Source: Lachnospiraceae oral taxon 107 str. F0167 (lineage in GTDB: Bacteria > Bacillota > Clostridia > Lachnospirales > Lachnospiraceae). Taken from it: a stretch of 35,784 bases of DNA. The notes beneath the pieces were generated by a model. The model did not search any database, was not told the origin of the DNA, and worked only from the letters and a program-made list of their open reading frames with translations. A program made the position numbers and the translations under genes. Below are positions 1-35,784 of the stretch, in pieces (the first letter of the stretch is position 1; every line of letters starts with the position of its first letter). The stretch spans positions 89,190 to 124,973 of the forward strand of contig GL890589.1 in assembly GCA_000209465.1 (NCBI GenBank). The letters run 5' to 3'.

Positions 1-143
1 TAGTAAATACAAGGGTTTAGTGGCGTTTTTATACGTAGTTTGAGTACATAATGAATACGAACTTTATTTTAAGCTTTTATTTTAGTGTGAATAATCTTAT
101 AGAGGTTTTAGTAATCAAAGATTCTTTCCAAAGGTCATTTCAT

Positions 144-174
144 TTGGACTTGTACAAATTTTGCACAAGTCGAA
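144..174. repeat. Imperfect palindrome, possible operator or hairpin
   Basis: The core is ACTTGTACAAA, a central T, then TTTGCACAAGT (148-170), with one mismatched pair. The symmetry extends through the G147-C171 pair and, after one mismatch, through the TT/AA pair at 144-145 and 173-174. There is no immediate T-tract, so it is not a standard intrinsic terminator. A dimeric repressor site or an RNA hairpin are both possible. Nothing nearby identifies the binding protein. Confidence 0.4.
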
Positions 175-382
175 TGTTACTTTAATTTATTTTTTGTAAA
201 TATGTTTTTATATATCTTGGTATTACATATCGATTCAATTTTCTCTATCTTAGTAGAAAACTCTGTATATATGGAACGGTTTAATTTTCAATAAGAATGC
301 TTATGTATTAAATAATATTTCATATTTAAGATGAGATATTTAATCTCATCACAGGATGTATAGTTACATGAATTACAAAAAG

Positions 383-412
383 TTGTGCTTTCACTATCTT
401 ATATGCTATAAT
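383..412 (+). promoter_or_regulatory. Predicted extended -10 promoter
   Basis: A TTGTGC -35 box (383-388), an 18-bp spacer and a perfect TATAAT (407-412) preceded by TGC make an extended -10 arrangement. It points toward the ORF6N remnant about 220 bp downstream. Prediction is from consensus only. Confidence 0.45.
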
Positions 413-631
413 TAAAATAGTTTTTTGAGTTGCTGTATGGGCGTTTCTTATAAAAAATCTTGAATCCATTTGATAGAAAGAATATGAAAAGAACTGATTT
501 GCTCAAACTTATCAAAATTACATCGAATGTTTTAGCTAATATGGGTAAAGCTGAATATATATAATATAAAAATATCCGAGGCAGTGAATATGTCTCAGAG
601 AGATATAGCTTAGTTTGTGGAGGATCAGAAC

Positions 632-1307
632 ATGAAAGATGAGAATACTTTGATACCTATAGACGAAACAAATATACCGGATATGATTTATACTATTCGA
701 GGACGACAGGTTATGATAGATAGTGATTTGGTCGGTTTATACCAAGTTACAACAGGTAATTTGAATAAAGCAATGAAAAGAAATACCGCAAGGTTTCCTG
801 AGCAGTTTTGTTTTCAATTAACAGAGTTGGAATATCAAAACTTGAGGTTCCAAAATGGAACCTCAAGTACAAACAATGCGCATGGCGGAAGACGATATAT
901 GCCCTATATTTTCACAGAATGGGGGATTGCAATGTTGTCTGCCGCACTTAAAAGTGATATTGCAGTGGATGTAAGCATAAAAATCATGGATACTTTTGTT
1001 AGAATGCGTAACTTCTTTATTTCAAACAAAGATATGTTTTCTCGCCTTGATAGAGTAGAGTTAAAACAACTAGAAACAGATAAGAAATTTGAAGAAGTAT
1101 TCAACTACATTGCAAGCAATACAGAGGTAAGGCAGAAGACTTTCATGATAGATTTTTGATTATTGATGATAAAGAGGGCTATTTAATAGGTGCATCCATA
1201 AAAGATGCAGGTAAGAAAAGCTTTGCAATAACAAAGATTGAAAAGACGTAAATATAGTTCGGGATTTGATTAAAAAAGTGGGGAATAAAGATATAAACCT
1301 TAAGTAA
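632..1307 (+). pseudogene. ORF6N-domain protein remnant, internally deleted and frameshifted
   Basis: The N-terminal part is a good ORF6N domain (phage-type DNA-binding domain): RGRQVMIDSDLVGLY, then LNKAMKRNTARFPEQFCFQL, then GGRRYMPYIFTEWGIAMLS and the region ending TFVRMR. ATG 632 is preferred over GTG 617 because GGAGG at 619-623 sits 8 bases upstream. The frame stops at 1159 soon after NYIASNTEVRQK. Another frame then reads FHDRFLIIDDKEGYLIGAS and IKDAGKKSFAITKIE (about 1142-1245), the usual PLD-like C-terminus of these proteins. After two extra bases a third stretch reads DVNIVRDLIKKVGNKDINLK and stops at 1307. The middle of the normal protein, roughly 100 residues in related proteins, is missing. 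This is therefore a gene broken by an internal deletion plus two frame changes. The N-terminal fragment might still be made as a short DNA-binding protein. Confidence 0.8.
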
Positions 1308-1393
1308 TAAAAATCTTTTTAAAAGAAGAATAGTGATAAAAATACCTTTAATCACTGCTTGTACCACCCTTTGGTGGAGGAAAGGAGCATAAA

Positions 1394-1684
1394 ATGACAG
1401 ATGAAAAATTAGTTCAAATGGGATTGAATGGTAAGGATTCTCTAAAAATGATTTTATCGGGATATGTTGAAAATGATAAGAATAAGAATGATGGAGAAAA
1501 AGTAGGTGTAGTTTCTGTTATGTTTGTGTCTGAAAACAAGGAACTTGTAAGTAAAAAAATGGAAGAATTTGAAGCAAAATATCCTGAAAGATATTTTATG
1601 GTGTACAGTGTTCCACTGGATACTGAACTGGAAGAATTAAACCATTATCCATCAATTGCCATTTTTGAAAGTGATTTAAAGTAG
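1394..1684 (+). CDS. Small conserved-looking protein of unknown function
   Basis: This 96-residue acidic soluble protein has no signal peptide, membrane segment or cysteine motif. The start is supported by AAAGGAG about 7 bases upstream. The C-terminal two thirds alternates strand and helix (VGVVSVMFVSENKE, KKMEEFEAKYPERYF, FMVYSVPLDTELEEL, SIAIFESDLK), suggesting one small alpha/beta domain. A short hairpin (CCACC, CTTT loop, GGTGG at 1364-1377) lies just before the ribosome site but does not pair with it. I do not recognise the family. It stands alone between the ORF6N remnant and the DUF523 gene. Confidence 0.65.
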   Translation: MTDEKLVQMGLNGKDSLKMILSGYVENDKNKNDGEKVGVVSVMFVSENKELVSKKMEEFEAKYPERYFMVYSVPLDTELEELNHYPSIAIFESDLK

Positions 1685-1779
1685 AATTTTTGGTGATTTG
1701 GCAATTGTAATATAATAGATATGTTAATATACAAAAATAGATTTATTTTACAGTAAAAATGATATGAAAGGTTTTGCAA

Positions 1780-2196
1780 ATGAGAATAGCAGTAAGTGCT
1801 TGTTTACTTGGAGAGAACTGCAAATATAATGGCGGGAACAATTATAGTGAAAAGTTAGTTGATTATATTAAAGGTAATGATGTGTTGTCTGTCTGCCCTG
1901 AGGTCATGGGAGGACTACCGGTACCAAGAGAATCGGCGGAAATTGTGAATGGCGTGGTAAGTCATAAAGACGGTACCTCAGTTGATAAAGAATTTAGAAA
2001 AGGTGCAAAAAAAGCATTGGAAATAGTAAAAGAAGAAAATGTAGATCTTGTTATACTGCAATCAAGGAGTCCATCATGTGGAGTTAATTCAATATATGAC
2101 GGTTCTTTTTCAGGCAAGCTGATTTCCGGTAAAGGAGTATTTGCGGATTTACTGCAAAAGAATGGGATAAAGGTGATGGACATTGCGGATTTATAG
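1780..2196 (+). CDS. DUF523 family protein (YbbK-like)
   Basis: The 138-residue protein carries the DUF523 pattern: an N-terminal IAVSACLLGENCKYNGGNN, then VCPEVMGGLPVPRESAEI, then LVILQSRSPSCGVNSIYDG and a terminal region ending GIKVMDIADL. The conserved cysteines (SAC, NCKY, VCPE, SPSCG) fit a family proposed to bind metal or modify a small substrate; its reaction is not established to my knowledge. ATG 1780 is chosen over TTG 1774 because GAAAGG at 1766-1771 is spaced 8 bases from it and the domain begins at once. Length is normal for a stand-alone DUF523 protein. The gene is monocistronic. The following gap (2197-2432) has only a 9-codon ORF with a good ribosome site at 2322, probably a relic. 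Confidence 0.85.
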   Translation: MRIAVSACLLGENCKYNGGNNYSEKLVDYIKGNDVLSVCPEVMGGLPVPRESAEIVNGVVSHKDGTSVDKEFRKGAKKALEIVKEENVDLVILQSRSPSCGVNSIYDGSFSGKLISGKGVFADLLQKNGIKVMDIADL

Positions 2197-2432
2197 ATAC
2201 TTTGGCTTGTAAGTACAATATATATATATTTTGCTTTGGAAGTACTGAACATTAAGTATGCATATACTAAGCATTGCATAGCCTGTAAATATTACGGAAA
2301 AGCTAATTGCAAAGGAGATTTATGAGAAAAGAGTTTGAAATAAATAATTGAATGAAGGATACTTATAACTTTCTTTGCAATTAAGATGATAATTATGTAT
2401 AAAGATAAATTTAGTATTTATGAGGTGTTAAG

Positions 2433-2951
2433 TTGGAGAATTGTGTTTATATTATTTCAGGACCGCCTGCTGTGGGGAAAAGCAGTGTAAGTAATGAGTT
2501 GGCTTATACTTATGATAAAAGTGCCGTTATAGAAGGAGATATGATTTATCTGATGATTAGAAGCGGTTTGGTGGCACCGTGGGAAGATAAGGGCTATTAT
2601 ATGGATTTGCTTTGGGATAATATAATAAGTATTACCGATAATTTAATTAAAAGAGATATTACAGTAATAATAGAATATGTAATATTTAAGGAGCAAATTA
2701 AAAAAATTGAAAGTTTTTTAAAAGCAAGGCAAATAAAATTAAAATACTGTGTTCTGTTGGCAGAAGAACAGACACTTAAAGAAAGAGATTTATCAAGAAA
2801 AGAAATAGAAAGAACCGGTGATTTATCAATTAGATCAAGAGAGGAGTTTTTATCTAAAAATATCAGCAGTGATAATTTACTTTATACGGATAATTTAGAC
2901 ATTAAAGAAATTGCTAATATAATAAAATCTTCAGATAGATTTTTTGTTTAA
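2433..2951 (+). CDS. P-loop NTPase, small-molecule kinase-like (AAA_33 / zeta-like fold)
   Basis: A Walker A motif GPPAVGKSS lies at about residues 10-18, followed by VIEGDMIY at the position where small-molecule kinases bind substrate, and a basic lid-like segment (KERDLSRKEIERTG, about 119-132). The 172-residue size matches stand-alone P-loop kinases such as zeta-toxin-like, chloramphenicol-phosphotransferase-like and gluconate-kinase-like proteins. The start is TTG, supported by GAGGTG 5 bases upstream; no better ATG exists near the motif. The substrate cannot be told from the sequence and no antitoxin-like gene is adjacent. It may be a housekeeping salvage kinase or a resistance kinase. 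Confidence 0.7.
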   Translation: MENCVYIISGPPAVGKSSVSNELAYTYDKSAVIEGDMIYLMIRSGLVAPWEDKGYYMDLLWDNIISITDNLIKRDITVIIEYVIFKEQIKKIESFLKARQIKLKYCVLLAEEQTLKERDLSRKEIERTGDLSIRSREEFLSKNISSDNLLYTDNLDIKEIANIIKSSDRFFV

Positions 2952-2993
2952 GAGTTATTATAAATTTTGAATTCATATCTAAAAGTATAGGAT

Positions 2994-3186
2994 AAAGGAG
3001 ATTTAATACTTGGGAGCATACAGAAAGTTTTGTATTTATACTTTGCAAAGATGGAGAAAATGTTATAGTCAAAACACATGGTTTTTTATGCATACATTAT
3101 TGAATGCTTTTAAGGATGAGGATTTTAGGTATAATAATTTAAATGTATATTATAAAAATGGAAGTTATGTTATAGTAAAGGAATAA
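2994..3186 (+). pseudogene. Gene remnant, two overlapping frames
   Basis: After AAAGGAG (2994-3000), one frame reads WEHTESFVFILCKDGENVIV then KTHGF from 3011 and soon stops. The continuation LNAFKDEDFRYNNLNVYYKN then GSYVIVKE lies in another frame and stops at 3186. Together they look like the end of one decayed protein with a frameshift near 3085. Alternatively a TTG at 3010 opens a continuous 58-codon frame, but its first half (YRKFCIYTLQRWRKCYSQN) looks out of frame in composition. Family unknown. Confidence 0.4.
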
Positions 3187-3255
3187 TTATTAAAAGGTAA
3201 AATCTATAACACAGGATTTGCAAAAATATACTAAAAATAGAAGGATTTATAAATA

Positions 3256-3993
3256 ATGGGTATAAAAGTAAAAGATTATTATAATGTTCCTTATCTGGAA
3301 GAACTTGCCGATAAGATTTCGGCAGAAACTAAGGATTTTAATAAAGAGAAATTTTTTGAATTAACTAAGAGCAGTATAGAGGAGCTTGAATTTAATCAAA
3401 GGCAGGAGCTTGTAGCAAAGGCGCTACATGAAGCTTTTGATGCAAAATATAGTGATATAATTGCTGTTTTTACCAAGATTTTAGGTGATGAGTTAAGGGG
3501 TAATAGCGGTGCATTTACTGAAGGCTGGTGGTTGTGGCCAATCGGTAAATATGTTGAACTTTATGGAGATGAGTATTTTGATGTGAGCATAGCTTTCAGC
3601 AAGGAACTTACAAAAAGATTCACCTCAGAATATTGTATGAGACCTTTGATTAAGAAGGAGCCTGATAAAGCGTTGAAGATATTAAAGGATTGGAGTAAGG
3701 ATGAGCATGAGAGAGTTAGAAGGCTCTCAAGTGAATGTTTAAGGATAAGACTGCCATGGGCAAAAAAGCTCTTCACCGCACTGGAATACTTTGATGAGTA
3801 TTTTGAGATTTTAAGTAATTTAAAGGATGATAGGGACAAATATATACAAAAAAGTGTGGCAAACAATTTAAATGATTTGTATAAGGAAGATTCGAATAAA
3901 TTTTACCTTATAATAGATACATGGAAGAAGGAAAATATCAGTAAAGAGTGTGAGTGGGTTATAAAACATGGTTCAAGGAATGTAAAAGAATGA
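3256..3993 (+). CDS. DNA alkylation repair protein, AlkC-like HEAT-repeat family
   Basis: The 245-residue, helix-rich protein matches the AlkC/AlkD-type HEAT-repeat family, which removes alkylated bases from DNA. Supporting motifs are GGWW-like EGWWLWPIGKYVE, the hallmark block VRRLSSECLRIRLPWAKKL (about 155-173; family consensus is close to VRRL.SEG.RPRLPWA), DRDKYIQKSVANNLND, and a C-terminal HGSRN. The SEG glycine and the first proline of the hallmark are replaced (SEC, RIR), so catalytic competence is not certain. AAGGAT upstream of the ATG is a modest ribosome site. The gene is single and closed by a strong terminator at 4021-4068. Confidence 0.8.
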   Translation: MGIKVKDYYNVPYLEELADKISAETKDFNKEKFFELTKSSIEELEFNQRQELVAKALHEAFDAKYSDIIAVFTKILGDELRGNSGAFTEGWWLWPIGKYVELYGDEYFDVSIAFSKELTKRFTSEYCMRPLIKKEPDKALKILKDWSKDEHERVRRLSSECLRIRLPWAKKLFTALEYFDEYFEILSNLKDDRDKYIQKSVANNLNDLYKEDSNKFYLIIDTWKKENISKECEWVIKHGSRNVKE

Positions 3994-4020
3994 TAGATAA
4001 ATAAAATCACTAATATTTAT

Positions 4021-4068
4021 AAGGCATTTATTATTTGTATATTACGCACAAATAATAAATGCTTTTTT
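4021..4068 (+). terminator. Intrinsic terminator of the AlkC-like gene
   Basis: A perfect 15-bp stem, GCATTTATTATTTGT (4024-4038) with ACAAATAATAAATGC (4048-4062), has a 9-base loop and is followed directly by TTTTTT. It starts about 30 bases after the stop codon. Confidence 0.9.
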
Positions 4069-4399
4069 GTTGTATTTGTTGGTATCCATCAGATAATATT
4101 TGAGTATTTGCCCGTAAACTATCCGCCGGATAATATACTTCAGATAAAAAAGGTGTTATGAATAACCTAAGAGTTTATTGGAGGTCCTGCTTTACAAGTT
4201 AAGTAAGAGGATTTGATGGAGCGATATGCAGTGGATTTAAGATCTCAATGGACTTATTAGAGATTACAGCTCATATCAGTTATGGAGGTGGTACTAAAAA
4301 TAAAATAATAATATGTAACTAAAATCAAAGAGGAATTTAGAGGCTGTATTTAGAAATTATTTTACGGAATCTAAAAATAAAAAGGAAAGGATCAAATGT
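4069..4399. other. Intergenic region upstream of the secreted protein gene
   Basis: About 330 bases hold no convincing gene. Two 14-codon ORFs (near 4158 and 4217) with ribosome-like sites are probably noise or relics. A small hairpin TATCC-GCC-GGATA (4120-4132) overlaps a weak possible -10. The leader just before the secreted gene has an A-rich AAAGGAAAGGA ribosome site (4381-4391). Confidence 0.5.
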
Positions 4400-6481
4400 A
4401 TGGAACAGATAAATAAAACTTATATAAATATTCTCAAGGTAATATTTTTTATATTTTTAGTATTAGCCTTTCTGAGCGTATTCACAAAAATATCGTATGC
4501 CATGATGGGAGGAGTAATAGGTGTTTTTGAATATAAGGATGAGAATAATGCTTTGATAAAGACCGATCAAAAAGGTATGAACAGTGTAGGTGGTATAACT
4601 GAGTATGAAGTATTGCTTGATGATGAATTTAGAGTAAATGGAAAAGTGTATAGAACAGATATAGTTCAAAGTGATATTGATCCTTCAAGAGGCACTTATA
4701 ATCCTATAGATAATAAATTCAGAGCTAATGACGGACCGCATTGGCCGGTTTTCGGGCCTGATGTGACTATTGCACCACCATATACAGTGAGATGCACCAC
4801 ACAAGGATTTTCTTATAGTATCAGATATGTGGATGAAGCGGGTAATGAGCTTATACCATCAAGTTACGGAGTGGCTTACACTAATGAATGGAAGGATCTG
4901 ACTATGGAATTTAGTGCGACTCTGTATGATCCGGGAACGGAGTATATAGTAAAGCAGCAGCAGGCATATCCTCCTGCAAATTATGTATATAATTCAGCTA
5001 CTGATGCTAAGGTAATGGTAGGTCCGGACGCACCTGTCCAAACATATTATCTTATAAAATGTGTAAAAAAACCTGTACCGTTAAACTATACAATACATTA
5101 TGTGGATGAATCAGGTAATACTTTGATACCGGATATAGCAGGAAGTATTCCTAATCAGGATATTATGACATGGATACCTTTAAATACTGAATTTAGTGCA
5201 ACATTATATGATGCAGGAAATGTATACAAGATAAAACAAACACAAGTATATCCGGCATCAATATACAACTATATTTCAGCTTCTGATGCTAAGGTGTTGG
5301 TAGGAAGGGATACAGGCACAGGTAGTATCTATGATGATTTCAGAATAGTTTGTGAAAGGAAAGTTACACCGGGAACAACGCCAACACCGGGAACAACGCC
5401 GACACCTGGAACAACGCCAACACCGGGAACAACGCCAACACCGGGAACAACACCAACACCGGGAACGACGCCTACACCGGGAACAACGCCAACACCGGGA
5501 ACAACGCCGACACCGGGAACAATACTGACACCGGGAACAACGCCGACACCGGGAACAACGCCTACACCCGGAACAACGCCAACACCTGGAACAACGCCAA
5601 CACCGGGAACAACACCGACCACAGGACCTTTAGCATATACAATCAGATATGTGGATGAATCGGGAAATGCCTTGATACCTGATGTTACCGGAAGTATAGC
5701 TGACGGCAACACAATGAGATGGATACCTTTAAGTATGGAGTTTGTTGTAATCCCTGCCTCAGGAGATATTTCTATGAAAACTGTATATAAAGTAAAACAG
5801 TCACAAGTATACAGTAATTCAGTATATCAGTATAATTCATCAAATGATGCTAAAGTTTTGATTGGTAAGGATTTTTCCGGAACAATTCATAATAATTATA
5901 CAATTGTTTGTGTAAAGGAAGACTCTACTAAAATACCGAATAAAATTAGTGATATAATTGAAACCGAGAAAAAGCCTTTGGCGACACCAAGTGATATAGT
6001 CACTATCAGACCGAACAGCAGAGGTACAGACGGTGATGATGACTCAGGCGGCAGCGGCAGTTCAGGAAGAGGTGGAAATTCAGGCGGTGGTGGCAGTACT
6101 TCCGGAATCAGAAAGAATCCGAATGACAGCTCTACATCTACAAAGGTAAAACAGGGCTGGATTTTAGAGAATGATACATGGTATTACTATTCCGGAACTT
6201 CAAGAAGTACATTGAAAAAGGGATGGCATCATGATCCTCAGGATGGTCGTTGGTATTATCTGGATCTGAATACCGGAGCAATGCTTATGAATTGGCAGTT
6301 GATAAATAATAATTGGTATTATTTTAATCCATATACACCTAAATGGACCTGGGAACTTAGAAATGACGGTGAATGGTATTATAAGAATCTTGAAAACTCA
6401 AGACCTCTTGGCTCAATGTATTCAAATGAGAAAACACCTGACGGATACAATGTGGATGGAAACGGTTACTATGTTCATTAA
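4400..6481 (+). CDS. Secreted MucBP-like repeat protein with C-terminal wall-binding repeats
   Basis: A hydrophobic segment at residues 13-34 ([20 protein letters not shown]) ending SYAM looks like a signal peptide. After an N-terminal unique region come modules of about 80-90 residues starting [15 protein letters not shown] (about 138), [15 protein letters not shown] (about 230) and [15 protein letters not shown] (about 413). Each shares [11 protein letters not shown]-like and DAKVLVG-like blocks and resembles MucBP-type adhesin domains. Fourteen six-residue TPGTTP-type units separate modules two and three. A Gly/Ser linker ([18 protein letters not shown]) leads to aromatic wall-binding repeats: [42 protein letters not shown] and so on to the end. 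No LPXTG anchor is present, so attachment would be non-covalent through the terminal repeats. Role inferred: surface adhesion. The start has AAAGGAAAGGA 8-9 bases upstream. Confidence 0.85.
5366..5617 (+). repeat. 14 tandem 18-bp units encoding Thr-Pro-Gly-Thr-Thr-Pro
   Basis: The unit is close to ACACCGGGAACAACGCCA. Unit 9 (5510-5527) is divergent and encodes TPGTIL; units 3, 12 and 13 differ at synonymous sites. Because 18 is a multiple of 3, gain or loss of units changes linker length without breaking the frame. The periodicity also creates a long meaningless opposite-strand frame. Confidence 0.95.
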
Positions 6482-6554
6482 ATGAAGTTTATTTATTAAA
6501 GTGACTTAATATTCCCATTTAAGAAGCGGTTTAGATATACAGGAGGGAGGGGTA

Positions 6555-6914
6555 GTGGATAGAAAATTGCAGGATGGCTTGATTGACTGTTCAACAGATA
6601 ATGAAATAGTTTTTAAGGTATGCTGTGAAGAATGCAATAAAACACAGTTTGAAATCAGGAAAAGATTTTCCAAGGCAGGCATTACTCCTGAAAAAAAAGA
6701 AAAAATAATGTTTTATCATATTTTATATAAAAGAGAATGGGAAAAATTAAGGGATGATGCGATAAATAAATTAAATGAGCAGTTCAATATTTGCCCGATT
6801 TGTAAAAGAATGGTATGCGATAATTGCTTTCTTATATGTGATGAAGTTGATATGTGTAAGAGCTGTGCAAAGATTCTGGAAGAAAAGGGCAAAAGCGTTT
6901 CAGAATTGGAATAA
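6555..6914 (+). CDS. Small protein with four CXXC knuckles, zinc-ribbon-like
   Basis: The 119-residue soluble protein has four paired-cysteine motifs: CEEC (about 24-27), CPIC (about 82-85), CDNC (about 89-92) and CKSC (about 100-103), which could bind one or two zinc ions. The middle is helical and charged (KKEKIMFYHILYKREWEKLRDD). The start is GTG, with an exceptionally G-rich ribosome site (GGAGGGAGGGG) just upstream. It follows the secreted protein gene by 73 bases and could be co-transcribed. A terminator follows. I do not recognise a named family; a zinc-binding regulatory or scaffold protein is an inference. Confidence 0.65.
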   Translation: MDRKLQDGLIDCSTDNEIVFKVCCEECNKTQFEIRKRFSKAGITPEKKEKIMFYHILYKREWEKLRDDAINKLNEQFNICPICKRMVCDNCFLICDEVDMCKSCAKILEEKGKSVSELE

Positions 6915-6931
6915 TAAAATGGCATGATTTT

Positions 6932-6969
6932 ACAGAGCTACCACATAAGAATGTGGAAGCTCTGTTTTT
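6932..6969 (+). terminator. Intrinsic terminator after the zinc-knuckle gene
   Basis: ACAGAGCTACCACAT (6932-6946) pairs with ATGTGGAAGCTCTGT (6951-6965) across an AAGA tetraloop, with one A-A mismatch, and the stem runs into TTTTT. On the opposite strand no T-run follows the stem, so it serves mainly the plus strand. Confidence 0.88.
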
Positions 6970-6973
6970 ACTA

Positions 6974-8677
6974 TTATGAAAATCTTCCATTGGACATTTT
7001 ATAGACCTCATCTGCCAAAGACATGGTGGATTTTCTATGTGAAACCAATACAATAGTTTTTCCGCTGCTTTCTTTTGAAAGCGATTTTAAGATAATTCCC
7101 TCATTTAAAACATCCAGATTGCTTGTAGGTTCATCTAAAAGCAGGAAATCACCATCATGCAAAAATGCTCTGGCAAGTCCGATTCGCTGCTTTTCACCAT
7201 CAGATAAAGAATCACCAAGTTCACCAACATTTGTTTCATAGCCTTTTGGAAGGCTTGTAATAAAGTCATGAATACTTGCCTTTCTTGCGGCATTTTGAAT
7301 TTCTTCCATACCGGCATTTTGCTTTGCGACTCGTATATTATCTGCAATACTGCCCTTAAACATAACTGTATCTTGAGTCACATAGCCTGTAATTTCACGA
7401 AGATTATCTATATTTATATTCTTTATATTTTTCTCTGAGATAAAAATTTTTCCTGCATTAACATCCCAGAATCTCATTAAAAGCTTTAAAAGAGTGGATT
7501 TTCCCGAACCGCTTACACCATGAATTCCAAGTACTTTACCCTTTTTTATATCAAGTGATACATTATCAAGTATAATTTCACTGTAATAGGAGAATTTCAC
7601 ATCTTCCAATTTCGCACCGTTAAACTGTATGCTCTCTTCTCCGGATACCTCATTAACGGCAGGCTCTTCTTCAAGAAGTGAAAGTACACGCTCTCCACAT
7701 GCCAATGTTTGGTTTAAATTATTTGAAAGGGAGGATAATGCTACAGTAGGTCCAAAGGAGCTTATCATCGCAAGGGTTGCAATAAGCATTTGTGAAAAGT
7801 TTATACTTCCTGACCTGTATAAAACCAGCATACTAAAAAACATCACCCATGAAAATAACTGAATAACAAGATTGGTTGCAGACCTTTGATAGCCCTCAAA
7901 TATACTAAGTTTTTTCTGATTATCGGAGAGTTTAAGTGATCTGTCATTCATTTCATTTAAACGCATGCTGCCTTGATTATACTGTAAAATTTCATCCACA
8001 CCATACATACTGTTTATAACAAAGTTATTTAACTCACCGACATTATTTCTAAAGTTCATCCCGGCATCTGCACTTTTGCTTCCGTTCCAAAGTGGAAGAG
8101 CAATTCCTACAGTCAGATAGCCAAAAAGTGAGACAAGACCTGCAATAGGGTGTTGCATACCTATAAATATTACCATTATAAGTGAGGTAATAAAGGCAAT
8201 GGCTATAGGTGATATGGTATGTGCAAAAAATACCTCTAAAAGTTCAATATCTCCTGTAATAATTGCAATAAGATTTCCCTTTTCCTTTCCTTCAAGCTTT
8301 GCCGGGCAGAGTTTTCTAAGTACTGCAAAAACCTTATGTCTTATAATGGCAAGAATGCGAAAGGCAATATAATGATTACAATACTGCTCACCATAATGCA
8401 AAATACCTCTTGCAACAGCCATCAATATAAGAGCGGCAAATAAATTCCCGGAAAAGAGTGAGTCTAAAATTGCTATATTACCGGATATTGAAATATTTCC
8501 TATTGTATAAAGACCTTTTATTATGCCATAGCCCCCTGTAATTGTAAGGAAGATGGCACATAAAAATCCCAAAACACCCAGTAAAATACCAAGTATCATA
8601 ACAAATGTCAGGGGCTTTACAAGTACAATCAAACTTCTCATAATTGTAAAACCGGATCTTCTTGTACTTACTTTCAT
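6974..8677 (-). CDS. cydC: ABC exporter half-transporter, CydC-like
   Basis: This 567-residue protein has an N-terminal six-helix membrane domain (about 15-310) and a C-terminal ATPase domain: Walker A GVSGSGKST (about 385-393), signature LSDGEKQR (about 490), Walker B FLLLDEPTSNLD (about 509-520) and H-loop VSHR. The signature departs from the LSGGQ consensus. Its ATG overlaps the stop of the upstream half-transporter by one base (TAATG), indicating translational coupling and a heterodimer. CydDC in enteric bacteria exports thiol reductants (cysteine, glutathione) and supports cytochrome bd assembly; no cytochrome bd genes are in the window, so the substrate is unknown. It could equally be a generic heterodimeric exporter. 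The symbol is a best guess. Confidence 0.75.
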   Translation of the reverse strand: MKVSTRRSGFTIMRSLIVLVKPLTFVMILGILLGVLGFLCAIFLTITGGYGIIKGLYTIGNISISGNIAILDSLFSGNLFAALILMAVARGILHYGEQYCNHYIAFRILAIIRHKVFAVLRKLCPAKLEGKEKGNLIAIITGDIELLEVFFAHTISPIAIAFITSLIMVIFIGMQHPIAGLVSLFGYLTVGIALPLWNGSKSADAGMNFRNNVGELNNFVINSMYGVDEILQYNQGSMRLNEMNDRSLKLSDNQKKLSIFEGYQRSATNLVIQLFSWVMFFSMLVLYRSGSINFSQMLIATLAMISSFGPTVALSSLSNNLNQTLACGERVLSLLEEEPAVNEVSGEESIQFNGAKLEDVKFSYYSEIILDNVSLDIKKGKVLGIHGVSGSGKSTLLKLLMRFWDVNAGKIFISEKNIKNINIDNLREITGYVTQDTVMFKGSIADNIRVAKQNAGMEEIQNAARKASIHDFITSLPKGYETNVGELGDSLSDGEKQRIGLARAFLHDGDFLLLDEPTSNLDVLNEGIILKSLSKESSGKTIVLVSHRKSTMSLADEVYKMSNGRFS

Positions 8678-10419
8678 TATCCCATTGCCTCCCTTCTTTT
8701 AGAGAAATTTTCAAGATTCATCTGCTCTGTAAACAGATTTTCATAAGCGGATTTATTAGCCATAAGTTCGCTATGAACACCTGATTCAACTATATTTCCG
8801 TCCTTTAGCATAAAGATATTATCACTCTTTACCACATTTGCCAGTCTATGTGAGATAAGTATTATGGTCTTTTCTTTTGCGAGTTCATGAATTACATTCA
8901 TAATAATTTCTTCACTGCCGGCATCCACATTTGATGTTGCTTCATCAAAGATATAGACAGGAGTGTTGTGAAGCAATGCTCTTGCCAGTGATAATCTTTG
9001 CTTTTGACCTCCGGAGAGATTGCCGGCATTTGAAGTCAGCTTAGTATCAAGACCTTCTTGAGAATTGATAAAATCAAGAAGATTAACCTTTTGCAGTGCA
9101 TCATTCATTTCCGAAACGCTTGCATTCGGATTTCCCATCAATAGATTTTCTCTGACAGTACCTGCAAAAATCCAACTGCTATGACCGACCATGGTAAAAT
9201 TCTTCATAATACTTTCACTTGTAAGCTCACTATGTTCATCATCATTTATTTTTAAGCTGCCGCTATAATGTGGATTTCTCCCCATTAGTATGCCGGCAAT
9301 TGTGGATTTGCCGGAGCCTGAAACTCCGACAAGTGAAACAAAGGATTTTAGAGGGATATTCATATTGATTCCCTTTAAGATTTCCTTAGTAGGTTCATAT
9401 GAGAAGGATAGGTTTTCAAGGGATATATTGATATTATTATCAACAATTTTTTTATCTCCTCTTTTTTGTTCAGGAAGGTCAATAAATGCAAAAATATGAT
9501 CGCTTGCCTTCATACCGTTTATTCCTATATGGAAAAAGCTTCCAAGTATTCGCATGGGAAGGAAAAATTCGGCGGCGAGGAATAAAATCATAAGCATGCC
9601 AAAAAGTGATATTTCTCCTCTATAAAACTGCGCCAAAGCACTGATTATTCCGACGGCAGCACCACCATAGGCAACAATATCCATGACGGAAGTACTGTTT
9701 AGCTGCATCATTAAGACCTTCATTGTGATCTTTCTAAACTGCTCGGATTCCCTGTCCATATCATCTGCTGCCGCCTTATCGGCCCGATAAATCTTAAGCG
9801 TGGTCATACCATGAAGCTTTTCAAGGAAACTGTCTCCAAGTCCGTAATAAATATCAAAATAACTGCTAAGAAGTCTTTTGGCAACAAGCATTACAAGCAT
9901 AATAACAATAGGAATAAGAGGAACTGCAATTAAAAGAATTACTGCCGATTTCATACTTATTCTCATTACAACTATAAATAATGTAAGAGGTGCCAGTAAT
10001 GAATAAAAAAACTGACTCAAGTATCTGCTAAAGTATACTTCAAGCTGTTCCACACCTTCACCTGCCATCTGAACAATTTCGGATGTATGTACCTGTTCTC
10101 TATATGCCGGACCAAGTCGAAGCACCTTTTCATATATTTGATTGCGCAATATCCTTTTTACATTTGCACCTGCATGAAAGCTTGCATCGGTGTAAAAGCG
10201 GTCGCATAAGACTCGTATAAAAACACCTGTAATCACGGTGATAATAACTTTTATAATATTACTATCTGAAATTTTGTTATAAAAGGCATTATCAATAAGC
10301 TGCGTTATATTGATTGCAATTATGATTTGTGCAATCAGGGATATCCATTGCCAGAGTACCTGGTAAAGAATATATTTTCCGGAGCCTTTCAAAAGCCTGA
10401 TAAGTCTCATTTTGATCAT
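8677..10419 (-). CDS. cydD: ABC exporter half-transporter, CydD-like
   Basis: The 580-residue protein is the first gene of a two-gene minus-strand operon with the CydC-like half. A membrane domain (about 15-300, including the conserved GPAYREQVHTSEIVQMAGEG coupling region) precedes an ATPase with Walker A GVSGSGKST (about 362-370), a canonical LSGGQKQR signature (about 465), Walker B VYIFDEATSNVD (about 490) and ISHR. The HTSEIVQMAGEGVEQLE segment is typical of CydD-like halves. The start is the first Met (MIKMRLI), which has AAAGGAGGT about 4-5 bases upstream. The TAATG junction with the next gene suggests equal expression. Confidence 0.78.
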   Translation of the reverse strand: MIKMRLIRLLKGSGKYILYQVLWQWISLIAQIIIAINITQLIDNAFYNKISDSNIIKVIITVITGVFIRVLCDRFYTDASFHAGANVKRILRNQIYEKVLRLGPAYREQVHTSEIVQMAGEGVEQLEVYFSRYLSQFFYSLLAPLTLFIVVMRISMKSAVILLIAVPLIPIVIMLVMLVAKRLLSSYFDIYYGLGDSFLEKLHGMTTLKIYRADKAAADDMDRESEQFRKITMKVLMMQLNSTSVMDIVAYGGAAVGIISALAQFYRGEISLFGMLMILFLAAEFFLPMRILGSFFHIGINGMKASDHIFAFIDLPEQKRGDKKIVDNNINISLENLSFSYEPTKEILKGINMNIPLKSFVSLVGVSGSGKSTIAGILMGRNPHYSGSLKINDDEHSELTSESIMKNFTMVGHSSWIFAGTVRENLLMGNPNASVSEMNDALQKVNLLDFINSQEGLDTKLTSNAGNLSGGQKQRLSLARALLHNTPVYIFDEATSNVDAGSEEIIMNVIHELAKEKTIILISHRLANVVKSDNIFMLKDGNIVESGVHSELMANKSAYENLFTEQMNLENFSKRREAMG

Positions 10420-10448
10420 AAATACCTCCTTTGCTCCTGTTATATAAT

Positions 10449-10477
10449 ATAATAAAAATGCTGAAAAAGTGATTGAA
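10449..10477 (-). promoter_or_regulatory. Possible promoter of the CydDC-like operon
   Basis: On the minus strand TTCAAT (10472-10477), a 17-bp spacer and TATTAT (10449-10454) are arranged like a sigma-A promoter, 30 bases upstream of the start codon. The -35 is weak and the area is AT-rich, so alternatives exist. Confidence 0.3.
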
Positions 10478-10545
10478 TCGGATAAAACCGCATATATTAT
10501 TTGCAGGAATATTTAAGTTAGTTTATACTAATAATAGCATGTTTA

Positions 10546-10554
10546 TGGTATAAT
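10546..10554 (+). promoter_or_regulatory. Predicted extended -10 promoter of the SUFU gene
   Basis: TGG followed by TATAAT (10549-10554) forms an extended -10. No good -35 lies at normal spacing. It is about 105 bases upstream of the SUFU-domain start codon. Confidence 0.4.
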
Positions 10555-10660
10555 ATCAGTAAATCATTGCAAATGTATAGATCCTTTTACATGAGAATAG
10601 GCTTTGTACGGATATATTTATTTGCATCAGTATAAAAAATAGAAAGATAAAGGTGAAGAT

Positions 10661-11437
10661 ATGAGTTTAAAAAATGATGAAAACAATATAAGTGAGTTAA
10701 ATTCCGACAATAAGGGTGAAGAGTTGGAAATGACTCCTGAAAGAAAAGCCTATATAGAAAAATATGGTTCCGAGGATGGAGCAGCGCCGGGATGGGATGC
10801 TATTGATGTGGCATTAAAAAAAGTATATCCTGATACAGTAGAAAGGCATTACGGTACGATTATAAAATATTTTTTGGGTGGTAAGGATCCTTTGGACGGA
10901 ATAAGTATTTATGATAACCCGTCACAAGAGTTTCATCGCCATGTAGTCAGCTTTGGAATGTCTGAGCTTTATTATGCACCGGAAAGTGTAGGTAATGATT
11001 TCAGTCGCTGGGGATGTGAATTTACTATGAGACTTGTGCCATTTGAGGGTGATAAAGATGCGGAGAATCCGGATAGAAGTATTGCAAAACATGAGCCTTA
11101 TTGGGCAATGAATCTTATGCAAAATATTGCAAGATATGTATATGAAACAGGGGAATATTTTGAAGCATATCATTTTATGCCTGCCAATTCACCGATTAGA
11201 ATTGAAACCGATACAAAGCTTGTAGGGATTATCTTTGCTCCGGATCCACAGCTTGGAAGCATAGAAACAGAGCATGGCATAGTTGAGTTTTTACAAATGA
11301 TTGGCATTACTCAAAGAGAGCTTGACTGGCTTTTTGAAAACCCTACTACAAAAAGAGGTAAAGAGTTGGTGGATAAGATCAGAGAGGATAATCCACTGCT
11401 GATTACAGACCTGAAAAGAAGTAAGGAATATGTATAA
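10661..11437 (+). CDS. SUFU (suppressor of fused) domain protein
   Basis: The 258-residue cytoplasmic protein matches the bacterial SUFU domain: GWDAIDVALKKVYPDTVERH then YGTIIKYFLGGKDPLDGISI, FHRHVVSFGMSELYYAPES, a GCEFTMRLVPFEG block, PYWAMNLMQNIARYVYETGE and FAPDPQLGSIETEHG. Bacterial SUFU proteins are proposed immunity or adaptor proteins in polymorphic-toxin settings (established as a proposal); no toxin gene is visible here. The first 25 residues are acidic and probably flexible. AAAGGTG precedes the ATG. The DUF2500-type gene follows 10 bases later and is probably in the same operon. Confidence 0.85.
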   Translation: MSLKNDENNISELNSDNKGEELEMTPERKAYIEKYGSEDGAAPGWDAIDVALKKVYPDTVERHYGTIIKYFLGGKDPLDGISIYDNPSQEFHRHVVSFGMSELYYAPESVGNDFSRWGCEFTMRLVPFEGDKDAENPDRSIAKHEPYWAMNLMQNIARYVYETGEYFEAYHFMPANSPIRIETDTKLVGIIFAPDPQLGSIETEHGIVEFLQMIGITQRELDWLFENPTTKRGKELVDKIREDNPLLITDLKRSKEYV

Positions 11438-11447
11438 AGGAGAACAT

Positions 11448-11822
11448 ATGGACTTTGCATTTGATTATAATATGTTTAGGCTAATGTTCACTATGGTGTT
11501 CTTTATAATAATTGGAATGTTTGTCTTTATACTTATAAAAAATATTAAGACATGGAATCAAAATAATCATTCTCCAAGGCTTGATGTTGAAGCGGAGGTT
11601 GTTTCAAAAAGAACTGATGTTTCTTTTAATAATCATATGGGTGGAAACGCCTCAATGCTTTTACCGGGACCTACTATCTATTATGCTGTGTTTCAGGTGG
11701 AAAGCGGTGATCGTATGGAATTTAAAATAAGCGGCACTGAATACGGACAATTAGCAATAAAAGATAGAGGTAAGCTTTCATTTCAGGGAAGTAGATTTTT
11801 GAGTTTTAGCAGATATTTTTAA
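11448..11822 (+). CDS. DUF2500-like membrane-anchored protein
   Basis: ATG 11448 is chosen because AAAGGAG (11436-11442) sits 5 bases upstream; it overlaps the SUFU stop codon, so the two genes are coupled. The 124-residue protein has one N-terminal transmembrane helix (FRLMFTMVFFIIIGMFVFIL, about 9-28), a short basic linker and a small beta-rich domain with VEAEVVSKRTDVSFNNH, TIYYAVFQVESGDRMEFKIS and EYGQLAIKDRGKLSFQGSRF. This is the DUF2500 pattern; the function of that family is not known. The stop is only 11 bases from the convergent YgbA-like gene. Confidence 0.75.
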   Translation: MDFAFDYNMFRLMFTMVFFIIIGMFVFILIKNIKTWNQNNHSPRLDVEAEVVSKRTDVSFNNHMGGNASMLLPGPTIYYAVFQVESGDRMEFKISGTEYGQLAIKDRGKLSFQGSRFLSFSRYF

Positions 11823-11833
11823 ATATAATTTAA

Positions 11834-12172
11834 TTATTTTTGTTTTTGAGACAGAGTAGAAAAAGCATGGCGGATACATACAATAGGATGAGAAAATATC
11901 ATACGAGGACCTGAGTATCGCATAACTTCTTTTATTTTCTGTCTCATTTTGTCTGCATAGCAATGTACTTTACAGGTATTGCAAAAAGTTTTACTTTCCA
12001 TAAAAGGGCAATGCTCGATTCGTAAACGGGCATAATCCATAAGCTTTTGACACTCGGGGCATAATTTTTCATTATAAAGTACCTGATGCTTTCTGCGACA
12101 ATATAGTTCTATCATTTGGCTAATCAGCTGAATTTCTCCCTGCCTTTTCTTTTGTATTTTTTCTGAATTCAT
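11834..12172 (-). CDS. YgbA-like 'nitrous oxide-stimulated promoter' family protein
   Basis: The 112-residue protein has the pattern of the YgbA / nitrous-oxide-stimulated-promoter family: an N-terminal helix with MIELYCRRKH, CPECQKLMDYARLRIEHCPF, then KTFCNTCKVHCYADKMRQKI, KEVMRYSGPRMIFSHPI and a final basic helix. Many conserved cysteines suggest a metal- or Fe-S-binding protein; the E. coli member is linked to nitrosative stress. AAGGAT precedes the ATG. It lies downstream of the permease gene on the same strand but has its own promoter candidate (12228-12256). Confidence 0.85.
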   Translation of the reverse strand: MNSEKIQKKRQGEIQLISQMIELYCRRKHQVLYNEKLCPECQKLMDYARLRIEHCPFMESKTFCNTCKVHCYADKMRQKIKEVMRYSGPRMIFSHPIVCIRHAFSTLSQKQK

Positions 12173-12227
12173 ATCTTTATCCTTTCGATATAGGAGTGAT
12201 GATTACCACTTTACACTTCATATCTTT

Positions 12228-12256
12228 AATATACTTATAGAATAGATATAAATCAA
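12228..12256 (-). promoter_or_regulatory. Predicted sigma-A promoter of the YgbA-like gene
   Basis: On the minus strand TTGATT (12251-12256), a 17-bp spacer and TATATT (12228-12233) form a good promoter about 55 bases upstream of the start codon. The -35 overlaps one arm of an inverted pair ATCAAT (12252-12257) / ATTGAT (12276-12281), a possible regulator site. Confidence 0.5.
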
Positions 12257-12315
12257 TAGAAACAAAAATTTTTACATTGATAAAGGCAGGATAGTATATA
12301 ATAACACGGTTTTAA

Positions 12316-14196
12316 TTATGCTTCATAAATATTATCAAAAATTTTCTTTTGATATTTTCTTTTTATAATTATATATAAAATCAATTCTGTAAGCAGATAT
12401 ATAAAACTGCAAATTAAAGCCAGACCTGTATAGGAGGTTAATGTCAATTGATTTATAATACCTATAATTATCCATGATATAACAAGTGCCGTCATAAAGG
12501 GAAGAACGAAAAGCCATCTCAATGTACTTGCCAGTATATCTTTTAATTCAGCTTTGCTAAGTCCCATTTTTATCATTATACTGTATTTTTTGCTTTCTTC
12601 TTCTACAGAAGAATAAAGTCTTGAGTATATAATACTTGCTATTCCTATTAAAAATGATATACATAATATACTGCCCACATAAGAAACCAGTCTTCTTGTC
12701 AGATTTTCGAAGTCATAATAAAAAATATAAGATATCAGGCTTTCTTTTCCCTCTTCAAATCCTATAAGCTTTTTTATATTTGCCAAATCCTCACTGCCGC
12801 CATTTGTCAAATCACTCTGCGTAAAAGCATATATTCTATCTTTAACCAAGGCGGATGATATTGATTCATAGCTTTTATCAGAAATGACAGTAACACTTGT
12901 AAAATATCCTGACATTGAAATTATTCTTTTATCAGTTCCTATTTCCTTTGTGATACCATGATCTGAAATCTCATTTTTTACAACATCAGGTAATATAGGC
13001 TTGCTTTTTCCGTCCACTCCTACAAGGAAATATTCATTATCAGAGAGATTAATCTTTTCTCTGTTTAAAAAGTCTGCCACCTCATTATACATAGTATTTG
13101 ATAAAATGATATGTCTTACAGTTCTTGCTTTATTTTTCAGCTCGGCATAGGAGATGGTAAGCTTTTTAAAGCCGTCCGCAGATTTAATTTCATCTGCTAT
13201 CAGTTTGGCCTTTCTTTCTCCTTCTGCTTCGTCTTCCCAGTTTGCATACATATATGAATAGGGCATTATCTTCTCTGTATCTTCGGTAACATTCATAGGT
13301 GCACCAACTATATATACAAAGGCGGTAAGTATTATGGAAAACAAAATCATAGTAGCAGTCATTGTTTTTATATTTGTATTTACCTTATACTTAAAATTGC
13401 TAAGCTTTATCAAATTATTTTTTATATAAATACGTCCGCTTTTTTTCATAAAAAAATTATAGATATTAAAAATCAGATTATAAATAAAGTATGAAAAACT
13501 TATACCGGCAAGTATTTCAAATATATAGATAAAGCCGGAAAAATTTCTTTGTATATGTAAATAAATTGTAATGGGCAATATAATAATAACCGCTATCAGT
13601 GAAAGCAGGAAATGATTTTTTTCAGCCAGTTCTTCTTTTTTTAAGAGGTCAATTATTTTTTTCTTTCTTAAAATCACAGGAGCAATCAATGATATAAGTA
13701 AAAATAGTCCGCCCATTAAAAAAACAGTGAGTATCAGCGGTGTAAGAGGGAAATAAAAGTATAAATTTAATCCGTCTATCAGTGATTGTGCAATCATTAA
13801 AAATATTTTTGAAAAAACTAATCCCATTATTATTCCGATAAGCAGTGCAAATATTGAAATTATTATATTTTCAAAAAAAATCAGTGTATTAAACTGCCCT
13901 TTACTTGCACCTATAATATTCAGTATTGCAAATTGTTTACTTCTGTTTTTCAAAAAATTGCCCACGGAATATAAAATCAGTACAAAAGAAAAAAGCATGG
14001 ATATTATACTTGCCATAAATAATATAATGCCTATAGTGCTTCCCGAATCCACTATTTTTAATGCCGGATGCATGGCAAGGTTTGAAAAGAGAAAAAAGAT
14101 AAAAATAGAGAATACGCAGCTGAAAAAATGATATAAATAAGTTTTAAAATCTCTTTTTATATTATTGTATGCAAAATTAAATAATGTCAATTTCAT
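12316..14196 (-). CDS. bceB: BceB-type FtsX-like ABC permease
   Basis: The 626-residue protein has the BceB layout: N-terminal MKLTLFNFAYNNIKRDFKTY with the first helix, about ten membrane helices in all, and one large extracytoplasmic domain (roughly residues 300-500) between later helices. In this family that domain senses or binds peptide antibiotics. The NIIGASKGQFNTLIFFEN and KMGLSKAELKDILASTLRWL segments are the cytoplasmic coupling regions typical of FtsX-like permeases. ATG 14196 is preferred over TTG 14205 because it gives the conserved MKLTLFN start; it lies inside the ATPase gene (20-bp overlap), with GGGGGTG just upstream. Together with BceA, BceS and BceR it should confer resistance to a bacitracin- or lantibiotic-like peptide. 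Specificity cannot be read from the sequence. Confidence 0.85.
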   Translation of the reverse strand: MKLTLFNFAYNNIKRDFKTYLYHFFSCVFSIFIFFLFSNLAMHPALKIVDSGSTIGIILFMASIISMLFSFVLILYSVGNFLKNRSKQFAILNIIGASKGQFNTLIFFENIIISIFALLIGIIMGLVFSKIFLMIAQSLIDGLNLYFYFPLTPLILTVFLMGGLFLLISLIAPVILRKKKIIDLLKKEELAEKNHFLLSLIAVIIILPITIYLHIQRNFSGFIYIFEILAGISFSYFIYNLIFNIYNFFMKKSGRIYIKNNLIKLSNFKYKVNTNIKTMTATMILFSIILTAFVYIVGAPMNVTEDTEKIMPYSYMYANWEDEAEGERKAKLIADEIKSADGFKKLTISYAELKNKARTVRHIILSNTMYNEVADFLNREKINLSDNEYFLVGVDGKSKPILPDVVKNEISDHGITKEIGTDKRIISMSGYFTSVTVISDKSYESISSALVKDRIYAFTQSDLTNGGSEDLANIKKLIGFEEGKESLISYIFYYDFENLTRRLVSYVGSILCISFLIGIASIIYSRLYSSVEEESKKYSIMIKMGLSKAELKDILASTLRWLFVLPFMTALVISWIIIGIINQLTLTSYTGLALICSFIYLLTELILYIIIKRKYQKKIFDNIYEA

Positions 14197-14932
14197 CACC
14201 CCCAAGCAAACTCATAGTGTTGAGTATTTCTCTTTTATAGTTTTTATTATCATTTCTGTTAATGATTTCCTGATAAATATTGCCGTCTTTTATGATATAG
14301 GTTTTATCTGAATATGATGCGATATTGGGATCATGGGTTACCATAATAATGGTTACATTCATGGATTCATTCAGTTTTTTAAAAAGCTTCATCACATCCT
14401 TTGCCGCCTTTGAGTCCAAATTACCGGTCGGTTCATCTGCAAGCAGTATTGAAGGTTCATTTATTACAGCCCTTGCTATAGCTACTCTTTGAGCCTGTCC
14501 TCCTGATATTTCATAGGTTCTTTTATGAAGTAAATGGGAGATACCGAGAAGTTCACTGATTTCTTCAAGCTTTGTTTTCATTGTTTTAACATCTGCCTTA
14601 TCAAGTGTAAGCGGAAGTATGATATTTTCTCCGACTGTCAAGGTATTTATTAAATTAAATTGCTGAAATACAAATCCCAGTTCTTTTCTCCTGAATGTTG
14701 AAAGCTGTTTGGAGTTCATTTCATAGGGATTTTTACCCGCAATTAAAACCGAACCTGAGGTGGGCTTATCAATAGTGGATATAGTATTTAAAAAGGTACT
14801 TTTTCCGCTTCCGCTGGGGCCCATTATAGCAACAAACTCACCCTCACAAACTTCCATATTTATATTCTCCAGGGCTTTTAATGATATCTTTCCCTTATAT
14901 ATTTTTTCAAGATTTGAAACTTTTAATATCAT
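14177..14932 (-). CDS. bceA: BceA-type ABC transporter ATPase
   Basis: The 251-residue ATPase has Walker A GPSGSGKST (38-46), Q-loop FVFQQFN (about 88-94), signature ISGGQAQR (142-149), Walker B ILLADEPTGNLD (162-173) and H-loop VTHD. The layout is that of the MacB/BceA/LolD subfamily that pairs with FtsX-like permeases. It ends inside the start of the BceB-type gene. It is separated from the two-component genes by 167 bases holding a terminator and a BceR-type operator, so its transcription is probably controlled by the adjacent response regulator. Confidence 0.9.
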   Translation of the reverse strand: MILKVSNLEKIYKGKISLKALENINMEVCEGEFVAIMGPSGSGKSTFLNTISTIDKPTSGSVLIAGKNPYEMNSKQLSTFRRKELGFVFQQFNLINTLTVGENIILPLTLDKADVKTMKTKLEEISELLGISHLLHKRTYEISGGQAQRVAIARAVINEPSILLADEPTGNLDSKAAKDVMKLFKKLNESMNVTIIMVTHDPNIASYSDKTYIIKDGNIYQEIINRNDNKNYKREILNTMSLLGGDEIDII

Positions 14933-15028
14933 ATTTTACTCCCAAAATTTTAGTAGTAGTTTTAATAACCCTCTCCAAGGTCTTTTTAAATTAAATATTT
15001 TAATCTATGCCATGATTTTAGCAGATGC

Positions 15029-15077
15029 AATATAAAATAAAAATCCGGTAACATTACAAAAGCTTACATTTTTGTAA
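15029..15077 (-). promoter_or_regulatory. BceR-type operator and promoter of the ABC transporter genes
   Basis: TTACA-N4-TGTAA (15064-15077) matches the inverted repeat TNACA-N4-TGTAA described for BceR-like regulators. Four bases away on the minus strand is TTGTAA (15054-15059) as a -35, followed at 17-19 bp by an AT-rich -10 (TTATAT or TATATT, 15029-15035). The geometry fits an activator bound just upstream of the -35. Confidence 0.65.
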
Positions 15078-15084
15078 TATTACC
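15037..15084 (-). terminator. Intrinsic terminator of the two-component genes
   Basis: In the minus-strand RNA, GGTAATATTACAAAA pairs with TTTTGTAATGTTACC (plus 15070-15084 with 15047-15061) over 15 bp with one G-U pair and an 8-base loop, followed by GGATTTTTATTTT. The G-U pair is allowed only in the minus-strand transcript, which supports that direction. It overlaps the BceR-type operator. Confidence 0.7.
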
Positions 15085-15099
15085 AGTGTATGGATTTTA

Positions 15100-16089
15100 T
15101 TAAAAAATAATGGTCATTGTTGTGCCGTCATTTATATTCGAGTTCACCTCTATTTTATGTCCCAGATATTCACTGACCTTTTTGACTATATAAAGTCCTA
15201 TTCCGCTTGAATCGGCATTATTTCTTCCGTTTTTTCCTATATAGAACAGTTCAAAAATGTTTTTTAAATCAGCAGGCTCTATTCCTATACCATGGTCAAT
15301 GATAGAGAGGTAAACTTTATCTTCAATTTTCCCTGCGCACACATTTACTGTTTGACCGATATTACTGTATTTTACCGCATTAGTGAGGAGCTGGTGAATA
15401 ACTAATTTTAACCATTTGGAGTCTGAATACACATAGATATCATCATTTATATCAAGCCTCGGATATATCTGAGATGTTATAAAGTAATCCTTTAAGCTAT
15501 TGATACATTCCTTGCAAATACTCTTAAGAGCTACTTTTTCGGATACAAAATCATTTTTAAATTCATCCAAACGGTAGATATCAAGGATTTGATTCAGATT
15601 GTATTCCAAAGTATTTATATTTCTGCCTATCTTTTTATAATCATCCTCATCACTATGATTTTCACAAATAAGCTTAAGCACAGACAGAGGTGTTTTCATC
15701 TGATGCACAAATCTGTATATCATAACCTTTTGCATTCTTTTATCCTGCTTTTGTGCTATTTCCCTATCGCTGTTAATTTTTATTATTTCTTCAATCATCA
15801 GATTATAATTTTTTTCGAGTTCACTTCTTGGCTCTTCGATCAGATAATCATTTAAAAGAGGACTTTTTAGTAAGAACTTTTCGTATATCCTCCCTGTTTT
15901 ATAAAGTCTGGTTAAAATAAATAAGCTCAGCATAAAAAATACTAAGAATCCGAAATAGAAAATCTCATCAAACCATATTCCCTTAATAAAAAATAAGATA
16001 CCAAAGAAAAATAATTGTGTCAGGAATACAATCAAATAAAGTAAAATATTGTCTGAAAAAAATAATTTTAAACTATCTTTATTTTTCAT
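15100..16089 (-). CDS. bceS: BceS-type intramembrane-sensing histidine kinase
   Basis: The 329-residue kinase has two N-terminal membrane helices (about 14-36 and 40-62) with almost no outside loop, the hallmark of intramembrane-sensing kinases that depend on their ABC transporter for input. The H-box is FVHQMKTPLSVLK with the phosphorylated His at 129. The N-box is LVIHQLLTNAVKYS, and the G-boxes are IIDHGIGIEP and SSGIGLYIVKKV. The N-terminus overlaps the response regulator gene by 11 bases, so both are translated together; AAGGTGG precedes the ATG. Confidence 0.9.
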   Translation of the reverse strand: MKNKDSLKLFFSDNILLYLIVFLTQLFFFGILFFIKGIWFDEIFYFGFLVFFMLSLFILTRLYKTGRIYEKFLLKSPLLNDYLIEEPRSELEKNYNLMIEEIIKINSDREIAQKQDKRMQKVMIYRFVHQMKTPLSVLKLICENHSDEDDYKKIGRNINTLEYNLNQILDIYRLDEFKNDFVSEKVALKSICKECINSLKDYFITSQIYPRLDINDDIYVYSDSKWLKLVIHQLLTNAVKYSNIGQTVNVCAGKIEDKVYLSIIDHGIGIEPADLKNIFELFYIGKNGRNNADSSGIGLYIVKKVSEYLGHKIEVNSNINDGTTMTIIF

Positions 16090-16765
16090 ATTCCACCTTA
16101 TAGCCCATACCTCTTACGGTTATTACCTGTAGTCCGGATTCCAGATCCTTAAGCTTCTTTCTTACCCTGCTGACAGTTACATTCAAGGTGTTTTCTTCTA
16201 CAAACATATCACTGTCCCAGATTTCGGAAAGTATTTTTTCACGACTTACCACATTTGGATAGCTTTCAAATAAGATACCTATTAATATTGCCTCATTTTT
16301 TGCAAGATCAATCTGATTATCTCTGCATTTTAGTGTAAAGCGCAGCTTATTAAAGGAGCAGTCTCCAAGCTCAAGCGACGATTCTCCTCCGGAGTATTCG
16401 CCATAGGCTCTTCTAAGTTGGGAATTGATTTTTGCAAGTAAAAGTTCATAGGAGAACGGTTTTGTGACATAGTCATCACCTCCGCTCATAATTGCCCTGA
16501 CCTGATCATAATCCTCGGTTCTTGCAGACATAAATATGATTGGAACCTTAGTCGCTTTTCTTATTTGACTACACCAGTAAAAACCGTCATAGTATGGGAT
16601 ATTGATATCAAGCAGGATTAAATTAGGGCTGTGTTTTTCAATAAATTTATCAATACTTTTAAAATCTTCACAAATAAAAACTTCAAAATCATATCTTATA
16701 AGATGTTCCCTTACAATATTTGCAAGATCTGAATCATCTTCAATCATACATATTTTAAATGTCAT
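16079..16765 (-). CDS. bceR: BceR-type OmpR-family response regulator
   Basis: The 228-residue regulator has an acidic pocket EDD (9-11), phospho-acceptor Asp53 in LILLDINIPYYDGF, Ser80 in IIFMSAR and Lys102 in YVTKPF. A winged-helix OmpR-type DNA-binding domain follows, with REKILSEIWDSDMFVEENTL, TVSRVRKKL and VRGMGYK. It is the first gene of the two-gene unit with the kinase. Its likely target is the TTACA-N4-TGTAA site before the ABC ATPase gene. Confidence 0.9.
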   Translation of the reverse strand: MTFKICMIEDDSDLANIVREHLIRYDFEVFICEDFKSIDKFIEKHSPNLILLDINIPYYDGFYWCSQIRKATKVPIIFMSARTEDYDQVRAIMSGGDDYVTKPFSYELLLAKINSQLRRAYGEYSGGESSLELGDCSFNKLRFTLKCRDNQIDLAKNEAILIGILFESYPNVVSREKILSEIWDSDMFVEENTLNVTVSRVRKKLKDLESGLQVITVRGMGYKVEYEK

Positions 16766-16797
16766 ATTTTTATCCTTTAAATTATTATTTAAAATAT

Positions 16798-16827
16798 TTT
16801 ATAGTATAACATTTATCTACCTGTCAA
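16798..16827 (-). promoter_or_regulatory. Predicted promoter of the two-component genes
   Basis: On the minus strand a perfect TTGACA (16822-16827), an 18-bp spacer and TATAAA (16798-16803) lie about 33 bases before the response regulator start codon. No TTACA-N4-TGTAA motif is seen here, suggesting constitutive expression of the regulator pair. Confidence 0.6.
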
Positions 16828-16903
16828 GTTAATAGATATATGTTGAAGATTTTATAAAGACTTCAAATTAAATAATATACGCAAATGAAAGTAGTTTTAA
16901 ATG

Positions 16904-16912
16904 TGTTATAAT
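16904..16912 (+). promoter_or_regulatory. Predicted extended -10 promoter of the phosphofructokinase-like gene
   Basis: TGT followed by a perfect TATAAT (16907-16912) is an extended -10, 46 bases upstream of the ATG. No strong -35 is visible. Confidence 0.45.
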
Positions 16913-16958
16913 ATATCAAATAAAAAGATGTTTTCTTTATACAAGTGGGGAGGTGTGT

Positions 16959-17873
16959 ATGTATTATACGATTACATTAAATCCGGCTATAGATATGCTT
17001 ACAAAGGTTGAAAATTTTGAGCTTGGCAAGCTTAACAGAACCGGAGAGTCTGATTATGTGATAGGTGGCAAGGGTATAAATATTTCCTTATTATTAAATA
17101 ATATCGGTAAGGAGAGTAAGGCGCTTGGCTTTATTGCAGGGTTTACAGGAAATTTTATAAAAGAGGAATTAAAGAAAAAAGGCATAAAATCAAACTTTGT
17201 AGAAACAAAGGGCTTTACAAGAATAAATATCAAATTGACCACAGATATAGAAACGGAAATAAACTCACAAAGCAGTAAAGTCGCTAAAGAAAACATAAAG
17301 GAGTTTTTTGATACATTGGAGGAACTAAGTGATAATGACACAGTTTTTTTATCAGGCAATATTATACCGGGCATGGACAGTGATGACTTTGCCGCTATAG
17401 CAAAAAAGGTAAGAGAAAAAGGGGCGAAGCTTGTGGTGGACAGTAATAAAGATATGGTACTTGATACTCTTAAATATAAACCTTTCATTATAAAGCCCAA
17501 TGAATTTGAGCTGGGTGAGATGTTCGGAGTAAAAATAAGTAATACCGAAGAAATAGCAAAGTATGCAAAAAAGCTGCAGGAGATGGGTGCAGAAAATGTA
17601 CTTGTATCAAGGGGAAGTAAGGGTGCAATACTTTTTACAAATGAAGGAGATGTATTTACTGCAAATACCGCAACGGGAAAGGTGATTTCCACTATAGCGG
17701 CAGGAGACAGCATGCTTGCAATGTTTGTAGCAAAATATGATGAAACAGGAGATTATAGGTTAAGCCTCCAATATGCCTCGGCAGCAGGAGGTGCTACTTC
17801 ATTTTCAGCCGGTGTAGGGAAAAAGAAACTGATAGATGAGCTTTTATCTCAAATAAATGTAGATAAAATGTAA
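16959..17873 (+). CDS. fruK: PfkB-family 1-phosphofructokinase-like sugar kinase
   Basis: The 304-residue protein starts MYYTITLNPAID, as 1-phosphofructokinases do, and continues with GGKGINISLLLNNIG (substrate region, about 35-49), FIKPNEFELGEMFG-like IIKPNEFELGEMFGV (about 177-191) and the C-terminal ATP/catalytic motif STIAAGDSMLAMF, with catalytic Asp in AAGD. ATG 16959 is chosen over GTG 16953 because GGGGAGGTG directly precedes it and the family N-terminus begins there. FruK phosphorylates fructose-1-phosphate in glycolysis, but no fructose PTS gene is adjacent. A tagatose-6-phosphate kinase or another PfkB sugar kinase is the alternative. Confidence 0.78.
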   Translation: MYYTITLNPAIDMLTKVENFELGKLNRTGESDYVIGGKGINISLLLNNIGKESKALGFIAGFTGNFIKEELKKKGIKSNFVETKGFTRINIKLTTDIETEINSQSSKVAKENIKEFFDTLEELSDNDTVFLSGNIIPGMDSDDFAAIAKKVREKGAKLVVDSNKDMVLDTLKYKPFIIKPNEFELGEMFGVKISNTEEIAKYAKKLQEMGAENVLVSRGSKGAILFTNEGDVFTANTATGKVISTIAAGDSMLAMFVAKYDETGDYRLSLQYASAAGGATSFSAGVGKKKLIDELLSQINVDKM

Positions 17874-17977
17874 CTTTGACAATATTGGGGAAATAGATAA
17901 CAGATATAAAAATCTGATATGGAATGGTAGGCTTCCTTGCGATATAATAGGAACAGAATAAAATTTGGGAGGTATAG

Positions 17978-19078
17978 ATGCCATTTCAAATTATAAGAAA
18001 TGATATAACAAGGGTGGAAGCCGATGCTATTGTAAATACCGTAAATCCCTATGTACAGATAGGTCGTGGAGTGGAACTTGCCATATATAATGCCGCAGGA
18101 AAAGAAAAGCTTTTTGCAGAGAGAAAAAAACTTGGGATTTTGTTACCGGGAGATGTAGGTATCACTCCCGCCTTTCAACTAAATGCAAAATATATTATAC
18201 ATGTAAGCGGACCTTTTTGGCAGGATGGGAAATATAATGAAGAAGATATATTAAAACAGTGCTATTATAAGGCATTGGAGTTGGCAGTTAAAAATAATTG
18301 TCGTTCCATTGCATTTCCGTTGCTTTCAACAGGAACATATAAGTTTCCGAAAGAATTGGGAATATCAATTGCAATAGAAGTATTTACAAACTTTTTGAAA
18401 GATCATGAAATTGAAATTTTACTGGTAGTATTTGGAAAAGATGCGGTAAGTATTTCAGGTAATATGGTAAAAAAGCTTGTCGAGTTTATAGATGATGATT
18501 ATGTAGCTTCGGCAAGTGACAAGGATTATGACTCTGTAGAATATGAGGTTGAAGAAGATCTGTATGAAGAGGGATTCTTAGACCGGGATTATGAAAAATA
18601 TATTTCTGATAAAAGTAAAGGTCGCCATAAGATTGAGGAACCCAAGTATGAATATAATACTGATATAGGGGTTTCAAATATCTTTTATCTGCCACGGTTA
18701 AAAGAGCCCGAGTCTTTGGAGAATGCATTAAAGAAAATATATACGGATTCTTTTGAGAAGCATTTGCAGCAGCTTATAAATAAGAAAGGTTTAAAAAACT
18801 CGGAGGTCTATGCAACAGCAAATATATCAAAACAATATTTTTCAAAGCTTCTAAAGGGAAAGGTAAAGCCCTCAAAGGAGAAAATGCTGGCACTTGCAGT
18901 AGGACTGAGATTAAATATTGATGAAACAATAGATTTTTTAAGAATTGCAGGGTATGCGCTTTCACCAATTTCACAAACAGATAAGGTAGTGGAATATTTT
19001 ATAAAAAATGAGGATTATAATGTTATAAAAATAGATATCGTATTGTTTGATTTTGGCTTGGAGCCGCTTTCAAATTAG
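17978..19078 (+). CDS. Macro-domain protein with C-terminal helix-turn-helix-like region
   Basis: Residues 1-170 form a macro domain (ADP-ribose-binding fold): DITRVEADAIVNTVNP, IGRGVELAIYNAAG (about 27-40), YIIHVSGPFW and FPLLSTGTYKFP. The NTVNP and IGRG loops differ from the common NAAN/GGGG form. An acidic linker follows (about 170-230), rich in Asp, Glu and Tyr. The C-terminal part (about 250-340) reads LQQLINKKGLKNSEVYATAN, ISKQYFSKLLKGKVKPSKEK and LALAVGLRLNIDETIDFLRI, like an XRE-type helix-turn-helix. GGGAGGT precedes the ATG. Role inferred: ADP-ribose-related sensing or hydrolysis coupled to DNA or protein binding. A vWA protein follows after a terminator. Confidence 0.8.
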   Translation: MPFQIIRNDITRVEADAIVNTVNPYVQIGRGVELAIYNAAGKEKLFAERKKLGILLPGDVGITPAFQLNAKYIIHVSGPFWQDGKYNEEDILKQCYYKALELAVKNNCRSIAFPLLSTGTYKFPKELGISIAIEVFTNFLKDHEIEILLVVFGKDAVSISGNMVKKLVEFIDDDYVASASDKDYDSVEYEVEEDLYEEGFLDRDYEKYISDKSKGRHKIEEPKYEYNTDIGVSNIFYLPRLKEPESLENALKKIYTDSFEKHLQQLINKKGLKNSEVYATANISKQYFSKLLKGKVKPSKEKMLALAVGLRLNIDETIDFLRIAGYALSPISQTDKVVEYFIKNEDYNVIKIDIVLFDFGLEPLSN

Positions 19079-19122
19079 AAAGATATTAAAAATGTTTTGA
19101 TTGAACAATTTATAAAAGTTCT

Positions 19123-19152
19123 AAAAAGGTCGCCACAGGGTTGACCTTTTTT
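19123..19152 (+). terminator. Intrinsic terminator after the macro-domain gene
   Basis: AAAAAGGTC (19123-19131) pairs with GACCTTTTT (19143-19151), 11-base loop, ending in a T-run. It separates the macro-domain gene from the vWA gene. Confidence 0.8.
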
Positions 19153-19204
19153 CTTTTGAATTAATATATCATAGGCTTACAAAATAAATTTTAAGGAGAT
19201 TGTT

Positions 19205-19882
19205 ATGGGAAAGAATTTGACGGAAATTGTTTATATTTTGGACAGAAGCGGATCTATGAGTGGATTGGAGGCTGACACTATAGGCGGTTTTAACTCCATG
19301 ATTGAAAAACAAAAGAAAACCGGTGAAAGTGCCTATGTATCTACAATATTATTTGACGGAGTCAGTGAAGTGCTGCATGACAGGGTAGAGATTGGAAAAA
19401 TAGAAAAGATAACGGATAAGGAGTATTTTGTAAGAGGTAATACTGCACTTTTGGATGCAGTGGGAGGAGCCATTAAGCATATGGGTAATATACATAAGTA
19501 TGCAAGGGAGGAGGATCGTCCTGCAAAGACTATATTTGTTATTACAACAGACGGTATGGAAAATTCCAGCATAAAGTTTGGCTATTCAGAGGTAAAAAGG
19601 CTTATAGAAAAGCAAAAGGAAAAATATGGATGGGAATTTATATTTATAGGAGCAAATATTGATGCATGCGCTGAGGCACAAAAGTTCGGCATCAATGAGG
19701 GAAGGACTGTGAACTATACTTATGATAAAAAAGGAATGGGGCTTGTCTTTGAGGGCATATCAAAAGCGGTATGTTCTGTAATGAATGCAAAGACTTTATA
19801 TGAGGCAGGGGAATGTCTGGATGAAGAAGAGTGGAAAGAGGAAATAGCTTCAGACTTTTTAAAACGAGGAGGAAAGAGATAA
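19205..19882 (+). CDS. von Willebrand factor A (vWA) domain protein
   Basis: The 225-residue protein is essentially one vWA domain: VYILDRSGSMSG holds the metal-binding DxSxS (Asp13, Ser15, Ser17), RGNTALLDAVGGAI supplies the MIDAS Thr, and FVITTDGMENSS the distal Asp. There is no signal peptide or membrane helix, so it acts in the cytoplasm. AAGGAG lies 7 bases before the ATG. Cytoplasmic vWA proteins usually pair with ATPases or stress systems; here the closest candidate partner is the upstream macro-domain protein, but this is inference. Confidence 0.85.
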   Translation: MGKNLTEIVYILDRSGSMSGLEADTIGGFNSMIEKQKKTGESAYVSTILFDGVSEVLHDRVEIGKIEKITDKEYFVRGNTALLDAVGGAIKHMGNIHKYAREEDRPAKTIFVITTDGMENSSIKFGYSEVKRLIEKQKEKYGWEFIFIGANIDACAEAQKFGINEGRTVNYTYDKKGMGLVFEGISKAVCSVMNAKTLYEAGECLDEEEWKEEIASDFLKRGGKR

Positions 19883-19991
19883 ATTAAAAGAGAATGAGCA
19901 GTATATATTTGTACTGCAAAAGTTGATAAATATCAGATAAAATTTGAATTATATTTATGTTCTTCTATTGATGGCTACATAACAGGTTTTA

Positions 19992-20000
19992 TGATATAAT
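19992..20000 (+). promoter_or_regulatory. Predicted extended -10 promoter of the rhodanese lipoprotein gene
   Basis: TGA followed by TATAAT (19995-20000). A TTGATG at 19968-19973 is 21 bp away, longer than ideal. The start codon is 75 bases downstream. Confidence 0.4.
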
Positions 20001-20075
20001 GCACACTGTACGATATTAGGAGAATCTAATTATTGTATAAAAATAAATAAATTTATAGAAGTGAGGATATATCAT

Positions 20076-20555
20076 ATGAAAAGAATAGCAGGTTTAATAT
20101 TAACAGGCGTTTTATTGACATCGGTAGGATGTGCAAACACAGCAAATAAGGCAGAGAGTACAAAGGCTGAATCGGCTATATCAAGTGAAAGCCAAAAAGA
20201 TACAGCTAAAGAAAGCGATGCAGCCAAGAAGGAAGGCGGATACACACATATTGACCAGGAAACTGCAAAGCAGATGATGGCAAATGAGGACGGACATGTG
20301 ATTGTGGATGTGAGAAGTCAGGAAGAATACAATGAGGGACATATTCCGGGAGCTATAGTAATCCCGAATGAGAGTATAGGAACTGAGCAACCAAAGGAAT
20401 TGCCGGATTTAGATCAGGTGATATTAGTATATTGCAGAAGCGGAAATCGTAGCAGACAGGCATCGCAAAAGCTTGCAGATATGGGATATACCAATGTCTA
20501 TGAGTTTGGCGGTATTAAGGATTGGACAGGCGAAACTGAAAAATCCAATAATTAG
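20076..20555 (+). CDS. Rhodanese-domain lipoprotein
   Basis: The 159-residue protein starts MKRIAGLILTGVLLTSVGC, a lipoprotein signal with lipobox Cys19, followed by a flexible Ser/Lys/Glu linker (about 20-58). One rhodanese domain then carries VDVRSQEEYNEGHIPGAIVI and the active-site loop YCRSGNRSRQAS with the catalytic Cys, ending in GGIKDW. It should be anchored outside the membrane and carry persulfide sulfur or act in redox handling. ATG 20076 is chosen over GTG 20061 because GTGAGG lies about 9 bases upstream and the signal begins there. It is monocistronic. Confidence 0.9.
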   Translation: MKRIAGLILTGVLLTSVGCANTANKAESTKAESAISSESQKDTAKESDAAKKEGGYTHIDQETAKQMMANEDGHVIVDVRSQEEYNEGHIPGAIVIPNESIGTEQPKELPDLDQVILVYCRSGNRSRQASQKLADMGYTNVYEFGGIKDWTGETEKSNN

Positions 20556-20583
20556 TACGAAAAATCTCTGTTGTAAAAAGCGA

Positions 20584-20612
20584 TTGTATCGAATAAAATA
20601 CTTGAGTATAAG
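20584..20612 (+). promoter_or_regulatory. Possible promoter of the ClpP-like / VirD4-like pair
   Basis: TTGTAT (20584-20589), 17-bp spacer, TATAAG (20607-20612), 71 bases before the ClpP-like start. Reasonable by consensus, unsupported otherwise. Confidence 0.35.
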
Positions 20613-20683
20613 ATTGTATAAGAAGTTGATTACTGCCGTTAAGGTATAAATATTTAAAAACACATTTGATTAGAGGAGATACT

Positions 20684-21289
20684 ATGGGTTCAAGCACATT
20701 GATAAAGACGAATAACGGTATTACACAGGTTCCACTTGAAACCAAATTTTTCGGTAAAAGATGTATAAGTATCAGTGGAGAAATAAATGATGAATCTGCC
20801 ATTGATTTTACGGATAAAATATTGGAATTAAATATCGAATCCTGTGAGCCTATTACAATACTTATCAATAGCCCCGGCGGTGAGATAAACAGCGGACTTT
20901 TAATGTATGATGCCATAGTCGGCTCAAAGGCTCCTATAAGAATGATATGCAGAGGAAAGGCTTACAGCATGGGAGCAGTGCTTTTTGCCTGTGCAAGTAA
21001 AAGATACATGCTTCCAAACAGTGAACTGATGCTGCATCAGCCTATGCTTGGGGGCAGAGTATCGGGAAACGCATCAAGTATTAAAAGCATTTCAGACAGT
21101 ATGCTTGAGACAAAGAAAAAATTAAACAGTCTGTTGGCAAGGCATACGGGCAAAAGTGAAGAAGAGATTGATGAGGCTACAAACTTTGACCATTATTTTT
21201 CACCAACTGAATCAATAGAATTTAATTTATGTGATGAGATAATCGAGTTTTCAAAAGTTATTGAGTTTGTAAAAGAAGCGGAGTGGTAA
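20684..21289 (+). CDS. ClpP-like serine protease
   Basis: The 201-residue protein has the ClpP fold motifs: INSPGGEINSGLLMYDAI (oxyanion region, about 61-78), GKAYSMGAVLFACAS with nucleophile Ser95, NSELMLHQPM with His118, and FDHYFSPTESIEFNLCDEI with the likely Asp169. The triad is therefore complete. It is shorter at the N-terminus than housekeeping ClpP and no Clp ATPase gene is next to it. ATG 20684 is supported by GAGGAG 5 bases upstream. Its stop overlaps the ATG of the VirD4-like ATPase gene (TAATG), so the two are made together. Related ClpP-like proteins act as head-maturation proteases in phages, but no phage structural genes are present. Confidence 0.85.
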   Translation: MGSSTLIKTNNGITQVPLETKFFGKRCISISGEINDESAIDFTDKILELNIESCEPITILINSPGGEINSGLLMYDAIVGSKAPIRMICRGKAYSMGAVLFACASKRYMLPNSELMLHQPMLGGRVSGNASSIKSISDSMLETKKKLNSLLARHTGKSEEEIDEATNFDHYFSPTESIEFNLCDEIIEFSKVIEFVKEAEW

Positions 21290-22770
21290 TGAAAAAGAAA
21301 GCAAGAAAGCTGTCAGATAATATAAAAGAAGCAGACAGAGTAGTTTTAGGGGATGGAGAAGATTGCATATTCAGTACCGATACAAATATAAGCGGTATCA
21401 ACAATAATATTTTGGTTGTAGGAGGTTCAGGCTCGGGAAAAACAGTTTCTATAGCGGAGTCTTTTTTACTGGAGTCGTATAATAGAAATATTATTACTAC
21501 AGTGACCAAGAGAAGAATTGTTAATAAGTATATTCCTCTACTGGAAAAAAGAGGATATAATGTCTGGGATCTTGACTTTGTACATCCTGAAAACGGAAAT
21601 GTCGGATATGATCCTTTGGATTTTATAAAGAGCTATCAGGATATTGTTTTTATAGCAAAGAGTATAGTTACGGCAAACAAGAAAAAGGAAAATACCGGTG
21701 GGGATCCTTACTGGGATGAGGCGGCAACATCTCTTTTTTCCGCAATTATATCCTATGTTTTAATGAGAAAGGAAAATCCTAATTTTTCAGATGTATTGGA
21801 AATGCTTGATAAACTAAGCTTTGAAGAGGAGTATAGCGAGCTGAAAACCAATTATGACAGCAAGTTTGACAGACTTGAAAAAATCAATCCCTTCAATTTT
21901 GCCACGGTGAACTGGAGGTCTTTTAGAAGATTGCCTATAAGAACCGCAAGCTGTGTATTTTCTACTTTGAACACTTCTATATCATTTGTATTTACACCGG
22001 AACTTCGAAAAATGTTTAAAATGGAAAGTAAAATAAGCTTTGAGAAGATGGCAAGGGAAAAGAGGGCATTATTTGTGACTACAAGTCCTGTGAATCCAAG
22101 CTTAAACAGCTTTATAAATATGTTTTATGCACATATTTTCAAAGAACTTTTTGAGATAGGTGAAAGGGAGAGTACAGGAGTATTACCTGTTCCTATACAT
22201 TTTTTGGCGGATGATTTTGCTACAGGCTGCCCTGTACCTTTATTTGATCAGTATATTTCTATTTTCAGAGAGAAAGGAATCTCGGTAACGATTTTGGTAC
22301 AGTCGGAATCACAGCTTTCTGCAATCTATGGAAATGACAAATCCACTACTATTATCAATAACTGTGATACCTATGTATATATGGGCTCAAATGATTTGGA
22401 AACCGCAAAAAATATTGCAATGAGAGCGGGCATAATGACTGAGGACTGCCTGAATATGAAACTTGGTAATCAAATCATTTTCAGAAGAGGGGTAAAGCCG
22501 ATATTTTGCAAAAGATATAATATATTTGAAAATGAAATATATAAAGGCTTGAAAGACTGCCCACAGGAAGTACTCGATACTACAGATTGTTTTGTACAGG
22601 AGAGAAAATCATTTATTTCGGAATTAAAAAACAGTATAAAGATGTGTAAATTAGATGATATACCTGATGACAGTATGGAATATGAGAGGATAAGCTTTTT
22701 GAAGGAAGAGGATCTTGGGCTGGATTCAGTATACAAAAATCTGTTTGAAGAGGATACGGATGATTTTTAA
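21289..22770 (+). CDS. VirD4/TraG-like P-loop ATPase lacking membrane helices
   Basis: The 493-residue protein begins near its Walker A, ILVVGGSGSGKTVS (about 41-54), with a later hydrophobic-acid Walker B-like PIHFLADDFAT and the sensor-type ILVQSESQLSAIYG, NNCDTYVYMGSNDLETA. This is the layout of type IV coupling ATPases (VirD4/TraG). The usual N-terminal membrane helices are absent, so it should be cytosolic. It is translationally coupled to the ClpP-like protease. No relaxase, VirB4 or pilus gene is in the window, so a conjugation role is not supported. A hexameric ATPase that works with the protease is an attractive inference. Confidence 0.8.
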   Translation: MKKKARKLSDNIKEADRVVLGDGEDCIFSTDTNISGINNNILVVGGSGSGKTVSIAESFLLESYNRNIITTVTKRRIVNKYIPLLEKRGYNVWDLDFVHPENGNVGYDPLDFIKSYQDIVFIAKSIVTANKKKENTGGDPYWDEAATSLFSAIISYVLMRKENPNFSDVLEMLDKLSFEEEYSELKTNYDSKFDRLEKINPFNFATVNWRSFRRLPIRTASCVFSTLNTSISFVFTPELRKMFKMESKISFEKMAREKRALFVTTSPVNPSLNSFINMFYAHIFKELFEIGERESTGVLPVPIHFLADDFATGCPVPLFDQYISIFREKGISVTILVQSESQLSAIYGNDKSTTIINNCDTYVYMGSNDLETAKNIAMRAGIMTEDCLNMKLGNQIIFRRGVKPIFCKRYNIFENEIYKGLKDCPQEVLDTTDCFVQERKSFISELKNSIKMCKLDDIPDDSMEYERISFLKEEDLGLDSVYKNLFEEDTDDF

Positions 22771-22835
22771 TCGGTAAAAAAATAGTGAGGGCATAAAAAG
22801 GATGGATATTATATCAATGCTTTTGGGGTTTGATT

Positions 22836-25049
22836 ATGAAACTTAGGAAAATCGGATATTTCCTTTTGTTTATATTTGCAGCTGTCATAAGTATGTATAG
22901 CTTTTTACTATTATACGAAAATACTTATATATTAAAGTATATAGAAGATATTGCAACAAAAAAGCTTTTTATAGAGCATACATTACTTTTTGCAGGATTT
23001 TATTTGGTTCTGAAAATTGTTAAAAAGAGTAGGATAAGGATTATTTGCATAATCTTTATTAGTGCTGTTTATTTATATTTACATCAGGCAATAACAGCTC
23101 TGATTACAGACGGTATTTTTATTGCAGCTTTGATTGGGCTTGGAGAGATTTTACTTATAAGGGTAAGAAAAAAACATACAGAGGAAAGCAGTATATCACG
23201 CTATTTAAACAGCTTTATGATAGGTAGTCTTACCTATATTATTTCTGTTTGCATACTTTCAGCAATGCAAACAGCCTCGATAAGATTGGTAAGGTATTAT
23301 ACATTTTTTCTTGTTGTAGCTATTATACTGATATATACTTTGCTTAGAGTTTTTAAAATCATTGTACCTGTACAAAATCATTCTGATAATACTGATAAAG
23401 CAGAAAATAAAAATTATATTTGTTTAGGGTTTGCAATAATGCTTTCGGCTCTGCTTTTACAGCTTGGAAGAATCAATATAGCTCTTGATTATGATTCATT
23501 ACGCTACGGTCTTAGAAGTCTATCGGTATTGGTTGGTAATACAGGTATCTATGACAGACTTGGCACAGTAAATGATGTTTATGTATACCCAAAGGGACTT
23601 GAAATACTTACACTTGCATTAAATACTGAAAAAAGCTTCGGATTTGTGTTGAGTTTTAATTATCTTTGTGCGGTACTTGCATTATTTGCTATATATGAGA
23701 TAGTTATAGTATGCAGTGAAAAAGTTGACAAAAACAGCATAAACAAGGGATGGCTGGCAGCGGTATTCGTATCGGTGACACCTGCTATAATGAATATGAG
23801 CATATCGGCAAAGACTGATATGATTACACTGCTTATGCAGCTGATTTCAGTGCTGAATATGTGTTTATATATAAGAAAAAGACAAAACTATTATATGATT
23901 TTTGCTCTGGCGGCATTGCTTGCAAGCCTTATATATAAGCCTACAAGTCTGTTGTTCAGCTTTGGAATAGGGATATCAAATATCATTTATTTGCTTTTGG
24001 ATTATTTTAAGAGGAAAAATACCGTAAAAAACATATTTGATTTTTCATATTTGCTCATATATCCGGTGGTTGCGATAGTTGCGGTATATGCAAGGACATA
24101 TATGCTCACAGGACATATTATTACTTCGGTATATTCTTCTATATGGTATAAGCTGGGAATAGAAACCAAGTATCCGTATACTATCGGAATATATAAAAGT
24201 GCCGGTATGAATATGTCATCCGGTGAAGGTGTGGATGTAGTCTACAGATTGTTTCAGCTATTGGTAGCTCCCACAAAGGAAGTGCATATTTATATTGCAT
24301 CTCCCACAGTTCTTATAATAGTATTGCTTGTGCCGGCAGTCATATTTGCAGTAAAATTTTGCTTTAAAAATAGAGAAAATAAGGATGTATTTTTATATCT
24401 TACGGCTTTACTGACAGTAGATGCTATGGTAAGCCTGCTTAGTTTATTTGTTTTAAATCAGGTAGATGGTAATTATTTTATATTGCTGTTCTCATTGATA
24501 ATAATAATGCTATGCTTTTTGGTAGAGTCTGATTCGGTGAGATATTTATTTAATGCCACATTGCCAGGTATAATCTTCGCTTTTATTATACTGGGGGTTA
24601 CCAACTGGGCAGGTGTAAGTGGATTAAGCGAGAGTCCGAAAGATACTAAAGATTTTGGAATCTACAATCACCATGACAGATATCTTAATAAAGAAGCGGT
24701 GGAAAAGCATGAGTTTGTGGATGTATATAATGATTTAAAAGAATTGGGAAACCCGAGAACTCTTTTATTATCCGATGACAATTCACTTTTAGCCTTGGGT
24801 TCTGATATAAGAACATATACGGATATTACAGGAAGTGGAGGGAATGCGGCGGTAGTAAAGACGCTTGAACATTTCAAGAAATATTTGGATTACTCAAAGG
24901 TAAAATATATCTGTGTAGAGGATGAGTTTTTAAAAGACAGGCAGAGGGCATCCGATGTTGTAAAGTATATGCTGGAAGAGGGAAGTACCGAGGTTTATAA
25001 AGATTATGGAAATATTGTTCTGTATAAAGTAACGGTTGGTACAGATTAA
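22836..25049 (+). CDS. Large polytopic membrane protein, GT-C glycosyltransferase-like
   Basis: The 737-residue protein has about 12-16 hydrophobic segments through residue 590, then a soluble C-terminal domain (about 600-737: YLNKEAVEKHEFVDVYNDLK, RTLLLSDDNSLLALGSDIRT, KVKYICVEDEFL). An early outside loop contains LDYDSLRYGLRSLSVLVGN, of the kind seen in GT-C-type glycosyltransferases (ArnT/PMT-like). ATG 22836 has GGGG 7 bases upstream. A 14-codon ORF (22802-22846, MDIISMLLGFDYET) overlaps the start and could couple translation. Sugar and acceptor cannot be told. A terminator follows. Confidence 0.6.
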   Translation: MKLRKIGYFLLFIFAAVISMYSFLLLYENTYILKYIEDIATKKLFIEHTLLFAGFYLVLKIVKKSRIRIICIIFISAVYLYLHQAITALITDGIFIAALIGLGEILLIRVRKKHTEESSISRYLNSFMIGSLTYIISVCILSAMQTASIRLVRYYTFFLVVAIILIYTLLRVFKIIVPVQNHSDNTDKAENKNYICLGFAIMLSALLLQLGRINIALDYDSLRYGLRSLSVLVGNTGIYDRLGTVNDVYVYPKGLEILTLALNTEKSFGFVLSFNYLCAVLALFAIYEIVIVCSEKVDKNSINKGWLAAVFVSVTPAIMNMSISAKTDMITLLMQLISVLNMCLYIRKRQNYYMIFALAALLASLIYKPTSLLFSFGIGISNIIYLLLDYFKRKNTVKNIFDFSYLLIYPVVAIVAVYARTYMLTGHIITSVYSSIWYKLGIETKYPYTIGIYKSAGMNMSSGEGVDVVYRLFQLLVAPTKEVHIYIASPTVLIIVLLVPAVIFAVKFCFKNRENKDVFLYLTALLTVDAMVSLLSLFVLNQVDGNYFILLFSLIIIMLCFLVESDSVRYLFNATLPGIIFAFIILGVTNWAGVSGLSESPKDTKDFGIYNHHDRYLNKEAVEKHEFVDVYNDLKELGNPRTLLLSDDNSLLALGSDIRTYTDITGSGGNAAVVKTLEHFKKYLDYSKVKYICVEDEFLKDRQRASDVVKYMLEEGSTEVYKDYGNIVLYKVTVGTD

Positions 25050-25090
25050 AAAATAGTGAATCTCTTTTTGTAAAAGAAAACTTTAAAAAT

Positions 25091-25136
25091 AAAGTGTGCA
25101 AGTTTAGAATAAAAATCTGAGGCTTGCACACTTTTT
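25091..25136. terminator. Bidirectional intrinsic terminator
   Basis: A perfect 12-bp stem, AAAGTGTGCAAG (25091-25102) with CTTGCACACTTT (25123-25134), is followed by TTTTT on the plus strand and by CTTTATTTTT on the minus strand. It lies between convergent genes and can serve both. Confidence 0.85.
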
Positions 25137-25175
25137 GCATTAATTTTTATATTAGATAAGTCCTAATTATATACT

Positions 25176-26216
25176 TTACCATATTTTAAGTATATGTTGC
25201 ATGATAAGGCTTGCGGCAGTAATGCCTATCCAACATATACCGCCAAGAATAATAGGTTTACCACCTGATTTTATCAGTTTTATTATATTGCTGTTTAACC
25301 CAATTGCACCCATTGCCATGATAATGCAGAATTTACTGAAGTCTTTTAAAGGAGCAAAGACATTTGAGGGTATACCGATATTTAAGGCAACAGTGGTAAT
25401 CAAAGATGCAATAATAAAATATATTATAAATACCGGAAATGATTTCTTCAAATCAAAATCCACCTCTTCCTCATATGAAGTGCGGGATTTTATTATTCCA
25501 AGTACTAAAGTTATAGGTATGATGGCAAGAGTTCTTGTGAGTTTTACCGTAACGGCTTTATCAAGTGTCTGCGTACCAAGATTCCACATACTGTCCCAGG
25601 TGGATGCGGCAGCCGTAACTGAGGATGTATCATTTATTGCAGTACCGGAAAATATTCCAAATGCCTCTCCTGTCAAAGTATCAAAACCTATCATTTTTCC
25701 AAATATCGGGAAAAGCAGTGCGGCCAGAACATTAAAAAAGAAAATAACGGATATTGCCTGTGCCACCTCATCATCATCCGCATCAATCACAGGAGCAGTG
25801 GCAGCTATAGCGGAACCGCCACATATTGAGGAGCCCACGCCTATAAGTGTGGAGATATTGCCTGATATCCTCATGATTTTGTGAAGAATAAAGGCAATAA
25901 TCAATGATGTGGATATAGTGCATAAAATAATCGGCAAAGACTGCCTGCCAGTTTGAAGTATAACATTTAGATTAAGACCAAAGCCCAAGAAAACAACTGC
26001 AGTCTGTAAAATGTATTTTGAAGCAAATTTTATTCCTTTTTCCGCCTCACTCTTATCATTCCAAAAAAGAGTAATAATCATACCGGCAATAATAGCAATC
26101 ATCGGACCGCCTATTACCGGAAACTTCTTTCCAAGAGTCCATGACGGAAGAGCAATAATAAAACATATAAATAAACCGAGCCAGTTCTTTGATATAAATT
26201 TTTTAAACGAATTCAT
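25176..26216 (-). CDS. YeiH family putative sulfate/anion transporter
   Basis: The 346-residue, about ten-helix membrane protein matches the YeiH family (UPF0324): LPSWTLGKKFPVIGGPMIAI, KYILQTAVVFLGFGLNL, IGVGSSICGGSAIAATAPVI, EAFGIFSGTAINDTSSVTAA and LIMAMGAIGLNSN-like IIMAMGAIGLNSNI. YeiH proteins are annotated as putative sulfate exporters; the substrate is not firmly established. GAAAGGATTG lies upstream of the ATG. It is monocistronic and convergent with the membrane protein gene. Confidence 0.88.
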   Translation of the reverse strand: MNSFKKFISKNWLGLFICFIIALPSWTLGKKFPVIGGPMIAIIAGMIITLFWNDKSEAEKGIKFASKYILQTAVVFLGFGLNLNVILQTGRQSLPIILCTISTSLIIAFILHKIMRISGNISTLIGVGSSICGGSAIAATAPVIDADDDEVAQAISVIFFFNVLAALLFPIFGKMIGFDTLTGEAFGIFSGTAINDTSSVTAAASTWDSMWNLGTQTLDKAVTVKLTRTLAIIPITLVLGIIKSRTSYEEEVDFDLKKSFPVFIIYFIIASLITTVALNIGIPSNVFAPLKDFSKFCIIMAMGAIGLNSNIIKLIKSGGKPIILGGICWIGITAASLIMQHILKIW

Positions 26217-26305
26217 TATAAGATCAATCCTTTCAGGATGTTTTAACAGTATGATTATAGTACAAGAAGGGGAGAAAATCTAATAGGAGATAAAAAAATA
26301 ATAAA

Positions 26306-26513
26306 AATGTAAAGGATAGATAAAGAATATTTGAAGAATGATATAAGAGAAAGAGAGGTAAGGAAGTATTTGTTGTAAGTATTAAAATAAAAATATTTAA
26401 AACCCTATTTACTTTTTCTTATTATGGGGATATAATAAAAATAACTTAACTCCCGTTTTCAGTTTAATGTAAATGGAGTAATGTAAAGTTTTCTGTTTAC
26501 TGTATCTTTACAT
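26306..26513. promoter_or_regulatory. Cluster of CRISPR-handle-like motifs upstream of cas6
   Basis: AATGTAAAG occurs at 26306-26314 and 26480-26488, AATGTAAA at 26466-26473, and the inverse CTTTACAT at 26506-26513. ATGTAAAG is the last 8 bases of every CRISPR repeat in this window, i.e. the predicted 5' handle of mature crRNA. The copy ending at 26488 reads AATGGA-GTA-ATGTAAAG, against AATGGA-ATGTAAAG in the repeat, so it looks like a degenerate half-repeat. The 26481-26488 and 26506-26513 copies form an 8-bp inverted repeat with a 17-base loop in the predicted cas6 leader RNA. Confidence 0.55.
26408..26436 (+). promoter_or_regulatory. Predicted promoter of the cas operon
   Basis: TTTACT (26408-26413), a 17-bp spacer and a perfect TATAAT (26431-26436). 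Transcription would start near 26443, giving a leader of about 120 bases before cas6. Confidence 0.6.
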
Positions 26514-26529
26514 AATTAACCCGGAACTG

Positions 26530-26542
26530 TTCCAAATTGGAA
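26530..26542. promoter_or_regulatory. Small palindrome TTCCAAATTGGAA in the cas6 leader
   Basis: Perfect 6-bp arms around a single A, 10 bases before the cas6 ribosome site. Its right half plus the next bases (ATTGGAAATAT, 26536-26546) also resembles the start of the CRISPR repeat (ATTGGAATATAT). Could be an operator or a Cas6 contact site. Confidence 0.4.
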
Positions 26543-26563
26543 ATATTTTTTTAAAGGAGGAGT

Positions 26564-27280
26564 ATGAAATACATTGTAAAACTAGAACTGAAAAATCCTG
26601 TGATTCGAAGTGATTACAGAAGAACAATTATCAGCTTTTTTAAGAAGGCAATATCCTCATATATGGACGGATACTTTTATGATGAATTGTATAAAAGCGG
26701 TGCAAAGAAGAAGTCCTTTGTATGGTCAATAGCTTTTAATAAGCCGTCTTTTAAGGGGGAAAAAATTGAGCTTGAAGGCAATGAAGTAAATATGACCTTG
26801 AAGTTTGAAGAAGCGCAAACAGCATTAATTTATTATTCAAGTTTGCTTAATATGAAGAATAAGGCTTTTCCTATAGGAGATAATAATGAAATAAGCCTTA
26901 AAAATATTAAGATGATAAGTGAGAAGGAAATAACTGATGAATATGCCGTATTTAAAATTTTGTCACCGATATGTTTAAAATGTCATAGTAGAGAAAATAA
27001 AAAGGACAGATATTTGACGGTTGAAGATGATGATTTTGCACTTGAATTAGCCAGAAAACTCAAAGATGATATTCCATATATGGAAGAAGAGATTGATACT
27101 CTAAGGTATGACTTAAGCGGACTAAAAAAGATTATAGTACCTGTATATGGTCTTAAAATACCGGTAAGTATAGGAAATTTTATAATCTCAGGTGATAAAA
27201 AAATACTTAATCATATACTTAAAACCGGAATAGGTTCAAAACGAAATTCAGGCTTCGGATTGGTAGAACAGATTGTGTAA
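26564..27280 (+). CDS. cas6: Cas6 crRNA-processing endoribonuclease
   Basis: The 238-residue protein has the double-ferredoxin RAMP layout and ends with the glycine-rich loop GIGSKRNSGFGLVE (about 222-235), diagnostic of Cas6. Cas6 cuts the precursor CRISPR RNA within each repeat, typically 8 bases before the spacer, which would leave AUGUAAAG as the 5' handle here. AAAGGAGG before the ATG gives strong translation. It is first in the operon, 8 bases ahead of cas8. The active-site residues are not obvious from the sequence; no N-terminal His is at the usual place. Confidence 0.9.
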   Translation: MKYIVKLELKNPVIRSDYRRTIISFFKKAISSYMDGYFYDELYKSGAKKKSFVWSIAFNKPSFKGEKIELEGNEVNMTLKFEEAQTALIYYSSLLNMKNKAFPIGDNNEISLKNIKMISEKEITDEYAVFKILSPICLKCHSRENKKDRYLTVEDDDFALELARKLKDDIPYMEEEIDTLRYDLSGLKKIIVPVYGLKIPVSIGNFIISGDKKILNHILKTGIGSKRNSGFGLVEQIV

Positions 27281-27288
27281 GGGGGATT

Positions 27289-28749
27289 ATGATTAGTAAA
27301 TTAGAATTTAAAGAAAATTCTGTCAACTATAACCGTAGAATCGAACCCTCAGACTGGAGATACTCCGCTGCTATGGTTGGTATGATAAGATTTTTTAAAG
27401 ACAGAAATATATCATACCAAACAGAGGGCAGGTATCTTTATTACAATTTTGAAGATATATATAATGAGGGAAAAGATTTCGAGGGAGATAAAGACTATCT
27501 TTTATTTGCTGAAAAATGGTTCTCCGATAAAATGCACCATAATGTGGTTTATAAAAGATTGTGTCAAAACCAATTTACGGATGAAATGATAAAGGAAGTA
27601 AATGAGAAACTTTCGGCAAATACCGTTATGAAGAAAGTCTTTAAAGGTGTAAAATTTGACGGTACAAATGGTGAACTGATTAAAGAATTGGTTGATAATA
27701 ACAGACTTGAACTTATAAGTAATACATTTTGTAATTCAACAAGCGGATACAGGAAGTTTATAAATACTTCAAAATACAGAAGTGAAAGCGCAGATGTATG
27801 TCGTTTGCTCGGGTTTTGCGTGGATACGGGAAGAAAGACCAAATCAATAGGTTTTTGTTTTGACAAGGATTCAAGAACCTTTAATGATGAAGTGGAATTT
27901 GATTTTATACCCTTTGCCTTCTCAAGAAGCGGAAGCTCTGTATTTATAAATAATAATACATCCATAGACTATCTTTTAAAAGCAAATGATGAGATGGAGT
28001 ATTTTCTTGCGGAGAAATTTGAAGAACAAAAAACTTGGAATTCCGTATTCTATAGTTACTCTGAAGGAGCCGGATTTATTGATTATGATGTTGAAGTTAT
28101 AATAAAAAATACGGAAACAGACTATTATGAGAGTATGTTTGTAAGACAGAATGCAATTGAAATTTTTGAAAAAATATCAGATAACAGCGAGTTTTCAGAT
28201 TCTTTAAAAAATGTTTTTAAAAGACATGTGAAGGTAAATGAAAATTATTATATTAATGTAATGCAAGAGGTAACGGACAGTATATTAAATGAGCTCAGTC
28301 TGGATGATTTGATAGAAAGACTGATGAAGGTAGAGTATGATACCGATTCGACTACTCCTGAGACCTACTGCCTAAGCCGACTAATTTATATTAATAAAAT
28401 TATATATGAAAAAAGGGAGGGAAATATGGAAAAAACACCGGAGTTTAAGGGTTCAAGTGCGGCTGCATCACAAGTAGTACAATATTTTATTACAAACAGG
28501 CAGGAGAATAAAATTAAAGGTTATCAGCAGAGACTTGCCAACACTTTAATTTCAAAAGATTATGAAAGATTTATAGAAATAATGCTTCAACTGTCTTCTT
28601 ATACAGAAGTACCTTTTACATTTATGCATAAGTTGATACAGGACTTTGAAGCAAATAAAAATCTGGCATATAATTTTATAAATTCACTTATTATAAGCAG
28701 TAAAAGAAAAGATGATAATCCGGAGGGAGGAAAGAGCAATGAAAAATAA
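27289..28749 (+). CDS. cas8: Cas8 large subunit of the type I-B-like Cascade complex
   Basis: The 486-residue protein sits between cas6 and cas7, the position of Cas8. It starts MISKLEFKENSVNYNRRIEP and contains IPFAFSRSGSSVFINNNTSI (about 203-224), a block typical of Cas8b1/Cst1- and Cas8a1/Csx8-like proteins. The CXXC pairs that name the Cst1 family are not preserved; only scattered cysteines (CRLLGFC, GFCF) remain. Cas8 recognises the PAM and anchors the crRNA 5' end. GGGGG precedes the ATG. The last 107 codons can be translated separately from an internal ATG at 28426 (see the Cas11-like entry). The gene overlaps cas7 by 11 bases. Subtype assignment between Cst1-like and Csx8-like is uncertain. 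Confidence 0.8.
   Translation: MISKLEFKENSVNYNRRIEPSDWRYSAAMVGMIRFFKDRNISYQTEGRYLYYNFEDIYNEGKDFEGDKDYLLFAEKWFSDKMHHNVVYKRLCQNQFTDEMIKEVNEKLSANTVMKKVFKGVKFDGTNGELIKELVDNNRLELISNTFCNSTSGYRKFINTSKYRSESADVCRLLGFCVDTGRKTKSIGFCFDKDSRTFNDEVEFDFIPFAFSRSGSSVFINNNTSIDYLLKANDEMEYFLAEKFEEQKTWNSVFYSYSEGAGFIDYDVEVIIKNTETDYYESMFVRQNAIEIFEKISDNSEFSDSLKNVFKRHVKVNENYYINVMQEVTDSILNELSLDDLIERLMKVEYDTDSTTPETYCLSRLIYINKIIYEKREGNMEKTPEFKGSSAAASQVVQYFITNRQENKIKGYQQRLANTLISKDYERFIEIMLQLSSYTEVPFTFMHKLIQDFEANKNLAYNFINSLIISSKRKDDNPEGGKSNEK
28426..28749 (+). CDS. Internal in-frame start: predicted Cas11-like small subunit
   Basis: Within cas8 and in its frame, GGGAGG (28415-28420) lies 5 bases before ATG 28426, an excellent ribosome site in a coding region. 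It would yield a 107-residue protein starting MEKTPEFKGSSAAASQVVQY, which is helical and about the size of Cas11 small subunits. Independent translation of a small subunit from the 3' part of cas8 is established for several type I systems, including I-B. No separate cas11 gene exists here, so this product is expected. Confidence 0.7.
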   Translation: MEKTPEFKGSSAAASQVVQYFITNRQENKIKGYQQRLANTLISKDYERFIEIMLQLSSYTEVPFTFMHKLIQDFEANKNLAYNFINSLIISSKRKDDNPEGGKSNEK

Positions 28750-29632
28750 GGCTTTAACTTTAACAGTAGTAGCAAGTATGACTTCAAACTATGGAGAGGG
28801 ACTTGGAAATGTAGGAAGTATTCAAAAGGTATATAAGAACGGTAAGGCTTATGCCATCCGTTCAAGAGAAAGTATGAAAAATGCCATCATGGTACAGAGC
28901 GGTCTTTATGATGATTTAAAAGTGGAGCAGGATGGAAAAGTTGATCAAAAGGCTGTATCAAAGGATATCAATGTAGCAAATAACAGAGCCTTAGAGGGCG
29001 GATATATGAGTACTATAGGTGACAGAAAGATTAGAAGAAGTTCATTTTATCTTACAGATGCCATTTCATTTTATCCATTTGTAAATGAAACGAGATTTCA
29101 CAATAATCTCTATCTTGCACAGACATTTGCTAAGGAAAACGGGATAAATATTCAGGAAAAAGCTGCAAATGCAGGACTTATGCCTTATCAATATGAATAT
29201 GACAAGTCCTTAAAAAGATACAGTATAACCATTGATTTGGATAAGGTTGGAATTGATGAAAACTATGATACCAAGGCTGAAAAGGGAGAAAGAGCATATA
29301 GAGTAAAGGCGCTTCTTAGTGCAATAAAAAATCTGTCTATGGTTGTTAGAGGAAATATGGACAATGCCGAGCCGATATTTGTAGTAGGCGGTATAGGAGA
29401 TAAAAAGACTCACTATTTTGAAAACGTAGTTCATATAGAAGCAAACAAACTGAAAATAGAAGAAGATTTAAAGGCTAAGCTTAAAGAAGGCTATAGAGCA
29501 GCTTTGTTAAAAGGCTATAACTTTGAAAATGAGAAGGAAATTGAAGCCGAACTTAATGCAGGTTCTGTAGAAGAGTTCTTTGTAAACTTAAGCAAAGAGG
29601 TGGACGAATATTATGAAAGCATTGAGAGTTAA
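28739..29632 (+). CDS. cas7: Cas7 (Cst2/DevR family), Cascade backbone
   Basis: ATG 28739 is chosen because GGAGGGAGG (28722-28730) lies 8 bases upstream; the frame opens earlier at 28712 without a ribosome site. The 297-residue protein starts MKNKALTLTVVASMTSNYGE and continues with GNVGSIQKVYKNGKAYAIRS and RESMKNAIM, matching the Cst2/DevR group of Cas7. Multiple Cas7 copies line the crRNA spacer. It overlaps cas8 by 11 bases and cas5 by 20 bases, so all three should be translated together. Confidence 0.9.
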   Translation: MKNKALTLTVVASMTSNYGEGLGNVGSIQKVYKNGKAYAIRSRESMKNAIMVQSGLYDDLKVEQDGKVDQKAVSKDINVANNRALEGGYMSTIGDRKIRRSSFYLTDAISFYPFVNETRFHNNLYLAQTFAKENGINIQEKAANAGLMPYQYEYDKSLKRYSITIDLDKVGIDENYDTKAEKGERAYRVKALLSAIKNLSMVVRGNMDNAEPIFVVGGIGDKKTHYFENVVHIEANKLKIEEDLKAKLKEGYRAALLKGYNFENEKEIEAELNAGSVEEFFVNLSKEVDEYYESIES

Positions 29633-30710
29633 ACTTAGACAAAATCAAGCTTCATATACGAGAGAGGAAACAGTCAATAATCGTATGACCTATCCGCTTC
29701 CACAGTATTCTACAATTATAGGTGCTTTGCATAATGCCTGCGGTTATACTTCCTATCATGAAATGAAAGTCAGTGTACAGGGAAAGTATAGAAATATGCA
29801 AAGGGAGCTTTATGTAAATCATGCACTGCTTAATAATCTGGAAGATGATAGAAGTATACTGATATATAATCAAAATCCTGACGCATTAAATACAGGTTTT
29901 ATTAAAGTTGCAGAGGCACTAAAATCTCAGGGAAACAGTTTTAAAGATAAAAAGACTATACAGATATTTGATGAAGATAAGTTGGAAGAGTATATAAGTA
30001 TAAAAAATATTGCCGCTGAATTAAGAACTGAGAAAAAAAAGCAAATTGATGATAAAGAGAAGAACTGGAAGGAAGAAAAAAAGCTTATAAAGGATAGGCT
30101 AAGTAAACTTGAAGCAAAATCTGAAGAAGCTTTGGAACTAAAAAAAACTATTGATGAAAAAGACTCGGAAATAAAAGGGCTGAAAGCTGATTATAAGAAA
30201 GAACTTTTTCAAAAAGTGGATGAACCTTTAAGCCATTTTAAGACTTTGACTAAAAGTGTACAGACTCAGGAAGTGCTATATGATGTTGAACTGGTTATTC
30301 ACATAAGTGCCGAAGAAGAGGTGTTAAGGGATATAGTGGAAAATCAAAACAATTTGGTTTCACTTGGCAGGAGTGAGGACTTTATAGAACTTTTAGAGAT
30401 AAAGGAAGTTGAACTTAGCCAAGGTATAGATGGTGAGTATGAATTATCTGACGGATATTCCATGTATGTAGATATTGATTGTATAAACATAGAAAATCCT
30501 GAAGAAGGGGATTACTTCCTTGCAAGAGAAGGCACAAAAAAGCCGGCAAAGGGTACTATCTACTATGTGTCAAAGGACTATAAAATCGAAGGAAAAAAAC
30601 GAGTGTTTAATAAAATACCCTGTCTGTTTTCTTCAATTATAGGAATAGGGGGAGAAACAAAAAATTATATATTTGATCCGGATGGAAAGTATATAGTAAA
30701 TTTAAATTAA
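29613..30710 (+). CDS. cas5: Cas5 with a large coiled-coil insertion
   Basis: The N-terminus (KALRVKLRQNQASYT, NRMTYPLPQYSTIIGALHNA) and the C-terminal half (YDVELVIHISAEEE, about 223-236; LGRSEDFIEL, about 251-260) are typical of Cas5t-type Cas5, which caps the crRNA 5' handle. The protein is 365 residues against roughly 230-250 for usual Cas5. The extra length lies between about residues 75 and 205, and residues about 132-200 form a highly charged predicted coiled coil (KKKQIDDKEKNWKEEKK, LSKLEAKSEEALELKK, IDEKDSEIKGLKADYKKE). The start lies inside the cas7 end; AGAGG is 12 bases upstream. Confidence 0.85.
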   Translation: MKALRVKLRQNQASYTREETVNNRMTYPLPQYSTIIGALHNACGYTSYHEMKVSVQGKYRNMQRELYVNHALLNNLEDDRSILIYNQNPDALNTGFIKVAEALKSQGNSFKDKKTIQIFDEDKLEEYISIKNIAAELRTEKKKQIDDKEKNWKEEKKLIKDRLSKLEAKSEEALELKKTIDEKDSEIKGLKADYKKELFQKVDEPLSHFKTLTKSVQTQEVLYDVELVIHISAEEEVLRDIVENQNNLVSLGRSEDFIELLEIKEVELSQGIDGEYELSDGYSMYVDIDCINIENPEEGDYFLAREGTKKPAKGTIYYVSKDYKIEGKKRVFNKIPCLFSSIIGIGGETKNYIFDPDGKYIVNLN

Positions 30711-30740
30711 AATATTTATATCAGTATTAAGGGTAAGATT

Positions 30741-30932
30741 ATGAATTATAAAAAAGTTATACATAATACTCCGGCAGGAGGAGATTATTCGAAAATATAT
30801 TATTTTGATTCAAATTTTAATATTGTTGATGAAGAAAATGCGTCAAAGTGTATTATTCGAGAATGTAAATCTGATGGGACATTAGTTAAAGAAACTTTCG
30901 GGCTTTGTAATAAAGATAATAAAATATTATAA
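30741..30932 (+). CDS. 63-residue protein of unknown function inside the cas operon
   Basis: The ORF begins MNYKKVIHNTPAGGDYSKIY and ends CNKDNKIL, with the core YFDSNFNIVDEENASKCIIR and ECKSDGTLVKETFGLC. It is soluble and beta-rich looking, with three cysteines and no DNA-binding motif. AAGGG lies 7 bases before the ATG. It starts 30 bases after cas5 and is followed by a strong terminator, so it is the last gene of the cas6-cas8-cas7-cas5 transcript. I do not recognise a family. It could be a Cascade accessory, a toxin or antitoxin, an anti-CRISPR-like cargo, or unrelated. Confidence 0.55.
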   Translation: MNYKKVIHNTPAGGDYSKIYYFDSNFNIVDEENASKCIIRECKSDGTLVKETFGLCNKDNKIL

Positions 30933-30960
30933 GTGGATTTGATTCATTTATTCTGATATA

Positions 30961-31004
30961 TGGACTTAAGCTTAAATGAATATAATAAGCTTAGGTCCAT
31001 TTTT
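30961..31004 (+). terminator. Intrinsic terminator inside the cas locus
   Basis: TGGACTTAAGCTT (30961-30973) pairs with AAGCTTAGGTCCA (30987-30999) over 13 bp with one non-Watson-Crick pair, loop of 13 bases, followed by TTTTT (31000-31004). It lies between the 63-residue ORF and cas3. Confidence 0.8.
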
Positions 31005-31027
31005 AGGCATGAAAAGGGAGGAATGAG

Positions 31028-33391
31028 ATGGAAATAAAGGATGAATTGGCAGAGATTTATAAAAAATATAAGGCAAAAGAAAATGAAACAATTTATGAGC
31101 ATACAAAAAATCTGCTTTCTAAACTTGAAGAATTAAAAGATATAGTTGCTATAGATGATATTGATTTGATTGCGGAGGCTTGTATATTCCATGACTTTGC
31201 AAAAGTAAACCCGTTATTTCAAAGAAGACTTGAATCGGGGAAAAAATTGGATGAAAACGAAGAGATAGGGCATAATATTCTTTCTTTTTATATGGCAAAG
31301 AACTACCTTGAAGAATATAGCAAAGAAGATAGGAATATAATTCTATATGCGATATTAAATCATCATAATTATGTTGATAATTTTGAGACTATAGATAAAA
31401 AACAGGATTTGATAAGTGCTAATTTAAAATCCATATCTACTGAAGTATTTAAAGACGATGAGATAGATTTTTTTAAAAATATAGGTTTGAGAGAGTTGGC
31501 AGTAATTAGAAAACTTAGAACGAATCCCTCAAAAAAATCAATACTTGTAAAAGGTTTTTTACATAAATGTGATTATGCGGCAAGTGCACATAGTAAAATA
31601 GATATGCCGAATATACATTTGGAAAGCAGACTTGAAAAGCTGAAAGATGATTTTGTCAGTAAGGGCTCTTCAGACGGTTGGAATGAAATGCAAAGATTTG
31701 CAAGGGATAATACAGACAGTAATTTAATACTGATAGGCTCTACCGGACTTGGAAAAACAGAGGCTTCTCTTTTGTGGATAGGGAATAATAAAGGTTTTTA
31801 TGTGCTACCATTAAAAACTGCAATAAATGCAATGTATAGGAGAATTAAGAATACTTTATATAAAGACGATTATACCAAAAATCTTGGGCTGCTTCATGGT
31901 GAACTTGAAAACATATATTTGGAAGAAGATGATGAAAGTTCTATGGCATTAGACAGTGAGACCGAAGAAAGTATGAAGTTTTGGGAGTATTATGGACTTA
32001 CCCGCGCTATGTCACTGCCATTAACAATATGCACTCCGGATCAGGTGTTCAGATTTGCTTTTAAATATTGTTCCTATGAATTACAGCTTGCTACTTACAG
32101 CTATTCAAAAATGGTAATAGATGAGATACAGGCATATTCACCTGATATATTGGCTACACTTATATATGCTTTGCAACTTATAGATATGGTGGGAGGCAAG
32201 TTTGCAATCACTACAGCGACATTACCGCCTTTTATAAAAGATTTATTACAAGAGGGTATAGATAAAAAAATAGAATATAAAGAAAAGCCTTTTTTGAATA
32301 ATAAGATAAGACATAGAGTAAGCCTAAGACATAGTGCTATCAATATAGATGATATTAAAGACTTTATAGATGATAAATACCATCAGGAAAGTATGAAGCT
32401 TTTGGTTGTAGTAAACACAGTAACAAAAGCACAAGGTATTTACAGAGAACTTAAGTCATGGCTTGATGAAAATGATATTGAAATAGAAATGAACTTGCTA
32501 CATTCAAAATTCACAGTACAGCATCGAAGCGAAAAAGAGGAGGCTATATTAAAAGATGGCGAAAGCAAATGTAAAAAAAGAGTTATTTGGATTTCTACAC
32601 AGGTAGTTGAGGCAAGTCTTGATATCGACTTTGACTATTTGTTCACAGAATTATCGGATTTGAGCTCTCTGTTACAAAGACTTGGAAGATGCAACAGAAA
32701 AGGCTTAAAGTCTGTAGATGAATTTAACTCCTATGTCTATCTTGATATAGATGAAAATTTACTTATAAAGTACAGTGACAATAATGCCTATTCCTCAGGT
32801 GGAATTATATATAAATCTTTGTATGAACTCAGCAAGGCGGCATTGCTTGAATGGGAAACTGAAAATAATACCGGGCTATTTTCCGAAGCGGATAAGAACA
32901 GTCTGATTGAAAATTATTTTACTAAGAAAAAGATAGAGGAATACGACAAGATGTATAGCAGCATTTATAGAGAATATCTTGCTGAATATAAAAGAATGCA
33001 CGATCATCTTGTATACATAATACCTGATTCAAAGAATGCTAAAGAAGTAACTAAGGAGTTTAGAAATATAATCAGCAGAAGAGTTATACCACAGTCTATA
33101 TATGAGGATAAGCAGGAAAACATAATTGGTATAATTGATGAAATTGAAGAAAAAAGAAAACTTATAGGAAAAACAAAAAGTACAGTAGAAAAACAGAAAC
33201 TGAGGGTAGATATACTTCGCTTAAAAAATGAATTTAGAAAGTTCACTTTAAATATAAGCTTAAGAGAACTGGATAAGGATAAAGACTATTGTGTGGTGGA
33301 TAATGAGAAAATTATTATTTCTACACGAGTTTATAATAAAGAGTATGGGATAATAAAAGAAAAAGAGGGTAGTGGTAGTATATTTTTATGA
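31028..33391 (+). CDS. cas3: Cas3 HD nuclease-helicase
   Basis: The 787-residue protein has an N-terminal HD nuclease domain (YEHTKNLL with His25, CIFHDFAKV with His55-Asp56, LNHHNYVD) and a C-terminal SF2 helicase: Walker A GSTGLGKTEASLLW (about 237), DEIQ box (about 365), TTATLPP, and WISTQVVEASLDIDFDYL then LLQRLGRCNRKG (about 545-560). It is recruited by Cascade to nick and unwind target DNA. GGGAGG (31016-31021) gives a strong start. Because a terminator lies just upstream, it may need its own promoter or read-through. It overlaps cas4 by 4 bases. Confidence 0.95.
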   Translation: MEIKDELAEIYKKYKAKENETIYEHTKNLLSKLEELKDIVAIDDIDLIAEACIFHDFAKVNPLFQRRLESGKKLDENEEIGHNILSFYMAKNYLEEYSKEDRNIILYAILNHHNYVDNFETIDKKQDLISANLKSISTEVFKDDEIDFFKNIGLRELAVIRKLRTNPSKKSILVKGFLHKCDYAASAHSKIDMPNIHLESRLEKLKDDFVSKGSSDGWNEMQRFARDNTDSNLILIGSTGLGKTEASLLWIGNNKGFYVLPLKTAINAMYRRIKNTLYKDDYTKNLGLLHGELENIYLEEDDESSMALDSETEESMKFWEYYGLTRAMSLPLTICTPDQVFRFAFKYCSYELQLATYSYSKMVIDEIQAYSPDILATLIYALQLIDMVGGKFAITTATLPPFIKDLLQEGIDKKIEYKEKPFLNNKIRHRVSLRHSAINIDDIKDFIDDKYHQESMKLLVVVNTVTKAQGIYRELKSWLDENDIEIEMNLLHSKFTVQHRSEKEEAILKDGESKCKKRVIWISTQVVEASLDIDFDYLFTELSDLSSLLQRLGRCNRKGLKSVDEFNSYVYLDIDENLLIKYSDNNAYSSGGIIYKSLYELSKAALLEWETENNTGLFSEADKNSLIENYFTKKKIEEYDKMYSSIYREYLAEYKRMHDHLVYIIPDSKNAKEVTKEFRNIISRRVIPQSIYEDKQENIIGIIDEIEEKRKLIGKTKSTVEKQKLRVDILRLKNEFRKFTLNISLRELDKDKDYCVVDNEKIIISTRVYNKEYGIIKEKEGSGSIFL

Positions 33392-33885
33392 TGCATGAAA
33401 AGGTGACGGGGATAATGATATATTATTATTTTGTATGCAGGAGGAAACTCTGGCTGTTTCATAATGATATATCTATGGAAGATGAGAATGAGCTTGTACA
33501 GATAGGAAAATTTATAGACAGTAATTCATACTCATCTGAAAGAAAACATATAATGATAAATGAGGAGATAAATATAGACTTTGCAGAGAGTCGAGGTGTA
33601 ATTCATGAAATCAAGAAGAGCAGAAAAATTGAAGATGCTTCTGTTTGGCAGCTTAAATATTATTTATATTATTTAAAGCAATATGGTGTGGAAAATATTG
33701 AGGCAAAGCTTGATTATCCACTGCTAAAAAAGACTGTAGATGTGAGTTTGACAGAGCAGGATGAAAAAAAGATAAGGGAAATACTTGATAATATTAAAGA
33801 TATCATTCAATCAGAAGATATACCTGACTGTTTAAATAATAATATCTGCAAGAAATGTGCATATTTTGATTTGTGCATGATATAG
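33388..33885 (+). CDS. cas4: Cas4 exonuclease for spacer acquisition
   Basis: The 165-residue protein has the Cas4 pattern: YYYFVCRRKLWLFHND with Cys17 near the N-terminus, VIHEIKKSRK and VWQLKYYLYYLK (RecB-like nuclease QxxxY), and a C-terminal CLNNNICKKCAYFDLCMI cysteine cluster for an Fe-S centre. Cas4 selects and trims prespacers with Cas1-Cas2. The ATG overlaps the cas3 stop; a second ATG follows at once (33391). Confidence 0.93.
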   Translation: MMHEKVTGIMIYYYFVCRRKLWLFHNDISMEDENELVQIGKFIDSNSYSSERKHIMINEEINIDFAESRGVIHEIKKSRKIEDASVWQLKYYLYYLKQYGVENIEAKLDYPLLKKTVDVSLTEQDEKKIREILDNIKDIIQSEDIPDCLNNNICKKCAYFDLCMI

Positions 33886-33899
33886 GGAAAGGGGGATAA

Positions 33900-34892
33900 A
33901 TGAAAAACAGCTTATATATTTATCAAAACGGAGAACTGAGCAGGAAAGATAATACATTGAGGTTTACCGGAGAGGAAGGCGGGAAAAAGGATATACCTGT
34001 TAACAGCATTTCAGAGATCTATTTTTTCGGTGAAGATACTATCAATACCAAGCTTATTACTTTTTTGGCACAGAATAATATAATGGTGCATTTCTTTAAT
34101 TATTATGATTTTTATGTATCAAGTCTTGTACCAAGGGAAATGAAAGTTTCAGGGAAGCTGTTGGTAAAACAGGTTGAACATTATACGGATAAAGAAAAAA
34201 GGACTGAACTTGCAAAAGAGTTTGTAAAATCCGCAGGAAATAATATATATAGAAATCTTCGCTATTATAATGGTCGTGGCAAAGATGTACAGGATGCAAT
34301 GAATGAAATAACATATTTGCTGGGTGAAGTGGAAAAATGCGATAGTATACAGCAACTGATGGGAGTTGAAGGAAATATTCATAAGATTTATTACAGCAAA
34401 TGGAATGTAATAATAGATCAGGAAACAGATTTTACAACAAGAGTGAAGAGACCGCCTGATAATATGGTAAATACTTTGATTTCATATATAAACAGCTTAG
34501 TATATACAACAGTGCTGGGAGAAATATATAAAACACAGTTAAATCCGACTATAAGCTATTTACATGAGCCCGGAGTCAGCAGATTTTCACTAAGCCTTGA
34601 TATCGCAGAAATATTTAAACCACTTATTGCAGACAGACTGATTTTTTCTTTATTAAACAAAAATCAAATAAAAGAAAAACATTTCTCGAAAGGGCTGGAT
34701 TATCTGCATTTATCGGAACAGGGTTCTAAAATAATATTGGCAGAGTATGATAAGAGACTAAAGCAAACAATCATGCACAAAGAACTTGGCAGAGAAGTCA
34801 GTTACAGATACTTAATAAGACTGGAATGTTATAAGATGATAAAACATCTGTACGGCGAGAAAAAATATGATGCTTTCGTAATGTGGTGGTAA
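33900..34892 (+). CDS. cas1: Cas1 integrase
   Basis: The 330-residue protein carries Cas1 metal-binding residues Glu157 (MGVEGNIHKIYY), His222 (YLHEPGVSRFSLSLDIAEIF) and Glu237/Asp234. It inserts new spacers at the leader end of the array. GGGGG lies just before the ATG. It follows cas4 by 14 bases; cas2 starts 2 bases after its stop. Confidence 0.96.
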   Translation: MKNSLYIYQNGELSRKDNTLRFTGEEGGKKDIPVNSISEIYFFGEDTINTKLITFLAQNNIMVHFFNYYDFYVSSLVPREMKVSGKLLVKQVEHYTDKEKRTELAKEFVKSAGNNIYRNLRYYNGRGKDVQDAMNEITYLLGEVEKCDSIQQLMGVEGNIHKIYYSKWNVIIDQETDFTTRVKRPPDNMVNTLISYINSLVYTTVLGEIYKTQLNPTISYLHEPGVSRFSLSLDIAEIFKPLIADRLIFSLLNKNQIKEKHFSKGLDYLHLSEQGSKIILAEYDKRLKQTIMHKELGREVSYRYLIRLECYKMIKHLYGEKKYDAFVMWW

Positions 34893-34894
34893 TT

Positions 34895-35170
34895 ATGTAT
34901 GTTATACTTGTATATGATATATGTAAAGAGGGAAATGGACAAAAAAGATGGAATAGGGTGTTTAAACTGTGTAAGCAAAACCTTGTGCATATTCAAAAAT
35001 CTGTATTTGAAGGAGAAATCTCAGACTCCGACTTGTTTAAGCTTGAAGGATCAATCGAAAAGGAGATAGATAAAAGTACCGACTCGGTAATAATCTTCAA
35101 GAGCAGAAATGAGAGGTGGCTTGATAAAAATGTAATAGGATTGCAGCAGGATGATCCGTTTATGATTTGA
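34895..35170 (+). CDS. cas2: Cas2
   Basis: ATG 34895 is preferred over the in-frame ATG at 34883, because MYVILVYDICKEGNGQKRWN is the normal Cas2 start with Asp8 in VYD and GGTGG lies just upstream. The 91-residue protein fits Cas2 size and contains CKQNLVHIQKSVFEGEIS and SVIIFKS. It forms the Cas1-Cas2 integration complex. The leader and array follow directly. Confidence 0.95.
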   Translation: MYVILVYDICKEGNGQKRWNRVFKLCKQNLVHIQKSVFEGEISDSDLFKLEGSIEKEIDKSTDSVIIFKSRNERWLDKNVIGLQQDDPFMI

Positions 35171-35378
35171 TATCAATGCTACTTGTCATATCAATACAAT
35201 TGTCGACCTATAATAGTCCCCAAATATAGGGGGATCGACAAATGTTATAAAACAAAGGGTTAGAGCAGTACATAGATAGTATAATTACAAGAAAATCATA
35301 CTTTACCGGCAGAAAAAATCGAGGTAGACAAAAAAGAGGGTTTTAAATGGTGTAAATAGGTGGTATGATAGGAGACGG
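35171..35378 (+). promoter_or_regulatory. CRISPR leader
   Basis: This 208-base AT-rich segment lies between cas2 and the first repeat, the normal place for the promoter and the Cas1-Cas2 docking site. It contains a direct repeat ATATCAAT (35170-35177 and 35188-35195), an inverted repeat TTGTCGA / TCGACAA (35200-35206 / 35235-35241), and a perfect TATAAT (35280-35285) about 95 bases before the array, without a clear -35. The last bases before repeat 1 are GGAGACGG. Confidence 0.75.
35200..35241. repeat. Inverted repeat in the CRISPR leader
   Basis: Outer arms TTGTCGA (35200-35206) and TCGACAA (35235-35241). Inside, TCCCC (35217-35221) can pair with GGGGA (35230-35234), or CCTATA (35207-35212) with TATAGG (35225-35230); the two inner stems exclude each other. 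No T-run follows, so it is not a normal terminator. Confidence 0.6.
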
Positions 35379-35784
35379 ATTGGAATATATCCAGAATGGA
35401 ATGTAAAGGATGAAATTAACAAGTATTTTGGTTGTGATTTTAGCATTGGAATATATCCAGAATGGAATGTAAAGGTTAAATTATCCGCTATTTCAATAAC
35501 AGATTCCAGATTGGAATATATCCAGAATGGAATGTAAAGTGTTTTCACTATATTGTAACGGTGTTACCATACCAATTGGAATATATCCAGAATGGAATGT
35601 AAAGTACATTTATTAAATGTAAGGGTGAAAGCTGCTAATGATTGGAATATATCCAGAATGGAATGTAAAGTAAGAAAACAGAAAAAGGAGAAATAAAAAT
35701 GGCAATATTGGAATATATCCAGAATGGAATGTAAAGATAAAAATATATTAAGTAACGGACTTTCGTACTATTATTGGAATATAT
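35379..35784 (+). CRISPR. CRISPR array, 30-bp repeats, six complete spacers, cut by the window edge
   Basis: Six identical complete repeats start at 35379, 35445, 35510, 35575, 35641 and 35707 (30 bases each), and a seventh is cut after 12 bases (35773-35784). The repeat begins ATTGGAATATATCC and ends GGAATGTAAAG. Spacers are 36, 35, 35, 36, 36 and 36 bases (35409-35444, 35475-35509, 35540-35574, 35605-35640, 35671-35706, 35737-35772) and all differ. The leader-proximal end is at cas2, so spacer 1 should be the newest. Identical repeats and intact cas genes suggest an active system. The array continues beyond the window. Confidence 0.98.

Follow-up and report, generated by a model that had tools for sequence, protein, structure and literature searches.

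The window, the whole stretch of 35,784 nucleotides from Lachnospiraceae oral taxon 107 str. F0167 that was analysed, carries a complete operon in the order cas6-cas8-cas7-cas5-cas3-cas4-cas1-cas2, followed by a CRISPR array. Its gene order, together with a Cst2-type Cas7 and a Cas1b, classes the operon as type I-B. The features to which we refer below are the following.

26564..27280, + strand: cas6 (TIGR01877)
27289..28749, + strand: cas8 of the Csx8 family, 486 aa (TIGR02670, PF09657)
28415..28421, + strand: Shine-Dalgarno-like GGGAGGG inside cas8 (read directly; duplex energy; conserved)
28426..28428, + strand: in-frame ATG inside cas8, Met380 of Cas8, predicted start of cas11 (from the sequence; kept in relatives)
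28426..28749, + strand: predicted small subunit resembling Cas11, with the sequence of the Cas8 C terminus (107 aa, 12.4 kDa)
28739..29632, + strand: cas7 (Cst2/DevR; TIGR02585), overlapping the end of cas8 by 11 bases as read from the sequence
29613..30710, + strand: cas5 (Cas5b), 365 aa (profile matches)
31028..33391, + strand: cas3 (profile match)
33388..33885, + strand: cas4 (TIGR00372 at 64.4 bits, just below the cut-off of 65; second profile match)
33900..34892, + strand: cas1 (Cas1b; TIGR03641)
34895..35170, + strand: cas2 (TIGR01573)
35379..35784, + strand: CRISPR array (30-nt repeat, spacing of copies 65-66 bases), running off the contig end

One named relative came to light, Lachnoanaerobaculum gingivalis KCOM 2030; its cas8 is 92% identical. 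Cas5 is long, with 365 residues against the 217 positions of TIGR01895, and holds an extended charged insertion (residues ~80-220) that looks coiled-coil-like by eye; since the Cas5b model of PADLOC spans the whole protein, it is a known variant. Upstream of the operon, positions 21283-22770 encode a large ATP-binding protein that by eye resembles conjugative coupling proteins, so that this region may belong to a mobile element.

The cas8 gene matches the TIGR02670 model from end to end (positions 1-441 of 441; 377.7 bits vs a cut-off of 201.75) as well as PF09657 (315.3 bits vs a cut-off of 29.2), and by these profiles it is an ordinary cas8 of the Csx8 family. It had been described beforehand as lacking the CXXC pairs of Cst1, and indeed the sequence contains no CXXC motif and gives no match to TIGR01908 (Cst1) at E values up to 1. 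Csx8 is uncommon: of 397 genomes from the family, 10 have a match (one fragment and one Cst1 gene included), and in samples from genus to phylum, which overlap one another, the counts are 2/6 for the genus, 11/392 for the order, 6/321 for the class and 2/398 for the phylum. Two other families gave 2 of 22 and 4 of 48 genomes, and type I-B systems of the Csx8 type are spread over eight or more family-level groups within the class. Among viral contigs, 68 stretches matched the search pattern and none was a relative; the plasmid search returned no match.

Deep inside cas8, GGGAGG (28415-28420) is separated by five bases (28421-28425) from an in-frame ATG at 28426, from which 107 codons lead to the stop shared with cas8; reading the sequence directly confirmed this arrangement as it was first described. 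The site is predicted to pair with the 16S tail at -12.0 kcal/mol. For comparison, 26 window ORFs, hand-picked as likely genes, contain 433 in-frame ATG, GTG or TTG codons in their interior, with a mean of -2.1 kcal/mol. Only 1 of these 433 reaches -12.0, namely 28426 itself, and 8, again with 28426 included, reach -8.4. The starts of the cas genes, as annotated, score -11.1 for cas6, -9.6 for cas8, -12.0 for cas7, -10.3 for cas5, -11.5 for cas3, -6.2 for cas4, -11.0 for cas1 and -6.3 for cas2. When all frames and both strands of the window are considered, 5 of 1332 ATGs reach -12.0, and the site alone is therefore suggestive, not decisive; it is conservation that decides. The predicted mRNA pairing around the site (0.38 vs an average of 0.50 for its 300-base stretch) was not counted as evidence. 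The end of the same gene offers a parallel: the start of cas7 overlaps the cas8 stop, and the cas8 tail EGGKSNEK (28720-28749) doubles as the ribosome site for cas7, so that the same device is used twice in one gene.

We then followed the site through the relatives of this cas8, choosing the internal site in each by its position from the listing of that gene's starts. Loss of the ribosome site or of the ATG in relatives was the outcome named in advance as speaking against the original prediction; an in-frame start with a strong upstream site was instead present at the same place in all 19 Csx8 genes that include the region (18 ATG, 1 TTG), with Cas8 identity to the window gene falling as low as 33% (split gene excluded). 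The 19 comprise 18 full-length genes and one that is split between two contigs (G425) and represented by its C-terminal piece. They also include G088, which is almost a twin of the window gene and was dropped for the background and GGAG counts. Outside the count are L002 (unrelated), L010 (an N-terminal piece, G259), L011 (Cst1, counted there), L012, L014 and L019-L021 (the same genes as other loci), L022 (the N-terminal piece of the split G425) and L023 and L025 (weak remnants interrupted by stops). Three of these, L010, L023 and L025, are Csx8 fragments or weak remnants elsewhere, two with stops inside the match, and are perhaps decayed systems. L002, a second match in the genome of the window itself (E 8.7e-4, 79 residues), was rejected as an unrelated protein, MiaB/RimO-like by eye.

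The pairing energies at the internal site range from -8.4 to -13.8 across the 19 genes with a mean of -10.6, while the other in-frame starts in those genes average -1.7. Ranked among the ATGs of all frames, the site comes first in 16 of the 19 genes and second in the remaining 3. In the 18 genes without the twin, only 1 of 334 other in-frame starts, and none of 124 other in-frame ATGs, reaches -8.4; the gene G278 has another in-frame start that is stronger than its conserved site (-10.7 vs -9.8). All 18 carry GGAG upstream of the start, and 12 carry GGAGG. The small subunits so predicted are 87-115 aa long, with masses of 10.1-13.3 kDa, in line with the 10-15 kDa or so expected of such bacterial products. 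An argument on subunit stoichiometry from site strength was dropped: a subunit present in several copies might require the stronger site, yet the internal site exceeds the start site of cas8 itself in only 7 of 18 genes.

Such conservation could in principle reflect the protein rather than the mRNA. A conserved flexible linker may precede a C-terminal helical domain, the apparent ribosome site being a by-product of its Gly and Glu codons and full-length Cas8 the only product. In most relatives the motif is indeed read GGA GGN (Gly-Gly) or GGA GTN (Gly-Val), with one GGG GGA, that is, in codons that resemble a ribosome site, and a Gly-rich linker by itself could supply the motif in these genes. 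Synonymous shuffling at fixed peptide sequence often yields sites as strong as those observed, in 2-74% of shuffles depending on the gene, with a combined P of 0.004 over 19 related, and thus non-independent, genes. Codon choice by itself is only modest evidence for a constraint on the nucleotides. The window gene (G000), G088, G185 and G1323 argue against the linker, because there the motif is read in another phase, (NN)G GAG G(NN), encoding x-Glu-x; the peptide before the Met (REGN, LEEA or LEVE) has no Gly-Gly, but GGAGG still stands 5 nt before the ATG. These four genes group in the Cas8 tree, which also took in 3 of the 6 Cst1 genes described below; support at the base of the group is modest (84/66) and three of the four are joined at 96/90. 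In this clade the peptide has altered and GGAGG and the start have remained in place, and this change of phase with a retained start codon is better evidence than codon choice. A linker also gives no account of a start codon kept in 19 of 19 genes, one of them as TTG, nor of operons that lack a separate cas11 as a replacement. We regard the linker as an improbable explanation, and internal initiation as the preferred one.

The original prediction also stated that the operon has no stand-alone cas11, and none is found among the ORFs of at least 25 aa in the window operon. Nor did the corresponding regions of 17 relatives, 14 of which span cas6 to cas2, contain a cas11-like ORF between the cas genes: the ORFs of at least 60 aa lying off known cas genes number four in all 17 regions, are 62-67 aa long and in three cases run on the other strand. 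The sole unexplained ORF of the window operon, of 63 aa between cas5 and cas3 (30741-30932), is not cas11-like; a counterpart with 84% identity occurs in region L064 of the L. gingivalis-like G088, and the remaining 16 regions show no clear match to it.

The helical nature claimed for the product received moderate support. AlphaFold, from an alignment of two sequences, modelled the small subunit as five helices with medium confidence (mean pLDDT 65.2, pTM 0.49). A Foldseek search of the PDB with this medium-confidence model returned 98 matches, none with E ≤ 0.001 and the best at 1.4, and no Cas11 stood among the best 50 of the 98. The full-length Cas8 model was unusable (pLDDT 32). By sequence, the PDB yielded no relative of Csx8, only isolated matches at chance level (E 0.2 and 1.3), and the full-length profile gave none.

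We consider it highly probable, from these sequence comparisons, that one gene here gives two proteins and that the internal start of cas8 yields the Cas11 small subunit of the Csx8-type I-B Cascade. The operon mRNA would be translated twice within cas8. Initiation at 27289 would give full-length Cas8, the large subunit, and a second initiation, at the internal ribosome site and ATG 28426, would release the C-terminal domain as a free, predicted helical protein of 107 residues. If stable, this protein would enter Cascade and serve there as Cas11, several copies lining the belly of the complex alongside the copy of this domain that forms the end of Cas8, where they may bind the non-target strand and so hold the displaced DNA during R-loop formation. 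Conservation supports the part of the original prediction that foresaw a separately made small subunit, whereas its wording that the gene 'shows' this was too strong for a sequence, which only predicts it.

McBride et al. 2020 is said to be the founding paper on internal translation of Cas11. The phenomenon itself, as the original prediction stated, is documented for types I-B, I-C and I-D (PMC11899642, PMC7684278, PMC11096372, PMC13199841). Cas11 made from inside cas8 is therefore already known in sister systems, to which the Csx8 case would add. As early as 2011, the helical C terminus of Cas8 was proposed to stand in for a missing small subunit (PMC3150331). The archaeon Haloferax volcanii comes close to the present case: its system is also type I-B, its operon has no separate cas11, and Cas11b starts at an in-frame ATG in the last third of cas8 (PMC11899642), as established by tagging, mass spectrometry and mutation of the start codon (PMC11899642). 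It differs in that Cas11b, starting at Met545 of cas8b, has a calculated mass of 25.5 kDa and a GGATG site, and its gene matches the Csh1 model, whereas the window gene belongs to Csx8 and has a predicted product of 12.4 kDa behind a GGGAGGG site. The Cas11b of the Synechocystis type I-B system comes from another Cas8b variant (formerly Cmx8), set beside Csx8 by description. In the type I-B1 system of Thermotoga maritima, an internal start in cas8b1 like that of the window gene would give a 15.1-kDa product (PMC13199841); this start is only predicted in T. maritima and was silent in Escherichia coli (PMC13199841). Since the silent Thermotoga start left an incomplete complex (PMC13199841), a Csx8 system moved to a new host would have to be supplied with Cas11 or keep its internal start working.

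A small subunit could also arise by proteolysis of Cas8, or from a short mRNA with its own promoter inside cas8, rather than from a second ribosome start on the operon mRNA. For the Cas8b proteins of Clostridium thermocellum and Methanococcus maripaludis, fragmentation had at one time been suggested (as told in PMC11899642), and between 27900 and 28760 we counted 8 promoter-like matches on both strands against 3.8 expected (s.d. 1.9); two of these, on the + strand, fall within 28309-28341, shortly upstream of the internal site. Proteolysis, however, would need neither a ribosome site nor a start codon; promoter-like matches are no proof of function, and a short mRNA would still require the internal start and so amounts to a variant of the main reading. 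We hold both routes to be very improbable. More improbable still is that the internal start is used for a product that is no Cascade subunit, for example a regulator. Loss of Cas11b in Haloferax altered many transcripts (PMC11899642), yet the position and size of the predicted product fit Cas11 of types I-B and I-C, and the operon has no other small subunit.

The same scan was applied to other cas8 families. Type I-C and Csh1/TM1802 genes, in which an internal Cas11 has been shown or proposed, served as positive controls: a strong internal start lay 119-140 codons from the end in 18/18 type I-C genes (L049, a 36-residue piece, was dropped) and 131-152 codons from the end in 8/8 Csh1/TM1802 genes (L056-L061 duplicate L050-L055 and were dropped, and L062 and L063, kept in the set, fell below the Csh1 cut-off). 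All six Cst1 genes (L011, L081-L085) have one as well, at a distance of 105-118 codons from the end. The scanned start ranked as the strongest internal start in 28 of these 32 control and Cst1 genes and came second in L039, L051, L053 and L085. By this comparison the internal-start rule is extended to the Csx8 and Cst1 families, with exact predicted start sites.

The six Cst1 proteins all score above the TIGR01908 cut-off. Cst1 is homologous to Csx8 along its length (99.3% profile probability; 93.5% for the small-subunit part). It differs from the window Cas8 in carrying two CXXC motifs in all six proteins and in being 77-108 residues longer in five of the six; L081 is a short, divergent Cst1 protein. 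Between the profile of the Csx8 small subunit and the profiles of its counterparts in type I-C, such as Cas11c from the Cas8c family of Desulfovibrio vulgaris, or in Csh1/TM1802, hhalign detected no similarity. The flanking Cas8 parts likewise gave nothing against type I-C and Csh1/TM1802, and the null result for the small subunits therefore says little about origin; Cas11 proteins of different subtypes are described as lacking significant similarity to one another (PMC11899642). We put forward only tentatively, as a rather doubtful proposal, that the Csx8/Cst1 lineage possesses an internal small subunit of its own, without detectable sequence kinship to those of type I-C and Csh1, and that the arrangement may have arisen more than once, kept in place by a ribosome site on the nucleotide level that outlasted a change of codon phase in one clade.

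The available parts of PMC10328091, PMC6677821, PMC6079278, PMC3150331, PMC9650447 and PMC13199841 describe no Cas11 produced from Csx8 or Cst1, and the survey of McBride et al. 2020 could already include csx8; the word csx8 was not found in the available part of the 2025 classification paper (PMC12669027). The same csx8 gene order is described in Clostridium tetani (PMC6677821). The Csx8 type I-B system of Acetobacterium woodii DSM1030 is active in interference and genome editing in vivo in its native host (PMC10328091). In one of the loci analysed here, L078 (G1191), the repeat published for A. woodii DSM1030 (PMC10328091) occurs 46 times without a mismatch, and this identity suggests that G1191 is A. 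woodii. The internal site is present in the L078 operon, which lacks a stand-alone cas11.
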